Shown: positions 1 to 64,000 of the stretch, piece after piece
Numbering within the stretch: the stretch's first letter is position 1
Layout of the letters: the number at the start of each line of letters is the position of its first letter
NCBI RefSeq assembly: GCF_014647115.1
Contig: NZ_BMOO01000001.1
Location: 62,001 to 126,000 of the forward strand
From: Halarchaeum rubridurum
GTDB taxonomy: Archaea > Halobacteriota > Halobacteria > Halobacteriales > Halobacteriaceae
Length of the DNA: 64,000 nucleotides
Direction of reading: 5' to 3'
The notes under the pieces: generated by a model
Seen by the model: only the letters and a program-made list of their open reading frames with translations
The model's database searches: none
Told to the model about the DNA's origin: nothing
Translations under genes and position numbers: made by a program

Positions 1-1273
1 TGACGGTGTTCCCCCGATGCGGCCGGTCGAGCGTGACGTGCCCCACCCGGTCCGTGATGTCGAGGGTGAGGTCGCCGAACGAGTCCCCGTCCGTGTCCGA
101 TATCTCGTGGTGGAAGTTCTCGCCCGCACCCGCACGCTCGACGAGTTCCTCAGCCGGCTCGTAGCGCGGCGCGTCCGAGCGCGCCTCCGCGAGCGTCTCG
201 TAGAGCGAGGCGAGCCCCGCCCGGTCGGCGAGCTTCCCCGGGCCCTCCGGGAACCCCGCGCCGAGCATCAGCGCCTCGTCGACCTCCGTGGGGTCGGCCG
301 CGTCCGCGCCGACGAGCTTCGCCGTCTCGTTCGCCATCACGGCGAGCAACCGCTCTTCGACGTCGTCACGGACGGCGTCCGACGGTATCTCCGAGACCGG
401 CTGACCGTCCTCGTCGTACTCGTAGAACCCCGCGCCCGTCTTCTCGCCGAGGTCGCCCGCCTCGACGTGTTCGAGGAGGAGCGGACAGGGCTCGTAGGCC
501 GCGCCGAGCTCCTCGTGGAGGTAACCGAGGACGTCCGAGAGCACGTCGAGGCCGATGTCGTCCGCGAGCCGGAGGACGCCGTTCGGCAGGCCGATGCCGT
601 AGCGCGCCGTCGCGTCCACCTCCTCGGCGCTCGCGACGCCCTCGTGGACGAGCCACGCCGCCTCGTTCAACAGCGGTGCGACGACGCGGTTGACCACGAA
701 GCCGGGTTCGTCGCGCGCCACCCGCATCGGCGTCTTCCCCATCGCCCGCGCGAGCCCCATCACCGTCTCCACCGTCTCGTCGTGCGTGTGCGCGCCCGGC
801 GTCACCTCGACGAGCTGCATCCGAACGGGCGGATTGAAGAAGTGCATCCCGCAGAACGACTCCGGGCGGTCGATGACCTCGGAGAGCTCCGTTATCGAGA
901 GCGCGGACGTGTTCGTCGTCAGAATCGCGTCCTCGCCGAGGTACTGGTCGACCTCGCGGTAGACGTTGCGCTTCACGTCGCGTTTCTCCGGGACGGTCTC
1001 GATGACGACGTCCGCGTCCGTCACCGCCGCCTCCAACTCGACGACTGGCTCGATGCGCTCCAGCGCCGCGTCCGCCTCCGCCGACGTGAGCTCGTCGCGC
1101 TCCGCGAGCCGCGAGAGACTCGTCTCGGCGCGCTCGTAGCCCGCCTGCACGAACTCCTCGCGGATGTCCCGCAACGCGACGTCGAAGCCGGCCAGCGCCG
1201 CGACCTCCGCGATGCCGTGGCCCATCGTCCCGGCACCCAACACCGCGACGCGCTCGACCTCCTCTAAGTCCAT
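1..1273 (-). CDS. 3-hydroxyacyl-CoA dehydrogenase / enoyl-CoA hydratase fusion (3' end outside window)
   Basis: Fatty-acid beta-oxidation enzyme that oxidises 3-hydroxyacyl-CoA with NAD+. The first 424 residues are visible. An N-terminal Rossmann motif GAGTMG lies at residues 13-18, followed by the NAD-binding domain and two C-terminal dehydrogenase domains (MHFFNPPVRM, PGFVVNR, EKTGAGFYEY). The last residues before the edge (GHVTLDRP) are the opening of a crotonase/enoyl-CoA hydratase domain, so the full protein is probably the haloarchaeal two-domain fusion. ATG chosen because the Rossmann strand begins a few residues later. It is divergent from the glycosylase gene. The family call is firm; chain-length preference cannot be told. 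Confidence 0.93.
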   Translation of the reverse strand, partial: MDLEEVERVAVLGAGTMGHGIAEVAALAGFDVALRDIREEFVQAGYERAETSLSRLAERDELTSAEADAALERIEPVVELEAAVTDADVVIETVPEKRDVKRNVYREVDQYLGEDAILTTNTSALSITELSEVIDRPESFCGMHFFNPPVRMQLVEVTPGAHTHDETVETVMGLARAMGKTPMRVARDEPGFVVNRVVAPLLNEAAWLVHEGVASAEEVDATARYGIGLPNGVLRLADDIGLDVLSDVLGYLHEELGAAYEPCPLLLEHVEAGDLGEKTGAGFYEYDEDGQPVSEIPSDAVRDDVEERLLAVMANETAKLVGADAADPTEVDEALMLGAGFPEGPGKLADRAGLASLYETLAEARSDAPRYEPAEELVERAGAGENFHHEISDTDGDSFGDLTLDITDRVGHVTLDRPHRGNTV

Positions 1274-1357
1274 GTCCGACCCACCGCGGCCGCCACCCTG
1301 AACGTTGTGCCTCGCCCCGACCGACACGCATAGCCGGCCGCCGCACGAAACCCGGGT

Positions 1358-1939
1358 ATGGCCGACACAGACGACGACACCGACCCGTACGCCGTCGTCC
1401 GCGCCGACGACGCGCTCCGTCCGCTCTACGAGGAACACGGCGAGCTCGGTCCCGAGCGCGCCGACGACCCCTTCGAGCGCCTCGTCGTCGCGGTCACGAA
1501 CCAATCGGTCTCGCTCGAATCCGCCGCCGCCGTCCGCGAGCGCCTCCGCGAGCGCGTCGACTTCGACCCCGACAGCCTGCGCGCCGCCGACGACGCGACG
1601 CTCCGCGACGTCGGCCTCAGCGACACGAAGGTCCGCGCCCTCCGCGAACTCGCCGAGCGCTACCCCGAGGGCATCGCCCACGCCGACTTCGAGGGGCTGA
1701 CGAACGACGAGGTGCGCGCCGAACTCGGCGACGTCTACGGCGTCGGCGACTGGACCGCGAACATGTTCCTACTCTTCGCCCTCGGCCGCGAGGACGTCTT
1801 CCCCGTCGGCGACCTCGGCGTCCGCAAGGGAATGGCGACCCTCTACGGCCACGAGACGCGCGCCGAGATGCGCGCGTACGCCGAGGCGTGGGCGCCGTAT
1901 CGGAGCTACGCGACGCGCTACGTCTGGAAGGCACAGTAG
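1358..1939 (+). CDS. DNA-3-methyladenine glycosylase, HhH-GPD (AlkA-like) family
   Basis: Base-excision repair enzyme that removes alkylated purines. 193 residues. The helix-hairpin-helix (YGVGDWTANMF, about residues 127-138) is followed by a loop with the likely catalytic aspartate D152 (PVGDLGVRKG), the usual spacing in the HhH-GPD superfamily. No C-terminal iron-sulfur cysteines are present, which argues against an endonuclease III type enzyme. At 193 residues it lacks the N-terminal domain of E. coli AlkA, as short archaeal homologues do. Single gene between a divergent acyl-CoA enzyme and an IS-derived element. Substrate range is inferred from the family. Confidence 0.88.
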   Translation: MADTDDDTDPYAVVRADDALRPLYEEHGELGPERADDPFERLVVAVTNQSVSLESAAAVRERLRERVDFDPDSLRAADDATLRDVGLSDTKVRALRELAERYPEGIAHADFEGLTNDEVRAELGDVYGVGDWTANMFLLFALGREDVFPVGDLGVRKGMATLYGHETRAEMRAYAEAWAPYRSYATRYVWKAQ

Positions 1940-2008
1940 CGAGGCGTCGCGGGGCGGGACGTCGCGGCCACCCGGAGACGGCTGAGAAAGGACGGCGCGC
2001 TACCTGAA

Positions 2009-2251
2009 TCAAGGAGAGAGTCCCGCCGTTCACGGCGTTAACGAGACGCTTCGCGTCTCGTCAACGGCAGACGACGGTATCACGGCCGATGGCACGGCCT
2101 GTGCGCCTCAAGTGGAACGACCACGACTGGTCAGAGTCACCACGCTCTTGTTCCAACGAGGAGCGCACGAACCCGCAAGTTGCCTCCGTGGGCCGGTAGT
2201 CGATACCCCCAGCGTGAGGAAACCCCGGCGTTCACGCCGGGGAGGATGTCA
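2009..2251 (+). mobile_element. Solo IS200/IS605-derived element (MITE-like), no transposase
   Basis: A gene-free stretch of about 240 nt. The left part has a small stem at 2025-2036 (GCCG-TTCA-CGGC) and a perfect 9-bp stem at 2041-2061 (ACGAGACGC-TTC-GCGTCTCGT). The right part ends in a perfect 8-bp stem at 2223-2242 (CCCCGGCG-TTCA-CGCCGGGG) followed by GAGGATGTCA. The left hairpin and its flanks (AACGAGAC...TCAACG) match, base for base outside the loop side, the hairpin before the TnpB gene near 63.14 kb, read on the minus strand. No open reading frame fits inside. The exact outer edges are uncertain. The right edge touches the stop codon of the convergent rimK-like gene. Confidence 0.6.
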
Positions 2252-3601
2252 TTCCAGCGACTCCTCCTCTTCCTCGTCCTGGTCGGCGGTCGCGTCGTCC
2301 TCGAAGCGCCGCGTGACGTCCACCTGGTAGTGCTTGAGGATGTCCCGACCGAGGAGAAGCGGGTAGTCCATGTGCGAGCGGTCCTCCAAGGAGGCCGCGA
2401 CGGTGTGGCGGTCGCCGCCGACGCCGACGACGATGTCGACGACGGGACGGGACTTCCCGGACTTCACGCTCCCGGACTTCACCTTCGTCATCGACTTGAT
2501 CGGGCCCGCGCCGATCTTCGCCGCGAGCTTCGTGTCGATGGACGTCCGCGACGCGCCCGTGTCGGACTTCGAGACGGTGCGCTCGGTCCCGCTCGTCCCC
2601 GAGACGAGCACCTCCTCCGTGTAGCCGACGACGCGGCCCGGCTCCGAGGTCTCGATGGCCGTCCGGGGCATCCCGGTCGGCGTCGACGTGTCGAAGTTCG
2701 AACGAAGAGCCGCGACGTCCTCGTCGTCCACCGCGCCGCCGGCCTCCTCGATGGCGAGGCGCGCGATGTCCGGGGCGGGGCTGACGCCCGTCGCCTCGAA
2801 GAGCCCCTTGAAGCCCGCGGTGGGGTTGACTTCGAGGACGAACCAGCCGTCGTCGCCCTCGACGACGTCGACGCCCGCGTAGTCGAGGCCGACGACCGCC
2901 GCGGATTCGGCGGCGATGTCGCGGACCTCGTCGGGGAGGTCGTCGATGCCCTCGACGGCCCCGCCGAGCGCGACGTTCGTCCGCCAGTCGTTCTCGGGGG
3001 CGTAGCGCCGCATCGCGGCGACGACCTCGCCGTTCACGACGTAGATACGCAGGTCCGCGTGCGCCTCGGCGTCGCGCTCGATGAGGTCCTGGAGGAACGC
3101 GTAGCGCTCGCCGACGACGGGGTTGACCTCCTCGTCGCGGCCGACCTTCCACGTGCCGCCGCCGTGCGTCCCGATGGCGGTCTTGTAGACGGCCTCCTCG
3201 CCGAAGCGCCCGCGCGCGTCGTTCATCCGGTCGGCCCCGAGCGCGAGGTAGGCGTCCGGGACGGGGACGCCCGCGTTCGAGAGCGCCGCGGCCGTTGAGA
3301 ACTTGTGGAACGCCGTCAGGACGTGTTCGGGTTCGTTCAGCGTCGGGCGGAGGCGCGCGAGCGTCCCCGCGATGCCGAGGAGCTCCGCGGGGTGTTCGGT
3401 GTTCGAGAGGAGGAGGCGGTTCGCCACGACGTCGACGTCGGGTTCGAGGGTCGCCTCGCCGTCCTCGATGGAGACGCCGAGGTTCTCCTCGCGGAGCCAG
3501 ACGCCGCGGTGGCCGAGGGCCTCGACGGCGTTGAGGATCGCCTTCGTCTCCTTGCTCGTGTGGAGGCTGAGCACCCCGACGGTCACGGGCTCGTCGGTCA
3601 T
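2249..3601 (-). CDS. rimK: RimK-type ATP-grasp ligase fused to a retropepsin-like (RimK-protease) domain
   Basis: 450 residues. An ATP-grasp ligase of the RimK/LysX type occupies about residues 1-300: candidate ATP lysine K140, glycine-rich THGGGTW 145-151, and EVNPT 257-261 for metal binding. The C-terminal part (about 320-450) carries an aspartic-protease-like signature DTGA 347-350 and a later LLLGRD 415-420, as in the RimK-associated protease family. RimK enzymes add amino acids such as glutamate to a carboxyl end; substrate unknown here. ATG at 3601 precedes the first core strand; an upstream in-frame extension is low-complexity and ignored. A box GTTTTG about 24 nt before the start fits a leaderless promoter. 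Divergent from a desuccinylase-like gene, a pairing that suggests a common pathway. Confidence 0.88.
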   Translation of the reverse strand: MTDEPVTVGVLSLHTSKETKAILNAVEALGHRGVWLREENLGVSIEDGEATLEPDVDVVANRLLLSNTEHPAELLGIAGTLARLRPTLNEPEHVLTAFHKFSTAAALSNAGVPVPDAYLALGADRMNDARGRFGEEAVYKTAIGTHGGGTWKVGRDEEVNPVVGERYAFLQDLIERDAEAHADLRIYVVNGEVVAAMRRYAPENDWRTNVALGGAVEGIDDLPDEVRDIAAESAAVVGLDYAGVDVVEGDDGWFVLEVNPTAGFKGLFEATGVSPAPDIARLAIEEAGGAVDDEDVAALRSNFDTSTPTGMPRTAIETSEPGRVVGYTEEVLVSGTSGTERTVSKSDTGASRTSIDTKLAAKIGAGPIKSMTKVKSGSVKSGKSRPVVDIVVGVGGDRHTVAASLEDRSHMDYPLLLGRDILKHYQVDVTRRFEDDATADQDEEEEESLE

Positions 3602-3790
3602 TACCCCGTAGTTCGCCACGCGCCCGGCAAAACGATGCCGGTGCGGTCGGCAGTGCGTCAGGCGGAGGCACGCGTGAGCGAGAAGACACGCGAGCGTGCA
3701 CGGGCGGGCGTGCCGCGAGACGGGCGTCGACGGCGGACGCGAAATACGGCGACGCGACGGGCGCCGTCGTCTGCCGACGCAGCCACCCAC

Positions 3791-3796
3791 TTTATG
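3791..3796 (+). promoter_or_regulatory. TATA-like box (TTTATG) for the desuccinylase-like gene
   Basis: TTTATG ends 23-24 nt before the ATG, the spacing expected of a leaderless haloarchaeal transcript. No Shine-Dalgarno motif precedes the start. Confidence 0.5.
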
Positions 3797-3819
3797 CCCG
3801 CGCCGACCCGAGGGCGAGT

Positions 3820-4857
3820 ATGCCAGACGGCGACGGCGCGTTCACGTACGCGGACGGGCGGGTCGAACCCGGGGAGACGAAGAACCTCCGGTACGCCATC
3901 AGCGAGACGTACCTCGGCGACCCCGTCCGGCTCCCCGTGACGATCCGCAACGGGGCGGAGCCGGGTCCCACCGTCTTCCTCTCCGCCGCCATCCACGGCG
4001 ACGAGCTCAACGGCATCGAGGTCGTCCGGACCGTCGCGCAGGACTGGCCGGACGCGAACCTCCACGGGACGCTCGTCTGCCTTCCGGTACTCAACGTCCC
4101 GGGCTTCATCGCCCAACAGCGCTACCTCCCCGTCTACGACCGCGACCTCAACCGCTCGTTCCCGGGGAGCGAGACGGGGACGAGCGCCGACCGGATGGCC
4201 GCCCGCCTCTACGAGGAGTTCGTCGAACCCTGCGACTACGGCCTCGACTTCCACACGTCGACGCGCGGGCGCACCAACATGCTCCACGTTCGGGCGGACA
4301 TGGACGACCCCGAGGTCGCCCGCCTCGCGCGCGCCTTCGGCTCGAACGTCATCATCGACGGCGCGGGCCCCACGGGGTCGCTCCGCGGCGCGGCCTGCGA
4401 CGGCGGGACGCCGACGATAACGGTCGAGATGGGCCAAGCGCACCGCTTCGAGCGGGAGTTCATCGACCGCGCGCTCGACGGCGTCGCGTCCGTCCTCGCC
4501 GAGTACGACTGCCACCCCGCCGAGCCGGTCCGCTGGCCCGGCTGGCGCACCGTCGTCTCGCGCGACCAGAAGACGTGGCTGCGCGCGGACGCCGGCGGCA
4601 TCGTCGAGATGCTCCACGACCGGGGCGAGCTCGTCCGCGAGGGCGACGTCGTCTGCACCATCACGAACCCGTTCAAGACGGAGACGGTGCGCGTCACCGC
4701 GCCCTTCGACGGCCTGCTCGTCGGCGTCCTGGAGAACCCCGTCGTCTACCCGGGCAATCCGCTCTGCCACCTCGTCGAACTCGACGAGCCGACGATCCGG
4801 GCCTACGAGCGCGCACGGAACGGCACGCTCCCGGAACGGCCCCGAGACGACGTCTGA
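3820..4857 (+). CDS. Succinylglutamate desuccinylase/aspartoacylase-family zinc hydrolase
   Basis: M14-like zinc carboxypeptidase-fold hydrolase, 345 residues. Zinc ligands are seen in AAIHGDELNG (H and E, about residues 57-60) and GLDFHTS (H about 148). The arginine-rich substrate segment DRDLNRSFPG and a late glutamate (TVEMGQ, about 207) complete the usual active-site set. The C-terminal 90 residues form the beta-rich domain typical of this family. It probably cleaves an N-acyl amino acid or peptide-like substrate. Divergent neighbour of the RimK-like ligase, so a linked synthesis/hydrolysis pair is possible. It is not necessarily AstE, because the other arginine succinyltransferase pathway genes are absent nearby. 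Confidence 0.85.
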   Translation: MPDGDGAFTYADGRVEPGETKNLRYAISETYLGDPVRLPVTIRNGAEPGPTVFLSAAIHGDELNGIEVVRTVAQDWPDANLHGTLVCLPVLNVPGFIAQQRYLPVYDRDLNRSFPGSETGTSADRMAARLYEEFVEPCDYGLDFHTSTRGRTNMLHVRADMDDPEVARLARAFGSNVIIDGAGPTGSLRGAACDGGTPTITVEMGQAHRFEREFIDRALDGVASVLAEYDCHPAEPVRWPGWRTVVSRDQKTWLRADAGGIVEMLHDRGELVREGDVVCTITNPFKTETVRVTAPFDGLLVGVLENPVVYPGNPLCHLVELDEPTIRAYERARNGTLPERPRDDV

Positions 4858-4944
4858 AGGCAGTATCGGCGCGCGTTCGACACACCGTACCATCGTACCG
4901 GGTTAGAAACTTCTATGTGCGCCCGGTAAGGAGTTCTCGATGGT

Positions 4945-5340
4945 ATGAGTCAGTCGCACAATCGGGGCCTCGTCGAGGACTTCGGCCGCTGGCGGGAGTT
5001 CTCGGCCGGCATGTGGGCCTGGGTGTTCCACAAGTTCACCGGGTGGGTTCTCATCGGGTACCTCTTCACCCACATCGCCGTTCTCAGCTCCGCGCTGAGC
5101 GGCGACGCGGCCTACACGAACACGCTCCAAGGCCTCGAACAGCTAGCCGTCGTCCGGGTGCTGGAGGTCGGCCTCCTCGCGGTCGCCGTCTTCCACATCT
5201 TCAACGGGATCCGCCTCCTCTTCATCGACCTCGGGGTGGGGTTGGACCTCGACACGCAAGAAAAGAGCTTCTACGCGTCGCTGATCCTCACCGGGATCAT
5301 CGTCGTGGCGAGCGTCCCCGTCTTCCTGGAGGGTCTCTAG
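4945..5340 (+). CDS. sdhC: Succinate dehydrogenase cytochrome b subunit
   Basis: Membrane anchor subunit of succinate dehydrogenase (complex II). 131 residues with about three transmembrane helices: residues 30-50, 66-88 and 112-131. Histidines H29, H43 and H84 sit at helix ends or within helices and are candidates for haem and quinone contacts; H84 is followed by NGIR, as in SdhC relatives. First gene of a tight operon sdhC-sdhD-sdhB-sdhA: only 2 nt separate it from the next gene. The start has GTATGAG context without a clear ribosome site. Confidence 0.93.
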
Positions 5341-5342
5341 CG

Positions 5343-5711
5343 ATGGCGGAACGCTACTCCTCGTTCAGCGGCGGGAGCACGCGCTGGTTCCTCCAGCGGA
5401 TCAGCGCCGCGTTCCTCGTCGTCACGCTCGCTTTCCACTTCCTCCTCCTCCACTTCTACCACCACGCCCCGGAGATCACCTTCGGCGGCAGCGCCGCGCG
5501 CTACAGCGTCCCCGCCTACTTCATCACGATGGTGCTGTTCCTCGCGGCCGCGACGTTCCACGGCACCAACGGCGTCTACAACGCGCTCGTCAATCAGGGC
5601 ATCACCGGCACGCCCAAGCGCGTCGCCAAGTGGGTGCTCGTCGTCGCGGGCGTCCTCGTCTTCGTGCAGGGGATTCGCGTCGCTCTCGCCCTCATGGGGG
5701 CCAGTGCATAA
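5343..5711 (+). CDS. sdhD: Succinate dehydrogenase hydrophobic membrane anchor subunit
   Basis: Second membrane anchor of complex II, 122 residues with three predicted helices. Features include RWFLQRISAAFLV near the N-terminus, a His-rich loop HFLLLHFYHHAPE at the end of helix 1, and FHGTNGVYN in the middle, which resembles the histidine-asparagine haem/quinone motif of SdhD proteins. Starts 2 nt after sdhC and ends 2 nt before sdhB, so the four genes are one transcript. Confidence 0.92.
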   Translation: MAERYSSFSGGSTRWFLQRISAAFLVVTLAFHFLLLHFYHHAPEITFGGSAARYSVPAYFITMVLFLAAATFHGTNGVYNALVNQGITGTPKRVAKWVLVVAGVLVFVQGIRVALALMGASA

Positions 5712-5713
5712 CA

Positions 5714-6553
5714 ATGAGTACTCAGACACCCGACACCGACGAGACGGACCCGCAGGCAGAACGGATGGCTCGCAAGGAAGAACGCGCCGCCGAGCGTGAG
5801 GAGGCGTCCTCGACACCGGACGTCGGTGAGGACGCGATCACCCTCAAGGTCTTCCGATACGACCCCGAGGTCGCGGAGAAACAGGAACCGCGCTTCGACA
5901 CGTTCCACGTCCCGCGCGAACCCGGTATCACCGTCCTCGACGCGCTCATCTACGCCCGCGACACGTACGACTCCAGTCTCACCTTCCGGCACTCCTGCCG
6001 GCAGGCCGTCTGCGGGAGCGACGCGCTGTTCATCAACGGCTCGCAGCGCCTCGGCTGTCAGACGCAGGTCGCGGACCTCTCGAACTCCGACACCGTCCGC
6101 GTCGAACCGCTCCCCCACCGCGAGGTCGTAAAGGACCTCGTCGTGGACATGGACCACTTCTACGACCAGATGGACGCCGTCGAACCCTACTTCAGCCCCA
6201 CCGAGGAGCCCGACGGCGAGCAGCTCCAGAGTCGTGAGAACCGCGAGAAGATCAAGATGAGCACGCGCTGTATCTGGTGTGGCGCGTGCATGTCCTCCTG
6301 TAACGTCGCCGCCGGGGACAACCAGTACCTCGGCCCCGCAGCGATAAACAAGGCCTACCGCTTCTACTTCGACGAGCGCGAGGACGACGAGCGCCAGGAG
6401 GAGCGCCTGAAGATAATCGAGCAGGAGCACGGCGTCTGGCGCTGTCAGACCCAGTTCTCCTGCACGACGGTCTGTCCGAAGGACATCCCGCTCACCGAGC
6501 ACATTCAGGAACTCAAACGCGAAGCCGTGAAGTCGAACCTCAAATTCTGGTAA
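5714..6553 (+). CDS. sdhB: Succinate dehydrogenase iron-sulfur subunit
   Basis: 279 residues. An acidic charged N-terminal extension of about 40 residues precedes a 2Fe-2S ferredoxin domain with the SCRQAVCGSD...C arrangement, in which aspartate replaces the usual third cysteine, as in E. coli SdhB. The C-terminal domain has CIWCGACMSSC and CQTQFSCTTVCPKD clusters for the 4Fe-4S and 3Fe-4S centres. It carries electrons from the flavoprotein to the membrane anchor. ATG at 5714 lies 2 nt after the sdhD stop; sdhA starts 3 nt after its own stop. Confidence 0.95.
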   Translation: MSTQTPDTDETDPQAERMARKEERAAEREEASSTPDVGEDAITLKVFRYDPEVAEKQEPRFDTFHVPREPGITVLDALIYARDTYDSSLTFRHSCRQAVCGSDALFINGSQRLGCQTQVADLSNSDTVRVEPLPHREVVKDLVVDMDHFYDQMDAVEPYFSPTEEPDGEQLQSRENREKIKMSTRCIWCGACMSSCNVAAGDNQYLGPAAINKAYRFYFDEREDDERQEERLKIIEQEHGVWRCQTQFSCTTVCPKDIPLTEHIQELKREAVKSNLKFW

Positions 6554-6556
6554 GAT

Positions 6557-8383
6557 ATGTACGAACACGACGTCATCGTCGTCGGTGGCGGCGGCGCGGG
6601 TCTCCGCGCGGCCATCGGCGCACACGAAGCCGGCGCGGACGTGGCAATCGTCACGAAACTCCACCCGGTCCGCTCGCACACGGGCGCGGCCGAGGGCGGC
6701 ATCAACGCGGCGCTCCGCGAGGGCGACGACTGGGAGCTGCACGCCTACGACACCGTCAAGGGCGGCGACTACATCACGGACGCCCCCGCGGCGGAGACGC
6801 TCGCGCAGGACGCCCCGGACAACGTCGTCCAGCTGGAGAACTGGGGGATGCCCTTCTCTCGCGAGGAGGACGGTCGGATGAGCCAGCGCCCCTTCGGCGG
6901 GCTCTCCTTCCCACGCACCACCTACGCGGGCGCGGAGACGGGTCACCACCTCCTCCACACGCTCTACGAGCAGGTCGTCAAGCGCGGAATCACGGTCTAC
7001 GACGAGTGGTACGTCACCCGCGTCGCCGTCACCGACGAGGACGACCCGAACGACCGCGAGTGTTACGGCTGCGTCGCCTGGGACATCCAGACCGGCGAAA
7101 TCGCGGGCTTCCGCGGGCGCGAGGGCACCATCCTCGCCACCGGCGGCGACGGGCAGGTCTTCGACCACACGACGAACGCCGTCGCCAACACCGCCGACGG
7201 CGTCGCCATGGCCTATCGTGCCGGCGTCCCCATCGAGGACATGGAGTTCGTCCAGTTCCACCCCACCACGCTCCCCTCCACGGGCGTCCTCATCTCCGAG
7301 GGGACCCGCGGTGAGGGCGGCATCCTCTACAACTCCGAGGGCGAACGCCTCATGTTCGAGTACGGCTACGCGACCAACGACGGCGAACTCGCCTCCCGCG
7401 ACGTCGTCTCCCGCGGCGAACTCACCGAGATAAACGCGGGCCGCGGCGTCGACGACGAGTACGTCCACCTCGACATGCGCCACCTCGGCGAGGAGCGCAT
7501 CATGGACCGCCTCGAAAACATCCTCCACCTCGCCGAGGACTTCGAGGGCGTCGACGGCCTCGAAAATCCGATGCCGGTCAAGCCCGGCCACCACTACGAG
7601 ATGGGCGGCGTCGAGACGAACGAGCACGGCGAGACCTGCATCGACGGCCTCTACGCCGTCGGCGAGGTCGCCTGCGTCTCCGTCCACGGCTCCAACCGCC
7701 TCGGGGGGAACGCCCTCCCCGAACTCCTCGTCTTCGGCGCGCGCGCGGGCAAGCACGCCGCCGGCGAGGACCTCGGCGAACCCGAGATTCCCGTCGGCAA
7801 GACCGACGACGCCGAGGGCATCGAGGAGAGCGACGTCGACTTCCCCGTCGAACCCGGCGCGCTCGCCGCCTCCTCCGCCGTCGTCTCCGGCGACACCCCC
7901 GAGGAGGTCGTCGAGACCGCCCGCGAGGCCGAAACCGAGCGCATCGAGGGGCTCCTCGAAAAGGAGGAGGGCGTCAACCACGCGGAGGTCCGCTCGAAGA
8001 TTCAGAAGAGCATGACCGCCAACGTCAACGTCTTCCGGGAGGAGAGCGCCATCGAGGACTCCCTCGAAACCATCCGCGAGGCCCGCGAGGAGTATCAGGA
8101 CGTCTACGTCGCCGACAAGTCCCGGACGTTCAACACCGACCTCCAGCACACCATCGAAACGCGGAACGTCATCGACGCCGCCGAGACCATCGCCATGGGC
8201 GCGCTCGCCCGCGAGGAGTTCCGCGGCGCGCACTGGCGCAAGGAGTACCAGGAGCGCCGCGACGACGAGTGGCTCAAGCACACGATGATCTCGTGGAACG
8301 ACGGCACCCCCGAACTCTGGTACCGCCCCGCGCTCCTCGAAGGCGAGAACCAGACCTACGAGCCGAAAGAGCGCCACTACTAA
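6557..8383 (+). CDS. sdhA: Succinate dehydrogenase flavoprotein subunit
   Basis: Catalytic subunit that oxidises succinate to fumarate in the TCA cycle, 608 residues. FAD-binding GGGGAGLRA at residues 10-18; the histidine of RSHTGAAEGG (H41) matches the residue that binds FAD covalently in this family. Further family motifs are FHPTTLPSTG, GTRGEGG, the capping-domain end HYEMGGV and the second FAD loop SNRLGGNALPE. Length is normal. Last gene of sdhCDBA; a strong hairpin follows at once. The acid-rich middle section (about residues 410-440) is typical of a halophile. Confidence 0.96.
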   Translation: MYEHDVIVVGGGGAGLRAAIGAHEAGADVAIVTKLHPVRSHTGAAEGGINAALREGDDWELHAYDTVKGGDYITDAPAAETLAQDAPDNVVQLENWGMPFSREEDGRMSQRPFGGLSFPRTTYAGAETGHHLLHTLYEQVVKRGITVYDEWYVTRVAVTDEDDPNDRECYGCVAWDIQTGEIAGFRGREGTILATGGDGQVFDHTTNAVANTADGVAMAYRAGVPIEDMEFVQFHPTTLPSTGVLISEGTRGEGGILYNSEGERLMFEYGYATNDGELASRDVVSRGELTEINAGRGVDDEYVHLDMRHLGEERIMDRLENILHLAEDFEGVDGLENPMPVKPGHHYEMGGVETNEHGETCIDGLYAVGEVACVSVHGSNRLGGNALPELLVFGARAGKHAAGEDLGEPEIPVGKTDDAEGIEESDVDFPVEPGALAASSAVVSGDTPEEVVETAREAETERIEGLLEKEEGVNHAEVRSKIQKSMTANVNVFREESAIEDSLETIREAREEYQDVYVADKSRTFNTDLQHTIETRNVIDAAETIAMGALAREEFRGAHWRKEYQERRDDEWLKHTMISWNDGTPELWYRPALLEGENQTYEPKERHY

Positions 8384-8388
8384 CGGAC

Positions 8389-8426
8389 CTTTTGCCGCGA
8401 GCGCCCCGGGGGCGCTCTGGCAAAAG
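8389..8426 (+). terminator. Strong hairpin after sdhA
   Basis: CTTTTGCC pairs with GGCAAAAG, and inside it GAGCGCC pairs with GGCGCTC, giving a long stem starting 5 nt past the sdhA stop. A second perfect stem (six C, TAC, six G) follows at 8447-8461. Likely marks the transcript end or protects the mRNA 3' end. The rest of the 275-nt spacer to the next gene shows no gene. Confidence 0.5.
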
Positions 8427-8573
8427 CTCCACCAAAACCGTCCTCACCCCCCTACGGGGGGTTCGTCGGTCCACGCTCGCTTCGCTCGCGTGCTGAACCG
8501 CGACCCTCCCGGGTTCTATCGAACCGCTCGGGTCGCGGACGTTCGCAGCTGCGTCGTCTCTCCGCACAGCCCT

Positions 8574-8661
8574 CGCCCAGTACCGCCTACCGCTGTCCGC
8601 TCAGCGTCGCCTTTTCACACCCGCCCAGCGTCGCCTCCCACCGTCCGCCCGGTACCGCCTA
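8574..8661 (-). repeat. Imperfect duplication of the luciferase-like gene stop-codon region
   Basis: The 16-nt segment at 8646-8661, which contains the stop codon of the luciferase-like gene, recurs at 8574-8589 with one mismatch. A second pair, CAGCGTCGCC, occurs at about 8602-8611 and 8627-8636 in the same order. Together they suggest a roughly 70-nt unit copied once into the spacer. Confidence 0.55.
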
Positions 8662-9690
8662 CGCCCGCTCGTCGAGGCCGACGCCCGCGGCGATGCGCGC
8701 GTGGGAGTCGAGCGCCGTCTCGTGGTCGGGGACGACGTGTTGGATCATCAGTTCGTCGACGCCGACGCGCTCCGCGAGCTGGTCGAGGAGGCCCGCGAGG
8801 GTGTCGGGGCTCCCGGAGATGGCGCGCGGCCACTCGTCGGCGTCGAGCGTCTCGGGCGTGGGGTCGGGGACGCCGCCGAGTTCGGCGATGGCGTCCTCGA
8901 CGTCCGGCGTCGTTCCGGCCTCGCCGCGCGCGAGGCGCTGGAACGAGGCTTCGGCGACCGCACGGCGGCGTGCGGCCGCCTCGTCCGTCTCCGCGGCGAC
9001 GGCGTTCACGGCGACCATCCCCGTCGGTTCGTCGGGGCCGCCGGGGAGCGCGTCGGGCTCGAAGTGCTCGCGGTAGGCGTCGAGCGAGGCGACGGCGTTC
9101 GCGGGGCGGATGAACGCCGCGAAGCAGTAGCGGAGGCCGAGTTCGCCCGCGATGGCGGCGCTCGACGGGTCGGAGCCGAGCACCCACGGGGCGGGCGCGG
9201 CGGCATCACCACGCGGAATCTCGATGTCCGCGTAGGGGTGGCCGGTCGGGTAGTCGTCGTAGAGGTGGTTGACGACGGCCTCGATCTTCTCGCGGTGGTC
9301 CTCGTCGGGGTTCTGCACGCGGCGTTTCGTCCCGAGCGCGCGGTCGACGGCGGGGGAGTTGCTCGCGCGGCCGAGGCCGGCGTCGATCCGCCCGGGCGCG
9401 AGGGCGTCGAGCGCGCCGAAGGTCTCGGCGGCCTTGAACGGGTTGTAGTGGTTGAGGAGCATCGCGCCGGTGCCCAGCCGGACCTCGTCGGTCGCGCCGG
9501 CGAGGCGGCCGAGCAGGACCTCGGGCGTCGTCCCGGCGAGGCGGTCGGCCATCCCGTGGTGTTCGGCCGCCCAGACGCGTCGATAGCCGAGGCGTTCGGC
9601 CTGTCGCGCCGTCTCGACGGTGTTCGCGTAGGCGTCCGCCGCCGTGCCGCCGTCGGGGACGGGCGAGAGGTCGACGATGGAGAGGTCCAT
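8659..9690 (-). CDS. Luciferase-like (LLM-class) flavin/F420-dependent oxidoreductase
   Basis: 343 residues, TIM-barrel bacterial-luciferase superfamily. Typical segments: WAAEHHGM (about residues 44-51), LGTGAMLLNHYNPFKAAE, DALAPGRIDAGLGR, and APWVLGSDPSSAAIAGELGL. Haloarchaea make coenzyme F420 and cofD lies elsewhere in the window, so F420 or FMN could be the cofactor; the sequence alone does not decide. The ATG at 9690 (MDLSIVDL) is preferred because the family starts with this strand; 45 codons of upstream frame are Pro/Ser-rich and outside the fold. Divergent from the amidohydrolase gene. Confidence 0.85.
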   Translation of the reverse strand: MDLSIVDLSPVPDGGTAADAYANTVETARQAERLGYRRVWAAEHHGMADRLAGTTPEVLLGRLAGATDEVRLGTGAMLLNHYNPFKAAETFGALDALAPGRIDAGLGRASNSPAVDRALGTKRRVQNPDEDHREKIEAVVNHLYDDYPTGHPYADIEIPRGDAAAPAPWVLGSDPSSAAIAGELGLRYCFAAFIRPANAVASLDAYREHFEPDALPGGPDEPTGMVAVNAVAAETDEAAARRRAVAEASFQRLARGEAGTTPDVEDAIAELGGVPDPTPETLDADEWPRAISGSPDTLAGLLDQLAERVGVDELMIQHVVPDHETALDSHARIAAGVGLDERA

Positions 9691-9814
9691 GCCGGCGTTC
9701 GGGGACCGCGTCCGATAACGGTTCGCCTCGCCGCCGGCGTCGCCGGTGTCGGTGGCGACGAGCGCGGGCGACGAGGGAAAGACAGGTGGTGCTGGGGGTC
9801 GGACGGGAACGGGG

Positions 9815-11128
9815 ATGCTACTCACAGGAACCGTCGTGGTCGACGCCGAGACGGTCGTCGAGGACGGCGGCGTCGTCGTCGAGGGCGAGCGAATCGCGGC
9901 GGTCGGGGAGCGCGCCGACCTCGTCGAGACCTATCCGGACCACGAGCACCGCGCGTTCGGGGTCGTCGCGCCCGGCCTCGTCGGCGGCCACGTCCACTCC
10001 GTCCAGAGCCTCGGGCGCGGAATCGCGGACGACACCGAGTTGCTCGACTGGCTCTTCGAGTCCGTGTTGCCGATGGAGGCAGACCTCGACGCCGACGGGA
10101 TGGGCGTCGCCGCCCGGTTGGGCTACCTCGAATGCCTGGAGAGCGGGACGACGACCGTGATCGACCACCTCTCCGTGAACCACGCCGGGGCGGCCATCGC
10201 GGCCGCGGGCGAGACGGGTATCCGCGCGCGCCTCGGGAAAGTACTGATGGATCAGCGCTCGCCCGAGGCCCTGGAGGAGGAGACGGAGGCCGCGCTCGCG
10301 GAGTCCGAGCGCCTCATCGAGCGCTATCACGGCTCGTACGACGACCGGATACGGTACGCGGTGACGCCGCGCTTCGCCGTCTCCTGCACGGAGGCGTGTC
10401 TGCGCGGGGCGCGCGACCTCGCGGACCGTCACGACGGCGTCCGCATCCACACGCACGCGAGCGAGAACCGCGGCGAGATCGAGACCGTCGAGGAGGACAC
10501 GGGGATGCGCAACGTCCACTGGCTCGACGAGGTGGGGGTGACGGGCGAGGACGTCGTGCTCGCCCACTGCGTCTGGACCGACGAGTCCGAGCGCGAACTC
10601 CTCGCGGAGACGGGGACGCACGTCACGCACTGCCCCTCCTCGAACATGAAACTCGCCTCCGGGGTCGCGCCGATCCGGGACTACCTGAACCGGGGAATCA
10701 ACGTCGCGCTCGGGAACGACGGGCCGCCCTGCAACAACACGCTCGACGCGTTCACGGAGATGCGCCAGGCGAGCCTCCTCGGGAAGGTCGAGGACCTCGA
10801 CCCGACGGCGCTCCCCGCGTCGGCGGTGTTCGAGATGGCGACGCGCAACGGCGCGCGGGCCGCGGGCTTCGAGCGCGTGGGGGCACTCCGCGAGGGGTGG
10901 AAGGCCGACGTCGTCGGCATCGACACGGACCTGACGCGCGCGACGCCGATTCACGACGTGCTCTCGCACCTCGTCTACGCGGCCCACGGCGACGACGTCG
11001 CCTTCACGATGGTCGACGGCCGCGTCCGCTACGACGACGGCGAGTTCCCGGGCGTGGACGCCGACGCGGTCCGCGAACGGGCCCGCGAGTACGCAGCGAC
11101 GCTCGACGGCGCGCCGAGTCGGGCGTAG
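9815..11128 (+). CDS. Amidohydrolase, nucleobase/SAH deaminase-like
   Basis: 437 residues, metal-dependent amidohydrolase of the ATZ/TRZ and MTA/SAH-deaminase group. Metal and substrate motifs appear in order: GGHVHSVQSL (about residues 52-61), HTHASENRGE (about 213), LAHCVWTDESE (about 248) and LGNDGPPCNNT (about 303). N- and C-terminal beta-sandwich parts are present. The substrate is probably a cyclic amidine such as adenosine-type nucleosides or guanine. ATG at 9815 starts the first strand of the sandwich; earlier in-frame codons overlap the divergent neighbour. The stop codon lies inside a 41-bp tandem repeat. Confidence 0.85.
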   Translation: MLLTGTVVVDAETVVEDGGVVVEGERIAAVGERADLVETYPDHEHRAFGVVAPGLVGGHVHSVQSLGRGIADDTELLDWLFESVLPMEADLDADGMGVAARLGYLECLESGTTTVIDHLSVNHAGAAIAAAGETGIRARLGKVLMDQRSPEALEEETEAALAESERLIERYHGSYDDRIRYAVTPRFAVSCTEACLRGARDLADRHDGVRIHTHASENRGEIETVEEDTGMRNVHWLDEVGVTGEDVVLAHCVWTDESERELLAETGTHVTHCPSSNMKLASGVAPIRDYLNRGINVALGNDGPPCNNTLDAFTEMRQASLLGKVEDLDPTALPASAVFEMATRNGARAAGFERVGALREGWKADVVGIDTDLTRATPIHDVLSHLVYAAHGDDVAFTMVDGRVRYDDGEFPGVDADAVRERAREYAATLDGAPSRA

Positions 11129-11206
11129 AAAGAGGAGGCGGGTCGAACGCCGCGGTCGAACGGGCGTAGAAAGAGGAGGCGGGTCGAACGCCGCGGTCGA
11201 ACGGGC
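11120..11206 (+). repeat. 41-bp exact tandem duplication spanning the amidohydrolase stop codon
   Basis: Copies at 11120-11160 and 11161-11201 are identical, followed by the first six bases of a third. The first copy contains the TAG stop of the amidohydrolase, so the gene end has been copied into the spacer before the convergent ferritin-like gene. Confidence 0.9.
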
Positions 11207-11223
11207 GAGTCGAGGCCGGACTC

Positions 11224-11676
11224 TCAGTCCTTGTACTCCTTGCGGTAGCCGCGGAATTCGGTGCGGTGGGCCTCCTCGTCCCCGAGGAGTTCCGTGGCGA
11301 GGTCCTCGGTGACGGGGTCGTCGGCCGCCTCGGCGGCGTCGATGAGCGCGCGATACGTCTCGATGGCGTCGTTCTCGGCGTCGAGGACGCCCTCGATGAC
11401 GGAGACGACGTCCGTCGTGTCCGCGGGCGGCTGGAGGGTGTCCTGCGTGGCCTCGAACGCACCGGAGCCGGGCGGCGACTCGTCGAGTTGCTTCAGGCGG
11501 TTGCCGAGCTGTTCCGCGTGTCCGAGTTCCTCCTGGATGTCCGCCTGGAGGGACTCCTTGATCTCCTCGGCGCGGACGCCGTCGAGGACGATGGAGTTCG
11601 TCATGTAGTTCATGACCGTCTCGATCTCGTCCTGATACGCCTTCTTCAGCAGTCGGGTGACTTCGTCGTCTGCCAT
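11224..11676 (-). CDS. Ferritin-like (rubrerythrin/bacterioferritin-type) domain protein
   Basis: 150 residues forming a four-helix bundle. Carboxylate ligands of a di-iron site are suggested by DEIETVMNYM (E18, near residue 20), EELGHAEQLGNRL (E49, H52), ENDAIETY and GDEEAHRTEF. This EXXH pairing in helices 2 and 4 is the ferritin-like signature. Probably stores iron or deals with peroxide. ATG at 11676 has a clear TATA-like box 26 nt upstream, so the 7-codon longer frame is rejected. Convergent with the amidohydrolase. Confidence 0.8.
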   Translation of the reverse strand: MADDEVTRLLKKAYQDEIETVMNYMTNSIVLDGVRAEEIKESLQADIQEELGHAEQLGNRLKQLDESPPGSGAFEATQDTLQPPADTTDVVSVIEGVLDAENDAIETYRALIDAAEAADDPVTEDLATELLGDEEAHRTEFRGYRKEYKD

Positions 11677-11702
11677 ACGCGTCGCTTCGCCCGGCACCTA
11701 CG

Positions 11703-11708
11703 TATAAG
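11703..11708 (-). promoter_or_regulatory. TATA box of the ferritin-like gene
   Basis: CTTATA on the minus strand, 26 nt before the start codon; one of the clearest TATA boxes in the window and the basis for the chosen start. Confidence 0.6.
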
Positions 11709-11766
11709 TACGGGGCGCTGGCGAGCGTCGCCGCGGGCCCGAGCACTCGGTGCGTCGTGGGGCCGC

Positions 11767-13056
11767 TCAGCGCAGTTCGTCGATGTGGTCGATGCGCCGC
11801 TGGACGAGGGCGGGTTTGCCGACGTCGTGACGGACGCGGAAGCCCGCGCCGAGCCCGTCGAGGGCGGACTCCGCCTGCGACTCGGCGGCCTCGATGGTGT
11901 CGCCGCGGCCGACGACGGCGAAGGAGCGCGACGTCGTCGTGTAGACGCCGTCCTCGCGGGCGTCGACGCTCGCGTAGTAGAGGAGGGCGTCGCCGACGCT
12001 CGACTCGTCGAGCGTCACCTCCGCACCCGCCTCGGGGTCCGTCGGGTAGCCCTCGGGGACGGCGTACTTGCAGACGGTGGCCTCGCCCGTGAAGTCGAGC
12101 GACGGGAGCGTCTCGCCGTCGCGCGCCGCCGTGAGAACGTCGAGAAACGGCGTGTCGAGCACGGGGAGGGTGTTCATCGCCTCGGGGTCGCCGAAGCGCG
12201 CGTTGAACTCGACGACCCGTGGGCCCTCGGCGGTGAGCATGAACTGGCCGTAGAGGACGCCCCGATAGCCGTCGAGCGCCGCGACGACGGCCTCGATTAT
12301 CTCGACGGCGTCCGCGTAGTCCGCCCGGTCCATGAAGGGCAGCGTCGCGTCGACGTCGCTGTAACTCCCCATGCCGCCCGTGTTGGGTCCCTCGTCGCCC
12401 TCGTAGGCGCGCTTGTGGTCCTGCACGGCGAGCGTCGGGCGCACCTCGCCGTTGGCGACGAACGCCTGCACGGTGAACTCCTCGCCGACGAGGCGCTCCT
12501 CGATCACCCACTCGTCGTGGCCGCTCTCGCGGACGTAGTCGGCGGCCTCGGCGTGCATCACCTGATCACCCGTGACGCGCACGCCCTTCCCGCCCGTGAG
12601 CCCCGCGGGCTTGACGGCGGCGTCCTCGCCATCCTCGGCCAGTTCCTCGACGAACGCGGCGGCCGCGTCGGCGTCGTCGAACGTCTCGAACCACGGCGTC
12701 CCCGGGACGTCGTGCTCGGCCATGAACTCCCGCTGGAACTGTTTGTCCGTCTCGATGCGGGCCTCGGCGGCCTCCGGACCGAAGGCGTAGACGCCGGCCT
12801 CGTCGAGCGCGTCCACGACGCCGGCCGCGAGCGGCCCCTCCGGACCGACGACGGCGAGATCGGCGTCGATTTCCTCGGCGTAGGCGACGACGGCCTCGGG
12901 GTCGCTCTCGTCCAGCGTCTCCACCGCGTCGGCGAGCGAGACGATGCCGGGGTTCCGGTTCGACGCGCAGGCGTAGAGGTCGCAGTCGTCGGCGAGCGCG
13001 CGCGCGATGGCGTGTTCGCGGCCGCCGCCACCGATCAGCAGGACGGTCTCGGACAT
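11767..13056 (-). CDS. purD: Phosphoribosylamine-glycine ligase (GARS)
   Basis: Joins phosphoribosylamine and glycine with ATP in purine synthesis. 429 residues, the normal length for PurD. N-terminal nucleotide-like fold starts with VLLIGGGGREHA; ATP-grasp segment has AAVKPAGLTGGKGV, QDHKRAYEGDEGPNTGGMG and VVEFNARFGDPE, all diagnostic. Single gene, convergent-free 3' end, divergent from the DUF255 gene with a symmetric element between them. A GTTTACA box lies about 25 nt before the ATG. Confidence 0.96.
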   Translation of the reverse strand: MSETVLLIGGGGREHAIARALADDCDLYACASNRNPGIVSLADAVETLDESDPEAVVAYAEEIDADLAVVGPEGPLAAGVVDALDEAGVYAFGPEAAEARIETDKQFQREFMAEHDVPGTPWFETFDDADAAAAFVEELAEDGEDAAVKPAGLTGGKGVRVTGDQVMHAEAADYVRESGHDEWVIEERLVGEEFTVQAFVANGEVRPTLAVQDHKRAYEGDEGPNTGGMGSYSDVDATLPFMDRADYADAVEIIEAVVAALDGYRGVLYGQFMLTAEGPRVVEFNARFGDPEAMNTLPVLDTPFLDVLTAARDGETLPSLDFTGEATVCKYAVPEGYPTDPEAGAEVTLDESSVGDALLYYASVDAREDGVYTTTSRSFAVVGRGDTIEAAESQAESALDGLGAGFRVRHDVGKPALVQRRIDHIDELR

Positions 13057-13109
13057 GGCCGAACCGAGAGCGCACGGAGGTGTAAACGTTGCTCTTGTAG
13101 ACGGTGAAA

Positions 13110-13130
13110 GTGTACACGTACATGGGTACG
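13110..13130. promoter_or_regulatory. Symmetric site between purD and the DUF255 gene
   Basis: GTGTACAC (13110-13117) is a perfect palindrome, directly joined to CGTAC-N4-GTACG (13117-13130). The element lies between the two divergent TATA-like boxes (about 13081-13087 for purD, 13151-13156 for the other gene), where a dimeric regulator could act on both. Function is inferred only from position. Confidence 0.35.
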
Positions 13131-13180
13131 TCCCGCCGCGACGCACGGCCCTTTACCCGCCTTGGGGTCCACTCACGGGT

Positions 13181-15271
13181 ATGAGCGACCCGACGGCACG
13201 CAACCGCCTCGCCGACGAGGCGAGCCCGTACCTCCGACAGCACGCGGACAACCCCGTGAACTGGCAGCCGTGGGACGACGCGGCGTTCGAAGCCGCCGAA
13301 GAGCGCGACGTGCCGGTCTTCCTCTCCATCGGCTACTCGGCGTGCCACTGGTGTCACGTGATGGCCGAGGAGTCCTTCGAGGACGAGGACGTCGCCGCGT
13401 CCCTCAACGAGCACTTCGTCCCCGTGAAAGTGGACCGGGAGGAACGCCCGGACGTCGACGACCTCTACATGACCGTCGCGCAGTTGGCGACGGGTGGGGG
13501 CGGCTGGCCGCTCTCCGTCTGGCTCACCCCGGACAAGCGGCCGTTCTACGTCGGGACGTACTTCCCGCGGGAGGCGAGCGGGAACCAACCGGGCTTCCTC
13601 GACGTCCTCCGCTCGCTCCACGAGCGCTGGACGGAGGAGCGCGAGGCCGTCGAATCGCGCGCCGACCAATGGGCGAGCGCCCTGCGGGGCGAAGTCGAGA
13701 GCGTCCCGGACGCCCGCGGGGAGCCGCCGGGGAGCGACGCCGTCGAGGCCGCCGCGAGCGCCGCCGTCGAGCGCGCCGACCGCGAACACGGCGGGTGGGG
13801 CGGCGGGCAGAAGTTCCCCCAACCCGGTCGGCTCCACGTCCTCCTGCGCGCCGCCGCGCGGGGCGACGACGAGGCCGAGTCGGTCGCCACGGGGACGCTG
13901 GACGCGATGGCCGCGGGCGGCCTCTACGACCAGCTCGGCGGGGGGTTCCACCGCTACTGCGTCGACCGCGACTGGACGGTGCCCCACTTCGAGAAGATGC
14001 TCTACGACAACGCCGAACTCCCCCGGGCGTACCTCGCCGCGTACCAACACACCGGTACGGAGCGCTACCGGGAGGTCGCGGCGGGCGCGCTCGACTTCGT
14101 CGCGGACGAGCTCTCCCACCCCGAGGGTGGCTTTTACAGCACGCTCGACGCCCGCAGCGAGGGCGAGGAAGGGGCGTTCTACGTCTGGACGCTCGACGAG
14201 GTCAGCGCCGCGGTCGACGACCCGACGGACGCCACCGTCTTCGGCGCGTACTACGGCGTGACGCAGTCCGGGAGCTTCGAGGGGTCGAGCGTCCTCACCC
14301 GCCGGCGCGACCTCGCCGACGTCGCCGAGGAGCTCGGGATGGACGAAGCGGACGCCCGCGAGCGCCTCGACCGCGCGCACGCGGAGGTCTACGAGGCGCG
14401 CACCGAGCGCGCGCGGCCGGCCCGCGACGAGAAGGTCATCGGCGCGTGGAACGGGCTGGCGATTCGCGCGTTCGCGGAGGCCGGCCTCGTCCTCGACGCC
14501 GACTACGCGGCGCGCGCCGTCGAGGCGCTCGATTTCGTCCGCGAGCACCTCTGGGACGAGGCGGAACGACGGCTCGCGCGGCGCTACGCGGACGGCGACG
14601 CGAAAGGGGACGGCTACCTCGAGGACTACGCGTTCCTCGCCGCGGGCGCGCTGGCGACCTACGAGGCGACGGGCGACGTCGAGCACCTCGCGTTCGCGTG
14701 CGACCTCGCGGACGCGCTCGTGGCCGAGCACTGGGACGCGGAGGACGGAACGCTCTACTTCACGCCCGCGAGCGGCGAGGACCTCCTCGCGCGCCCGCAG
14801 GAGCTCGCCGACAGGTCGACGCCGTCGCCGACCGGCGTCGCCGCGAGCGTCCTCGACGCCCTCGCGGCGTTCCGCCCGGAGAGCGACTATCGGGAGGTCG
14901 TCGAGGGCGTGCTCGCCACGCACGCCGAGACCGTCGAGACGCAGGCGCTCACGCACCCGTCGCTCGCGCTCGCGGCCGACACGCGCGAGCGCGGCCACCT
15001 CGAAGTGACCGTCGCGGCCGACGCGCTCCCCGGCGAGTGGCGCGACGCGCTCGCCGAACGCTACCTCCCGGACCGGCTCCTCTCGCGGCGGCCGCCGACG
15101 GACGCGGGGCTCGCGGCGTGGCTGGACGACCTCGGGCGCGAGGAGGCGCCGCCGATCTGGGCGGGCCGGGCGGCGCGCGACGGCCCGACCGCCTACGTCT
15201 GTCGGCGCGCGTGCTCCCCGCCCGTTACTGACACCGACGGACTGGTCGGGTGGCTCGAGGAGTACCGCTGA
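13181..15271 (+). CDS. DUF255 thioredoxin-fold / six-hairpin-like protein (YyaL/SPATA20 type)
   Basis: 696 residues. N-terminal thioredoxin-like DUF255 domain with the signature NPVNWQPW, CHWCHVM (C55 and C58) and VDREERPDVD, followed by a long alpha-helical part resembling glycosidase alpha/alpha barrels (GGGFHRYCVDRDWTVPHFEKML). The family is widespread in bacteria, archaea and animals; its biochemical role is poorly known. The ATG at 13181 has CTTTAC 24 nt before it; the in-frame extension upstream would overlap the purD promoter. A thioredoxin gene is the convergent neighbour, which may hint at redox partnership. Confidence 0.88.
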   Translation: MSDPTARNRLADEASPYLRQHADNPVNWQPWDDAAFEAAEERDVPVFLSIGYSACHWCHVMAEESFEDEDVAASLNEHFVPVKVDREERPDVDDLYMTVAQLATGGGGWPLSVWLTPDKRPFYVGTYFPREASGNQPGFLDVLRSLHERWTEEREAVESRADQWASALRGEVESVPDARGEPPGSDAVEAAASAAVERADREHGGWGGGQKFPQPGRLHVLLRAAARGDDEAESVATGTLDAMAAGGLYDQLGGGFHRYCVDRDWTVPHFEKMLYDNAELPRAYLAAYQHTGTERYREVAAGALDFVADELSHPEGGFYSTLDARSEGEEGAFYVWTLDEVSAAVDDPTDATVFGAYYGVTQSGSFEGSSVLTRRRDLADVAEELGMDEADARERLDRAHAEVYEARTERARPARDEKVIGAWNGLAIRAFAEAGLVLDADYAARAVEALDFVREHLWDEAERRLARRYADGDAKGDGYLEDYAFLAAGALATYEATGDVEHLAFACDLADALVAEHWDAEDGTLYFTPASGEDLLARPQELADRSTPSPTGVAASVLDALAAFRPESDYREVVEGVLATHAETVETQALTHPSLALAADTRERGHLEVTVAADALPGEWRDALAERYLPDRLLSRRPPTDAGLAAWLDDLGREEAPPIWAGRAARDGPTAYVCRRACSPPVTDTDGLVGWLEEYR

Positions 15272-15272
15272 C

Positions 15273-15662
15273 TCAGGCGGACGCCTCGATCTCGTCGAGG
15301 CGCTCGGCGAGCCACACCGCGATGGGGCGGTCCTCCTCCTCGACGAAGCGCGCGAGCTCGTTCCCCTCTTTGTCCTCGACGACGACCGTCGGGATGAGCT
15401 CGATGCCGTACTCGTCGACGCCGGGCCCGTACTTCTCGCCGTCCTCGCGCTCGACGGGGTAGTGTTCGACGTCGTCGACCCCGGCGGCCGCCAGGGCGGC
15501 CGCGAAGTCCGGAAGCTGGCCGCGGCAGTCGCCACACCAGTCGCCGCCCCACACCTTCACCGTCACGTCGTCGGCCACGCGCTGCCACGTCTCGACGGTC
15601 CCCTCGTGGGCGTCGGCGTCCCACGCCGGGTTCGGCTGCATCGTTTCGAGTTGCTCGGACAT
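15273..15662 (-). CDS. Thioredoxin-family protein
   Basis: 129 residues with redox motif WCGDC (C43, C46) and the cis-proline LIPTVVV later in the fold. The N-terminal 25 residues are polar. The motif CGDC differs from the classic CGPC, so redox potential or partner may differ. Its stop is 2 nt from the stop of the convergent DUF255 gene. GGTTAAG lies about 24 nt before the ATG. Divergent from cysK. Confidence 0.88.
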   Translation of the reverse strand: MSEQLETMQPNPAWDADAHEGTVETWQRVADDVTVKVWGGDWCGDCRGQLPDFAAALAAAGVDDVEHYPVEREDGEKYGPGVDEYGIELIPTVVVEDKEGNELARFVEEEDRPIAVWLAERLDEIEASA

Positions 15663-15686
15663 AGCTATCCGTAGGGTCTCGATTGG

Positions 15687-15692
15687 CTTAAC
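15687..15692 (-). promoter_or_regulatory. TATA-like box for the thioredoxin gene
   Basis: GTTAAG on the minus strand, about 24 nt before the start; leaderless spacing. Confidence 0.45.
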
Positions 15693-15748
15693 CGCCGTGC
15701 CATCGGCAGGGGTTCGGCCGCGCGTCGCGCCCCGGGGAGCGCCACCGG

Positions 15749-15754
15749 TTTAAC
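15749..15754 (+). promoter_or_regulatory. TATA-like box for cysK
   Basis: TTTAAC preceded by GG and ending 23 nt before the ATG at 15778; supports that ATG over the GTG one codon upstream. Confidence 0.45.
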
Positions 15755-15777
15755 CCCCTCACGCGTACCACGGCGTG

Positions 15778-16689
15778 ATGATCGACAGCATCCTCGACGC
15801 CATCGGGACGCCGCTCCTCCGCGTCCCGTCGCCCGAGGGCGCGACAATCGCCGCGAAGGTCGAGTCGTTCAACCCCGGCGGCTCCGCGAAGGACCGCCCC
15901 GCCCGCGAGATGGTGCTCGCCGCCGAGGAGGCCGGCGACCTCTCGCCGGGCGACCGCATCGTCGAGGCGACGAGCGGCAACACCGGCATCGGCCTCGCCG
16001 TCGTCTCCGCCGCGCGCGGCTACGACCTCACCATCGTCATGCCCGCGGACATGTCCCAGGAGCGCCGCAACCTCCTGCGCGCCTACGGCGCCGACCTCGA
16101 ACTCGTCGAGGGGTCGATGACGGACGCGAACGACCGCGCCGCCGAGATCGCCGCCGAGACCGACGCCTACCCCATCCGGCAGTTCGAGAACGACGCGAAC
16201 CCGCGCGCGCACTACCGCACGACTGCGGAGGAGATACTGGCGCAGGTCGACGGCCGCGACATCGACGCCTTCGTCGCCGCCGTCGGGACCGGCGGGACCA
16301 TCACCGGCACCAGCCACCGCCTCCTGGAGGAGTTCCCCGACATGGAGGTCGTCGCCGTCGAACCCGAGGGGAACGCCGTCCTCTCCGGCGAGGAACCCGG
16401 CGAGGACGCCTTCCAGGGGATGGGGCCCGGCTTCGTCTCCGACATCCTCGACATCGAGGTCATCGACACCGTCGAGACCGTCGACATCGACGACGCCGAG
16501 GCCGAGTGCCGCAGTCTCGCCCGCGAGCAGGGCGTCCTCGTCGGCCAGTCCTCCGGGGCCGTCTCCATCGTCGCGCGCCGCGTCGCCGAGCGCTACGCCT
16601 ACGAGGCCGACGACGACGAGGACCCGCTCGTCGTCACGATGTTCTGGGACAGCGGCGAGCGCTACCTCACCGCCGGCGTCTTCGAGTAG
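15778..16689 (+). CDS. cysK: Cysteine synthase family PLP enzyme
   Basis: Makes cysteine from an activated serine and sulfide. 303 residues, fold-type II PLP enzyme. The PLP lysine is K38 in NPGGSAKDRPA; EATSGNTGIGLA forms the substrate loop and VGTGGTITGTSH the phosphate-binding loop. Archaeal relatives may use O-acetylserine or O-phosphoserine; the sequence does not settle this. It lacks the C-terminal CBS domains of cystathionine synthase. No sulfate-assimilation genes are close by. Confidence 0.92.
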   Translation: MIDSILDAIGTPLLRVPSPEGATIAAKVESFNPGGSAKDRPAREMVLAAEEAGDLSPGDRIVEATSGNTGIGLAVVSAARGYDLTIVMPADMSQERRNLLRAYGADLELVEGSMTDANDRAAEIAAETDAYPIRQFENDANPRAHYRTTAEEILAQVDGRDIDAFVAAVGTGGTITGTSHRLLEEFPDMEVVAVEPEGNAVLSGEEPGEDAFQGMGPGFVSDILDIEVIDTVETVDIDDAEAECRSLAREQGVLVGQSSGAVSIVARRVAERYAYEADDDEDPLVVTMFWDSGERYLTAGVFE

Positions 16690-16722
16690 CGATAGGTCCC
16701 GTGCGACGGTTTCGCCGTCGCG

Positions 16723-17370
16723 TCAGAGCCCGAAGTGCGCGTCGCGCGCGACGACCTCGTACCCCTGCACCGCGAGCGCCTCGTCGCGGTAGCGTTCGGC
16801 CACGAGCTGCTGTGGGACGCGCCGGAGGCCGAAGCGCCGCTCCGCGTCGTACTCGACGTCGACGACCGTCCCCTCGCCGTCGTCGCGGATTGTCGCCGTG
16901 TACGTCGCCCACGCGGACCCATTCGCGGTGACGTCGAGTTCGACGCGGCGCGCGCCGTCGTCCGTCTCCGAGACGTGCGTCTCGACGGCCATCTCGATGG
17001 AGCGGAGACCGAAGAGGTACGAGACGGGATACGTCGCCCCGTCGTCGGCGGGGACGACGCCGTCGGCGACGCCCCACTGGAGCGCGAGCACGGGCGGCGT
17101 CGGCCCGGCGAAGCTCGCGGCGACCGTCTTGGGATCGGCGTCGGTTCGGAGGCGGATCGTGCCGTTCGACGTGAGGATCGGGGCGCGGGCGACGACGAGG
17201 AGGACGGCCGCGACGCCGACCGCGGGGAGGAGCGACGTCGCGGCGTACGCGGCGAGGAAGAGCGCGACCGCGAGAACGACGACGAGGGCGCTGAGCGGGC
17301 GTTCGCGGCGGAGATAGCGTTCGGCGACGGCGCGCGCTTCCGGGGGCCGGTCGGCGTCGGGGGAGGGCAT
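16723..17370 (-). CDS. Uncharacterised membrane protein
   Basis: 215 residues. A short charged N-terminus is followed by two hydrophobic helices (about residues 27-46 and 47-66) and then a soluble beta-rich domain of about 145 residues with no motif recognised. The domain contains alternating hydrophobic strands (RRVELDVTANG, TVVDVEYDAERRFGL) and could face either side of the membrane. A start at 17370 (MPSPDADRPPE) is used; no ribosome site. Downstream of, and in the same direction as, the thiI pair but separated by 47 nt. No function is proposed. Confidence 0.7.
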   Translation of the reverse strand: MPSPDADRPPEARAVAERYLRRERPLSALVVVLAVALFLAAYAATSLLPAVGVAAVLLVVARAPILTSNGTIRLRTDADPKTVAASFAGPTPPVLALQWGVADGVVPADDGATYPVSYLFGLRSIEMAVETHVSETDDGARRVELDVTANGSAWATYTATIRDDGEGTVVDVEYDAERRFGLRRVPQQLVAERYRDEALAVQGYEVVARDAHFGL

Positions 17371-17417
17371 CGTCCGAGGTGAGCGCGCCCGGACGGGTAG
17401 CTCTTCGGGGTCGGCCG

Positions 17418-17867
17418 CTAGTGGAACTCCTCGCGGGTCACGCGCACGACGACGGTGTCGTCGTACTCGCTGCGCTCGTACGCGCCCTCCTGTGCGTCGC
17501 CCCGGAGGACCATCGTGGGGTCGACGAGGCGGCCGTCGTCGACGCCGTAGACGCGGAGGCGGTTCACGGCCTCCTCGGGATCGGCGTCGCCGTCGCGGAG
17601 TTCGCGCGCGAGCGGCCGGGAGAGCCACTCGCGTTCGCTGACGCTCGGGTCGCGGACGAAGGCGTCGCGCGAGACGCGCGAGAGGTACCAGTCGAGGTCG
17701 TTCAGGAGCGACACCGCGGTCCCCAGGCTCATCGTCTCGACGACGAGCGCGTTCGTCCAGGGGTACGTCGGGTCGTAGGTGGCGAGGGCGCGATAGGCCG
17801 TCTCGTAGGCGTAGAGGTCGTCGGGGAGCGCCGCGTCGTCCTCGGCGACGATGCAGACCTCAGTCAC
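17418..17867 (-). CDS. Uncharacterised protein translationally coupled to thiI
   Basis: 149 residues, starting at a GTG that overlaps the thiI stop by four bases (GTGA), so the two are almost certainly co-translated. The sequence is acidic, mainly helical at the start (DLYAYETAYRALATYDPTY) and strand-rich at the end (DDTVVVRVTREEF). No catalytic motif or known domain was recognised. Coupling hints at a role near tRNA thiolation or thiamine sulfur transfer, but this is inference only. Confidence 0.75.
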   Translation of the reverse strand: MTEVCIVAEDDAALPDDLYAYETAYRALATYDPTYPWTNALVVETMSLGTAVSLLNDLDWYLSRVSRDAFVRDPSVSEREWLSRPLARELRDGDADPEEAVNRLRVYGVDDGRLVDPTMVLRGDAQEGAYERSEYDDTVVVRVTREEFH

Positions 17868-19072
17868 GGCGACGCCTCCGGTTCCGGTTCGACGGCCACG
17901 GGTTCGACGGAGACGATGTCGCGGTCGGCGGCGGCCGCCGCGGCGAGGTCGAGGAGGTCGTCGGGTTCGGCGGCGACGACGCGCTCGGCGGACGCGGCGG
18001 TCGCGGGCTGTGCGGGCGCGAGGCGGTCGCAGCCGACGTTCATCGTCGCGTCGCGGTACGTGCCGAGGTCGCGGGCCCGCGCGATGACGTCCTGTTTGTC
18101 CCACGAGAGCAGCGGGCGATGCACCGGGAGGTCGCTCGCGCCCGCGACGGCCGCCATGTTCGCGGTGGTCTGACTCGACTTCTGGCCGATGGCTTCGCCG
18201 GTGACGATGCCGACCGCGCCGACGTCGCGGGCGACGTGCTCGGCGACGCGGTACATGAAGCGCCGGAAGGAGAGCATCCGGGTGTTGCCGACCTCGGCGT
18301 CGAGGCGCTCGACGGCCTCGCCGGCGGGGACGCGCCGGACATCGAGGTCCTGATCGGGGGCCCAGGTGGCGAGGTGTCGCACCGTCTCGACGGCGCGGGC
18401 CTCGTGGTCGGCCCCCCCGTACGGCCCGAGGTCGAGGTAGACGGGCACGACGGGCGCGCCGCGCTTCATCGCCAACCACGCCGCGACGGGCGAGTCGATA
18501 CCCCCCGAAACGAGCGCGACGAGCGGCTCCTGGGTGCCGAGCGGCATCCCGCCGGGACCGTCCCGCTCTTCGAGGTAGACGAACGCGCGGGCGTCCCGAC
18601 ACTCCACGCCGAAGGTCAGGTCGGGGTCGTCGAGGTCCACCTCGGGGTCGAACTCGTCCTCGACGGCCTCCCAGACGGCCTGCCCGCCCTCGCGGCCGAT
18701 GTCGTGGCTCCCGAAGTCGTGTTCGCCCGCGCGGCGCGCGTCGACGCCGAACGTCCCGCCGCGGTAGTGCTCGCGGGCGATGCGCGCGAGCGCGTCCGTG
18801 ATGGCGTCGAGCGAGGCGTCGACGACGCGCGCGGGGCTCGCGGAGACGACGCCGAAGGTGTCCGTCGCGGCGGCGGTCGCGGCCTCGACGTCGGCGGCGT
18901 GGACCACGAGGCGGCCGTACTCGCGTTCGACGCGCCCCTCGATGCCGCGCGCGTCGAGGTGCGATTCGAGATTCGCCGCGAGGCGCTCCTCCATGCGCGT
19001 CTGGACGGAGCGGCTCTTGATGCCGATGTCGCCGTGGCGAACGAGTACGGCGTCGGCGTCCGGCGGATGCAT
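17864..19072 (-). CDS. thiI: tRNA 4-thiouridine synthetase / sulfurtransferase
   Basis: 402 residues. N-terminal ferredoxin-like and THUMP domains (about 1-170) bind tRNA; the PP-loop adenylating domain begins at VSGGIDSPVAAW (SGGIDS 189-194). VTGEAIGQKSSQT is the second ThiI signature. The rhodanese domain found in E. coli ThiI is missing, as in most archaea, and C-terminal residues are rich in Ala/Glu. It makes 4-thiouridine in tRNA, perhaps also thiazole sulfur. ATG at 19072 starts the fold. Overlaps the following gene by 4 bp. Confidence 0.93.
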   Translation of the reverse strand: MHPPDADAVLVRHGDIGIKSRSVQTRMEERLAANLESHLDARGIEGRVEREYGRLVVHAADVEAATAAATDTFGVVSASPARVVDASLDAITDALARIAREHYRGGTFGVDARRAGEHDFGSHDIGREGGQAVWEAVEDEFDPEVDLDDPDLTFGVECRDARAFVYLEERDGPGGMPLGTQEPLVALVSGGIDSPVAAWLAMKRGAPVVPVYLDLGPYGGADHEARAVETVRHLATWAPDQDLDVRRVPAGEAVERLDAEVGNTRMLSFRRFMYRVAEHVARDVGAVGIVTGEAIGQKSSQTTANMAAVAGASDLPVHRPLLSWDKQDVIARARDLGTYRDATMNVGCDRLAPAQPATAASAERVVAAEPDDLLDLAAAAAADRDIVSVEPVAVEPEPEASP

Positions 19073-19226
19073 GGCGCGAGAGACGAGCGGGCGGACCAAA
19101 GGCGCGTCGCCTCCGGACGAAGCGGTTCACTCGCGCGGGAGGCGCGAGACGTGAGTGACCCCGCAGTGCGCTTCTGGTGGAGCGTTCGTCGAGCGTACCC
19201 GCGGGGCGCGCCCGGCAAGCGGCCCG

Positions 19227-20447
19227 TTAGAAGGTGCCGAGTTCGCCGTCGATGACGCGCTGGGTGATGGAGGTGACGTCGGCGAGTTCGGCGTCGACGA
19301 TCTCGCGGACGTCGGCCTCGATGTCGTCGACGGTGACGTCGTCGTCGGTGACGACGTGGACGTCGGCGACGTGGGGTTGGTCGATGGGGCGGCCGATCTG
19401 GCTGAGGAGCCGAACGCGCAGGTCGCGGATGCCCTCGACGTCGGCGACGACGCTCTCGGCGATCTGCGTGGAGAGGAGGTTGTATATCTTCCCGATGTGG
19501 TTGACGGGATTCTTGCCCGACGTGGCCTCCATGCTCATCGAGCGGTTCGGGGTGATGAGCCCGTTGGCGCGGTTGCCCCTACCCACAGAACCGTCGTCGC
19601 CCTGTTCGGCGCTCGTGCCGGTGACGGTGAGGTAGACGGAGCCCTCCTCGTAGTCGTCGGCGGTGTTGACGTGGACGGTGACGTCGCGGTCGGTGTAGTC
19701 GGCGGCGAGGGACGCGACGGTCTCGCGGACGCCCTCGACTTCGGCCTCGTAGGCGTCGAGGTCGGGGACGTGGCGGTCGACGAGCGCGACGGCGACGGTG
19801 AGGTCGATGTGGTCGCCCTCGCGTTTGCCCATGACCTTGACGTCCTGCCCGATGGCGGGGTTGTCGTCGTGATAGGGGCCGTTGAGGTGGCGTTCGGTTT
19901 CGAGGACGAGCTCCTCGGTCTCGGTGAGGGGCGCGTGACCGACGCCGAAGGAGGTGTCGTTGGCCTCGGGGACGTGCTGTTCGTCCTCGCCGAAGACCTC
20001 CTGCAGGTCGCCGGAGCCCTCGCCGAGGCGGACGTCGACGACGACGTCGGTTTCGAGGTCGAGGGCGGGGAGGGTCTCGCGGAGGTAGTCACGGGCGGCC
20101 TCCAGGGCGATGGCGTCGACGGGAATGTGGTGTTCGTCGCCAGCCTCGTCGACGTAGTGTTTGGTGGCGCGCCCGACGACGAGGAGGTAGACGGGTTCGA
20201 CGACTTCGCCGCCGCCGAAGGCGGGCGCGGCGGTACCGGCGACGAGTTGGGTCTCGTCGGTGTTGTAGTGGAGGACCTTCCCGACGCGGTCGAGGTAGGC
20301 CTGCGCGAGGGCCTCGGAGACGTGCTCGGCGACGCCGTCGCAGATGGAGTCGGGGTGGCCGACACCCTTGCGCTCGACGATTTCGACGGTCTCGTCCTCG
20401 ACGGCACCGCGCTCGATGGGCTGGACGCGGATGTTCCGCTCGGTCAT
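19227..20447 (-). CDS. mat: Archaeal S-adenosylmethionine synthetase (methionine adenosyltransferase)
   Basis: Makes SAM from methionine and ATP. 406 residues, the length of the archaeal MAT family (distinct from bacterial MetK). Diagnostic stretches: [14 protein letters not shown] near residue 25, [13 protein letters not shown] (about 60) and [19 protein letters not shown] (about 285). The near-exact family match makes the call firm. A TTATAG box lies 25 nt before the ATG, giving a leaderless start. Monocistronic, between thiI and a CYTH gene in the same direction. Confidence 0.96.
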
Positions 20448-20472
20448 TACCCACCCTTCGCCGTCGCCGGTT

Positions 20473-20478
20473 CTATAA
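20473..20478 (-). promoter_or_regulatory. TATA box of the SAM synthetase gene
   Basis: TTATAG on the minus strand, 25 nt before the ATG, in an AT-rich island between two GC-rich genes. Confidence 0.6.
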
Positions 20479-20537
20479 CTTGCGGAAACGAAAACGACCT
20501 CAAATATGCTCCGCGGTTATGTCGACGGTCGCGCGGG

Positions 20538-21065
20538 CTACTCCAGGAGGAGGCCGAGGTAGGAGGTCCGGACCTGTTCGTTCGGGTCGAGCCCGAGACG
20601 GCGCAGGACGTCGAAGGCACCCTCGCGGGCGGACGCGACGTTCTCGCTCTCCCGTTCGACCTCGACGAACTGCCCGAGGCCGGTGACGTCGTCGAGGACG
20701 ACGGTGTAGTCGTCGTAGGCGTAGTACGTCCGGGTCTTCTCGACGGTCGCGGCGGGCGTGAAGCCGACACCCTCGAAGATCGCGCCCGCGTCCGCGCCGT
20801 CCTCGACGCCGGTCTCGACCTCCTCGCGGGTCTTCGACTCGCTGTCGACCTTCGGGCCCTTGTAGGTGATGCGGGCGCGCTCGCCGTCGTCGTCCGTGAC
20901 GCGCCGGACGCGAAGCGCCTCGTCCGTCTCGGCGAAGTCGCGGTGGGGCGCGTCGTAGTAGGTGTCGACCTGTTCGACCGTCTCGCCCCGCTCCGCGCCG
21001 ACCGACGCCAGCGCGTCGCGGACGTCGCCGTGGTCCGCGGGCACCTTCACTTCGACCTCGTACAT
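20538..21065 (-). CDS. CYTH-domain protein (class IV adenylyl cyclase / CyaB-like)
   Basis: 175 residues. The N-terminal EVEVKV (E3, E5, K7) is the ExExK signature of the CYTH superfamily, which includes class IV adenylyl cyclases and triphosphatases. Later charged strands such as DEALRVRRV, ARITYKGPK and GLGQFVEVERE build the triphosphate tunnel. Likely acts on a triphosphate substrate with a divalent metal; whether it makes cAMP cannot be judged. Annotated as CyaB-type in many haloarchaea. It lies 91 nt upstream of the SAM synthetase gene, same direction. Confidence 0.85.
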   Translation of the reverse strand: MYEVEVKVPADHGDVRDALASVGAERGETVEQVDTYYDAPHRDFAETDEALRVRRVTDDDGERARITYKGPKVDSESKTREEVETGVEDGADAGAIFEGVGFTPAATVEKTRTYYAYDDYTVVLDDVTGLGQFVEVERESENVASAREGAFDVLRRLGLDPNEQVRTSYLGLLLE

Positions 21066-21267
21066 GCGCGAGGCGTCGGACGGTAGGGGCAAAAGCCGTC
21101 CGGAACGCCCCGATGTGCCCGCGGCGCGCTCGGGGCGCTCGCGGGACGGCGCGGCGGTGCGACCGGCGCGGCGGTTCGGTGGCGAGACGGCGCGACGAAC
21201 GACTATTGAGTCCTCCGTACCCCTCTTAGCAGCCTTCTTACCCGATGACGGCCCACCCACGAGTGGG

Positions 21268-21471
21268 ATGTCAGCAGACTCCGCCGCCGGCGACGCGCCG
21301 CGTCCGACCGTCCCCGCCCCCGACCACGCGCTCGAATCCGTCGTCGTCCGACAGGAGCGCGGCCCGGACCGCTGTACGTGCTACCCCGCGGACGCCGACG
21401 AGGCGACCCGGCTGACGACGTGGCTCTCCGTGAACGCGGACGTGCTCCGGGACCTCGAAACGATGCGCTGA
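21268..21471 (+). CDS. Small conserved haloarchaeal protein
   Basis: 67 residues. The N-terminus is short and disordered; the conserved-looking core is LESVVVRQERGPDRCTC followed by DADEATRLTTWLSVNADVLRDLE. It resembles a small haloarchaeal family with a conserved cysteine before a WLS motif; function unknown. An extension into the 5' region is low-complexity and overlaps the divergent CYTH gene, so the ATG at 21268 is used. Likely cytosolic. Confidence 0.7.
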   Translation: MSADSAAGDAPRPTVPAPDHALESVVVRQERGPDRCTCYPADADEATRLTTWLSVNADVLRDLETMR

Positions 21472-21541
21472 CCGGCGCGACCGGCGCGACCGGCGCGGGA
21501 GAAACGTGATTCTTAAGGGTCGAACGGGTGTCCGTGTGCGT

Positions 21542-22483
21542 ATGAGCGACCAGCAAGAGGCCGAGGCGGCCGACGACGCAGACGCCGAGGAGCCCGAGGG
21601 ACTGCAGGCGGGCGACTTCATCGAGCTCGCGTACACCGCGCGCACCGTCGAGGACGGCGACCTCGTCGACACGACCGACCAGGAAGTCGCCGACGAGGAA
21701 GGCGTCGACACGGGCGACCAGGAGTTCTCCCCGCGCACCATCGTGCTCGGTGAGGGCCACATCTTCGAGCCGGTCGAGGACGACATCATCGGCAAGGAGG
21801 TCGGCGACACGGGCACCGTCGTCGTCCCCGCCGCGGACGCCTTCGGCGAGTACGACGAGAGCGAGGTCCGCACGGTGAGCGCCGAGAAGATTCCGGAGGA
21901 CGACCGCTACCCCGGCGCGCACGTCGACATCGAGGGCCAGCACGGCCACGTCGAGACGATCATCGGCGGGCGCGCCCGCGTCGACTTCAACCACATGCTC
22001 GCCGGTCAGGACATCGAGTACCAGTACGAGGTCCTCGGTGAGGTCACGGACCGCGTCGAGAAGGCCCAGGGCCTCCTCAGCATGTACTTCGACGTCGACC
22101 TCGACATGCACATCGAGACGGACGAGGTCGAGGAAGAAGTCGAAGTCGAGAGCGAGGACGAGGACGAGGAGCCCGAGTTCGAGACGGAGACCGTCGAGAA
22201 GGAGACGCTGTACATCGAGCAGAGCCCGCAGCTCCAGTTCAATCAGCAGTGGATGATGGGCAAACAGCAGATTCTCCAGCAGGTCATGGACCAGATCGAC
22301 GTCGATCGCGTCATCGTCCAGGAGATCATCGACGGCGGCGGCATGGGCGGCATGATGGGCGGCATGGGCGGCATGATGGGCGGCATGGGTGGCGGCGAGG
22401 AGGACCTCGGCGACATCGAGGACGCCCTCGAAGACGCGGACGTCGACGCCGACGAGATCGTCGACGAACTCGACGAGGAATAG
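21542..22483 (+). CDS. FKBP-type peptidyl-prolyl isomerase (SlyD-like, haloarchaeal long form)
   Basis: 313 residues. FKBP core with inserted-in-flap domain: GDFIELAYTARTVEDG, IVLGEGHIFEPVEDDIIGK, PAADAFGEYDE and GHVETI...RVDFNHMLAGQDIEYQYEV. After residue 190 comes an acidic spacer, then a second region ending in a Gly-Met tract (about residues 267-287) and an acidic tail. It probably folds proline peptide bonds or acts as a chaperone. ATG at 21542 lies just before the acidic tail of the N-terminus and is preferred to the longer frame. The stop region is repeated downstream. Confidence 0.88.
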   Translation: MSDQQEAEAADDADAEEPEGLQAGDFIELAYTARTVEDGDLVDTTDQEVADEEGVDTGDQEFSPRTIVLGEGHIFEPVEDDIIGKEVGDTGTVVVPAADAFGEYDESEVRTVSAEKIPEDDRYPGAHVDIEGQHGHVETIIGGRARVDFNHMLAGQDIEYQYEVLGEVTDRVEKAQGLLSMYFDVDLDMHIETDEVEEEVEVESEDEDEEPEFETETVEKETLYIEQSPQLQFNQQWMMGKQQILQQVMDQIDVDRVIVQEIIDGGGMGGMMGGMGGMMGGMGGGEEDLGDIEDALEDADVDADEIVDELDEE

Positions 22484-22710
22484 GTCGGCCCGCAGGGGCG
22501 ACCGAACAGCCGAACGGGGAGCGAATCGGCCCGTGAGGAATAGAGCGGCGCGCGAAGCGGACCGCAGTTTGCGAGCGGGGAGCAGGGCGACCCGCGATGA
22601 GTAGGCGACGCCTCGCCGACGCTCGTCGTCGCCACTCACCGAACGGAGGGCGCCGCGGGCGCGATGCGTGAGGAATAGGTCGACCCGAAAGGGCGACCGA
22701 ATTCGGCTCG
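22474..22710 (+). repeat. Degenerate repeats of the isomerase stop-codon region
   Basis: GAGGAATAG, which ends the isomerase gene, recurs at about 22536 and 22671. The first and last copies are followed by GGTCG-N-CCCG-NARGGGCGACCGAA, which can pair as a stem (GGTCG with CGACC, CCC with GGG). The middle copy is more diverged. The 267-nt spacer holds no gene, only these imperfect units. Confidence 0.55.
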
Positions 22711-22750
22711 CGGTTCTGGTTCTCCCGCTTTTCGACCGCGAAGCCGCGCG

Positions 22751-23377
22751 TCAGGCGATGTCGCGCGAGGTGTCGATGCCGACGCGGTCGCCGAGGTTGA
22801 GCTTGATGGTCTCGTCGAGAGCGTTCCCGCCGCGGAACTTCAGCACGGAGAGCGTGTTCTCGACGTCGCCGCCGGCAATCGTCGTCTGGAGGCGGAAGGC
22901 GACGTCGGCGATGTGGACCGTGGTATCGCGGAGGTCGGGGACGTGGTCGCCGCGGAGCCCGTGGAGGACGGCGACGCTGCCCGTGTTGTGCATGTGGTTC
23001 TGGAGTTCGGAGAGGAACGTCTCGTAGCGGGTGCGTTCGGTCCGTTCGAGGGTGTCGACGGGGTCGATGATGAGCGTCTCGCCCTCGCCGACGTTCCGGA
23101 AGAGCCGGCGGCCGTCGTCGAGGGGCGCGTCGCTCGACAGGTAGCGGACGTCGGGGGTCTCCTGGGGGACGGCGGCGCCATCGAAGGCGTCGACGACGGC
23201 GTCCTCGGTCCGGTCGGCGGTGAGGTAGAGGGTGTCGCGGGCGGCGGCGAACTCGTGGAGCAGCAACTCGCCTTGGCTCGCCGGGGGCGACTCGTAGACG
23301 AGCAGACTCCCGGCCGGGAGCCCACCGTCGAGCTTCCGGTCGAGAACGTCGATGCCCGTGGGGAGCCGGTCCGCCAT
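22751..23377 (-). CDS. RecA-like (RAD55/KaiC type) protein without a Walker A motif
   Basis: 208 residues with the RecA-fold opening TGIDVLDRKLDGGLPAGSLLVYE, where the RAD55 family has its P-loop. Here the loop reads ESPPASQGELLL (about residues 29-40), with no GxxxxGK[ST]. The Walker B-like strand TLIIDPVDTLE keeps its aspartate. So ATP binding may be lost or altered, and the protein may be a regulatory pseudo-ATPase. It lies just upstream of nothing in its own direction except spacer; the MinD-like gene upstream is in the same direction, 27 nt away. ATG start is unambiguous. Confidence 0.8.
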   Translation of the reverse strand: MADRLPTGIDVLDRKLDGGLPAGSLLVYESPPASQGELLLHEFAAARDTLYLTADRTEDAVVDAFDGAAVPQETPDVRYLSSDAPLDDGRRLFRNVGEGETLIIDPVDTLERTERTRYETFLSELQNHMHNTGSVAVLHGLRGDHVPDLRDTTVHIADVAFRLQTTIAGGDVENTLSVLKFRGGNALDETIKLNLGDRVGIDTSRDIA

Positions 23378-23404
23378 GCTACCGAGATAGGGGCGATGCT
23401 ATTG

Positions 23405-24016
23405 TTAAGGGTTCGGACCGATTACCCCGGCGACGCGGTCGTAGGCGGCTTCGACGGCCGCGTCGGCGAGCGGGGTCGCGGAGGCTGGCACGGGGACGGC
23501 CGGGGCTTCGACGACGCGCTCGATGCCGGTCACGTCGCCCGTGGTGGCGACGACGACGCACGCGGCGACGGGCGTGCCGAGCGCGCGGGCGAGGGCGGCG
23601 CTCTTCAGACCGTCGCGGACGGCATCACGGTCGGCGGTCACGACGACGACGGCGCTATCGGCGGCGGCGAGGGCCGCGCCGACGTCCGCGCCCGCGCCCG
23701 CGGCGGTGTCGACGAGGACCGGTCGGTCGGTCGGGAGGTCGTCGAGGTACGACTCGGGGGCGGCGTCGCCGCCGGCGAGGACGTCGGTCCCGGGCGGGAC
23801 GCGGGCGGGTTCGACGCACGCGTCGAGGGGCGTCCCGGAGGCGAGGGCGGCGACGCCGCGTTCGCCGGACGTACCGGCGCACAGGTGGCAGTTCGGCATC
23901 CCGCGGTCGGCGTCGGCGACGAGCGGCCGGCGGCGCTGGCGGACGTATGCGTCGGCGAGCGCGAGCGCCGTGGTGGTCTTCCCGACGCCGCCCTTCCCGC
24001 CCGCGATGGCAAGCAT
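23405..24016 (-). CDS. MinD/ParA-like P-loop ATPase
   Basis: 203 residues. N-terminal deviant Walker [11 protein letters not shown] (residues 6-15) is the ParA/MinD signature, followed by [10 protein letters not shown] where the family has its Walker A' aspartate. The C-terminal membrane-binding amphipathic helix typical of MinD is not apparent. Probably a regulator of localisation or an accessory ATPase. It sits 27 nt from the RecA-like gene and the two may form one operon, giving a pair with one active and one degenerate ATPase site. Another in-frame ATG lies 7 codons upstream; the shorter start is chosen to begin at the first strand. Confidence 0.8.
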
Positions 24017-24089
24017 GGCCGCGGGTGGGACCCCCATCCGGCAAGAAGGTTCGGGACCTTCAAGGCCGCAGCGCGCGCGGATACTGACG

Positions 24090-25013
24090 ATGCGCCACGA
24101 CCACCTGCTCACCGCGAAACAGCTCTCGCGGGCGGACATCGAGACCGTCCTCGAACGCGCGCGGGAGTTCGCGGGCGACCCCGCCGCGCACGCCGAGCGA
24201 CACCCGGGCGCGCTGCTCGCGCTCTGCTTTTTCGAGCCGAGCACGCGGACGAAGATGAGCTTCGAGACCGCGGCGAAGCGTCTCGGCGGCGACGTCATCG
24301 ACATGGGGGCGGTCGAGGACTCCTCGGTGAAGAAGGGCGAGTCGCTCGCGGACACGGCACGCGTCGTCGAGGGGTACGCGGACGGAATCGTACTCCGCCA
24401 CCCGAGTCAGGGCGCGGCGCGGATGGCGAGCGAGTTCGTGGACGTCCCGCTCGTGAACGCGGGCGACGGCGCGGGCCACCACCCGAGTCAGACGCTGCTC
24501 GACCTCTACACGATCGACGAGAACGCGGGTCTCGACGACCTGACCATCGGTATCATGGGCGACCTGAAGTACGGGCGGACGGTCCACTCGCTCGCGCACG
24601 CGCTGACGAACTTCGACGTCCGCCAGCACTTCGTCAGCCCGGAGAGCCTGCGCCTCCCGCGCTCGGTGCGGTACGACCTCCACGAGGCGGGCGCGAACGT
24701 CCGCGAACACGAGGACCTCGACGCCGTCCTCCCCGAACTCGACGTGCTCTACGTGACCCGAATCCAACGCGAGCGCTTCCCGGACGAGGAGGAGTACGAG
24801 GCGGTGGCGGGCGAGTACCGAATCGACGCGGAGACGCTCGAACGCGCGCGCGACGACCTCGCCGTGATGCATCCGCTGCCGCGGATCGACGAGATCGACC
24901 CGGAGATAGACGAGTCGCCGAACGCGACGTACTTCGACCAGGCGCACAACGGCGTCCCGGTGCGGATGGCGTTGCTCGACCTCCTGCTCGAAGCGGGGGG
25001 TGATGCGGCATGA
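24090..25013 (+). CDS. pyrB: Aspartate carbamoyltransferase catalytic subunit
   Basis: Second step of pyrimidine synthesis: carbamoyl phosphate plus aspartate. 307 residues. [14 protein letters not shown] carries the STRTK phosphate-binding motif at residues 51-55; [12 protein letters not shown] and [10 protein letters not shown] supply further substrate residues; [11 protein letters not shown] binds aspartate. Normal length. The stop overlaps the start of pyrI by 4 bp (ATGA), so the two subunits are co-translated. Confidence 0.97.
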
Positions 25014-25474
25014 CGGAGAAGGACACAGAACTCCGCATCTCGAAGATTCGAGACGGGACGGTGATCGACCACGTGCCGGCGGGGGAGGCCCTCCACGTCC
25101 TCGCCATCCTTGGAATCGACGGCAGCGGCGGCGAGGGCGTCAGCCTCGGGATGAACGTCCCGAGCGAGACGATGGGCCACAAGGACATCGTGAAGGTCGA
25201 GGGCCGCGAGATGAGTCAGGCGGAACTCGACGTCCTCTCGCTCATCGCGCCGGACGCGACGGTCAACATCGTCCGGGATTACGCGGTCGCGGAGAAGACC
25301 GAAATCGAACCCCCGGAGCAGGTCGCGGGCCTCCTCAGCTGTCCGAACCGCCACTGCATCACGAACGCGGGCGAGCCCGTCGAGACCCGCTTCGACGTCC
25401 TCGACGAGGGCGTCCGCTGTGCGTACTGCGAGACCATCGTCCGCGAGGAGATAACGGACCACCTCGCGGTCTGA
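25010..25474 (+). CDS. pyrI: Aspartate carbamoyltransferase regulatory subunit
   Basis: 154 residues. N-terminal nucleotide-binding (allosteric) domain with [21 protein letters not shown]-terminal zinc domain with C111, C116, C137 and C140 arranged CPNRHC...CAYC as in PyrI. It joins the catalytic trimer and senses nucleotides. Start overlaps pyrB by 4 bp. The complete operon is pyrBI. Confidence 0.97.
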
Positions 25475-25502
25475 GGCGGGCGAGACCGGCGTCCCGAAAA
25501 GG

Positions 25503-25508
25503 TATAGT
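25503..25508 (+). promoter_or_regulatory. TATA box of the 34-residue peptide gene
   Basis: TATAGT with GG before it, ending 23 nt before the ATG; a good leaderless promoter. Six bases AGTGGC after it pair with GCCACT just before the start codon. Confidence 0.45.
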
Positions 25509-25531
25509 GGCGCGACGTGTAGCCACTGAGT

Positions 25532-25636
25532 ATGCGCACGTCCGTCAAACTCGCCCTCGCACTGGCCCTGATCGTCCTCGTCTACAAGCTCGTCGCCGGC
25601 GGCGCGCCCGAGGACGACATCGACCGCATCGACTGA
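25532..25636 (+). CDS. Predicted 34-residue single-pass membrane peptide
   Basis: Reads MRTSVKLALALALIVL then VYKLVAGG and an acidic tail ending DDIDRID. Residues 5-22 form one hydrophobic helix preceded by R and K and followed by an acidic C-terminus, so the N-terminus would be inside by the positive-inside rule. Below the size at which genes are normally called. Support is a promoter of the right spacing, codon use like its neighbours and a stop close to the helix end. Function unknown; short peptides of this form can bind larger membrane proteins. Confidence 0.6.
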   Translation: MRTSVKLALALALIVLVYKLVAGGAPEDDIDRID

Positions 25637-25674
25637 TCGGCGACCGCGCCCTCCTCGTTTTCGCGGAGCGAACG

Positions 25675-25680
25675 CTTTAG
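25675..25680 (+). promoter_or_regulatory. TATA-like box for the following hypothetical gene
   Basis: CTTTAG, ending 25 nt before the ATG at 25706. Confidence 0.35.
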
Positions 25681-25705
25681 GCGGCCGGAACCCCCACCCG
25701 CGTAC

Positions 25706-26536
25706 ATGTACGGCATCGTCACGCGGAACGCCGAGGAAGTGGAGTGGCCGGAGTTCGACGTCGGGTTCTACGAGGTCAAGCGCGTCACCGGCCAGCACGG
25801 CGAACCCGTCGAGGGTGCCGTCAACCTCGTCTCCTGTTTCGCCGATACCGCGAGCGCCGCGACCGAAGAGGACGTCGTCGCCGTCGACGCCGCGGGGCGG
25901 CCCGCGACGACCGACCACCCGGCCCTCGACGCGGGGCACGTCTGCCCGAGCGACGAGGGGTACCGGAACGGCCTCTACGAGGTTATCGAGGCCTGCGCGC
26001 GCGCGAGCGACGGCGTCCGCCTCGACGAGGTGGGGTTCCCCGGCTCCGAGTTCTGTCACTGCGAGCGCTGCGAGGCGGCGTTCGCCGAGAGCGAGTACGA
26101 GGAGCGGGGGACGTGGCGCGCGTCGGTGCTCACGTCGTTCGTCGCGGGGGCGCGCGAGCGCGTCCCGGGCGACCTCTACGTCACGCTCCACCCCGACCCG
26201 TACCCGGGCCACCTGCGCGAGCGGTCGGGAATCGACCTGGAGGCGCTCGCCGCGCACGTCGATGAGTTCGTCGTCCCCCTCTACGACACGGCGTACGGGA
26301 CGACGTACTGGCTGGAGAGCCTCGCCTCGGGGTTCGCGGACCGACTCGCCGACCTCGACGTCCGGCTCGGCGTCGAGCTCTACGCGGTCGACCCCGAGGT
26401 GGACGCGCTCGCGGACGCCGCGGAGACCGTCGCCGAGCACGCGGACGGCGTCTACTTCGGCTACCAGTCCGGGAACGCCCGCGCGGTGTTGCGCCGTTGG
26501 GACGCCGAGGCGCGCGAGGGCGTCGAGTGGGGGTGA
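25706..26536 (+). CDS. Uncharacterised conserved protein, TIM-barrel hydrolase-like
   Basis: 276 residues. Strand-and-helix alternation, with DGVRLDEVGFPGSEFCHCERCEAAFAES near residues 108-135, resembles putative glycoside-hydrolase-like TIM barrels that have a small metal-like cysteine motif C-x-C-x2-C. Other barrel-like strands are GDLYVTLHPDPYPG, VDEFVVPLYDT and DGVYFGYQSG. No catalytic pair can be proved. Starts at an ATG with a close promoter and has a strong hairpin after its end. Cytosolic, no signal peptide. Confidence 0.65.
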   Translation: MYGIVTRNAEEVEWPEFDVGFYEVKRVTGQHGEPVEGAVNLVSCFADTASAATEEDVVAVDAAGRPATTDHPALDAGHVCPSDEGYRNGLYEVIEACARASDGVRLDEVGFPGSEFCHCERCEAAFAESEYEERGTWRASVLTSFVAGARERVPGDLYVTLHPDPYPGHLRERSGIDLEALAAHVDEFVVPLYDTAYGTTYWLESLASGFADRLADLDVRLGVELYAVDPEVDALADAAETVAEHADGVYFGYQSGNARAVLRRWDAEAREGVEWG

Positions 26537-26572
26537 CGCGGGCGCGCCACGTCGCAATACTGGCCGGGAGCG

Positions 26573-26605
26573 ACGACGGACGACCGCGTGGTCGTGGGCC
26601 GTCGT
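26573..26605 (+). terminator. Hairpin after the TIM-barrel-like gene
   Basis: ACGACGG pairs with CCGTCGT and CGACC with GGTCG around a GCGT loop. The rest of the 184-nt spacer shows no gene. Confidence 0.4.
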
Positions 26606-26720
26606 GCGACGCCGACGAGCGGTGTGACCGGCCCGTCGGGACGTCGACCCGCGTCGTGGGTCCGCGCGGTGGCCGCCCGTTCTGAGGGGGTTTCGTGTCT
26701 CGGGCGTTTGTGAGGGGACA

Positions 26721-27650
26721 GTGAGTTCGTCAACGCGTGCCTCGACGTTCGTCACGAACCTCCGGGAGTTGCGGTACCGCGAGCTCCTGATGGCGTTCGC
26801 GGCGCTCGCCGTGCTCGCCGGGAGCGTCGTCCTCTTCCCGGGGACAGAGAGCGTGACGAAGGGTATCCAGAGCGGCGTGACGCCGCTCCTGTTCGCGTTC
26901 CTGCTCGTCGTCGCGGTGGTCGCGGGCGCGGTGAAGGGCGCGGTCGGCTTCGGCTACGCGCTCATCACGACGCCGATATTCGCGTCCGTCATCGACCCGA
27001 CGATGGCCGTCGTCGTGCTGGCGATCCCGCCGTGGATGATAAACGTCTTCCAGATCGGCGAGACGAACACCGGCCTCGCGTACGTCCGACGCGAGTGGCA
27101 GCTCGTCGCGCTCGCGCTCGTCGGGAGCGTCGTCGGCGTCTACGTCCTCGCGTCGGTCTCGACCGGCCCGCTCGTCCCGTTCGTCATCGGCGTCATCCTG
27201 CTCGGCTACGCGGCCTATCAGGTGACGACGTCGTTCGTCGTCGTGGAGGGCGCACACCACCCGGTGCTGCTCGGGGTCTTCGGGCTCCTGGAGGGCTTTT
27301 TCCTCGCGGTGGCGAACCTCGGGCCGCTCCTCCCCGCCTACCTCCACACGTTCGAGCGCGACCGCGAGCGCTACATCGGCGGGCTCTCGATGGTGTTCAC
27401 GGTCGTCTTCACGGCGCGAATCGTCCAGATGGCGTTCTTCACGGACCTCCTGACGACGTATCGCCTCTGGCTGGGGTGTGCGCTCGCCGTCGTGACGCTC
27501 GTCGGCCTGCTCGCGGGGACGGCGCTGCGCCGCGTCGGCTTCGACGAGCGGCGCTTCGACTGGGTCGTGACGGCGATGCTCGTCGTCATCGGGCTGAACA
27601 TCCTCCGCAAGACCGGCCCGGCGGTCGTCCGCCGGCTCCTCGGGGCCTGA
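26721..27650 (+). CDS. TauE/SafE-family sulfite exporter-like membrane protein
   Basis: 309 residues with about eight hydrophobic helices. The family signature GAVKGAVGFGYALITTPIFASV appears near residues 69-92 and is repeated weakly near GVFGLLEGFFLAVANLGPLL, consistent with the duplicated TauE fold. Family members export sulfite, sulfonates or similar anions; substrate unknown. A GTG start at 26721 is used, giving a polar N-terminus; an internal ATG 30 residues on is possible but would remove part of the first loop. Confidence 0.82.
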   Translation: MSSSTRASTFVTNLRELRYRELLMAFAALAVLAGSVVLFPGTESVTKGIQSGVTPLLFAFLLVVAVVAGAVKGAVGFGYALITTPIFASVIDPTMAVVVLAIPPWMINVFQIGETNTGLAYVRREWQLVALALVGSVVGVYVLASVSTGPLVPFVIGVILLGYAAYQVTTSFVVVEGAHHPVLLGVFGLLEGFFLAVANLGPLLPAYLHTFERDRERYIGGLSMVFTVVFTARIVQMAFFTDLLTTYRLWLGCALAVVTLVGLLAGTALRRVGFDERRFDWVVTAMLVVIGLNILRKTGPAVVRRLLGA

Positions 27651-27695
27651 GGGCGAATCGGGGCGCTTTTGCGTGACCCACACCGAACGCGGAGT

Positions 27696-27881
27696 ATGAG
27701 CTTCGAAGAAGGCGATTCCGTGGTCCTCAACGACGAGCACAGCGAGTTCGACGGCGAGACCGGCGAGATTACGCAGAAGGTCGAGACGATGTTCGGCGAC
27801 GCGAACTACACCGTCGCCTTCGAGGACGGCCAGGAGCAGGGGGTCCCCGAGGACAACCTCGAAGCCGCCGACGAGGCGTAA
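27696..27881 (+). CDS. Small SH3/KOW-like acidic protein
   Basis: 61 residues: MSFEEGDSVVLNDEHSEFDGETGEITQ and later YTVAFEDGQEQGVPEDNLEA. The pattern GDSV-FDGETGEI-YTVAFEDG-GVP resembles small beta-barrel (KOW/SH3-like) proteins that bind nucleic acid or other proteins. Acidic, probably cytosolic. It starts at ATG 27696, in the orientation of the neighbouring genes but with its own spacer. No function proposed. Confidence 0.72.
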   Translation: MSFEEGDSVVLNDEHSEFDGETGEITQKVETMFGDANYTVAFEDGQEQGVPEDNLEAADEA

Positions 27882-27940
27882 GCCGTCGCGCCGACGCCGA
27901 GAGTCGCACCCTTTTGCCGCTCGGGCCCCTCCGGGCGCGT

Positions 27941-28357
27941 ATGAGCGTCCCCTTCCACTACGTCGACCTGCGTACGTTCTGCTACGACACGGAGGACGAA
28001 GCGCGCGTCGAGCGCGCGCTACGCTACTTCCTCCCCGAGGAGTTCGAGGTCCAGCGCGCGGAGAGCACCGGCCACAACGGCGACCGAATCGTCGTGCTCT
28101 CGGCGCGCGTCGAGAAGGCGGACGACGTGCGTCACGTCCTCGACCGACTCCGCGAGGGCGCGGACGTCGAGCGTCTCCGCGAGGAGCTCGACCAGCGCGT
28201 GAACGAGAACTGCGCGTTCATGGCGCACCTCGACAAGCAGGCGGCGTTCGGCGGCGAGGCGCGACTCGGCGAGGGCATCTCCTTTCGCGCGAAGGTCGAG
28301 GCCTACCCGGCGAAGCGCGAGGCCGCCGTGGAGAACGCCCGCGACGCGCTCGCCTGA
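27941..28357 (+). CDS. COG1325-type RNA-binding protein (exosome-associated)
   Basis: 138 residues. VPFHYVDLRTFCYDTEDEARVERALRYFLP and the later GHNGDRIVVLSARVEK match the COG1325 family of archaeal predicted exosome/RNA-binding proteins. This family often neighbours RNase P genes in archaea and here lies just before the RNase P/proteasome cluster (after a small convergent zinc-finger gene). ATG at 27941. Confidence 0.82.
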   Translation: MSVPFHYVDLRTFCYDTEDEARVERALRYFLPEEFEVQRAESTGHNGDRIVVLSARVEKADDVRHVLDRLREGADVERLREELDQRVNENCAFMAHLDKQAAFGGEARLGEGISFRAKVEAYPAKREAAVENARDALA

Positions 28358-28375
28358 GTCGGGGCATCCCGGCCC

Positions 28376-28564
28376 TCACGCCATCCACTCGCCGCCGACG
28401 TCGTCGGCGACGTTCTCGCGCCACGCCTCGAAGGCCTCCTCGCACTCGGGGTTCGCCTCGATGTGGTCCATGAAGCCCGCGCCGCCGTCCGCGATGTCGG
28501 CACCGCACCACGGACACTCCTGCGGGTCGTCCCAATCGACGTCGACGGGGTCAACGTCCGTCAT
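28376..28564 (-). CDS. Small C2HC zinc-finger protein
   Basis: 62 residues. CPWCGAD (C17, C20), H34 and C41 form one compact zinc site of C-C-H-C type, in an acidic protein. Haloarchaea have many such small zinc proteins, mostly of unknown role. Transcribed against the RNase P operon and COG1325 gene. ATG at 28564. Confidence 0.75.
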   Translation of the reverse strand: MTDVDPVDVDWDDPQECPWCGADIADGGAGFMDHIEANPECEEAFEAWRENVADDVGGEWMA

Positions 28565-28657
28565 ACGCGACGGTTCGCCCCCGCGGTCCAAGAACGTAGT
28601 GGCGGACCGGGTGGCGAGACCGCACCGTTTTAGCGCGCGCCGGGCGTGCCCCCACGT

Positions 28658-29362
28658 ATGTACGAGGCGGTCACGGCGACGCCGGACGGGGAGAGCACGG
28701 TGCGGCGCTTCGCCGCGACGGCGGCCCGACAGGGGTTCGAGGGCATCGTCGTCCGGAACGCCGACGCGGCCGACCCCGCGCTCGACGCGGCGGCCGTCCG
28801 CGAGGCTCACGACGTCGACGCCGTGGACGCCACGGCGGTCGTCGCCGACGACCCAACGGAGGCGAGTGGACCGCTCAGTGAGGCGCGCCGGGCGCACACC
28901 CTCCTCTGCGTGCGCGGCGGGACGCCGAAGCTCAACCGCTTCGCCGCCGAGGAGGAGCGCGTCGACGTCCTGACGAAGCCGATGGCGGGACGTGGCGACG
29001 TCAACCACGTCATCGCGCGGGCCGCGGCCGACCACGACGTCCGCGTCGAGTTCGACTTCGGGCGGGTGTTGCGCGCCTCGGGCGGGCCGCGAGTGCAGGC
29101 GCTGCGCGGCCTCCGGAAGCTCCGCGAGCTCGTCGAGCAGTACGACGTCCCCTACGTCGTCTCGGGGTCGCCGACGTCCCACCTCGAACTCCGCGCGCCG
29201 CGCGAGCTCCGCGCGCTCGGAGAGGCGGTCGGCTTCGACGCCGCACAGGTCGAGACGGGCCTCGCGGAGTGGGGCGTCCTCGCCGAGCGGAACCGCCACC
29301 GACGCTCCGCCGACTTCATAGCGCCGGGGCTCGAACGCGGACGACATGAACAGGAGCGGTGA
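28658..29362 (+). CDS. rnp3: RNase P protein component 3 (Rpp30)
   Basis: Protein part of archaeal RNase P, which cuts the 5' leader from pre-tRNA. 234 residues, PHP-like TIM barrel: YEAVTATPDG, GFEGIVVRNAD, DVLTKPM and DHDVRVEFDFGRVLRASGGPRV, with DVPYVVSGSPTSHLELRAPREL near the end. ATG at 28658 begins the first strand, with GTTTTAG about 24 nt before. First gene of the archaeal RNase P - proteasome - SBDS cluster. Confidence 0.9.
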   Translation: MYEAVTATPDGESTVRRFAATAARQGFEGIVVRNADAADPALDAAAVREAHDVDAVDATAVVADDPTEASGPLSEARRAHTLLCVRGGTPKLNRFAAEEERVDVLTKPMAGRGDVNHVIARAAADHDVRVEFDFGRVLRASGGPRVQALRGLRKLRELVEQYDVPYVVSGSPTSHLELRAPRELRALGEAVGFDAAQVETGLAEWGVLAERNRHRRSADFIAPGLERGRHEQER

Positions 29363-29380
29363 GGCACGCGCGAGGCAACC

Positions 29381-29860
29381 GTGAAACACCTCCCGAAACA
29401 CCTCCGGCCGCGCTGGCGCTACCTCCTCGTGGGAATCGAGGCGTGGCCGGACGCCGACGTGGGACGTCGGGACTTCCAGCGCAGCGTCTGGTTCGCCGCG
29501 CAGAACCTCCTCGGGGACGCGACGAGCGCGGACGCGGACCTCCGCGTCCTCGCCTACGAGTTCGGCGACGGGGAGGGCGAGGCGGTCGTCCGCGCCCGCC
29601 GGGGGTACGTCGATGAGGCCCGGGCGGCGCTCGGGTGCGTCGACGCCGTGCGCGACGACCCCGTCGGGATACACGTCAGGGGCGTCTCCGGCACGGTCCG
29701 TGCCGGTGAAGAAAGGTATTTAGGACGCGCGCGTGAAAATTCGGCAGAGGAAGCCGTCGTGTTCAGGAACGCCACCGCGCAGGCCGTCAGCCGCGACGGC
29801 CTGGTCGACGTCTCGTCCGAGGGTGGGTTCGTGGGCGCGACTCGCGCTGATTTGGAGTGA
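29381..29860 (+). CDS. rnp2: RNase P protein component 2 (Pop5)
   Basis: 159 residues, starting at a GTG 18 nt after rnp3. VKHLPKHLRPRWRYLLVGIEAWP followed by FQRSVWFAAQNLLGD and VLAYEFGDGEGEAVVRARRGYVDEARAAL are the Pop5/Rpp14 core. It pairs with Rpp30 in the enzyme. The last 45 residues extend beyond the usual core and contain an AT-rich segment that may double as a psmA promoter. Confidence 0.88.
   Translation: MKHLPKHLRPRWRYLLVGIEAWPDADVGRRDFQRSVWFAAQNLLGDATSADADLRVLAYEFGDGEGEAVVRARRGYVDEARAALGCVDAVRDDPVGIHVRGVSGTVRAGEERYLGRARENSAEEAVVFRNATAQAVSRDGLVDVSSEGGFVGATRADLE
29717..29722 (+). promoter_or_regulatory. Possible internal promoter inside rnp2 for psmA
   Basis: TATTTA preceded by GAAAGG lies in an AT-rich island in the rnp2 coding sequence, 145 nt before psmA. 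It would give a leadered transcript; co-transcription with rnp2 is the alternative. Confidence 0.35.
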
Positions 29861-29866
29861 CACATC

Positions 29867-30643
29867 ATGCAGGGACAAGCCCAACAGCAAGCGTACGACC
29901 GAGGTATCACTATCTTCTCGCCCGACGGCCGGCTCTATCAGGTCGAGTACGCGCGTGAAGCCGTCAAGCGCGGGTCGGCCTCCATCGGCGTCCGCGCCGA
30001 CGACGGCGTGGTGCTCGTCGTCGACAAGCGCATCCGCTCGCCCCTGATGGAGGAGACGAGCGTCGAGAAGATTCACAAGGCAGACAACCACATCGGCATC
30101 GCGTCCGCCGGGCACGTCGCCGACGCCCGCCAGCTCATCGACTTCGCGCGCCGCGACTCGCAGGTCAACCGCGTGCGCTACGACGAGCCCATCGGCGTCG
30201 AGAGCCTCACGAAGGACATCACCGACCACATCCAGCAGTACACGCAGGTCGGCGGCGCGCGGCCGTTCGGTGTCGCGCTCCTCATCGGCGGCATCGAGGA
30301 CGGCGAGCCCCGCCTCTACGAGACCGACCCCTCCGGCACGCCCAACGAGTGGAAGGCGCTCGCCATCGGCTCCGGGCGCGACGACATCCAGCAGTACCTC
30401 GAAGACGAATACAGCGAGGACGTCGCGCTGGAGGACGCCGTCGGCCTCGCCCTCTCCGGTCTCGGCCAGGTCCACGACGAGGGCCTGACGCCGGAGGGCA
30501 TCGGCGTCGCCACCGTGGACGCCGAATCCGGCTCGTTCATCGAGCTCACCAACGACGAAATCGAGGAGTACCTCGTCGCCAACGACCTCCTCGCCGACGA
30601 GGAGGACGAAGAGGACGACGCGGACGACGAGCAGGCCGAATAA
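29867..30643 (+). CDS. psmA: Proteasome subunit alpha
   Basis: Outer ring subunit of the archaeal 20S proteasome. 258 residues. The proteasome alpha signature YDRGITIFSPDGRLYQVEYA begins at residue 9, followed by VKRGSASIGVRADDGVVL. The conserved H1-helix region that gates the pore is present; there is no N-terminal threonine, since alpha subunits are inactive. The tail is rich in Asp/Glu, as in Haloferax PsmA. 6 nt after rnp2. Confidence 0.96.
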   Translation: MQGQAQQQAYDRGITIFSPDGRLYQVEYAREAVKRGSASIGVRADDGVVLVVDKRIRSPLMEETSVEKIHKADNHIGIASAGHVADARQLIDFARRDSQVNRVRYDEPIGVESLTKDITDHIQQYTQVGGARPFGVALLIGGIEDGEPRLYETDPSGTPNEWKALAIGSGRDDIQQYLEDEYSEDVALEDAVGLALSGLGQVHDEGLTPEGIGVATVDAESGSFIELTNDEIEEYLVANDLLADEEDEEDDADDEQAE

Positions 30644-30662
30644 CGCCACCCCCCTTCCCCGC

Positions 30663-30667
30663 TTTTT
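30663..30667 (+). terminator. Poly-T stretch after psmA
   Basis: TTTTT about 20 nt after the psmA stop, within GCTTTTTCGAG; archaeal termination often uses such tracts. Confidence 0.35.
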
Positions 30668-30725
30668 CGAGTCGCGTAGTGGCGACACCGGCCTCGAGGA
30701 GAGCCTCGCCGTCGCGTGGTTACCT

Positions 30726-30775
30726 CACTGCTCACGGTTTCACCGCTCGCCATTCCGTGATTCCCGCGGAACCAC
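30726..30775 (+). repeat. Diverged copy of the hairpin repeat family
   Basis: CTCACGGTTTCACCGCTCGCC then ATTCCGTGATTCC and GGAACCAC follow the same order as the 67-bp repeats near 36.5 kb, with about a third of positions changed. Confidence 0.4.
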
Positions 30776-30820
30776 GTCTTCCCCGGAAAGGCCTTCAACC
30801 GTCCGCCGCAACTGTCGGAC

Positions 30821-31546
30821 ATGATTTCGCTCGACGAGGCCGTGACGGCCCGCTTGGAGTCGCACGGCGAGCGCTTCGAAGTGCTCGTCGACCCGGACGC
30901 CGCCCTCGCCATCAAGCGCGGGGAGTTCGACGGCGAACTGGAGGACGTCATCGCGGCGCGCGACGTCTTCGAGAACGCCTCGCGGGGCGACCGGCCCGCG
31001 GAGGAGGACCTGGAGGAAGTGTTCGGGACGACGGAGCCCATGGAGATCATCCCGGAGGTCATCGAGCGCGGGGAGATTCAAATCACCGCCGAGCAGCGCG
31101 AGGAGATGCAGGAGCGAAAGCGCAGGCAGCTCGTCAATACCATCGCGCGCAACGCCGTGAACCCCCAGATGGACAACGCGCCCCACCCGCCCGAGCGCAT
31201 CGAGTCCGCGCTCGAACAGGCGGGGTTCACGGTGGACCCGATGGAGCCCGTGGAGTCGCAAGTCGACGACGCGCTCGACGCTCTGCGGCCCGTCATCCCC
31301 ATCCGCTTCGAGGAGGTGACGGTCGCGGTCAGCCTCCCCGCGGACTACGCGGGCTCCGGCCAGGCACAGATACGGGAGTTCGGCGAACTCGAACGCGAGG
31401 AGTGGCAGAGCGACGGCTCGTGGGTCGGCGTCCTCACGTTCCCCGCGGGGATGCGCAACGACCTCTACGACCTCGTCGCCGAGGTCACGAGCGGCGAGGG
31501 CGAGACGCGCGTCATCAAGGACAAGGACGAGCTGAGCACGCGCTGA
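30821..31546 (+). CDS. SBDS-family ribosome maturation factor
   Basis: Archaeal Sdo1/SBDS protein, which releases the anti-association factor aIF6 from new large ribosomal subunits. 241 residues: N-terminal SBDS domain (LESHGERFEVLVDP, FENASRGDRPAEEDL), middle helical domain (ITAEQREEMQERKRRQLVNTIARNAVNP) and C-terminal ferredoxin-like domain (RPVIPIRFEEVTVAVSLPADY). Neighbourhood after psmA matches the archaeal exosome/proteasome cluster. ATG at 30821. Confidence 0.95.
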   Translation: MISLDEAVTARLESHGERFEVLVDPDAALAIKRGEFDGELEDVIAARDVFENASRGDRPAEEDLEEVFGTTEPMEIIPEVIERGEIQITAEQREEMQERKRRQLVNTIARNAVNPQMDNAPHPPERIESALEQAGFTVDPMEPVESQVDDALDALRPVIPIRFEEVTVAVSLPADYAGSGQAQIREFGELEREEWQSDGSWVGVLTFPAGMRNDLYDLVAEVTSGEGETRVIKDKDELSTR

Positions 31547-31576
31547 CGCGCCGCGCGTGTCCAGCATCGCGGCGGC

Positions 31577-32215
31577 TCACACGCCGTCGAGGTATCGTTT
31601 CACGATGCGATTTTCCGCGCGGGTGAGGACGCCGCTGAGCGTCGACTTCGCCACGCCGGCCTCGTCGGCGAGGTCGGTGAGCGTCGTGTCTCGCGGGTCG
31701 TCGTAATACCCCGCCTCGGCGGCGAGAGTGAGGAGTTCGCGCTGGCGGTCGGTCAGGGGGTCGGTCTCGGCGTCGCGTTCGGCGTCGTCGCGCACGCGGT
31801 CGAGGCGGTAGTCGACGCCGCGGGCGTCGAGTTCGTCGCCGAGGCGGGAGAGGTCGGCGTGCGAGGCGGTGAGCGTCCAGTTGGCGACGCCGTCCTCGAC
31901 CTCGAAGGGGAGTTCGAGGGGGACGCGGGCGGAGCGGAGCGCGCGCAAGAGGAGAGGCGCGCGCGTCTCGAAGCGGACGAGGAGCCCGTCGTCGTCGTGG
32001 TGGAGGACGTCGACGGCGCGGAGGACGTCCGAGGCCGCGACGCGCTCGCGGACGGCGTCGAGGTCGGGGCCGGTAATCTCGACGAGGCCGACGCCGCCGT
32101 CGTCGGTGCCGGGGAACGCGGCGAGCACGCGAAATCGTACGTCGGGGTGGCGGCGGGAGATGGGCCGCACCCACATCCCCTCGGGGAGTTCGACGGCGAG
32201 TTCGGCGCTGATCAC
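31577..32215 (-). CDS. HTH_10 (bacterio-opsin activator-type) transcription regulator
   Basis: 212 residues. The C-terminal 55 residues (LTDRQRELLTLAAEAGYYDDPRDTTLTDLADEAGVAKSTLSGVLTRAENRI) are the helix-turn-helix of the Bat-like HTH_10 family. The N-terminal 150 residues form a two-part ligand- or protein-interaction region without a known motif. It likely acts on a small regulon. ATG at 32215. The gene opposes SBDS (convergent); next gene on its strand is a FUN14 protein. Confidence 0.85.
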   Translation of the reverse strand: MISAELAVELPEGMWVRPISRRHPDVRFRVLAAFPGTDDGGVGLVEITGPDLDAVRERVAASDVLRAVDVLHHDDDGLLVRFETRAPLLLRALRSARVPLELPFEVEDGVANWTLTASHADLSRLGDELDARGVDYRLDRVRDDAERDAETDPLTDRQRELLTLAAEAGYYDDPRDTTLTDLADEAGVAKSTLSGVLTRAENRIVKRYLDGV

Positions 32216-32263
32216 GGCGGCCGTTGGGGCCGCACGGCGTTAACGGCCGCGCTCTCGGGCCGT

Positions 32264-32584
32264 CTACCCCTTCCGGAAGCCGAGGAGGAAGCCGCCGGTG
32301 AAGCCGGCGGAGACGGAGAGCGTCGAGAGAATGGACATCGCCCACGAGGGCGGCGTCGAGGACGCGGCGTCCTGGCCGGCGCTGACGAGGCCGGCGGTGA
32401 GGCGGTCCCACTTCACGACGAGGATGCCGCGCGATTCGAGGAAGGCGAAGAGCGCGAGTTCGACGCCGACGAGGACGGCGACGAGTTTCGCTATCTTCTT
32501 CGCTGCGAACCCGGTGAGAGCGCCGATGACGGCACCGGAGCCGAGTTGAAGGCCGAGCTGGCCGGGGTCGATACTGAGAGCCAT
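32264..32584 (-). CDS. FUN14-family membrane protein
   Basis: 106 residues. Three short hydrophobic helices: SGAVIGALTGFAAKKIAKLVAVLVGVELALF (about 15-45), and SILSTLSVSAGFTGGFLLGFRKG at the C-terminus, matching the FUN14 domain with its GFxxGxxxG-type ends. The eukaryotic namesake is a mitochondrial outer-membrane protein; the archaeal role is unknown. ATG at 32584. Confidence 0.82.
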   Translation of the reverse strand: MALSIDPGQLGLQLGSGAVIGALTGFAAKKIAKLVAVLVGVELALFAFLESRGILVVKWDRLTAGLVSAGQDAASSTPPSWAMSILSTLSVSAGFTGGFLLGFRKG

Positions 32585-32649
32585 ACCGTCGCTCGGTCGC
32601 CTCGGCGCATCACTCTTGTGGAGGCTGGACGCGCGGGGCGCAACAACAG

Positions 32650-32656
32650 TTATTAC
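32650..32656 (+). promoter_or_regulatory. TATA box of the following small gene
   Basis: TTATTAC, ending 24 nt before the ATG at 32681. Confidence 0.5.
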
Positions 32657-32680
32657 CCATGCGCCCCAACACCGTGATAG

Positions 32681-32992
32681 ATGGTATCGAGTGCCATACC
32701 ACCGTCGGACGAAGCGCGCGAGATATTCACCGACCTCGGCTACGAAGTCACCGGGGACGCCGAGAACAGCTTCCGCGCCGCACGTGAGTGGAAGGAGATC
32801 GACGTGCTCGCCGTGACCGACGAGGTACGCACGTATGGCGGCGACAGGATGCGCTGTTTCGTGACGTGGAACGACCACGTCGAGCGGCTCGAACGCGCGC
32901 TCGCCGCCGAGGAGCACGACGCCGAGTGGGCGGTCATCGGCGTCGCCGAGGACGGCGACTACGAGGTCGCACGCGCCCCGCCGACCGCGTGA
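32681..32992 (+). CDS. Uncharacterised conserved haloarchaeal protein
   Basis: 103 residues, mixed alpha/beta, e.g. REIFTDLGYEVTGDAENSFRAARE and WKEIDVLAVTDEV, ending in VIGVAEDGDYEVARAPP. Recognised only as a conserved halobacterial type; no enzyme motif. Acidic and probably cytosolic. Own leaderless promoter. Divergent from the FUN14 gene. Confidence 0.72.
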   Translation: MVSSAIPPSDEAREIFTDLGYEVTGDAENSFRAAREWKEIDVLAVTDEVRTYGGDRMRCFVTWNDHVERLERALAAEEHDAEWAVIGVAEDGDYEVARAPPTA

Positions 32993-33052
32993 GGCACCGG
33001 TACCGCCACACCCGACCGTAGCTATTTGTCCAGTCCGCCCGACGGACCGGGC

Positions 33053-33607
33053 GTGCCATCGCTCACGACCGTCGTCACGGACACCCTCTCGCGGTTCGTC
33101 GCGGGAATCGTCGCCGCGCTCCCGCGACTCGTCACCGGACTCGTCTTCCTCGTCATCGCCGCCGTCGGCATCCGAATCGCCGTCTGGGCGGCCGCGAGCG
33201 TCGTCTCGCGCACCACCGACCAGCCCATCTACGTCCAGTTCGTCCGCACACTCGTCGGCGTCTTCCTCTGGTTCGGCGCGCTCCTCGCGTTCCTCACGCT
33301 CGTCGGCCTCCCCGGAATCGCCGCCGCGCTCGGCACCGCCTCCGGCTTCCTCGCGCTCGGCGTCTCCTACGCCCTCAGCGGGATGCTCGCGGACGCCGTC
33401 GCCGGCGTCTACCTTCTGCGCGACCCCGACTTCAATCCCGGCGACCGCGTCGTCGCCGGCGACACCGAGGGGACGGTCCGCGAGATCGAACTCCGCAAGA
33501 CCCGCTTCGCCGTCGACGGCGACGTCGTCGTGCGCGCGAACGCCGAAATCGAGAAGAAGTGGCGAAAGAAGGGCGAGGGCGACGACGGAGGGGAGACGAC
33601 GGCGTAG
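33053..33607 (+). CDS. Short MscS-type mechanosensitive channel-like protein
   Basis: 184 residues, less than a full MscS (about 280). Helices at about 12-38 and 55-80 plus a pore-lining helix GLPGIAAALGTASGFLALGVSYALSGMLAD, then the beta domain with GVYLLRDPDFNPGDRVVAGDTEGTVREIELRKTRF. The C-terminal alpha/beta vestibule domain is absent, leaving a charged tail. It may be a channel for osmotic down-shift or only a regulator. GTG at 33053 is chosen; a TTG 9 codons upstream is possible. Confidence 0.8.
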   Translation: MPSLTTVVTDTLSRFVAGIVAALPRLVTGLVFLVIAAVGIRIAVWAAASVVSRTTDQPIYVQFVRTLVGVFLWFGALLAFLTLVGLPGIAAALGTASGFLALGVSYALSGMLADAVAGVYLLRDPDFNPGDRVVAGDTEGTVREIELRKTRFAVDGDVVVRANAEIEKKWRKKGEGDDGGETTA

Positions 33608-33766
33608 CCGGTCCGCCACCGCGTCCGCGTTCCCTCGGCACGTCCCTCGACCGTCCCATTCCGCAACCGTCCCGTCCCTCCGCCGTCCCGTCCCCAGCTT
33701 CGGCCCGCCCCAGAGGGTGTCTCGCACGGCGAACGACCTAAACGCGTCCGTCGCCTTTCAGCGCCT

Positions 33767-34690
33767 ATGTTCGTCGGACACGAGACGGTCGCGTTCGCCC
33801 TCGTGGCGCTCGCCGCCGCCCGCTACGGCCTCGGCCGCGAGCGCGCGCTCGCGCTCGGCGTCGCCGCCGGCTGTTTCGCCGCCGTCCCCGACGTCGACAT
33901 GGCGTACGCGCCCCTCGGGCTCCTCACCGTCCACAGCGCCGACGCGCTCGCCGCCGCGAACGCCTTCTGGGGCGCGAGCACCGAGGTCCATCGCGCCGTC
34001 ACGCACTCCCTCGTCGTCGCGCCGCTCGCCGCCGCCGTCTTCGCGCTCGCCGCCGCCCGGGACCGCCCCGTCCGCGTCGCCGCCGCCGCGGGCGCGCTCG
34101 CGCTCCCCGTCGGCGCGCTCGCCGTCTCCGGCGTCCTCGCAGGGGCCGTGATGGCGCTCTACGTCCTCGCGGGCGTCGCCATCGCGCTCCTCGCGCGCCG
34201 GCGTCTCGCCCTCGGCCCGCGTGCGCTGGCCGCGACGGCGCTCGTCGGCCTCCTCACGCACCCCTTCGGCGACCTCCTCACGGGGACGCCGCCGGAGTTC
34301 CTCTACCCGCTCCCGTGGCACCTCCTCGCCGCGCGCCCGACGCCGTTCGGCGACCCGACGCTCGACCTCCTCGCGGCGTTCGCGCTCGAACTCGCCTGCC
34401 TCTGGGCGGGCGTCTACGCCTACCACCGCGTCACGGCGACGCCGCTGCGCGAGCACCTCCACGGCCGGGCCGCCGCCGGGGCCGCGTACGCGCTCGCCGC
34501 GCTCGTCATCACGCCGCCGACGCTCGACGTCTCCTACCACTTCGTCTTCAGCGTCGTCGCCGTCGGCGCGGTCGGCGTCGTCGAACCGACGAAGCGCCGC
34601 CTCCCCGACCTCCCGAGCGCCGCCGTCACCGGCCTCGCGGCCGTCACCGTCGCCGGCGTCGGCTACACGCTCGCCTATCTCCTCCTCTGA
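33767..34690 (+). CDS. Membrane-bound metal-dependent hydrolase, YdjM/DUF457 family
   Basis: 307 residues with about seven to eight transmembrane segments. FVGHETVAFALVAL at the N-terminus, GCFAAVPDVDM (about residues 35-50) and VHRAVTHSLVVAP carry the conserved H/D residues of the family, together with HPFGDLLTG later. Related to LexA-regulated YdjM of E. coli; the substrate is likely a phospholipid or sugar ester. First of three adjacent membrane genes in the same direction. Confidence 0.82.
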   Translation: MFVGHETVAFALVALAAARYGLGRERALALGVAAGCFAAVPDVDMAYAPLGLLTVHSADALAAANAFWGASTEVHRAVTHSLVVAPLAAAVFALAAARDRPVRVAAAAGALALPVGALAVSGVLAGAVMALYVLAGVAIALLARRRLALGPRALAATALVGLLTHPFGDLLTGTPPEFLYPLPWHLLAARPTPFGDPTLDLLAAFALELACLWAGVYAYHRVTATPLREHLHGRAAAGAAYALAALVITPPTLDVSYHFVFSVVAVGAVGVVEPTKRRLPDLPSAAVTGLAAVTVAGVGYTLAYLLL

Positions 34691-34742
34691 GCGGGCCCAC
34701 CCGACACTTTTGTAACACGGCCCCGCGAAGCGTCGCCGAACC

Positions 34743-35375
34743 ATGGACGGGAAGCGACTCGGTCGAGTGTTGGAGACCGAGCGGACGAACGCCGCGCTCT
34801 CGTGGGCGCTCGTCGCGCTCGTCGTCGCCGTCGCCGGCGCGAGCGTCTGGGAGGGGGACGTCACGTGGAGCGCGTTCTGCGCGGGCGTCGCGGCGCTTGC
34901 CGTCGTCCCGCCGGTCGCCTATCGGAGCCACCGCGTGATGCTCCCCTGGGAGGTGCTCGTCGTCGCGTTCCTCCCCGTCCTCGGGCACGCGCTCGCCACG
35001 TGGTGGCTGACGAGCGCCATCGCCACCTACCTCTCCGTGGCCGCGCTCGCGCTCGTCCTCGTCGTCGAACTCGACGTCTTCACCGCCGTCCGCATGACCG
35101 ACCGCGTCGCCGCGTTCGTCGTCGTCGTCGCCACGATGGCGCTCGCGGGCCTCTGGGCGCTCACACAGTGGCTCAGCGACGTCTACCTCGGGACGACGCT
35201 CGTCTACGTCGCCCGCCCCGTCACACCCGCCGTCGACGCCGCCTCACTCAGCGCGCTCATGTGGGACTTCATCGCCGCGACCGCCTGCGGCGTCGTCGGC
35301 GCGGGTCTCTTCGTCCTCTACTTCCAGCGCCGCGTCCGCGCCGACGAACGCGTCCCCGCGGAGGTGGCCGAATGA
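34743..35375 (+). CDS. Uncharacterised six-helix membrane protein
   Basis: 210 residues with six predicted helices: ALSWALVALVVAVAG, WSAFCAGVAALAVVPPVAY, VMLPWEVLVVAFLPVL, YLSVAALALVLVVEL, AAFVVVVATMALAGLWALTQW and FIAATACGVVGAGLFVLYF. No conserved family motif recognised. Its end overlaps the start of the next gene by 4 bp (ATGA), so the two are co-translated and probably act together. ATG at 34743. Confidence 0.75.
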   Translation: MDGKRLGRVLETERTNAALSWALVALVVAVAGASVWEGDVTWSAFCAGVAALAVVPPVAYRSHRVMLPWEVLVVAFLPVLGHALATWWLTSAIATYLSVAALALVLVVELDVFTAVRMTDRVAAFVVVVATMALAGLWALTQWLSDVYLGTTLVYVARPVTPAVDAASLSALMWDFIAATACGVVGAGLFVLYFQRRVRADERVPAEVAE

Positions 35376-36028
35376 GGGTCCGCGACCGCCTCGGCATCTC
35401 GAAGCGCCGGCAGACCCAACTCGCCCGCGTCCTCCAGCTCTGCCTGGTGGGGTTCGTCTTCGTCGGCCTCTACGAGGGGCAAGTCGGCGTCGTCGTCAAC
35501 GCCGCCGTCGGCCTCGGCGTCTCGTACCTCCCCGCGGTCCTCGAACGCGACTACGGCGTCCCGATGGACCCCGCGCTCGTCCTCTGGGTGACGCTCGCCG
35601 TCTTCCTCCACGCCCTCGGTACCGTCGGTATCCCGGGCACCGGCTCGTTCTACAAGAACGTCTGGTGGTGGGACCACCTCACGCACACCCTCTCCTCCTC
35701 CGTCGTCGCCGCCGCCGGCTACGCCGCCGTCCGCGCCATCGACGAGCACACGGAGGCCGTCTACTTCCCGCCCGCGTTCCTCTTCGCCCTCCTCTTCGTC
35801 ATCACGCTCGCCTTCGGCGTCTTCTGGGAGGTCATCGAGTTCGCCATCTCCGAGGTCGCCGCGCTCGCTGGCATGACGAGCATCCTCACCCAGTACGGCG
35901 TCACCGACACAATGCTCGACCTCCTCTTCGACACCGCGGGCGCGCTCGTCGTCGCCGTCGGCGGCACGACGTATCTCTCCGGCGTCGTCGACACGCTCGC
36001 CGCGCGCCTCGACGCCCGCGAGGAGTGA
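35372..36028 (+). CDS. Uncharacterised membrane protein, DUF2238-like
   Basis: 218 residues with about six helices. The segment WWWDHLTHTLSSSVVAAAGYAA and later FGVFWEVIEFAISEVA and TQYGVTDTMLDLLFDTAGAL resemble the conserved D-xx-H and E-xx-E positions of the DUF2238/YjdF type, which suggests a metal or lipid-linked role. It starts at an ATG overlapping the previous stop, so it is coupled to the six-helix protein. Followed by dodecin after 41 nt. Confidence 0.72.
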   Translation: MRVRDRLGISKRRQTQLARVLQLCLVGFVFVGLYEGQVGVVVNAAVGLGVSYLPAVLERDYGVPMDPALVLWVTLAVFLHALGTVGIPGTGSFYKNVWWWDHLTHTLSSSVVAAAGYAAVRAIDEHTEAVYFPPAFLFALLFVITLAFGVFWEVIEFAISEVAALAGMTSILTQYGVTDTMLDLLFDTAGALVVAVGGTTYLSGVVDTLAARLDAREE

Positions 36029-36040
36029 GCGGCGGCCACG

Positions 36041-36046
36041 TTTAAG
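36041..36046 (+). promoter_or_regulatory. TATA-like box for dodecin
   Basis: TTTAAG, ending 23 nt before the dodecin ATG. Confidence 0.5.
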
Positions 36047-36069
36047 ACCGCCGGGGATGAAGAACCGGT

Positions 36070-36270
36070 ATGGTCTACAAGAAGATCGACCTCGTCGGGA
36101 CCAGCACCGAGAGCTTCGACGACGCCGTCGACGACGCGCTCGACCGAGCCGAGGAGACCCTCGACAACGTCTCGTGGGCCGAAGTCGTCGAACAGCGCGT
36201 CGGCATCGAGGGCCGCGACGACCGACAGTACCAGGTCGAAGTCGAAGTCGCGTTCGGCCTCGACGACTGA
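36070..36270 (+). CDS. Dodecin (flavin storage protein)
   Basis: 66 residues, the normal dodecin length. [47 protein letters not shown] matches the dodecin fold, with W36 as the aromatic residue that stacks on riboflavin in the haloarchaeal dodecamer. Halobacterium dodecin binds riboflavin and lumichrome. Own promoter, and a poly-T tract lies 15 nt after its stop. Confidence 0.95.
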
Positions 36271-36284
36271 CGCACCAGCGGCCG

Positions 36285-36289
36285 TTTTT
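36285..36289 (+). terminator. Poly-T stretch after dodecin
   Basis: TTTTT in a GC-rich context 15 nt after the stop codon. The spacer to 36581 (311 nt) holds no gene; it contains the hairpin repeats. Confidence 0.4.
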
Positions 36290-36319
36290 CGCCGCCGACG
36301 TGAGCCGACGAGGAGCACG

Positions 36320-36388
36320 CCCACGGGTCGTGCCTCCCCTTCGTCGTTTCGTAGTTCCTCGCTAGCGCTCAGAACTGCGCTGCTCACG
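36320..36388 (+). repeat. Diverged copy of the hairpin repeat
   Basis: CCCACGGGTCGTGCCTCCC then GTAGTTCCTCGCTAGCGCTC and AGAACTGCGC align with the 67-bp units downstream, with several changed bases that also weaken the stem. Confidence 0.55.
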
Positions 36389-36444
36389 CCGCACTCCGCT
36401 CAGCGTTCGCGTCGTTCGTTGGCCCTCACGTCCGTTCGGCCCCA

Positions 36445-36578
36445 CGCATTACTCACGGGTCGTACCTCCCCGCTCGCCCTTCCGTGGTTCCTCGCTGGCG
36501 CTCGGAACCACCGCATTACTCACGGGTCGTACCTCCCCGCTCGCCCTTCCGTGGTTCCTCGCTGGCGCTCGGAACCAC
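36445..36578 (+). repeat. 67-bp tandem repeat, two identical copies with an internal hairpin
   Basis: Copies at 36445-36511 and 36512-36578 are identical and a third starts just after. Each has GTGGTTCC and GGAACCAC as an 8-bp stem over TCGCTGGCGCTC. The repeats lie between the convergent dodecin and hypothetical genes, where a bidirectional transcript end would form. Confidence 0.9.
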
Positions 36579-36581
36579 GCA

Positions 36582-37220
36582 TTACTCGAACCCCCGCCCT
36601 CCGCTCACGTAGTCGGGGCGCGTCGGCGGCTCCGCCTCGTCGCCCCCCTCCAAGACCGGGAGGTCGAGGATGCGGTAGTAGGCGCGATAGGCCCGCGCGA
36701 CCGTCGTCGTGACGGCGCGGACGGCGTCGTCGAAGTCCTCGGCGTCGAAGCGTCCGCCGGGGAAGAGTCGGCGATGGACGTAGAAGTCCGCGAGCGCGCC
36801 GTTGCGCGTGTAGTGGGGTTCGTAGACCGCGTCGACCGTCTCGCACTCCGCCTCGATGGTCTCGACGGCCTCGCGCATCCCTTCGGCCTCGTCGACGACA
36901 GCGCGCGCCGCGACGTGGCGCTCCGGCTCGTCACCCTCATCGTACGCAACGTCGCGCGACGCGTACTCCTCCACGTCGGCCTCGCCGAGCTCGAAGGCGA
37001 GCGCCTGCACGGGCGAGTGGTGCGAGGTGACGTAGAGGTACTCGCCGTTCGGCGGGCCGTAGACCAGGAAGGGCTCGTCGTCGGCGGTCGTGAAGCGATA
37101 GCCGCGACACTCCGCGCCGTGGCGGTCCGTGAACGACTCTAAGGTGCCCTCGTGGGTGTGGCGGGCGGCCTCGGCGTAGCCCGCGACGGTCCCCAGGGCG
37201 TCCGCGCGCGTGTTGGGCAT
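36582..37220 (-). CDS. Uncharacterised conserved haloarchaeal protein
   Basis: 212 residues, acidic, mainly alpha/beta. Two-part look: N-terminal 75 residues with strands (RGYRFTTADDEPFLVYGPPNGEYLYVTSH), then a helical region (ESPERHVAARAVVDE) and a C-terminal helical segment FDDAVRAVTTTVARAYRAYYRI. No catalytic motif recognised. Probably cytosolic. It is convergent with the dodecin region and divergent-free upstream of the HesB gene on the same strand. ATG at 37220. Confidence 0.7.
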   Translation of the reverse strand: MPNTRADALGTVAGYAEAARHTHEGTLESFTDRHGAECRGYRFTTADDEPFLVYGPPNGEYLYVTSHHSPVQALAFELGEADVEEYASRDVAYDEGDEPERHVAARAVVDEAEGMREAVETIEAECETVDAVYEPHYTRNGALADFYVHRRLFPGGRFDAEDFDDAVRAVTTTVARAYRAYYRILDLPVLEGGDEAEPPTRPDYVSGGRGFE

Positions 37221-37247
37221 ACCCCCGGAAGGGGGAGCGCGCCTAAA

Positions 37248-37613
37248 TCAGGTACGGAAGGATTCGCCGCAGCCGCACTCGGCCTCGACGTTCGGGTTCG
37301 TGACGTCGAAGCCGGCGGCTTGCAGGCCGCTCTCGTAGTCGAGTTCGCTGCCGGCGATGTACTGCTCGCTCGCCGGGTCGACGAAGACGCGCAGCCCGTG
37401 GGACTCGACGATGGTGTCGTCCTCCTCGGGGGCGTCGTCGAAGCGCATCCCGTAGGAGAGACCTGCGCAGCCGCCCTGCTGGACGAAGAGGCGGAGGCCC
37501 GCGACGTCCGTGTCCAGCCCCTCGCCGTCGAGCAGCGAGAGGGCCTGCTCGGCGGCGTCCTCCGTCACGCGAACCGTCTCGGACGGTGACCCGCTGTCGG
37601 CAGTCGTGCTCAT
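37248..37613 (-). CDS. HesB/IscA-family iron-sulfur cluster assembly protein
   Basis: 121 residues. The three family cysteines are all present: C49 in QQGGCAGLSYGM and C113, C115 in ECGCGESF at the C-terminus. Delivers or scaffolds Fe-S clusters, for example for the SdhB-type proteins. A disordered 15-residue N-terminal extension precedes the fold. ATG at 37613. Same strand as the 212-residue protein, 28 nt apart. Confidence 0.93.
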   Translation of the reverse strand: MSTTADSGSPSETVRVTEDAAEQALSLLDGEGLDTDVAGLRLFVQQGGCAGLSYGMRFDDAPEEDDTIVESHGLRVFVDPASEQYIAGSELDYESGLQAAGFDVTNPNVEAECGCGESFRT

Positions 37614-37742
37614 ACCCGTGGCAACGTCGCCCAGATGGTTAACTGTGGCGTCGGGGTGGGCCATCCGCCGGTACCCCGGACGGGACCCGGAAACCGGCGC
37701 GCCACGCGGAAGCCGCGACCCCCGACGGATTGCGCGAGGGCC

Positions 37743-39470
37743 TCACGACCGCCGGACCCGCCCGGCGTCGCGCGCGTCGACCGGCGTCGTCTCGGGGAGC
37801 CAGAGTCTGACGGTCGTCCCGTCGGCCGTCGCGTCGAACGTGACCTCGCCGCCGAGGCGTCGCAGACACCAGAGCACTATCCACAATCCGAGCCCGCTGC
37901 CGTGTTCGAGGTCGCTCTCCGTCCCGCTCGTCAGCACCTCGATTTCGGCCTCCGGAATACCCGGTCCCTCGTCGCGCACCGCGACCACGACCGCGTACTC
38001 GTCGCCGTCGGCGACCGACGCGTCGATTTCGACGGCCGGGTCCGGTTCGTTCGCGTGCTCGACGGCGTTCTCGACGACGTTTTCGAGCGCGAAGGCGAGG
38101 TGTCGGCGGTCGGTCGTGACGTCGAGGCCATCGGGGACGCGGGCCGCGAGCGCCGCGCGCGCGTCGAACTCTTCGACGACGCCCGTGACGACGTCGTCGA
38201 CGGCGACGGTGCTCACGTCGAGGTCGCTACTCCGGAGACGGTCGAAGCGTCGGGCCTTCTCGCCGATGTCGGCCAGCGCCTCGCTGCTCTCGCGGGCGTT
38301 CGCGGCGAGCGTCCGGACCTTGGGGTTCTCGGCCTCGTCCTCGATGACGGCGGTCGAGCCGAGGACGGTCGTCAGCTTGTTCCGGAGGTTGTGCCGGAGG
38401 ACGCGGTTGAACACCTCCAGGCGCTGTTCGTTCTCGTGTTGGGCCGTGACGTCGCGGAACAACAGCGTGTGGCCGACGACGGTGTCGCCGGAGACGAGCG
38501 GGGAGCGGTGAACCGCGAAGACGTATCGGCGGTCGTCGGTCGTGACGTCTATCGAGCAGTCGTCGCCGTCGCGGAGCGCGTCGAGGTCGACGTCGAGGGC
38601 GTCCGCGGCGTCGCGGCCGACCGCGTTCGCCCCGTCGTCGAGGAAGACGTCGAGCGCGGCGGCGTTGGCGTCCACTATCCGGCCGGCGTCGTCGACGACC
38701 ACGACGGGGTCCGGGAGCGCGTCGATGGCCTGCTCGTCCGCGACGCGGCCGGCTTTCGGGCTCGCGTCGAACATCTGCTTGCCGACGAACGCGTACGCGT
38801 CGAGCGCCGCGTGCGGGAGCGAGAGCGGGACGGCCCAGATGAGCGTCGAGGCCGGCCCGAGGTCGAGTATCCACACGGCGAAACCGATGCCGACGGGGAC
38901 CGTGCTGAGCGCGACGGCGACCGCCTCGCTCCGGTAGAGCGGGCCGTAGCTCCGAATCGTCTCGACGAGCAAGTAGACGCCGACGGCCACGTACGCCATG
39001 TCGAGCGCGAAGACGGCGAGCGCGCCCGACTGGAGGGTGTAGTCGAGGGCGACGACGCCGAGGACGCGAACGAGGGCGAAGTCGCTCCAGAAGAGCCCGT
39101 GGTACGACGACGTGAGGAGGAGGAGGCTCCCGGCGAACGGCGGAACGGCGAGCGCGGCGAACGCGGACCAGCGGTTCGCACCGACGCGGCCGGTGTATTC
39201 GAGGGCGAACCCGAGGAAGAAGTAGCCGATCCACACGAACGCGAGGACGCTCATCACCTCGAAGGCGACGCGCCACGCGGGGACGGTGACGAGCATCCCG
39301 ACGCTGTAGGAGAGACAACCGAGCGACTGCGCGGCGAGCGTCGTGACGAACCAGTCGACGCTCGGCCGACCGCGGTGAGCGAGGAGGTACGCGGTGAGCA
39401 ACAGGAGGGAGAACGCCGCGGCGAACGACCCGACCGCGACGAGCGGAATCGACAGCGAGAGCGCGTTCAT
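37743..39470 (-). CDS. Sensor histidine kinase with N-terminal 7TM domain and PAS
   Basis: 575 residues. Seven hydrophobic helices (about 1-215) like the histidine-kinase 7TM sensor domain, a PAS domain (about 250-345), then a kinase core. Phospho-acceptor histidine lies in VLRHNLRNKLTTVLG (about residue 357), with N box ENVVENAVEHAN and G boxes DEGPGIPE and HGSGLGLW. The usual halo group HK with HTR-like H box. No receiver domain and no adjacent response regulator gene, so the partner is elsewhere. Location is the membrane. Signal not known. Confidence 0.88.
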   Translation of the reverse strand: MNALSLSIPLVAVGSFAAAFSLLLLTAYLLAHRGRPSVDWFVTTLAAQSLGCLSYSVGMLVTVPAWRVAFEVMSVLAFVWIGYFFLGFALEYTGRVGANRWSAFAALAVPPFAGSLLLLTSSYHGLFWSDFALVRVLGVVALDYTLQSGALAVFALDMAYVAVGVYLLVETIRSYGPLYRSEAVAVALSTVPVGIGFAVWILDLGPASTLIWAVPLSLPHAALDAYAFVGKQMFDASPKAGRVADEQAIDALPDPVVVVDDAGRIVDANAAALDVFLDDGANAVGRDAADALDVDLDALRDGDDCSIDVTTDDRRYVFAVHRSPLVSGDTVVGHTLLFRDVTAQHENEQRLEVFNRVLRHNLRNKLTTVLGSTAVIEDEAENPKVRTLAANARESSEALADIGEKARRFDRLRSSDLDVSTVAVDDVVTGVVEEFDARAALAARVPDGLDVTTDRRHLAFALENVVENAVEHANEPDPAVEIDASVADGDEYAVVVAVRDEGPGIPEAEIEVLTSGTESDLEHGSGLGLWIVLWCLRRLGGEVTFDATADGTTVRLWLPETTPVDARDAGRVRRS

Positions 39471-39648
39471 CGCGGACGGCCCGCCGACCGACCGGCCCTG
39501 GGTGTTCGCGTGGTCGTGGTCACACGTATCGACGTACGAGAGACCACCGACGAGGCGGGCATAAGCGTTCGGGGCGCGGCGGGACGGGAGCGGGGGGAGA
39601 GCCGGACGTCGGGACGCGAGCGGCCGTCCGCGCCGGACGCGTGCCGCG

Positions 39649-40932
39649 TCACTCCTCGTCCGCGAAGCGCGCGTCGACGCTGTTCGCGTGGCCCTCCAGC
39701 CCCTCCGCGTCCGCGAGCGTCGTCACCGTCTCGCGGAGGTCGGCGAGCGCGTCCCGGTCGAGGCGCTGGACGGTGCTCGCGCGGAGGAAGGTGTCGACGC
39801 TCAGCCCGCCCTTCACGCGCGCGCCGGCGTTCGTCGGGAGGACGTGGTTCGTCCCGGTCGCGTAGTCGCCCGCCGCGACGGGCGTGTACGGCCCGAGGAA
39901 GACGCTCCCGGCGTCGTCGATCCGGTCCAGAATCGCCTCGTCGTCGTCGGCCTGAATCGAGAGGTGTTCGGCCGCGTACTCCTCGGCGAACAACACGGCC
40001 TCGCTCATCGAGCGCGCATAGAAGACGCCGCTCGCCTCCGAGTCGAGCGCCGCCTCGATGACGTCCGCGCGCTCCCGGCCGTCGAGGCCGGCTTCGACGG
40101 CCTCGCTGACCGCCGCAGCGACGTCCGCGTCGTCCGTCACGGCGACGACGGACGCCTCCGGGTCGTGCTCGGCCTGCGCGAGCAGGTCCGCGGCGACGTA
40201 CTCGGGCTCGCAGGTGTCGTCCGCGAGGACGCAGACCTCGGAGGGGCCCGCGAGGAAGTCGATTTCGACGTCCCCGCGCACCTCCGCCTTCCCCGCCGTC
40301 ACCCACTTGTTCCCGGGGCCGACGATGAGCTGCGTGCGATCAACCGTCTCCGTCCCGTACGCGAGCGCGGCGATGGCCTGTGCGCCCCCCGCAGCGTACA
40401 CCCGGTCCGCGCCCGCCGCGTGGCAGGCCGCGAGCGTCACGGGGTGCATCTCCTCGGCGGGCGGCGTCGCCACCGCCACCTGCTCGACGCCCGCGACCTT
40501 CGCTGGCACGACCGTCATGACGACGCTGGAGGGGTAGGTCGCCGCCCCGCCCGGGGCGTACGCGCCGACGCGCTCCACCGGCCGGAACCGTCGCCCAAGT
40601 TCGCGACCGTCGACCGTCTCCGTCCAGTCCTCGGGGAGTTGGCGCTCGTGGAACTCCCGGACGTTCTCGATTGCCGTCTCGATTGCCGCGCGGACGTCGT
40701 CGTCTATCGACTCGTAGGCGCGCTCGGCCTGGTCCGTCACGTCGATGTTCCCGACCTCGACGCCGTCGAACTCGCTGGCGAACTCGCGCAGCGCGGCGTC
40801 GCCCTCCTCGCGGACGCGCGAGACGATTTCCCGGACGTCGTCGCGGACGGCGTCGACTCCGGCGTCGCGCTCGAACAGCGCGCGCCGTCGCGCCGGCCCG
40901 ATATCCGCGAGCGCCTCGGCTTCGATGGTCAT
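39649..40932 (-). CDS. hisD: Histidinol dehydrogenase
   Basis: Last two oxidation steps of histidine synthesis. 427 residues, normal length. [49 protein letters not shown] and [15 protein letters not shown] are HisD motifs; [11 protein letters not shown] and a late AEHLSIQ segment complete the metal/NAD site. A GTTTACC box on the minus strand sits about 25 nt before the ATG. Other his genes are not close, as in many haloarchaea. Confidence 0.96.
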
Positions 40933-41054
40933 ACCGGATACGTCGAGGGGGCGGCGGTAAACCGTTACGCTACCGCCGAACGCGCGCGGCGGCGCGCGGG
41001 CTCGGGGTCGGCGGGCCGTCACTTTCTTCGGCTCGGCGGCCGCGCCAGCCCACC

Positions 41055-42497
41055 ATGGGAACGGCTGACGAGAGCGGGGGGACGAACGCCAACCGGGCCG
41101 GGGAGTCGCCGGCGCAGGTGGGCCGCCCCGAGACGGTGACGGACGAGACGACGGTGACGGAGGAGGGGACGGAACTCGAACGCTCGATCGGCCTCGCCGG
41201 CGGGGTGTCCATCGGCGTCGGGACGATGATCGGCGCCGGCATCTTCGTCTTCCCGGGGCTCGCCGCGGGGCGCGCCGGCCCGGCCGCCGCCGGGTCGTTC
41301 GCAATCGGCGCCGTCATCGCCCTGCTGGTCGCGCTCCCCGCCTCCGAGTTGGCGACCGCGATGCCGAAGTCGGGTGGGGGGTACTACTTCGTCTCGCGGG
41401 CGCTCGGCGCGCTCCCCGGCGCGGTCGTCGGCATCAGCATCTGGCTCGGCCTCGTCTTCGCCACCGCGTTCTACCTCGTCGGCTTCGGCAACTACGCCGC
41501 CGAGATGCTCCAGCAGGCCGGCATCGGCACCACGGTCGCCGGCGTCGGCGTCGTCACGCCGCTCGCGCTCGTCTTCGGCGTGCTCCTCACGCTCCTCAAC
41601 CTCGTCGGGACGGAGAACGCGGCGAAACTCCAGAACTACGTCGTCGGCCTCCTGCTCTCCATCCTCGTCGCTTTCCTCGGCTACGGCGGCCTCGACGCGC
41701 TCGGCGTCTTCGGGGCGCAGACGACGCCCGAGGCGTTCGCGCCGTTCGGCGTCGCGCCCGTCTTCACCACCGCGGCGCTCGTCTTCACGTCCTACCTCGG
41801 CTTCGCGCAGGTGGCGACCGTCGCCGGCGACATCAAGAACCCGGGGCGGAACCTCCCGCTGGCGATGGTCGGGAGCGTCCTCGTCGTCGGCGTGCTCTAC
41901 GTCGCCACCATCTTCGTGGCGACGAGCGCGATGGGGTCCGCGGCGCTCCGGGACGCCGGCGAGACCGCCATCGTCAACGTCGCCGACCAGTTCCTCGGCA
42001 CGGCCGGCGTCGTCGCCATCCTGCTCGCCGGCCTCCTCGCCACCGTCTCGTCCGCCAACGCCTCCATCCTCTCGACGTCGCGCGCCGTCTTCGCCGTCAG
42101 CAAGGACGCGCTCGTCCCGGCGTTCGCCAGCCGCGTGAACCTCGAATACGGGACGCCGCACGTCGCGCTGGCGATGGCGGGCGGGCCCGTGCTCGTCCTC
42201 GTCGCCCTCGGCGAGACCGAGGTGCTCGCCGAAGTCGCTTCCTTCCTCCACCTCGTCATGTACGGCCTGATGTGCGTCGCGCTCGTCGCCATGCGCCGGA
42301 ACGAGCCGGAGTGGTACGACCCGGACTTCCGCGTGCCAGCCTATCGGGTCGTCGCGGGCCTCGGCGCGCTCGCGAGCTTCGGCCTCATCGCCTTCATGCA
42401 ACCCGCCTCCCAGCTCATCGGCGTCGCCGTCATGCTCGCGGCCGCCGGATGGTACAAGTACTACGCGAGCGACGTGACGCTCAAGGGGGTGCTGTAG
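41055..42497 (+). CDS. APC-family amino-acid permease
   Basis: 480 residues: a polar N-terminus of about 45 residues, then twelve predicted helices. [23 protein letters not shown] (about residue 50) is the APC signature around helix 1; [18 protein letters not shown] and [22 protein letters not shown] are also diagnostic. The gene directly abuts the UspA gene (stop-start TAGATG), the usual pairing in haloarchaea. Substrate is unknown. It is likely secondary transport driven by sodium or protons. Confidence 0.9.
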
Positions 42498-43244
42498 ATG
42501 AGCGACACCGACACCGCGGACGACCTCGCGATTCGCGAACCGCCGACGGTGCTCGTGCCCGTCGAAGTGCTCGAAGGGGAGTCGATCAGCGAGTCGCTCG
42601 CGGCGTTCCTCGCGCCCGCGCGCGTCGTCGTCCTCGGCTACCACGTCCTCCCCGAGCAGACGCCGACGGAGCAGGCGAGCATGCAGTTCGAGGACCGCGC
42701 GCGGGAGGCCGTCGCGGACCTCGCGGCCGTCTTCGAGGGCGCGGGCGGCGGCGTCGAAACGCGCGTCGCGTTCACCCACGACCGCGAGCAGACCGTTGAG
42801 CGCGTCGCGAGCGAGGTCGGCGCGACGGCCGTCCTCCTCCCGAACCCCGTCGGGGCGGTCTCGGACGTCCTCGTTCCGTTCCGCGGCGCAATCGACCGCG
42901 ACCGTCTCGCGGACCTCGTCGCCACGCTCCTCGCCGAGGGCGACGGGACGGTGACGCTCTGGGGCATCGAGCGCGAGGGGTTCGACGCCGCCGGGACCGT
43001 CGAGCACGCCCGCGAGAGCCTCCGCGAGCGCGGCCTCGACGCCGCACGCATCGCGAGCGAGACCAGCGCCGCCGAGTCGCCAATCCACGACATCGCGGTG
43101 CGCTCCGCCGACTTCGACGTCATCGTCATGGGCGAGGGCGAGGAGTCGCTCTGGGCCGCACTCCTCGGCGACGACCCCGAGCGCGTCGCCGAGAACGCGG
43201 TCGCGCCCGTGCTCGTCGTGCGCGAACGCGAGGACGGCGCGTAG
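42498..43244 (+). CDS. Universal stress protein (UspA family) paired with the permease
   Basis: 248 residues, longer than a single Usp domain. The first half has TVLVPVEVLEGESISESLAAFL and the second ends VIVMGEGEESLWAALLGDDPERVAENAVAPVLVVRERE, which includes a nucleotide-binding-like glycine region. Translation likely follows the permease stop directly, so it probably regulates transport. Nucleotide binding is inferred from the family. Confidence 0.87.
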   Translation: MSDTDTADDLAIREPPTVLVPVEVLEGESISESLAAFLAPARVVVLGYHVLPEQTPTEQASMQFEDRAREAVADLAAVFEGAGGGVETRVAFTHDREQTVERVASEVGATAVLLPNPVGAVSDVLVPFRGAIDRDRLADLVATLLAEGDGTVTLWGIEREGFDAAGTVEHARESLRERGLDAARIASETSAAESPIHDIAVRSADFDVIVMGEGEESLWAALLGDDPERVAENAVAPVLVVREREDGA

Positions 43245-43639
43245 TCGCCGCGAGCGGGCGGGGGACTCCGGCTCCGGAGGGACACGGGCGAATCGACGCC
43301 GCTCCGGGGCCGATGGCGATGGCTCGTGGGCGAACAGGTGCGAGTCGGCGAAGCTGACGCTCACGAACGGGAGAGATGTGCTGCCCGGAACACTAACGAC
43401 CGGCCTCATCCCGGGGCGGCGTGCCGCGTCAGCCGGGAAACCCTCGTGCCGGGCAGGATCGCCGCGGGGTCAGTTGGGCCCCGCGGGGGGCGTGACGTGC
43501 CCTACGCGCGCGACTCGCGTCGCGGGTATGCCGCGCGCCCGGGTTCTCCACGCGTCATCGCGCCCGGAGCGGGTGGGCTCGGGTGGGGACTTGAGGCGCG
43601 CGAGAGGACGTAGGGGAGGCGTGCGTTTGAGGGCTACGC
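43245..43639. other. 395-nt gene-free stretch with nested stems (possible RNA)
   Basis: No convincing gene. On the plus strand CTGCCCGG (about 43381-43388) pairs with CCGGGCAG (about 43453-43460), enclosing CCCGG...CCGGG and GCGGC-GT-GCCGC. A second stem CCGCGGGG...CCCCGCGG lies at about 43472-43496. No match to tRNA, 7S or RNase P RNA cores was recognised. Could be a structured RNA or merely GC-rich spacer. Confidence 0.35.
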
Positions 43640-43882
43640 TTACGCCCGCGCGTCGACGTCGCGCGCGTCCTCGTCGAGCTGGTAGACCTGCTCGCGTGTC
43701 TCGCAGACGCCGCAGACGCACTCGGCGTAGCCCGCGTCGGCGAGCTCGGCGAGGGCGTCGCGCGCTTCGTCCTCGTCGATACGGGCCTCGCTCGCCACCT
43801 CGGCGGGCGAGAGGGGCCCACGGTTGTCGAGGACCACGCGGGCGAGCTTCGCGTGGCACGAGAGTTGGACGGTGCCGCTCAT
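43640..43882 (-). CDS. Small winged-helix-like protein with a cysteine cluster
   Basis: 80 residues. LSCHAKLARVVLDNRGPLSPAEVASEARIDEDEARDALAELADAGY is a helix-turn-helix/winged-helix-like pattern, followed by ECVCGVCETREQVYQL with C55, C57, C60; C9 is the fourth cysteine. It may bind a metal or Fe-S cluster and DNA. ATG at 43882 has GTTTTTG about 23 nt upstream. Small conserved haloarchaeal type. Confidence 0.75.
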   Translation of the reverse strand: MSGTVQLSCHAKLARVVLDNRGPLSPAEVASEARIDEDEARDALAELADAGYAECVCGVCETREQVYQLDEDARDVDARA

Positions 43883-44059
43883 ACCGCGATCTTGCCGATG
43901 CCCGCCAAAAACCCTTGCCTTACCGGCGAGGACGGCGTCTGCCGTCGGTACGGGCGGTGCTCGCGGCTATCGTCGCTCGGGCACGTCGCCGGTAGACGTT
44001 CGTCCACCGTCACCGGACCGACGCAAAGCTTGATAACGTATGACACGCTATAGTGAGGC

Positions 44060-44302
44060 ATGGAACAGAAGGTGCTCAACGTTGACCGCTACGTCCCGAG
44101 CGACTACCTGAAGCGCAAGCTCCTCTCGGGGGAGATCGAGACGCTGACGCTCCACGAGCGCGTCGCGGACCCCGGCGACACCTTCGAGGTACAGGGCGCG
44201 ACGTTCGAGATAACGCGGGTAGAAGTACGCGACGCGGCGGACCTCGACGTCCCCGACGAGGACGGGAACGCCGTCGTCCACTTCTTCGAGCGCGTCGCCT
44301 GA
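44060..44302 (+). CDS. Uncharacterised small protein
   Basis: 80 residues with the order of strands VLNVDRYVPSDYLKRKLLSGEIETLTLHER and DTFEVQGATFEITRVEVRDAADL, a compact alpha/beta fold reminiscent of ASCH/PUA-like domains, though no firm match. Ends VVHFFERVA. TTGATAA ends 23 nt before the ATG. The stop abuts the asd stop on the other strand with no spacer. Confidence 0.7.
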   Translation: MEQKVLNVDRYVPSDYLKRKLLSGEIETLTLHERVADPGDTFEVQGATFEITRVEVRDAADLDVPDEDGNAVVHFFERVA

Positions 44303-45334
44303 CTAGAGCCAGCCGTCGCGTTCGAGCAGCTCGCCGTTGAGCACGGAGGCCCCCGCGGCTCCGCGGAGGGTGTTGTGCGCGAGCGTGTTGTACTGGACGC
44401 CCGCGGGCGTCTCCTGCACGCCGCCGGCCGCGACCGCCATCCCGTTCCCGAGGAACCGGTCGAGACGCGGCTGCGGGCGGTCCGGCTCGTCGAAGGACTC
44501 GATGAGTGGGTCGGGCGCGCTCGGGAGGTCCTGCGTCGCCGCCTCGTCGAAGGCCTCGTAAATCTCCGCGACCGTCGGGTCGTCGCCGAGCTCCGCCCAG
44601 ACGTTCTCCAGGTGGCCGTCGAGCGTCGCCACGCGGTTACACGACGCCGACACCTCGACGTCGTGCCACTGGACCTGACTGCCGTCGAACTCGCCGAGGA
44701 GTTTCCGGCTCTCGGTCTCCATCTTCTCCTCCTCGCCGCCGATGTACGGGATGACGTTGTCGAGGATTTCCATGGACGTCACGCCGGAGTAGCCCGCACC
44801 GGAGACGGCCTGGAGCGTCGAGACGTGGACGCGTTCGAGACCGAAGTCCGTGAGCGCCGCGAGCGTCGGGACCATCGTGATGGTCGAGCAGTTCGGGTTC
44901 TTCACGAGCGCGCCGTCCCACCCGCGCTCGTCGCGCTGGACCTCGATGAGGTCGAGATGCTCGGGGTTGACCTCGGGGATGACGAGCGGGACGTCGTCCG
45001 CGTTGCGCTCGTTCGAGGAGTTAGAGGAGACGACGTAGCCCGCCTCGCAGAAGTCGGATTCGACGCGCTCGGCGACCGACGACGGCAGCGAGGAGAATAT
45101 CAGGTCGACGTCGTCCGGGACGGCCTCCGGCGTCGTCTCGACGACCTCGACGTCCGCGACCGCGTCCGGGATGGGCGTGTCCACGCGCCACTTCGCGGCC
45201 TCGCGGTAGGAACTCCCGGCCGATTCAGCCGAGGCGGTCAGGGCGGCGATTTCGAACGTCGGGTGGTCGGAGAGCAACTGGATGAACCGCTGTCCGACGG
45301 CACCGGTCGCTCCGAGTACGGCAACGCGTGTCAT
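44303..45334 (-). CDS. asd: Aspartate-semialdehyde dehydrogenase
   Basis: Reduces aspartyl phosphate on the way to lysine, threonine and methionine. 343 residues. NADP motif GATGAVG at 8-14; catalytic cysteine C149 in VKNPNCSTITM; active-site segments QAVSGAGYSG and EVSASCNRVATLDGH. ATG at 45334. Convergent gene ends 1 nt away. Ribosomal protein S17e lies in the same direction upstream. Confidence 0.96.
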   Translation of the reverse strand: MTRVAVLGATGAVGQRFIQLLSDHPTFEIAALTASAESAGSSYREAAKWRVDTPIPDAVADVEVVETTPEAVPDDVDLIFSSLPSSVAERVESDFCEAGYVVSSNSSNERNADDVPLVIPEVNPEHLDLIEVQRDERGWDGALVKNPNCSTITMVPTLAALTDFGLERVHVSTLQAVSGAGYSGVTSMEILDNVIPYIGGEEEKMETESRKLLGEFDGSQVQWHDVEVSASCNRVATLDGHLENVWAELGDDPTVAEIYEAFDEAATQDLPSAPDPLIESFDEPDRPQPRLDRFLGNGMAVAAGGVQETPAGVQYNTLAHNTLRGAAGASVLNGELLERDGWL

Positions 45335-45382
45335 TACCTCACGGAAGACGTGAGGGCGACAAAGTGGCTTCGGTTTGGGCGC

Positions 45383-45562
45383 TCAGTTACGCTTGTGCGT
45401 GATGTAGCCCGCGATTCGGTTGCGGACCTCCTTGGACTCGATGTTCGTGAGCTCGGAGACCGCGTCCTTGTTGTGTTCGAAGTCCTGGCGGCTGAACGCG
45501 TCCGGGTATCGTTCGAGGAGGATGTTCCCCGTCTTCTTGACGTAGTCGGGCTTGATGGCCAT
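45383..45562 (-). CDS. rps17e: Ribosomal protein S17e (eS17)
   Basis: 59 residues, below normal gene-calling size. [21 protein letters not shown] begins the protein and it continues with [16 protein letters not shown] and [18 protein letters not shown]; this matches archaeal eS17 in length and pattern. Basic and helical, unlike the acidic neighbours, as a ribosomal protein should be. Small 30S subunit. The ATG lies 24 nt from the next gene's stop. Confidence 0.95.
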
Positions 45563-45586
45563 GCTCGGCCGTTCGACCGGCGAGCG

Positions 45587-46444
45587 TTAAAACGTTCTGT
45601 CTTCGCCTCCCGGCCGCGCGTCCGCGCGTCCCCCGTCCGACCGCGACGTCTCCGCGAACCACTCGACGACGGCGTCGCGCACGCGCTCTCGGACCGCCCG
45701 GTTGTCGCTCGGCCGGCCGAGCGAGACCGCGTCCGCCCCGTACGCGAGGTACTCCCGAACCGTCTCGCGGTCCCGGACGCCGTTATTGGCGATGAGGAAG
45801 CCGTCGAAGGCCGCCCGAACGCTCGCCACGACCCCCTCAGAATCCATCGCGTCGACGTGCAGGACGGCCGCGCCCGCGTCGTCGAGGGCGCGCGCGAGCG
45901 CCGGGAGGTCGACGCCCGGCACCTCCGCGCGGACCTTCACGCTCGTCGTCGCACCCGTCTCGCTCGCGGCCGCGACGACGTCGCACAGCCGGTCGGTGTC
46001 CGCGAGCAGCGTCTCGCCCGCGCCCGCCGCGCACATCTCCGATTGGCGACAGTGGGCGTTCACCTCCAGGACCGCGTCGCGCTCGGCGCAGACGCGCGCG
46101 ACGGGCCGAATCGCGCCGGGCGTCGTCGCGCGGACGTTCGCGCCCGCCGCAATCGGCGCGTCCGCGAGGCGGTCGAGTTCGGCCGCGACGAACGCCACGG
46201 GGTCCGCGGGGAGGAACTCCGTGCGGTTCCGGTCCGCAGCCATGCGTTCCGCCGCCGTCCGCGTCGGGTCGTCGACCGCGATGCCGCCGAGGAACGCGAG
46301 GCCGGCCTCGCCGCTCGCTTCGCGCGCCCACGCCGCGTCCGCCTCCCCCGAGAGGCTGGCGAGCGCGACCCGGGGGTGGAAGTCCACGTCCGCGTCCGCT
46401 CCTCCCTCCGCGTCCGCCCCCGTCCCCACACGTCCGCTACCCAT
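45587..46444 (-). CDS. Dus-like/dihydroorotate-dehydrogenase-like TIM-barrel protein
   Basis: 285 residues, FMN-type TIM barrel. [19 protein letters not shown] (with NxHCRQ, like the Dus/NifR3 NGCP region), [34 protein letters not shown] and [30 protein letters not shown] (phosphate-binding end) are the seen elements. Likely a flavin oxidoreductase; whether it acts on tRNA is unknown. Its start overlaps the end of cofD by 8 nt, so it is coupled to cofD and may be tied to F420 metabolism. Confidence 0.8.
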
Positions 46445-47462
46445 CGACGGCCTCCAGCGCGTCCGCACAGGCCCGCGCGACCCGCGCCGCGTCCGCGTCG
46501 TCGTCCATCCGCGTGTCCGTCCGCACGACGTGGCGGTCGAGTTCCGTCCCGTCCTCGGTGTCGAGCACGAACGCGTCCGCGAAGTCGTAGACCGCGGCCA
46601 CGCCCGCCGTACTCGGCTCGCGCCCCGTCGCGCGCATCAGGTCGTCCGCCGGCCCGCTGAACACCTCGTCCTCCACGAACGGCGACACCGCGACGACCGT
46701 CGTCTCGTGGAGGGCCTCGCGCACTCCCTCGAGGGCGAGTAGCGGTCCGAGGCTCGTCACGGGGTTCGACGGCCCGACGACGACGGGCGCACGCAGGGCC
46801 TCGCGGACCGCGTCCGTCGGTTCGGCGTGCGCCGCACCGCGGAACTCCACGTCCGCGACGTCCACGTCGCCGCCCCGACCCACCCAGAACTCCTGGAAGT
46901 GCATCGGGCCCTCGTCACCGCTCGCTCGTTCCGCCTCGCTACGCGACACGTGGACCAACGTCGCCACCGGGTCGTCGCTCATCGGGAGGAGCGTCACGTC
47001 GAGGTCGAAGGCGTCCGCGAGCGTCCGCGTGACCTCGGTGAGGCTCCGACCCTCGTCGAGGAGGCTCGTCCGCAGGACGTGGACGGCGCGGTCCCGGTCC
47101 CCGATGGTCATGAACTCGCGCGCGGCCGAGAAGCGCCGCCAGCGCGCGATGTCGCGGCCCGCGGTCTGCGCCGCGGCGTCGAGGTAGCGCGGCCCCGCAT
47201 CGAGGCCCGCGCGGTCCGCGAGGCGGTCGAGTTCGTCGTGCGTCTCGTGGGTGTCGCCCTCGATACCCCACCAGAACTCGCGGTCGAGGACGCCGCCGCG
47301 GTCGAACAGCACCGTGTCGAGGTCCGGCGAGACGAGGAAGCCACCGAGCTCGACGTCGTCGCCCGTGTTGGCGACGACGGTCGTCTCGGCCGGGTCGAAG
47401 ACGCCCGCCGCGCCGGCGAGGAGCTTGGGGGTCCCTGTCCCCCCGGAGAGGAACGTCGGCAT
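46437..47462 (-). CDS. cofD: 2-phospho-L-lactate transferase (F420 biosynthesis)
   Basis: 341 residues. [12 protein letters not shown] at the N-terminus binds the nucleotide/phosphate; [24 protein letters not shown] and [18 protein letters not shown] are CofD motifs. Transfers phospholactate to FO, giving F420-0. Supports F420-dependent enzymes such as the luciferase-like protein. ATG at 47462 with GTTTACC about 24 nt upstream. Coupled to the Dus-like gene downstream. Confidence 0.94.
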
Positions 47463-47523
47463 GGGTTCGAAGAAGGAGGGGTGGCTGGTAAACGCTTGCG
47501 TCGGCGAGCGGGGACGGGACCGA

Positions 47524-48363
47524 CTACGCCGTCGTCTCGTTCGTCGACGTCGTGGTCGTCGTGGTCGTCTCGTTCGTCGTCGTGGACGTCCCGTTCGTCG
47601 TGGTCTCGTTCGACGCCGTCTCGTTGGCGAAGCGCTGTTCGGCCTGGCTCAGCCACGCGGGCGTCGGGTCCGTCGAGCCGATCTCGGTGTAGGTGCGCGT
47701 CGAGTCGAGTGTGGCCCGCTCGGTCGCCACGTGGAACTGCTGGCGCTCGACGACCCCGTCGCTCGTGATACCGAGTCGGACGGTGACGTTCGCCTCGCTC
47801 GCGTTCCCGAACGCCGAGGTGTTGGCGATGGGGAGCGTCGCGGGGTGGGCGACGTACGTGTGGAGCGTCGAGCCGTCGAACTCGGTCGTCCCCTCGTACG
47901 TGAAGTCCGCGCGCTCCGTGAGCGAGGCCACGCCGGGCGAGACGTACGCGCTCGCGTTCGCCGAGCGGAGCGCGCCCTGCGCGAACGCCGTTCGGTTGCC
48001 GGTGGTGATTCGGGTGTAGGCCGTCCCGTTCGGACCCACGTACACCTGGCTGTCCTGGGGCCCCTGCACGATACGCAGGGAGTACGCGCCCGTATCGAGG
48101 TCCGCGCGGACCGCGGTGAGGCGCGAGGCGGACTGCCCGCTCGCGTAGCTCGCGCTGGACTGGAGCCGGTACGTGAAACTCCCCGCGTCGCGGATCGTCG
48201 CGGCGTGCTGCTGGTCTATCTGCGTGCCGTTCAACGGTGTCTCGTAGGGTTGGGCGGTCGTCGCGTCGTCGCTCGCACCCTGCGGGCCTGAGAGCGCGCT
48301 ACAGCCCGCGAGGGCGACGAGTACGACGAGACAGCAGGCGGCGAGGGCTCTCGTGTGGCGCAC
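47524..48363 (-). CDS. Secreted lipoprotein, haloarchaeal type
   Basis: 279 residues. Short signal peptide ([20 protein letters not shown]) with a lipobox LAGC at about residues 18-21, so the mature protein would be lipid-anchored outside the cell. A two-lobe beta-rich outer-surface domain of about 210 residues follows, then a threonine/asparagine-rich C-terminus (about residues 245-278) that looks glycosylatable. GTG at 48363 is used because it places the basic residues before the hydrophobic core. No clear function. Confidence 0.85.
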
Positions 48364-48453
48364 GCACCCGACTCGGGACGCGCCCCGGTATAAGCTGTCG
48401 GTCCGCGCGGTGCCCCCGGCGGTTTTTGTAGGGCGGCGCGCGAACCACGACTC

Positions 48454-49698
48454 GTGACGACGATCAAGGACAGCGTCCACGACCACATCGAGGTGCACGG
48501 CGTCGCGGACGCCCTCCTCGACACGCCGCCCGTCCAGCGCCTCCGGCGCGTCCACCAGCTCGGCACCGCGAGCCTCGTCTACCCCGCCGCGAACCACACG
48601 CGCTTCGAGCACAGCCTCGGCGTCTACCACCTCGCGGGCGAGGCGCTCGACAGCCTCGACGTGGACGGCGTCCGCGCGAAACGCGTCCGCGCCGCCGCGA
48701 TCCTCCACGACGTCGGTCACGGGCCGTTCAGCCACGCCATCGAGGGGCTGATCCACGACCGCACCGGCAAATATCACGACGACGTCGACGACCTGCTCGC
48801 GTCCGGCGACGTCGCCCGCGTCCTCGACGAGCACGGCCTCGACCCCGCCCGCGTCGCGGCGATGGTGCGCGGCGAGGGCGACCTCGCGGGAATCGTCGCG
48901 GGCGAACTCGACGTCGACCGGATGGACTACCTCGTGCGCGACGCCCACCACACCGGCGTCCCCTACGGGACCATCGACCACGGCCGGCTCGTCCGCGCGC
49001 TCACGCGCCACGAGGGAACGCTCGTCCTCGACGAGGGGAACGTCCAGAGCGCCGAATCGCTCCTCCTCGCGCGCGCCCTGATGAACCCCACCGTCTACAA
49101 CCACCACGTCGCGCGTATCTCGACGGCGATGCTCCGCCGCGCCGCGGAGCGCCTGCTCGCGACGACCGAGACGACGCCCGCGACCCTCCGCCGGATGGAC
49201 GACCCCGCGCTCCGGACGGCGCTGCGCGACTGCGAGGCGAGCGCGAGCGTCGCCCGCCGCCTCGACCGACGCGACCTCTACAAGCGCGCCGTCTGGGCGG
49301 AGATGGCGGACGTCGCGGACGACCCGTATGCGGACGACCCCGTCCTCGACGCCGAGCGGGGCGAGATACGCGGGTACGAGCGCGAAATCGCCGCGCGAGC
49401 CGGCGTCGAACGCGACGCCGTCCTCCTCGACGTCCGCGCGCGCCCGACGATGCGCGAATCCGACTCGCGCGTCCTCGTCAACGGCGAGGTCCGCAGACTC
49501 GACGAGCAGTCGACGCTCGTGCGCGCCCTCCAGATGGCCCAGCGCGAACAGTGGCGACTCGGCGTCTACGCGCCCCCGAGCGACGTCGACGCGGTCGGGC
49601 GCGCCGCCGTCGACGTCCTCGGTCTCGACATCGACGGCGCGCTCGTCAACGAGACGACGCGCGGGCAGTACAACCTCGGGGACTTCGGGGAGAACTAA
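48454..49698 (+). CDS. HD-domain phosphohydrolase
   Basis: 414 residues, COG1078 family. HTRFEHSLGVYHLAGEAL (H53) and AAILHDVGHGPFSHAIEG (H85, D86) give the HD metal site; further along ELDVDRMDYLVRDAHHTGVPYG with the last aspartate. Relatives include dGTPase-like enzymes such as SAMHD1. It probably cleaves a nucleotide. GTG start at 48454 with a TTTTTG box before it. Directly followed by an amidohydrolase gene 24 nt away. Confidence 0.9.
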   Translation: MTTIKDSVHDHIEVHGVADALLDTPPVQRLRRVHQLGTASLVYPAANHTRFEHSLGVYHLAGEALDSLDVDGVRAKRVRAAAILHDVGHGPFSHAIEGLIHDRTGKYHDDVDDLLASGDVARVLDEHGLDPARVAAMVRGEGDLAGIVAGELDVDRMDYLVRDAHHTGVPYGTIDHGRLVRALTRHEGTLVLDEGNVQSAESLLLARALMNPTVYNHHVARISTAMLRRAAERLLATTETTPATLRRMDDPALRTALRDCEASASVARRLDRRDLYKRAVWAEMADVADDPYADDPVLDAERGEIRGYEREIAARAGVERDAVLLDVRARPTMRESDSRVLVNGEVRRLDEQSTLVRALQMAQREQWRLGVYAPPSDVDAVGRAAVDVLGLDIDGALVNETTRGQYNLGDFGEN

Positions 49699-49722
49699 GC
49701 CCGTCGACCCCACAGGGGACCC

Positions 49723-50739
49723 ATGGAGCTAGAGGGCACGATACTCGCGGGCCGCGACTTCGAGGCCGTGGAGGGTCGCGTGGTCGTCGAGGACGGACGA
49801 GTGGCCGCCGTGGAGGAGGCGAACGTCGAGAGCGACGACGTCGTCCTCCCGGCATTCGTGAACGCGCACACGCACATCGGGGACTCGATAGCGAAGGACG
49901 CGGGCCGCGGGCTCTCCCTCGAAGAGCTCGTCGCGCCCCCGGACGGGTTGAAACACCGCCTCCTCCGCGAAGCCGACCGGGCGGAGCTCGTCGAGGGGAT
50001 GCGCCGCTCGCTCTCGTACATGGCCGAGTCGGGGACGGCGGCGACGCTGGAGTTCCGCGAGGGCGGCGCCGCGGGCGTCGAGTCGCTGCGCGAAGCGAGC
50101 GAGGGGGTCGGGATAGACGCGCTCGCGTTCGGCCGCGACGACCCCGACGTCCTCGACGTGTCCGACGGATACGGCGCGAGCGGCGCGAACGACGCCGACT
50201 TCACCGTCGAGCGCGGGCGGGCGCGCGACGCCGGGAAACCCTTCGCCATCCACGCCGGCGAGGTCGACGAGACGGACATCCACCCCGCGCTCGACCTCAA
50301 CCCGGACCTGCTCGTCCACATGGTCCACGCCGACGACGACCACCTCGCGCGCGTCGAGGAGACCGACACGCCGGTCGCCGTCTGTCCGCGCTCGAACCTC
50401 GTGACGGACGTCGGCCTCCCGGACGTCCCCGAACTCCTCGCCCACACGACGGTCGCGCTCGGGACGGACAACGTGATGTTGAACTCGCCGTCGATGTTCC
50501 GCGAGATGGCCTACACGGCGAAACGCTACGACGTGACGGCCGTCGAGGTCCTGCGGATGGCGACGACCGCGGGCGCGGAAATCGCGGGGCGAAACGACGG
50601 GCTGATCGAGGCGGGGCGAACCGCGAACCTCCTCGTGCTCGACGGCGACTCGCACAACCTCGCGGGCTACCGCGACCCCGTCCGGGCGGCCGTCCGGCGC
50701 GCGAGCGCGAGCGACGTGAAGCGCGTCCTCCACGCCTGA
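49723..50739 (+). CDS. Amidohydrolase, SsnA/cytosine-deaminase-like
   Basis: 338 residues. LPAFVNAHTHIGDSIAKDA (HxH near residue 49), FAIHAGEVDETD, LVHMVHADDDHLARV and VALGTDNVMLNSPSMF supply the metal-binding set of the amidohydrolase superfamily. It lacks a typical C-terminal extension. Substrate is unknown. Same direction as, and 24 nt after, the HD gene, so an operon is likely. Confidence 0.83.
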   Translation: MELEGTILAGRDFEAVEGRVVVEDGRVAAVEEANVESDDVVLPAFVNAHTHIGDSIAKDAGRGLSLEELVAPPDGLKHRLLREADRAELVEGMRRSLSYMAESGTAATLEFREGGAAGVESLREASEGVGIDALAFGRDDPDVLDVSDGYGASGANDADFTVERGRARDAGKPFAIHAGEVDETDIHPALDLNPDLLVHMVHADDDHLARVEETDTPVAVCPRSNLVTDVGLPDVPELLAHTTVALGTDNVMLNSPSMFREMAYTAKRYDVTAVEVLRMATTAGAEIAGRNDGLIEAGRTANLLVLDGDSHNLAGYRDPVRAAVRRASASDVKRVLHA

Positions 50740-50757
50740 GCGGGCCGGCCCCTACTG

Positions 50758-51714
50758 CTACTCCGCCGGGCGGAGGTGCTCGCAGTCGCCGGCGTGGACG
50801 ACGCGGCGCTCCGTCCCGGTGTCGACGACGAGCGCGCCGACCTCCGTGACGTCCACGGCCTCCCCGACGATTGTCTCGGAGGGGAGCGTGACGCGCACGC
50901 GCTGGCCGAGCGTCGCCGCGTGGTCGCGCCACGCGTCGCGCGCCGCGTCGGGGTCGTCGCGGAGGTCGTCGAAGCGTTCGAGGAAGCGCTGGACGAGTCG
51001 ACGCCGGTCGACCGGGTCGCCGCCGCGCTCGACGAGGAGGCTGGTCGCGTCGGCGTCCGCCGGGAGGGCGTCGGCCGGGACGTTCGCGTTCAGCCCGAGG
51101 CCGAGCACGACCCACGAGACCCGCCCGGCCTCGCCCTCCATCTCCGTGAGGAGCCCCGCGAGTTTCCGACCGCCGCGCTCGGCGTCGGGGTCGGGGACGA
51201 GCAGGTCGTTCGGCCACTTGATTCGCGCGTCGACCCCCGCCTCGCGGACGGCCCCGCAGGCCGCGGCGCTCGCGGCGACCGTGAGCAGGGAGACGCGTGA
51301 GGGGGCGAGCGCCGGCCGGCAGACGACGCTCAGCCAGACGCCGCCCGGGGGTGACGACCACGCGCGGTCGAGGCGGCCGCGCCCGCCCGTCTGCTCGTCT
51401 GCGAGGACGACGACGTCCGACGCCCCGTCGGCCGCGAGGTCGCGCGCGCGGTCGTTCGTGCTCGGGAGCGTCTCGTGGTACTCCACCTCGAAGGGAGCCT
51501 CACAGCCGTACTCGACGGCGAGGCCGCCGAACTCCGGAATCGCGTCGAGGACGTACCCCTCGCCGGTGCTCTCGATTCCGAAGCCGGCGTCGCGCAGCGC
51601 CTCGACGTGCTTCCACACCGCGGCGCGCGAGACGCCGAGGCGGTCCGCGAGCGCGGGGCCGGCCACGGGGCCGTCCGCGAGCGCGTCGAGGACCGCGCGG
51701 CGCGTGTCGTTCAT
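50758..51714 (-). CDS. birA: Biotin-[acetyl-CoA-carboxylase] ligase, bifunctional BirA
   Basis: 318 residues. N-terminal winged helix (about 1-60: ALADRLGVSRAAVWKHVEALRDAGF) with DNA-binding form; then the ligase domain with STNDRARDLA, ADEQTGGRGRLDRAWSSPPGGVW (biotinyl-AMP loop) and IKWPNDLLV. The C-terminal SH3-like domain is at about 255-318. It attaches biotin to the carrier domain of the carboxylase located next to it, and may repress biotin genes. CTTTTAC lies about 25 nt before the ATG. Confidence 0.95.
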   Translation of the reverse strand: MNDTRRAVLDALADGPVAGPALADRLGVSRAAVWKHVEALRDAGFGIESTGEGYVLDAIPEFGGLAVEYGCEAPFEVEYHETLPSTNDRARDLAADGASDVVVLADEQTGGRGRLDRAWSSPPGGVWLSVVCRPALAPSRVSLLTVAASAAACGAVREAGVDARIKWPNDLLVPDPDAERGGRKLAGLLTEMEGEAGRVSWVVLGLGLNANVPADALPADADATSLLVERGGDPVDRRRLVQRFLERFDDLRDDPDAARDAWRDHAATLGQRVRVTLPSETIVGEAVDVTEVGALVVDTGTERRVVHAGDCEHLRPAE

Positions 51715-51883
51715 GTACGGGAGTATGCGGCGCGCGTAAAAGAGTCGTCCGACACGGGTGGAGGTATGCGGGAGAGCGCCGGGTCGGCTCCACGCGGTCG
51801 TGTCCCGCTCCGCCCGCGTCTCGCTCCGCCCGTTCACCCGTATCCCGCTCGTCCGCCCGCGTCCCCGCTAGCTCGGTCGTGGC

Positions 51884-53680
51884 TCAGTCGACGACGACGA
51901 GCGTGTCGCCCATGTCGACGCTGTCGCCCTCCGCGACGGCGACCTCGGCGACGGTGCCGCCGTGGGAGGCGACGACGTCGTTCTCCATCTTCATCGCCTC
52001 CAGGACGACGAGGACGTCGCCGGGTTCGACGACGTCGCCGGGTTCGACGTCGACGGAGAGTATCGTCCCCTGCATCTCCGCGGCGACGGTCTCGCCGCCG
52101 CCCTCGACGACCGTCTCCGCGTCGTCGTCCGTCGCGTAGTCGGGTCGACTCGCCCCGCCGTCGTCGACGGCGTCGAGGTCGACGTCGCCGAGGTCGGGCG
52201 CGTCGTGGGCCTCGAGGTTGACCTCGAAGCGCTTCCCGTTCACCTCGACGGTGAACTCGCGCTCGGTCGTCTCGTCGTCGTCCGCGGGGACGCTCGCCTC
52301 GCTCCCCCAGCGCTCCTGGGCTTCGAGGAGACGCGTCTCGTCGAAGCGCTCGTCGAGGTACGTCGTCGTGTGCTCGCCGGCGACGAAGCGCTCGTCGTCG
52401 AGCATCAGCCGATGGAAGGGGACGACGGTGACGATGCCCTCGATGTCGTACTCGGCGAGCGCGCGCTTCGCCCGCGCGATGCACTCCTCGCGGTCCGCCC
52501 CCGAGACTATCAGCTTCGCCACCATCGAGTCGTAGTCGGTGACGAGGTCGTCGCCCTGCCGGAGCGCGTCGTCGACGCGGACGCCGATGCCGCCCGGCGG
52601 GTCGTAGGTGTCGAGGGTCCCGCCGGTCGCGGGCGCGAAGTCGTCCGCGGCGTTCTCGGCGTTGATACGGAACTCCATCGCGTGGCCCTCGACGGTGAGG
52701 TCGGATTGGGCGAAGTCGATCTCCTCGCCCGCGGCGACGCGCAGCTGCCACTTCACGATGTCGACGCCCGTAATCTCCTCCGTGACGGTGTGCTCGACCT
52801 GGATTCGGGTGTTCACTTCGAGGAAGTAGAACTCGCCCTCGGAGACGAGGAACTCGACCGTCCCGGCGTTCACGTAGTCGGCGGCGGCGACGCCGCGGCG
52901 GGCGGCCTCGTGAATCTCCGCGCGGAGGTCGTCGTCGAGGGTGGGGCTCGGGCCCTCCTCGATTATCTTCTGGTGGCGGCGCTGCAGCGAGCAGTCGCGC
53001 TCGCCGAGGTGTCTGACCGTCCCGCGTTCGTCCGCGAGCACCTGCACCTCGATGTGTTTGGGGTCCGCGAGGTAGCGCTCAAGGTAGACGGAGTCGTTCC
53101 CGAAGTACGCCTCGCCCTCGCGCTTGGCGGCGTCGAGTTGCGCCTCGATGTCGCTCGGCTCCTCGACGACCTTCATGCCGCGTCCGCCGCCGCCGCCCTC
53201 GGCCTTGATGGCGATGGGGTAGCCGTGCTCCTCGCCGAACGCCCGGACCGCCTCGGGGTCGCTGACGGGGTCGGTCGTCCCGGGAACGATGGGGACGTCC
53301 GCGGCGTCCATCACCTCTCGTGCGCCCGTCTTCTCGCCGAGGCGGCGCATCGACTCGGCGGAAGGGCCGACCCACGTCACGCCCTCGGTCCCGTGGACGC
53401 GCTCGGCGAAGTCGGCGTTCTCCGCGAGGAAGCCGTAGCCGGGGTGAATCGCGTCCGCGCCCGACTCCTTCGCGGCCGCGACGATGGCCTCGCCGTCGAG
53501 GTACGACTCGGCGGCGCGGGCCGGCCCGACGCGGTAGGCCTCGTCCGCGTACCGGACGTGGCCGGCGTGCTTGTCGGCCTCCGAGTAGACCGCGACCGTC
53601 TCGACGCCGAGGTCCGCGCACGCCCGCATCACGCGCACGGCGATCTCGCCCCGGTTTGCGACGAGCACCTTCTCGAACAT
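51884..53680 (-). CDS. pccA: Acyl/propionyl-CoA carboxylase biotin carboxylase + BCCP subunit
   Basis: 598 residues. ATP-grasp biotin carboxylase (about 1-450: [55 protein letters not shown]) and, after an acidic linker, a C-terminal biotinyl domain with [10 protein letters not shown]564 takes biotin. This fused layout matches haloarchaeal PccA. Partner genes pccB and pccX lie 2 kb away, on the same strand, with a divergent permease gene between. ATG at 53680 is the natural start. Confidence 0.95.
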
Positions 53681-53790
53681 ACACCCGCCTTCCGACAGCG
53701 GCCACCTTAGCGTGTCGATTCGTCGTGTCGACAATCGTCGGGAGCGAGACGACACCGCTATACCCGCGTGGGCGCTCCCGGCGGAGGGAC

Positions 53791-55179
53791 ATGGCTCTCA
53801 GCGACAGACTCGCCGCCGCCTTCGACCTGGCGGCCCACGACACCGACCTCCGCACGGAGGTTCTCGCCGGCCTCACGACGTTCCTCACGATGTCGTACAT
53901 CGTCGTCGTCAACCCCGCCATCCTCGTCGCCGCCATCGACACGGGCGCGGGCGACGCCGCGACGATGCAGATGCTCGCCGTCGTCACCGCGCTCTCCGCC
54001 GGCGTCGCCACGCTCGTGATGGCGGTCTACGCGAACCGGCCGTTCGGCCTCGCGCCCGGCATGGGCCTCAACGCCTTCTTCGCGTTCACCGTCGTCGGCG
54101 CGATGGGCGTCCCGTGGGAGACGGCGCTCGCCGCCATCGTCGTCGAGGGCGTGCTCTTCGTCCTCCTCACGCTCGTCGGCGCGCGCGAGTACGTCATCCG
54201 GCTCTTCCCCGAGCCCGTGAAGTTCGCCGTCGGCGCGGCGCTCGGGCTCTTCCTCGCCATCATCGGCCTCGAAAAGACCTTCATCGTCGTCGCCGACCCC
54301 TCCACGCTCCTCACGCTCGGGGCCGTCGCCTCCGACCCCGTGGCGATACTCAGCGTCCTCGGCCTCTTCCTCACCTTCGGTCTCTACGTCCGGGGCGTCA
54401 CCGGCAGCATCGTCGTCGGCGTCGCCGTCACGAGCGTCCTCGGGTGGGCCGCGGCCGCCCTCGGCGTCGCCAGCCCCCACGAGTCGGTGCCGCTCGCACC
54501 CAGCCTGCCCGCGCCCACGTGGGACGTCTCGCCCCTCGTCGGCGCGTTCCTCCGCGGCCTCGCGGACCTCGACGCCCTCGCGTTCACGCTCGTCGTCCTC
54601 ACGTTCTTCTTCGTCGACTTCCTCGAAACCGCCGGCACGCTCGTCGGCGTCGGGCAGGCCGGCGGCTTCCTCGACGAGAACGGCGACCTCCCCGAGATGG
54701 AGAAGCCCCTGATGGCGGACGCGGTCGGCACCACCGTCGGCGGGATGCTCGGCACCTCCACCGTCACCACCTACGTCGAGTCCGCGACCGGCATCGAGGA
54801 GGGCGGACGCACCGGTCTGACCGCGCTCGTCGTCGCGCTCTGTTTCTTCGTCGCGGTCGCGTTCGTCCCGTTCGCCGCCGCCATCCCGCAGTACGCGAGC
54901 CACATCGCGCTCGTCGTCGTCGCCGTCCTCATGCTCGGCAACGTCGCCGAGGTCGACTGGCACGACCCGACGCACGCCGTCCCCGCCGGCCTCACGGTCA
55001 TCGTCATGCCGTTCACGTACTCCATCGCCTACGGCATCGCCGCCGGCGTCATCGCCTACCCCGTGATGAAGGCGTTCGCGGGCGAGCGCGGCGACGTCCA
55101 CCTCGGCCAGTGGGCCCTCGCCGTCCTCTTCGCCGGCTACTTCGTCCTCCGCACGGGCGGCGTGCTCGGGAGCGTCTGA
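53791..55179 (+). CDS. NCS2/AzgA-type purine permease
   Basis: 462 residues with about twelve to fourteen helices. [23 protein letters not shown] is the AzgA/PbuG N-terminal signature; [17 protein letters not shown] and [21 protein letters not shown] are the core motifs. Takes up adenine, guanine or hypoxanthine. It is divergent from pccA and convergent with pccX, so the permease splits the carboxylase gene set. CTATAC about 32 nt before the ATG is the likely promoter. Confidence 0.93.
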
Positions 55180-55188
55180 GCCGCAGAA

Positions 55189-55458
55189 TCAGAAGCGGTC
55201 CGCGCGCCCCGCCGCGCTCCACGCGTCCGTCGGCGCGCCGTCCGGCACCCGCTCGCCGCGGCCGTCGGCGCCCGTCGCCGCCAGTCGGCCGGCGAAGCGC
55301 CACTTCGCGCCGTCCCACGACGGGTCGTCGTCGCTCGCCGCCGCGGCCGCCGCCGCGAGCGCCGCGCGCTCCTCGTCGAGGTACGCGCCCACCGCCGCGA
55401 GCGCGGCCGCCGCCTCCGCGTCGCTCGCCGACGGGGGCGCCTCGACGGCCGCGTTCAT
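55189..55458 (-). CDS. pccX: Small PccX/AccE-like subunit of propionyl-CoA carboxylase
   Basis: 89 residues, Ala-rich. A helical first half ([26 protein letters not shown]) is followed by [12 protein letters not shown], like the W-x-R-x-GR ending of epsilon subunits of acyl-CoA carboxylases and Haloferax PccX. The gene overlaps pccB by 4 bp (ATGA) and is needed for full activity in Haloferax mediterranei. Low-complexity composition makes it look unlikely as a gene, but the context and C-terminal motif support it. Confidence 0.82.
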
Positions 55459-57005
55459 AGCGGGATGTTGCCGTGTTTCTTGTCCGGGCCGTCCTCGCGC
55501 TTCGTCGAGAGCATCTCCAGGTCGCTGATGAGGCGCACGCGGGTCTCCGCGGGCTCGATGACGTCGTCGAGGAATCCCCGGTCCGCCGCGGTGTAGGGGT
55601 TGGCGAACTCCTCCCGGTACTCCTCAACGAGCGCGTCGCGGAGTTCGTCCGGGTCGTCGGCCTCCGCGAGCTCCGAGCGGTAGAGGACGTTGACGGCACC
55701 GCGCGGGCCCATCACGGCGATCTCCGCGGTGGGCCACGCGTAGTTGACGTCCGCGCCGAGGTGTTTCGACGCCATCACGTCGTACGCGCCGCCGTAGGCC
55801 TTGCGCGTGATGACGGTCAGCAGGGGGACCGAGGCCTCCGAGTAGGCGTAGAGGAGTTTCGCGCCGTGGCGGATGATCCCCTCGTGCTCCTGGTCGGTGC
55901 CGGGGAGGAAGCCCGGGACGTCCACGAAGGAGACGATGGGGACGTTGAACGAGTCGCAAAAGCGGACGAAGCGACTCGCCTTCTCGGAGGCGTCGATGTC
56001 GAGCGTGCCCGCGTTCACGCGGGGCTGGTTCGCCACGATGCCCACGGAGCGACCATCGAGGCGCGCGAACCCCACGACGAGGTTCTTCGCGTAGTCGGGT
56101 TGGACCTCGAAGAACGAGCCCTCGTCCATCACCTCATCGACGACGTCCGTCGCGTCGTAGGGTTTGCGGGGCTCGTCCGGGACGATGTCTTCGAGGGCCT
56201 CCGGGCGTCGCTCCGGGTCGTCCCACGGCTCCACTCTCGGGGGGTCCTCGACGTTGTTCTGCGGGAGGTAGGAGAGCAGGCGTTTGATGTTGTCGAGGGC
56301 CTGTTCTTCGGTCTCCGCGGCGAAGTGCGCGACGCCGGAGGTCGCGGTGTGCGTCGTCGCGCCGCCGAGTTCGTCGAAGCCCACCTCCTCGCCGGTGACG
56401 GTCTCGATGACGTCCGGGCCGGTGATGAACATGTGGCTCGTCTCCTTCACCATGAAGACGAAGTCGGTGAGCGCGGGCGAGTAGACCGCGCCGCCGGCGC
56501 ACGGCCCCATGATGGCGGATATCTGGGGGACGACGCCGCTCGCCTCCTGGTTCTTGCGGAAGATTTCGCCGACGCCGCCGAGGGACTCGACGCCCTCCTG
56601 GATGCGCGCGCCCGCGGAGTCGTTGAGACCGACGACGGGCGCACCGACCTCCATCGCCTTGTCCATGACCTTACAGACCTTCTCGCAGAAGACCTCGCCG
56701 AGCGACCCGCCGTAGGCCGTGAAGTCGTGGGCGAAGACGAACGTCTTTCGGCCGTTCACCTCGCCGTAGCCCGTGACGACGCCGTCGCCGGGGAGTTTGT
56801 TCTCCTCCATCCCGAAGTTGTGCGAGCGGTGCGTCCGCAGGGCGTCGAACTCGCGGAAGGTGCCGTCGTCGAGGAAGTAGTCGATGCGCTCGCGCGCCGT
56901 CATCTTGCCCTTCTCGTGTTGGGACTCGATGCGGGCCTCGCCGCCGCCCTTCTCGGCGCGGCGTTTGCGCTCGCGCAACTCCTCGATGCGCTCGTCCATC
57001 GTCAT
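55455..57005 (-). CDS. pccB: Propionyl-CoA carboxylase carboxyltransferase subunit
   Basis: 516 residues, crotonase-fold carboxyltransferase. N-terminal half: [62 protein letters not shown]-terminal half: [51 protein letters not shown] and [16 protein letters not shown]. Moves carboxyl from biotin to propionyl-CoA, giving methylmalonyl-CoA. Coupled to pccX. ATG at 57005; a second ATG two codons on is also possible. Confidence 0.97.
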
Positions 57006-57063
57006 CTGTTGAATCCCGTTTCACCGGACGTCGTCAAAAGGACACCGACACCGACCGCGCTCC

Positions 57064-58503
57064 TCAGAAGACGGAGTCGGGCCGCCGGAGACCGAGGACG
57101 GCCACGGCGGTGAGGACGACCGCGACGGCGAGGACGGCCGTCGAGGACGCGACGGTGACGCCGAGGATGGAGAGCGGCGCCATGGAGACGCCGAGCGTGC
57201 TGAGCAGGCGGCTGATGACGGTGAACAGGAGGAATATCGGAATCGGGACGCCGACGAAGAGGAGCCACGGCGAACCGAGGGCGCGCCCGAGTCCGCCCGC
57301 GCCAGCCTCGTACTCCTCGAGGGCGTTCTTCCCGAGCACCCAGCCGACGAAGAGCAGGAAGCCCGCGAGACCCGTGGGCATCAGGAGGTTCACGAGCGTG
57401 TCCGCGAAGAGGCTGAAGACGCTCGCGTCGAGCGCGCAGATCGCGGCCCCGACGGCGACGACGCCCGCCATGACGCCGGTCGCCCGCGCCCGCGAGAAGT
57501 CGCGCTCGTCCACGAGGTAGGCGACCGGTATCTCCAGCATGCTAATCGAGGAGGAGAGCGCGGCGAGGAGGACGACCGCGAAGAAGACGACGCCGAGGAG
57601 GCGGCCGACGAGGCCGAGCGTCGAGAACGCGCTCGCCACCGAGACGAAGATCGCGCCGGGACCGCCGCTCCCGACGTCGAGGCCGAAGCTGAACAGCAGC
57701 GGGAAGACGAGCAGGCCCGCGAGGACGCCGACGGCCGTGTTGAGGACGGCGATGGTCGTGGCGTCGAAGGGGAGCGAACGCTCCTCGCCGAGGTAGGAGG
57801 CGTAGGTTATCATCGTCCCCGTCCCGACCGAGAGCGTGAACATCGCCTGCCCGACGGCCGCCGGGAGGATGTCGAGGAAGTGCGTCCGGAGGTAGGCGAG
57901 GTCGGGCGAGAGGAAGAAGGTGAGCCCCGCCATCGAGCCGGGGCGGGTGAACGTCCACCCGATGAGCGCGACGAGGAGGACGACGATGGCGGGCATCATC
58001 ACCTTCGTCGCGCGCTCGATGCCGCGCTCGACGCCGCCGTAGACGATGGCGGCCGTCGCGGCGAGGAAGAGCAGCGCGAAGCCGAACGCCGGGAGCCCGT
58101 AGTTCACGGAGCCGAAGTACGCGCCCGGCTGGGCGAAGTAGCCACCCGTCACCGAGGCGGCGGTGTAGCGGACGAACCAGCCGCCGACGACGGTGTAGAA
58201 GGAGACGAGCAGGACGGTCGTACAGACCGCGAGGAGCCCGAACGCGCCCCAGAGGCGCGAGCCGCCCGAGAGCGACCGGAGCGCGCCGACGGGGTTGCGT
58301 TTCGAGCGTCGCCCGATGACGAACGCGCCGAGGAGCCCGGGGACGCCGACCAGCACGATGATGCAGAGATAGAGGAGGAGGAACGCGCTGCCGCCGTTGT
58401 TCGCGGTCATCCACGGGAAGCGCCAGACGTTCCCGAGGCCGACCGCAGAACCGACCGCGGCGAGGATGAACCCCACCTGTGTCTTCCACGTCTCACGTGT
58501 CAT
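57064..58503 (-). CDS. Sodium-dependent transporter, SNF family
   Basis: 479 residues with about twelve helices. Starts TRETWKTQVGFILAAVGSAVGLGNVWRFPWMTANNGGSAF, the SNF signature with the unwound helix 1 for substrate and sodium. Later: MFTLSVGTGTMITYASYL and AALSSSISMLEIPVAYL. Substrates of bacterial relatives are amino acids. Same strand as a second SNF gene about 100 nt upstream; they share about a third of their residues by eye. Confidence 0.92.
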   Translation of the reverse strand: MTRETWKTQVGFILAAVGSAVGLGNVWRFPWMTANNGGSAFLLLYLCIIVLVGVPGLLGAFVIGRRSKRNPVGALRSLSGGSRLWGAFGLLAVCTTVLLVSFYTVVGGWFVRYTAASVTGGYFAQPGAYFGSVNYGLPAFGFALLFLAATAAIVYGGVERGIERATKVMMPAIVVLLVALIGWTFTRPGSMAGLTFFLSPDLAYLRTHFLDILPAAVGQAMFTLSVGTGTMITYASYLGEERSLPFDATTIAVLNTAVGVLAGLLVFPLLFSFGLDVGSGGPGAIFVSVASAFSTLGLVGRLLGVVFFAVVLLAALSSSISMLEIPVAYLVDERDFSRARATGVMAGVVAVGAAICALDASVFSLFADTLVNLLMPTGLAGFLLFVGWVLGKNALEEYEAGAGGLGRALGSPWLLFVGVPIPIFLLFTVISRLLSTLGVSMAPLSILGVTVASSTAVLAVAVVLTAVAVLGLRRPDSVF

Positions 58504-58604
58504 GGCACGCCGTAGCGTGCAGGTGCTCAAGAGGGTTTCGTATGCCCTGTGGACGAGCGACGAAAGCGAAAAAACCGCGTTCGAAACGCGAGACGCGCGG
58601 GCCC

Positions 58605-59930
58605 TCAGAAGTACGCGCCGGTCGTCAGGCCCGTGTAGAAGTTCGTCACGCCGAGGTAGAGCGTGTAGGCGACGACGATGGGGATGACGACGCGCACCCA
58701 CCAGAGCCAGAGCGTCGTCGCGCCCTGCCCGAGGGCGGTGCCGCGCCCGAGTTCGTCGATGGACTCGCGGTTGGCGACCCACCCGGCGAAGAGCGCGATG
58801 AACAGCACCGCGATGGGGAGGAGGATGTTGAACACGAAGTCGTTGAACAGCCCGACGTAGCCGTAGGCGGGGACGATGCCGATGACGAAGCTGACGAGTC
58901 CGACGCCGACGGCGACCTTCGGGCGGGCGACGTCGTAGCGGTCGACGACGTACGACGCCGGCGCCTCCAGGAGGCTGATCGAGGAGGAGAGCGCCGCGAA
59001 CAGGAGGACGACGAAGAAGACGAGGCCGATGACCTGGCCGGCCGGAAGCTGGCCGAACGCGCCCGCGAGCGCGACGAACGCGGTGCCGGCCCCCGTCGAG
59101 CCGGTGAGTGCGTCCGTCGCGGCGAGGATGGGGAAGACCGCGAAGCCGGCGAGCAGCGCGACGACCGTGTTGAGGACGACGATGATCGCGCTGTCCGCCG
59201 GGAGGCTGTCGTCGCGGCCGAGGTAGGAGGCGTACGCGATCATCACGCCGAACCCGAGCGAGAGCGTGAAGAACGCCTGGCCCATCGCCGAGGGGACGAT
59301 GGAGGTGAAGTTACTGGCGATGACGCCGAAGTCCGGCGAGAGGTAGTACGCGTACCCGGCAGCGGAACCGGCGAGCGTCGACCCCCACGCGGCGAGGCCG
59401 ACGAGGAGGACGAGTATCGCGGGAATCATGAACTTCGTCGCGCGCTCGATGCCGTCCGCGACGCCGCCCGCGACGATGGCGATGGTGACCGCCATGAAGA
59501 CGGCGTGTGCGCCGATGGCGACCGTCCCGGAGGAGATGGAGCCGAAGAAGGTGCCGGCTTGGCCGAGGTAGCCGCCGGTGACGCTCCCGACGATGTAGCT
59601 GATGACCCAGCCGCCGACGACGCTGTAGAACGAGAGGGTGATGAACGACGCGAAGACGCCGATGGCGCCCGCGAACGTCCAGTTACCGTACCCCAACTCG
59701 GAGAAGGCCGAGACCGCGTTCTGTTTCGAGCGCCGCCCGATGACGAACTCGATGAGCATCGTCGGGAAGCCGATGAGGAAGACCGCGAGGAGGTAGACGA
59801 CGAGGAACGCCGCCCCGCCGTTCGACGCCGTCTGGAACGGGAACGACCAGATGTTCCCCAACCCGACCGCGCTACCCACCGCGGCGAAGATGAATCCGAC
59901 GCGTGACGTCCACGTCTCTCGTTGTGCCAT
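58605..59930 (-). CDS. Second sodium-dependent transporter, SNF family
   Basis: 441 residues. RETWTSRVGFIFAAVGSAVGLGNIWSFPFQTASNGGAAF opens the family signature, and AFFTLSLGFGVMIAYASYLG plus ALSSSISLLEAPASYVV follow. Shorter than its neighbour, with eleven or twelve helices. CTTAATA sits 28 nt before the ATG. Two such transporters in tandem may be a duplicate pair with different substrates. Confidence 0.92.
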   Translation of the reverse strand: MAQRETWTSRVGFIFAAVGSAVGLGNIWSFPFQTASNGGAAFLVVYLLAVFLIGFPTMLIEFVIGRRSKQNAVSAFSELGYGNWTFAGAIGVFASFITLSFYSVVGGWVISYIVGSVTGGYLGQAGTFFGSISSGTVAIGAHAVFMAVTIAIVAGGVADGIERATKFMIPAILVLLVGLAAWGSTLAGSAAGYAYYLSPDFGVIASNFTSIVPSAMGQAFFTLSLGFGVMIAYASYLGRDDSLPADSAIIVVLNTVVALLAGFAVFPILAATDALTGSTGAGTAFVALAGAFGQLPAGQVIGLVFFVVLLFAALSSSISLLEAPASYVVDRYDVARPKVAVGVGLVSFVIGIVPAYGYVGLFNDFVFNILLPIAVLFIALFAGWVANRESIDELGRGTALGQGATTLWLWWVRVVIPIVVAYTLYLGVTNFYTGLTTGAYF

Positions 59931-59958
59931 GTCTACTCACGTGATGATGCGGGGAACT

Positions 59959-59965
59959 TATTAAG
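59959..59965 (-). promoter_or_regulatory. TATA box of the second SNF gene
   Basis: CTTAATA on the minus strand, in an AT-rich island 28 nt before the ATG. Confidence 0.55.
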
Positions 59966-59995
59966 CATATGTTTCCGCGAACCGAGAGGGTCGGC

Positions 59996-60955
59996 TCAGG
60001 GCTCGACGACGAGCTTCCCGAAGAAGGAATCGCCGACGACGGCGCGCTGGGCGTCGGCGGCCTCGTCGAGGCCGTACGTGCGCGCGATTTCGGGCGCGAG
60101 CCGGCCGTCCGCGAGCAGCCCGGCGAGCCGGTCGAGTACCGCCCCGATGTCGGGGGTGTTGTACATGCTCATCAGCGAGACGGTGAGCTCCTTCGAGCGC
60201 GCGCCCGGGACGTCCGGGAGCGTCGCGGCCGGCTCGGTGTTGCCGAGCGCGACGACGCGCGCGCCGTGAGCGGCGATGTCGGCGTCGAGGCCGAAGTAGT
60301 CGTTCAGCCGGTGGTCGACGACCACGTCGGGCGCGCCCGCGGCGGTGATGGCGTCCGCGAGGTCGTCGCGCGCGTAGTCAAGAGTCGTGTCCGCGCCGAG
60401 CGTCCGCAGACGGTCGTGGTACGCCTCGCTCGCGGTCGTCGTGACCGTCGCGCCCGCGGCGTCCGCGATCTGGACGGCGGCGTGGCCGACGCCGCCCGAG
60501 CCGCCGTGTATCAGGCACGTCTCCGCGGGCTCGACGCCGGCGTGATCGACGAGGGCGCGCCACGCGGTGACGCCGACGACGGCGACCGCCGCGCCCTCCG
60601 CGAACGAGACGCCGTCCGGGAGCGCCGCGAGGTTCCCCGCGGGCACCGTGGCGTACTCCGCGTACGACCCCCGGCCGCTCGCGCCGATGCCCGTCCCGAA
60701 GACGCGATCCCCCTCGGCCCACGCGTCGACCCCCGGGCCGACGGCGTCGATGATGCCCGCGACGTCGTCGCCGGGAATCGCGGGGAGGCCGGGCAGTTCG
60801 TAGTCACCCTCCCGATAGTAGGTGTCGACGGGGTTGACGGCCGCGGCCGCGACGTCGAGTCTGACCTCGCCGTGGCCGGGCTCGGGCGTCGGGACGTCGT
60901 CCTCGACCTGCAGTACCTCCGGGCCGCCGGTTTCGTGGTAACGGACAGCGCGCAT
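59996..60955 (-). CDS. NADPH:quinone oxidoreductase (MDR family)
   Basis: 319 residues, medium-chain dehydrogenase/reductase. GroES-like N-terminal domain with NPVDTYYREGDYELPGLPAIPGDDVAG, then Rossmann domain HGGSGGVGHAAVQIADAAGATVTTTAS. It lacks the zinc-binding cysteines of alcohol dehydrogenases, so it is quinone oxidoreductase-type (Qor). Probably reduces quinones or enals with NADPH. ATG at 60955. Confidence 0.9.
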   Translation of the reverse strand: MRAVRYHETGGPEVLQVEDDVPTPEPGHGEVRLDVAAAAVNPVDTYYREGDYELPGLPAIPGDDVAGIIDAVGPGVDAWAEGDRVFGTGIGASGRGSYAEYATVPAGNLAALPDGVSFAEGAAVAVVGVTAWRALVDHAGVEPAETCLIHGGSGGVGHAAVQIADAAGATVTTTASEAYHDRLRTLGADTTLDYARDDLADAITAAGAPDVVVDHRLNDYFGLDADIAAHGARVVALGNTEPAATLPDVPGARSKELTVSLMSMYNTPDIGAVLDRLAGLLADGRLAPEIARTYGLDEAADAQRAVVGDSFFGKLVVEP

Positions 60956-61009
60956 ACGGCCCCCATCGTGCGGCCGGCGAATAAGTGTGGTCGGTGCGTC
61001 GCGGGGCCT

Positions 61010-61195
61010 ATGCCCGATCCGGTCTGTCCCGACTGCGACGTCGAGATGGCGGAGACGAACGACGACACGACGGGGACGAACGACCGGATTCACCTCCGCG
61101 GCGAGGGCCTCCGGGGCGCGCTCGGCGTCGGCCGCCGGGACGTGGTCGCCTACGTCTGTCCCGCGTGTTCGCTCGTCCGGTTCTACGCGGCGTAG
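61010..61195 (+). CDS. Small zinc-ribbon protein
   Basis: 61 residues with two CxxC knuckles: CPDC (C6, C9) at the N-terminus and CPAC (C50, C53) at the C-terminus, a full zinc-ribbon set. Likely binds zinc and a nucleic acid or protein. Its end overlaps the next, convergent gene by 13 bp. ATG at 61010. Confidence 0.75.
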   Translation: MPDPVCPDCDVEMAETNDDTTGTNDRIHLRGEGLRGALGVGRRDVVAYVCPACSLVRFYAA

Positions 61196-61575
61196 CCGCT
61201 CGGGGAGTCCGCCCAGGCCTCCATCGCCATCACGACCATCGAGACGAGGAGACAGATGCCCCAGACGAAGGCGAGCATCCCGAGTTGCGGGAGACCGAGC
61301 ACTGCCTGAGCCACGAGGGTCGCGGGAAGGAGCCACTGCCCGACGACGAACCCCCAGACTGCGACGGTGCGGCGCGTCCCCGACGTCCCGTACTGATCAA
61401 CGGCGAGTCCCGTAACGACGGCGAGGATACCGAGGACGCCGAAGTGGGCGTGCGCGCCGACGAGTTGTCCCCAGTAGGGCGGGACACCGACGATGTGGCC
61501 CGCGACGTTCCCCATTCCCCACACCATCTGCACCGCGAGCCCGACGAATCCGGACACCTTGAGCACTCTCGACAT
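61183..61575 (-). CDS. Uncharacterised four-helix membrane protein
   Basis: 130 residues with four hydrophobic helices: SGFVGLAVQMVWGMGNVAGHI, HFGVLGILAVVTGLAVD, VAVWGFVVGQWLLPATLVAQ and LAFVWGICLLVSMVVMAME. A histidine pair HAHFG near residue 42 in the first extracellular/cytosolic loop could bind a metal or haem. Heme-copper-oxidase-like membrane proteins share this look, but no link is proved. ATG at 61575. Confidence 0.75.
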   Translation of the reverse strand: MSRVLKVSGFVGLAVQMVWGMGNVAGHIVGVPPYWGQLVGAHAHFGVLGILAVVTGLAVDQYGTSGTRRTVAVWGFVVGQWLLPATLVAQAVLGLPQLGMLAFVWGICLLVSMVVMAMEAWADSPSGYAA

Positions 61576-61649
61576 CGGGGAGTAATGGACAGAATGGATA
61601 TATAACCGTTATGCCGGCGAGTCGCGCGACGGCCGGTGTGTGTCGCTCA

Positions 61650-61760
61650 GTCACGTTCCGACACTAGTGAACTACCCTACCCTGCTCGCTCACGGCTTGC
61701 GCCGTTCCTCCTTGGGGGTAGGGCTTCCTGTTTCCACGACGCGCTTTGCAGATACGGGTG
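61650..61760 (-). ncRNA. Possible omega/reRNA region of the TnpB element
   Basis: The 3' end of tnpB plus the right-end stem (61692-61705) would form the scaffold, and the bases just past GTTCAC (from 61666 down) the guide. This follows the known layout of TnpB systems in which the guide RNA overlaps the gene end; here it is inferred. Confidence 0.4.
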
Positions 61761-62922
61761 TATCCACGGAGAGCGCAGTCTCCACAGGCATTGATTCGGA
61801 ATATCCCACTCCTACGTCTTCGAGGCCGCGAAAAAGAATGTTCCACGCCGCGTTCGCGTCCCTGTCCGCCACAAACCCGCAGGCGGGACAGGAGTGTTCA
61901 CGGACCCACAACGGCTTCTCCGTCGAAACGCCGCATGAAGCGCACTCTTTCGTCGTCCCTCTCGGGTTGACCGCAACGAAGTGCGTTCCTTCACGCTCGC
62001 ACTTGTATTCAAGCATCCGGAGAAACGCTCCCCACGCCGAGCCTGCCCGGTTCCGTGAGTTACCCGGGAGTTCGACCAAGCCCTTTGCGTCGAGATTTTC
62101 GACCGCTACGAGGTCGTACTCGGTAGCGTAATAGTTCGATAGCTTGTGGAGGAAATCCCGTCGCATCCGCTTGAGGTCAGCGTGGCGTTCGGCTACGACA
62201 CGGCGTTGTTTCTCCCAATTCGCAGACTCGTGTTCTCTCCGCGAGAGGTCGCGCTGTGCGCGTTCCAACCGCTCGCGCTCGTCGGAGAGGTCAAGCGACC
62301 CCACGACGGTTCCGTCGGTGTCGTGAGCGTACTTGAGAATCCCCACGTCGATGCCGACGCACTTCTCGGGATTCTCAGGTGGTTCAGGCGGTTCACGGTC
62401 CATTTGGACGCCGAAGGTGGCGAACCACTCGCCCGTCGGCTGCTTCTTGACCGAGACCTGCTTGAGCTTCGCGTCGTCGGGGATGGTGCGGTGGAATCGA
62501 ATCGGGATGTCCGCGAGTTTCGAGAGAGACAGCACAGTCTGACCGCCCTTCTTGTCGAGCTTGAAGCCAGACTGACTGTACGTGAAACTGCGGAACTCGC
62601 GTGGCGGCTTCCACTTGAGATTACCGACGTCGTAGCCGTTCTCCTTGAGTGCGGAGAGCGCTTTGAGGTTGTCGAACAGGCGTTCCACGACGGTTTGGAG
62701 AACCTTCGAGTACACGTTTGAAAGGTCGTCCCACCACGTTTTGAGGTCGGGTAGCTCCGACCGTAATGTGGTCATAGACGGCAGTTCGCCATGTTCGTCT
62801 TGGTACTCGTTGAGGCGGTAGAGCGTGTGGTTGTACAGTTGCCTACAAATGTCTCGGTGGCGGTCCAACTCTTCACGATGGGTGTCGGACGGCTTGAGAC
62901 GGTATTTGTAGGCGTAGTACAT
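61690..62922 (-). CDS. tnpB: TnpB (IS605/IS1341-type RNA-guided nuclease ancestor)
   Basis: 410 residues. N-terminal wedge/REC part to about 180; RuvC-like domain with D192 (VGIDVGILKYAHD), E275 (LVAVENLDAKGL) and D355 (ADRDANAAWNI) and a zinc ribbon C327, C330, C345, C348 (CASC...CPAC). All key residues are present, so it is probably active. TnpB proteins bind an RNA made from the element's right end and cut DNA. Starts 3 nt after the RHH gene stop. Length is normal. Confidence 0.92.
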   Translation of the reverse strand: MYYAYKYRLKPSDTHREELDRHRDICRQLYNHTLYRLNEYQDEHGELPSMTTLRSELPDLKTWWDDLSNVYSKVLQTVVERLFDNLKALSALKENGYDVGNLKWKPPREFRSFTYSQSGFKLDKKGGQTVLSLSKLADIPIRFHRTIPDDAKLKQVSVKKQPTGEWFATFGVQMDREPPEPPENPEKCVGIDVGILKYAHDTDGTVVGSLDLSDERERLERAQRDLSRREHESANWEKQRRVVAERHADLKRMRRDFLHKLSNYYATEYDLVAVENLDAKGLVELPGNSRNRAGSAWGAFLRMLEYKCEREGTHFVAVNPRGTTKECASCGVSTEKPLWVREHSCPACGFVADRDANAAWNILFRGLEDVGVGYSESMPVETALSVDTPVSAKRVVETGSPTPKEERRKP

Positions 62923-62925
62923 CCG

Positions 62926-63075
62926 TTACTCTCGTTCCTCGATTAGTTCGTCCAGTTGTTCGCGGACGAACGACGAGAGGTTGAGGTGTTGGTCCTCAAT
63001 CCAATCGTCTTGGTCCTCCCGAATGGTGATTGTCTTCCGCTTCACCGTGATGCACACTATACACGATACACGCAT
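62926..63075 (-). CDS. Ribbon-helix-helix protein upstream of tnpB
   Basis: 49 residues (or 39 from a GTG at 63045). VKRKTITIREDQDDWIEDQHLNLSSFVREQLDELI matches a ribbon-helix-helix DNA-binding fold like CopG/MetJ. It ends 3 nt before the tnpB start, so the two are likely one transcript and this protein may repress tnpB. Short and below normal gene-calling size. Confidence 0.65.
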   Translation of the reverse strand: MRVSCIVCITVKRKTITIREDQDDWIEDQHLNLSSFVREQLDELIEERE

Positions 63076-63186
63076 AATAATTCCGGCGAGACGTTGGCCT
63101 GTGGGACGAGCGTCGACCGTGTATGAAAACTGTACGACGTTGATGAGACGCTTCGTGTCTCGTTCACGCACGAGAGCTATGCTCTC

Positions 63187-63254
63187 GTGAACGCTGTATC
63201 CCATCCCTGCTTGTACCCTCCCGTCGGTCGGCGTTCGCTGAGGAAGGGGCTTAG
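63187..63254 (-). mobile_element. Decayed right end of a second IS1341-type element
   Basis: Read on the minus strand, AAGCCCCTT...GCAGGGATGGGATAC...GTTCAC follows the same order as the right end of the live element (GAAGCCCTA...GCAGGGTAGGGTA-GTTCAC). The two share the terminal GTTCAC. A frame that ends here (S-A-K ... QRTPTDGRVQ) resembles the tail of a TnpB. It probably is the remnant of another copy in the same direction. Confidence 0.45.
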
Positions 63255-63612
63255 CGCTACTTTCAGCTGACTCACCTACTCGGGAACCCACCGACGAGTC
63301 ACAGATGAAGCTGTTCGAGTATCTGAGAGCGTCATCGAGGAGGTGCATAACTAGACGGTGCCGACGACAAGGTATTTGTCCCTTCGTCGTCGTGGTCGTT
63401 CTCGAACAATTCGTCAATCTGTCCCGGGAAGTTAGGGTACGGAAATGTCCTAACGCCATCTGATAGGGACATCTCCCTTTTGGCTTGATCCCCTCCTCAG
63501 ATTGGTACTCCTTGTCGGAGCTGATTCCAAACAGATTTTGGTGGTGGGGTTTCGACTCTGGATTGAGTATGAATAACACTCCGGACGAACGCAGTTTCCA
63601 AGCAACCCACAA
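63255..63612. other. AT-richer gene-free stretch before sucC
   Basis: No gene seen. Contains a near-perfect 11-bp stem with one bulge (CGACGACAAGG at 63362-63372 and CCTTCGTCGTCG at 63381-63392) and a looser pair GTTAGG...CCTAAC at about 63431-63454. Lower G+C and absence of repeats fit old insertion debris. TATGAATAAC at about 63569-63578 could be the sucC promoter with a short leader. Confidence 0.4.
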
Positions 63613-64000
63613 ATGAGGCTGCACGAGTACCAGGCGAAGGACGTCTTCGCCGACGCGGGTGTCCCGACGCCCCCGTCCGCGCTCGCCACGACCGTCGACG
63701 AGGTCGTCGAGCACGCGGAGGACATCGGGTATCCGGTCGCGGTGAAGGCACAGGTCCACGTCGGCGGACGTGGGAAGGCCGGCGGCATCAAGCTCGTCGA
63801 GAACGCCGAGGAGGCCCGCGAGGCCGCCGAGGACATCCTCGGGATGGACCTCAAGGGCTACCACGTGGACAAGGTCCTCGTCGAGGGTGCGGTCGACTTC
63901 AAGAACGAGCTCTACGTCGGGGTCACGATGGACCGCGGCGAGGGCAAGCCCGTCGCCATGGTCTCGACGCAGGGCGGCGTGAACATCGAGGAGGTGGCCG
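63613..64000 (+). CDS. sucC: Succinyl-CoA ligase (ADP-forming) beta subunit, 3' end outside window
   Basis: First 129 residues. MRLHEYQAKDVFADAGVPTPP is the ATP-grasp opening of the beta subunit, followed by PVAVKAQVHVGGRGKAGGIKL (ATP loop) and YVGVTMDRG. Makes succinate and ATP from succinyl-CoA, the step before succinate dehydrogenase. ATG at 63613. The gene continues past the edge. sucD is expected downstream. Confidence 0.95.
   Translation, partial: MRLHEYQAKDVFADAGVPTPPSALATTVDEVVEHAEDIGYPVAVKAQVHVGGRGKAGGIKLVENAEEAREAAEDILGMDLKGYHVDKVLVEGAVDFKNELYVGVTMDRGEGKPVAMVSTQGGVNIEEVA

Follow-up and report, generated by a model that had tools for sequence, protein, structure and literature searches.

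Within the window (the whole 64-kb stretch of DNA analysed, part of a 2.81-Mb haloarchaeal genome, G000), a 249-nt element lies between two convergent genes, and in all likelihood it represents an IS1341-type IS200/IS605 transposon that inserted 3′ of CTAC, lost its core and swapped the stop codon of the neighboring rimK-like gene while leaving RimK unchanged. The exchange of the stop codon by the terminus of the element is well supported by sequence comparison with copies at other loci, and such swaps look common in this transposon group. The features of the region are listed below in window coordinates.

1358..1939, plus strand: convergent neighbor gene, an open reading frame of 193 aa, HhH-GPD/AlkA-like DNA glycosylase by inspection
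2000..2003, plus strand: target tetranucleotide CTAC, the left cleavage site, outside the element; CTAY stands 5′ of the left end in nearly all copies
2004..2252, plus strand: whole element (PATE), 249 nt, bounded by comparison with copies at unrelated sites
2022..2037, plus strand: remaining part (CCCGCCGTTCACGGCG) of the family left-end palindrome; 42 of 43 left-end nucleotides match the full-length copy L065
2036..2066, plus strand: small-repeat hairpin GTTAACGAGACGC-TTC-GCGTCTCGTCAACG, recognized by its arms and by the copies in archaeon DL31; putative deletion junction between a left-end copy and a tnpB copy
2066..2252, plus strand: predicted omegaRNA (sotRNA) scaffold region, from a 40-pair covarying consensus of 37 relatives and a weak match to Rfam sot0042
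2089..2199, plus strand: tnpB 3′-end remnant, the last 36 codons plus stop, in frame and sequence as in full-length TnpB C-termini
2223..2242, plus strand: right-end hairpin CCCCGGCGT-TC-ACGCCGGGG, an inverted repeat that covaries in relatives
2249..2252, plus strand: right terminus TCAT, of which the antisense ATGA gives the rimK stop TGA; of 52 copies retrieved with the right-end pattern, 51 have T after GGATGTCA
2253..2272, plus strand: predicted guide segment, the first 20 nt past the element, antisense to the 3′ end of rimK and placed as in the layout published for TnpB omegaRNAs
2249..3601, minus strand: rimK-like gene of 450 aa, with an ATP-grasp and a C-terminal domain and the last residues ..EEEEESLE, and with orthologues, or paralogues thereof, in 40 of 40 genomes searched

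A sequence-only reading of this DNA had set the boundaries of the element at 2009-2251. The family copies at unrelated sites begin with CTAYCT...AGGAGAGAGTCCCGCC on the left and end with ...GGAGGATGTCAT on the right, and their flanks diverge beyond both; because of these common ends and the nearly invariant terminal T, we placed the element at 2004-2252, inserted after CTAC. Terminal inverted repeats are absent, as neither of the ends CTGAATCAAGG.. and ..GGAGGATGTCAT is an inverted copy of the other and the repeats found are internal hairpins, and a target duplication is likewise absent, the left CTAC not being repeated past the right TCAT. A transposase is too long for an element of 249 nt, in which tnpB is reduced to 36 codons, and the near-terminal palindromes are kin to those of the IS605 type, both ends matching full-length tnpB elements. 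Judged from its sequence, the element is an internally deleted IS200/IS605 transposon (IS1341-type, TnpB-only), by kind an ordinary PATE, in agreement with the initial description as a transposase-less IS200/IS605-type element. The right-end hairpin at 2223-2242 was also recognized correctly and has perfectly complementary 9-nt arms, while the hairpin at 2036-2066 has 14-nt arms that are 93% complementary.

The latter hairpin had been taken as evidence of a family relationship with the TnpB element at 63.14 kb. It does recur there (30 nt, 87% identical), and this likeness is accounted for by its being a separate small repeat rather than a common left end. The left-end palindrome of the family is CCCGCCGTTCACGGCGGG, and we rejected the 2036-2066 hairpin as this palindrome, since the related left ends L065, L066, L077 and L078 do not carry it; some other left ends of the family bear a twin-hairpin unit at the place where it sits. 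A left end common to both elements was likewise rejected, because only the small hairpin repeat is shared and tblastn with the parent-type TnpB (L088) gave no hit at the 63.14-kb element, indicating unrelated proteins. The intact tnpB at 61690-62922 (minus strand, 410 aa) belongs to another subfamily and follows immediately after a short frame of ribbon-helix-helix-like sequence (62926 upwards, minus strand, ..TITIREDQDDWIEDQHLNLSSFVREQLDELIEERE). Twin-hairpin inserts of about 40-57 nt were noticed in the stems of IS605-type end palindromes, at left ends (L067, L068, L072-L076, L003, L027), at right ends (L077, L080, L231) and also at 63130-63200 of the window, and they vary among copies of one family. 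These inserts resemble the small mobile repeats (SMR-A) for which such palindromes are said to be the target in Haloquadratum (PMC3119063).

The right edge of the element abuts the rimK stop codon TGA at 2249-2251, as had been noted from the sequence. The same reading had supposed that the insertion set the C-terminus of RimK, an explanation that is favored by the position of the stop codon within the element terminus. Comparison of rimK C-termini contradicts it: in three same-genus orthologues that lack the element the last residues are ..EEEEESSE, ..EEEEEFGEE and ..EEEEEPLE, and acidic residues occupy the C-terminus of nearly all 29 RimK orthologues. Since orthologues without the element keep both the acidic tail and the end point, the insertion did not shape RimK; at the loci L067 and L071 the C-terminal end point of the gene is likewise unchanged by insertion, and the creation of the present C-terminus by truncation or extension of the protein is thus very improbable. 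In the same relatives the place beside rimK is empty, and a homologue of the convergent gene 1358..1939 adjoins rimK in three genomes (G001, G002, G003). That the 240 bp could be no insertion but a 3′ untranslated region or a gene-expression element, old and conserved, has nothing in its favor except the position between two convergent genes; the sequence is absent beside rimK in the relatives examined and parts of it recur in mobile elements elsewhere, at unrelated sites, so that we regard this reading as practically negligible.

We infer that the empty site was CTAC joined to TCCAGCG, or ..CTG GAG TAG on the gene strand, provided that T2252 belongs to the element. The present rimK end reads ..CTG GAA TGA, and the exchange therefore appears limited to the stop codon plus the preceding wobble base, the protein still ending in ..SLE followed by a stop. 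The former TAG is only a reconstruction, because same-genus rimK genes end with TGA, TAG and TAA, and their downstream sequences have diverged and are unalignable across the joint. An exchange of the same kind is seen at the L080 insertion, where five uninserted orthologues have CAC AAG TAG versus CAC AAA TGA in the gene next to the element. The empty-site query omitted the flanks of L065, L066 and L072 (those of L065 and L066 because the two flanks of each copy do not belong together), and the left flanks of L067 and L080 entered it in shortened form.

As the mechanism, we propose that a TnpB-only IS200/IS605 element would have inserted 3′ of a CTAC that was the antisense of the rimK end GAG TAG, and that its core would have been deleted at this site from one hairpin repeat to another, unless the element arrived already shrunken. 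In an IS605-type insertion CTAC would stay on the left and the element's own terminus TCAT would land beside the gene, whereby on the gene strand GTAG would be replaced by ATGA, the last codon turning from GAG to GAA and the stop from TAG to TGA. RimK would be left unchanged because GAG and GAA both encode Glu and TGA stands in the same register as TAG, and this match between the two ends of the element would help to account for the tolerance of such insertions where convergent genes end.

The frequency of such events was estimated for the whole group. The best-scoring coding frame adjoining the right end stops at the TCA of the element in 24 of 51 copies. In a second sample, collected with a less strict right-end pattern that ends in TCAY, 16 of 30 copies supply the stop of the convergent gene (15 of 29 without the present element, L223). 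Background CTAY sites coincide with a stop in 7-10% of cases (8.6% for the window, 9.6% for the loci), giving a binomial P of about 6e-12 for 24/51 and about 2e-9 for 16/30 when copies are treated as independent; the copies are not fully independent, and the coding frames are codon-usage score estimates trained on four window genes. Only 1 of 25 insertions with joined flanks is intragenic, whereas the share of intragenic CTAY sites is 75% in the window and 44% in the loci, and selection against gene disruption accounts for most of the stop excess. An active preference of the elements for convergent-gene stop codons, beyond the residue of this selection, was also considered: among non-intragenic sites only, stops make up 46% of insertions, versus 25% of window CTAY sites (P = 0.048) or 7.5% of those in the loci (P = 7e-7). 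The excess over window sites is however marginal and the loci background was scored with a codon model from another genome, which makes such a preference quite unlikely.

Concerning the ancestry of the element, positions 2066-2252 share 91-96% identity with the tnpB end and the adjoining right end of full-length elements from Halobacterium-group genomes and from a Haloterrigena plasmid, the 36 terminal TnpB codons are still in frame, and the left end is that of L065 but for one nucleotide. A close full-length counterpart is the IS1341-type element (Halar_0577) on plasmid phalar01 of the halophilic archaeon DL31, with the same left end and with 90% identity over 212 nt of the right part, hairpin included, which differs from the present element in having a whole tnpB and a further twin-hairpin insert in its right end. 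In DL31 the left end contains a hairpin of the 2036-2066 type, and so does tnpB within its 3′ part, so that a deletion between such copies would yield the 249-nt layout; tnpB was probably removed in this way. A search of the genome contigs for further copies, as proposed with the sequence-only reading, gave four partial relatives and no second complete copy in the 2.81 Mb, whereas in other haloarchaea there are full-length tnpB elements whose right part is about 90% identical, as well as a PATE of similar plan, 532 nt long, on a Halocatena marina plasmid. The site beside rimK is empty in same-genus relatives, but with a single complete copy in this genome, and with an in-place deletion of the core as a possible origin, movement in the shrunken form is only putative. 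No match was obtained among the phage records searched. The element has no tnpA of its own, and the genome contains two Y1 transposase matches, both on other contigs and one with an internal stop; we infer mobilization by TnpA in trans.

The tail retained after the loss of tnpB coincides with a predicted omegaRNA scaffold. An alignment of 37 such tails gave a consensus structure of 40 pairs with 98% of cells paired, including 106 double-change cells as compared with a mean of 28 and a maximum of 38 in shuffles, and pairing falls to 36-50% when the pairing partners are slid. The double changes favor pairing at the RNA level, and part of the conservation of the tail is at the protein level, because the alignment includes coding sequence. 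The Halobacterium sotRNA/TnpB omegaRNA (RF02656 sot0042; PMC12558985) occupies the same place relative to the tnpB 3′ end and right end, but the present scaffold is without attached tnpB and its match at 2046-2243 is weak (20.2 bits against a curated cut-off of 88); at the gathering cut-off Rfam gave no match in the whole window.

All 40 consensus pairs are intact in the window copy, and the genome has ten TnpB-domain matches; the nearest resident TnpB, on contig C9, is 56% identical to the DL31 protein. These observations would agree with an element that works on its own as a guide RNA, its omegaRNA being transcribed and taken up by a TnpB from another locus, which would cut the vacant rimK end and thereby favor retention of the element. 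We consider this unlikely, as the genome lacks a closely matched TnpB, the intact pairs may only mean that the copy is young, and the Halocatena PATE, with 8 of 40 pairs broken, gives no hint that the RNA stayed under selection once tnpB was gone; such selection is accordingly unsupported. Only tentatively, and with more doubt than belief, we may extend the preferred explanation, that of an insertion with a silent stop swap, as follows: in haloarchaeal elements of this IS605 group the left and right cleavage sites CTAY and TCAY would both bear an antisense stop in the same register, insertion at a TAG stop would turn it into TGA with the protein intact, convergent stop codons would thereby serve as a safe harbor, and shrunken omegaRNA copies could guide TnpB in trans to the vacant gene end.

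The kind of element itself is already known. The PATEs of Haloquadratum walsbyi, which arise by repeat-mediated deletion of the core according to the accessible text of PMC3119063, share with the present one the near-terminal IS605-type palindromes, a length too short for a transposase and the lack of terminal inverted repeats, and one of them, HqIRS71, also retains part of the transposase C-terminal coding region. The present element differs in having an in-frame tnpB tail and a whole omegaRNA scaffold, and the same text makes no mention of insertion at stop codons. The accessible part of PMC7290912 describes a PATE-like element of about 271 nt in Halanaerobium hydrogeniformans, again with a left-end hairpin, the last 58 nt of tnpB and a complete right end, but this is bacterial, derives from a different IS605 element and is presented without mention of a host stop codon. 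In the open-access papers searched, we found none on restoration of stop codons by IS200/IS605 elements; the exchange seems undescribed as far as that literature goes, which is not proof of novelty.

The fit of the element ends to neighboring stops, without change of the protein, may offer a simple sequence-level reason for the abundance of TnpB elements in gene-dense haloarchaeal genomes. For annotation it is also a warning that the stop codon of some haloarchaeal genes belongs to a mobile element. Guide-RNA scaffolds that are intact but have no nuclease gene beside them provide material for studying TnpB action in trans.

Several further arrangements were noticed during the search. On a plasmid of Natrinema sp. 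SYSU A 869 (L233), a tnpB tail plus right end has no annotated transposase adjoining and is possibly another such PATE. Two genomes of the genus share a left end of the same type together with its flanks (L003, G000:C10:7355-10403; L027, G001:C78:4003-7051), and a right-end-like match about 0.5 kb downstream of L003 suggests a further PATE-like element. L065 and L066 (G006:C1:949106-954999) are a directly repeated pair of nearly identical tnpB elements separated by 4.3 kb. The left flank of one copy and the right flank of its partner resemble the two halves of a membrane-protein frame joined at CTAC, an arrangement that looks like an inserted composite of two copies plus the intervening DNA.

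Follow-up and report, generated by a model that had tools for sequence, protein, structure and literature searches.

The gene-free stretch and its stems

Does a 395-nt stretch without genes (43245-43639) in the genome of Halarchaeum rubridurum encode anything, and if so, what? The DNA analysed, hereafter the window, comprises 64,000 nt of contig NZ_BMOO01000001.1 (positions 62,001 to 126,000), and all coordinates are those of the window unless stated otherwise. An earlier note, made by inspection of the letters, had described nested stems and a separate stem in this stretch and guessed at a structured RNA of no kind recognisable by eye. The gene-free status of the stretch was confirmed; on the left it is bordered by a Usp-like ORF whose stop is at 43244 (its Pfam Usp match of 22.6 bits falls slightly short of the cut-off of 24) and on the right by a minus-strand ORF of 80 aa with its stop at 43640. 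At E up to 0.001 this 80-aa ORF has no Pfam match; it is 98% identical to its Halarchaeum nitratireducens counterpart, and its relatives are found in two records each from Halarchaeum and Halobacterium.

The letters of the stems are present as described, with CTGCCCGG at 43381-43388 and CCGGGCAG at 43449-43456, and with CCGCGGGG/CCCCGCGG at 43462-43469/43479-43486 forming an 8-bp stem with a 9-nt loop, but as evidence from a single sequence they do not exceed chance. The DNA has a G+C content of 74%, at which stems of such size are not rare. Counting exact inverted repeats of 8 bp whose loops measure 3-80 nt, the stretch has four against a mean of 1.9 in dinucleotide shuffles, and at least four were found in 91 of 500 shuffles and in 104 of 319 equal-sized tiles of the window. 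A search of both strands of the stretch for unusual folding energy found none (z of -0.55 on the plus and +0.69 on the minus strand). The region is significant because it is conserved and covaries in relatives, not because of its single-sequence stems.

A predicted two-hairpin RNA on the minus strand

DNA comparison with relatives resolved the stretch into two conserved blocks of ~75 nt separated by far less conserved DNA. On the minus strand each block forms a hairpin followed by an ACA-type box, and a plus-strand reading of the conserved 75 nt was abandoned for this reason. We conclude that positions 43376-43601 on the minus strand almost certainly encode a box H/ACA guide RNA with two hairpins, which corresponds in Halarchaeum to the HP1+HP2 guide of haloarchaea. 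Its features and context are listed below (L037 is an rRNA locus from a genome of the same genus).

43640-43882, minus strand: ORF of 80 aa, ending 38 nt upstream of the RNA (context only)
43625-43630, minus strand: TATA-like element TCAAAC, 24-29 nt upstream of hairpin 1 (peak of A+T content in 47 loci at -27 to -24)
43611-43612, minus strand: TA of a putative haloarchaeal -10 (WW) element (A+T of ~0.8 at -10/-9 over 47 loci; positions from PMC3986360)
43376-43601, minus strand: predicted complete H/ACA guide RNA of 226 nt, made up of hairpin 1, linker and hairpin 2 (cmsearch matches of both hairpin models; start set by promoter spacing, 3' end by the ACA box)
43528-43601, minus strand: hairpin 1 (HP1), with lower stem (43601-43595 with 43539-43533), upper stem, K-turn and pocket (R1 match and covariation)
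43588-43590, minus strand: HP1 5' guide GUC, pairing with GAC downstream of the target through 3 pairs only (target scan of L037)
43555-43559, minus strand: 3' strand of the HP1 K-turn, GAU bulge and GA, with partner GA at 43580-43579 (columns invariant or nearly so in alignment A1)
43541-43545, minus strand: HP1 3' guide AACCC, pairing with GGGUU immediately upstream of the target U, E. coli 2586 (target scan of L037)
43527-43531, minus strand: HP1 ANA box, degenerate or shifted, with GCA at the canonical 14 nt and AUA at 16 nt (spacing count)
43456-43527, minus strand: linker of 72 nt with predicted hairpins, including GGGC-ACGUCAC-GCCC (43502-43488) and CCGCGGGG/CCCCGCGG (43486-43462) (inverted-repeat and folding analysis)
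43376-43455, minus strand: hairpin 2 (HP2), with the CTGCCCGG/CCGGGCAG lower stem, which reaches 43456 (R2 match and covariation)
43440-43445, minus strand: HP2 5' guide GAGGGU, pairing with ACCCUC downstream of U1915/U1917 (GAGGGTT in 125 of 127 loci)
43406-43410, minus strand: 3' strand of the HP2 K-turn, GAU bulge and GA, with partner GA at 43430-43429 (sequence)
43391-43397, minus strand: HP2 3' guide GUUAGUG, with a GUUA register for U1915 and a UAGU register for U1917 (GTTAGTG in 127 of 127 loci)
43377-43379, minus strand: HP2 ACA box (sequence and spacing count)

The model R1 (HP1) matches the window with 77.2 bits (E 4.1e-15) and nowhere else in it at E up to 1, and the model R2 (HP2) with 100.8 bits (E 4.6e-23), its runner-up reaching 13.3 bits (E 0.42). 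The guess of a structured RNA was thus correct, while its strand was mistaken, half of the element was missed (HP1 does not figure in that description at all) and its kind is a known one. What had been taken for an outer stem, CTGCCCGG/CCGGGCAG, belongs to the second H/ACA hairpin, whose lower stem it forms, and had been read from the wrong strand; the supposedly separate CCGCGGGG/CCCCGCGG stem is one of the hairpins of the linker.

Compensatory changes across related genomes, which the earlier note had named as a check, are found in both hairpins. Among 47 distinct HP1 sequences 91.5% of cells are paired, and 11 pairs and 94 cells show two-sided change; the corresponding values for 45 distinct HP2 sequences are 97.6%, 8 pairs and 37 cells. 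For either hairpin, none of 500 shuffles matched the real alignment in paired cells, in two-sided pairs or cells, or in covariation score. Slid controls for both hairpins all fell far below the real structures, a control that looks better than it should because the structures were drawn from the same sequences. The number of pair types is unremarkable, being reached by 127 (HP1) and 44 (HP2) of 500 shuffles, and certain drawn pairs are poorly supported (HP1 23-54, unpaired in 42 of 47 rows; HP2 27-54, in 15 of 45). In HP1 and HP2 alike, lower and upper stems covary around conserved pocket strands in the manner of an H/ACA hairpin. Both window hairpins also carry, by sequence, a GAU bulge and tandem G-A, which is the form of a K-turn.

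Conservation of the individual motifs was counted over 127 loci, namely 47 from the DNA search and 80 among the better-scoring HP2 matches listed, such that these counts refer to matches and not to genomes at large. Left out were L031, L032 and L034, which repeat the contigs of L002, L003 and L023, L033, which repeats that of L041, the rRNA loci L035-L038, and the second fetches L057 and L058; L047, on a short contig where HP1 was not found, was kept as an HP2 alignment row and dropped from the HP1 and 127-locus counts. GAACCC is present in 126 of the 127 HP1 loci and the K-turn strand GAUGA, AAUGA or CAUGA in 125, and the 5' GA of the K-turn is missing by simple pattern in 11 of the 127 HP2 copies.

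That the stretch is instead a short protein gene is the least probable reading, and an extremely improbable one: it does contain ORFs, including one of 95 aa (43326-43613, plus strand) and one of 129 aa (43470-43859, minus strand), but its relatives vary in linker length (1-259 nt) and show paired compensatory changes.

Relation to known guide RNAs

Two conserved H/ACA hairpins, HP1 and HP2, with a long spacer between them have been described in H. volcanii and other halobacteria, HP1 guiding Psi2621 and HP2 guiding both Psi1956 and Psi1958 via alternative structures (Grosjean et al., 2008; PMC2584109). The same pair has been named Hvo1/Hvo2, with Blaby et al. (2011) cited for its experimental validation in H. 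volcanii (PMC4652768). By the description of PMC2584109, the window RNA resembles this guide in its two spaced hairpins, in the same 23S sites and in the two HP2 registers. It differs in coming from a new species, with a 72-nt linker bearing hairpins of its own and with AUA at 16 nt and GCA at 14 nt behind HP1. Two hairpins, a spacer and the targets corresponding to H. marismortui 1956, 1958 and 2621 were all identified in the window RNA, and because layout and targets match those of the described halobacterial guide we regard it as a further example of the published kind. The haloarchaeal HP1+HP2 guide corresponds to the later-named sR-h45 of Blaby et al. (2011).

The H/ACA RNAs Pf7/Pab40 of Pyrococcus and Afu4 of Archaeoglobus are reported homologues of the HP1+HP2 guide (PMC2584109). 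As described there, stem III of Pf7 is homologous to HP2 and stem II to HP1, and Pf7 has three hairpins, adjacent in Thermococcales, as against the two spaced ones of halobacteria. The Rfam search named in the earlier note was not productive: no Rfam 15 family reached its gathering threshold over the whole window, nor in six further loci. At a relaxed threshold the best match in 43100-43800 was a trypanosomatid H/ACA family on the plus strand (22.1 bits against a cut-off of 35 bits); Rfam 15 does contain other H/ACA RNAs.

The lack of an Rfam match at gathering and the location of the site between two convergent genes would both be compatible with some other structured element, such as a terminator, a 3' UTR or a regulatory sRNA, that merely resembles an H/ACA RNA. 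We consider this very improbable, since the ANA spacing, the K-turn sequence, the complementarity of the pockets to three published sites and the published guide itself all fit an H/ACA RNA, and since only one of the 127 loci has a T-run of at least 5 lying no more than 40 nt from the 3' end.

Predicted targets in 23S rRNA

A search of the source assembly itself for 23S rRNA gave no match, and L037 therefore served as the target. When the HP1 pocket of the window was compared with every U in L037, the top site was GAGCUGGGUU[U]AGACC with a score of 22 against 14 for the second. A stricter, mismatch-free scan of L037 with the window HP2 placed no U of helix 69 within its eight best sites. In a relaxed scan, adopted after the first had been seen and permitting one mismatch beside the target and restricting registers to 2-4 nt, the window guides ranked U1915 second and U1917 fourth among 563 U's. 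The HP2 pairing is not unique, in that position 4398 of L037 (0-based), a U outside the known sites, ranks first, above U1915, and positions 3725 and 3727, third and fifth, score nearly as high as the two targets. Pairing alone therefore cannot settle the HP2 targets. All three lie in 23S rRNA outside helix 69, and may be further HP2 targets or mere chance. The pocket strands of HP1 and HP2 are thus each complementary to both flanks of a UN dinucleotide in rRNA, for HP2 not uniquely.

The predicted target U's in L037 are at 23S positions 1948, 1950 and 2613, numbered from L037:1501, where the 23S match starts. Pseudouridines of H. marismortui are reported at Psi1956, Psi1958 and Psi2621, equivalent to E. 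coli 1915, 1917 and 2586 (PMC2584109). Each predicted position lies 8 below its H. marismortui counterpart, and this constant offset means that the spacings of predicted and published sites agree. The RNA would very probably guide pseudouridine formation at the three 23S letters.

ANA-box spacing in Halarchaeum

Archaeal ACA boxes are typically found 14-16 nt from the target site (PMC7991803). Measured from the first guide nucleotide, the HP1 ANA box lies at 14 nt in 122 of the 127 loci, at 13 nt in one and at 16 nt in three, the window among the latter; 126 of 127 copies thus have one at 13-16 nt. In HP2 all 127 loci have an ANA at 15-18 nt in the U1915 register (15 nt in 1, 16 nt in 79, 17 nt in 44 and 18 nt in 3), the spacing in the U1917 register being 2 nt shorter. 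The ACA of the window HP2 is 16 nt away in the U1917 register and 18 nt away in that of U1915, the latter exceeding the usual 14-16 nt. At 14 nt in HP1, the four Halarchaeum genomes have GCA in the window, L002 and L003 and ACA in L004; the window and L002 also have AUA at 16 nt. A shifted or lost HP1 ANA box in three of four Halarchaeum genomes, including that of the window, is possibly a new observation.

A refinement of the two-hairpin reading, more than a full rival to it, would be that the RNA is half-decayed in the Halarchaeum lineage, HP2 guiding helix 69 and HP1 persisting as an inefficient relic for U2586. It would account for the GCA of the window, L002 and L003 at the place where nearly all other copies have ANA, and for L003 being the sole HP1 with no ANA at 13-17 nt, given that Cbf5 has been reported as specific for ACA. 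We think such decay unlikely, as the HP1 stem, pocket guides and K-turn are intact, the upper stem has a compensatory CCAC/GUGG change, and the AUA of the window and L002 is inside the archaeal 14-16 nt range (PMC7991803).

Occurrence within and outside the class

Searching with the DNA of the stretch gave matches in 48 of 59 genomes, the source genome included, and in 41 of the 43 of good quality. In a sample of the class, the HP1 covariance model found matches in 193 of 194 genomes (159 of the 160 not previously examined) and the HP2 model in 192 of 194 (158 of 160), one genome (G074) having neither hairpin and another (G202) lacking HP2 only. A sample of the phylum yielded HP2 in 75 of 196 genomes, comprising all 33 inside the class and, with weaker scores, 42 of 163 outside it. 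At 15 places selected by HP2 (14 outside the class and the divergent G036), HP1 was detected in 10 at a threshold of E 0.1, upstream of HP2 with a gap of 0-17 nt. The short gaps outside the class agree with the published account, in which the long spacer is a halobacterial feature (PMC2584109). One genome, G218, has two copies of each hairpin (G218:C1:1714774 and 3469976), and in one genome the guide RNA sits a short distance after the 23S and 5S rRNA genes, on the strand opposite to theirs (L017, 1-1693).

Among 14 IMG/VR loci chosen by two 16-mers, one has a true HP2. This locus (L180), on a contig classed as viral, begins with a linker-like hairpin and HP2 (47-125), and a tyrosine integrase gene (795-1901) follows ~0.7 kb on. 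We make no claim that mobile DNA integrates at the guide RNA: a second copy of the HP2 3' end was sought throughout the 88.7-kb L180 record and not found, and tblastn with the L180 integrase against L001-L034 found nothing.

The linker and sequences behind hairpin 2

Linkers in the 127 loci range from 1 to 259 nt with a median of 40 nt, and are often arrays of GC-rich hairpins, a feature of many genera and above all of Halobacterium. Linkers of at least 30 nt comprise 88 distinct sequences, and 52 of these fold at z < -2 (mean -3.3; 60 shuffles each). In Halarchaeum, z is -1.2 for the window, -1.7 for L002 and -1.3 for L003, none of which is below -2, and -3.5 for L004; by this measure the window linker is weakly structured. 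The 7-mer ACGUCAC is present in 10 of 127 linkers, in 8 of which it is the loop of a contiguous stem of at least 4 pairs, the stems differing. Counting loops of at least 6 nt on stems of at least 4 bp, ACGUCAC reaches a recurrence of 7 distinct linkers, which two other loops equal; the maximum in 200 shuffled linker sets was 5, reached once, and kinship of the genomes inflates the real count. The frequent strong structure in the linker is possibly a new observation. We suggest, with considerable doubt, that the linker is an evolving structural module rather than neutral filler, in which case it could space, insulate or dock two RNPs, or bind another protein. A linker array as a genome-wide repeat was rejected, the longest linker matching once each in three of five genomes, with one match weak and away from the RNA.

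Directly behind HP2, GACC[T/G][T/C]T occurs in 19 of 127 loci (for example L003, L012, L026 and L043), mostly in a CGACCTTTT-like form. Exact copies of a related 15-mer are also present elsewhere in L012 and L013.

Promoter, partner proteins and proposed function

Across 47 right-aligned loci, A+T content before HP1 peaks at -34 to -32 (0.55-0.68), at -27 to -24 (0.94 at two positions) and at -10/-9 (~0.8). H. volcanii promoters have been described with a BRE at -34/-33, a TATA element at -29 to -25 and a WW element at about -10, the positions running from start codons where transcription and translation starts coincide (PMC3986360). The BRE/TATA/-10 pattern in the 47 loci is consistent with transcription beginning at the first base of HP1, and the RNA would probably be transcribed from its own promoter, located directly after the end of the 80-aa ORF at its stop codon.

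Cbf5, Nop10, Gar1 and L7Ae, the H/ACA partner proteins, are each represented in the genome by one match above the curated cut-off; the Cbf5 model has a second match, which is weak and below its cut-off. The Cbf5 match at G000:C1:223928-224794 contains one TGA, perhaps simply the gene end. Each hairpin would be expected to bind L7Ae at its K-turn, Cbf5 through the lower stem and ANA box, and Nop10 and Gar1. Its internal loop would pair with 23S rRNA on both flanks of the target U, placing this U in the Cbf5 active site. HP1 would in this way direct modification of the U equivalent to E. coli 2586 in the peptidyl-transferase centre, and HP2, via its two registers, of the U's equivalent to 1915 and 1917 in helix 69. 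For the window RNA itself, we infer transcription, RNP assembly and modification.

Implications

Small questions open to test arise from the structured linker and from the unusual ANA box in Halarchaeum. Covariance models find the hairpins in nearly all sampled haloarchaeal genomes and Rfam 15 has no match in the window and six further loci, so a curated family would aid annotation. For Halarchaeum, an unannotated intergenic stretch is explained as the probable guide for three ribosomal pseudouridines, all of them functionally placed.
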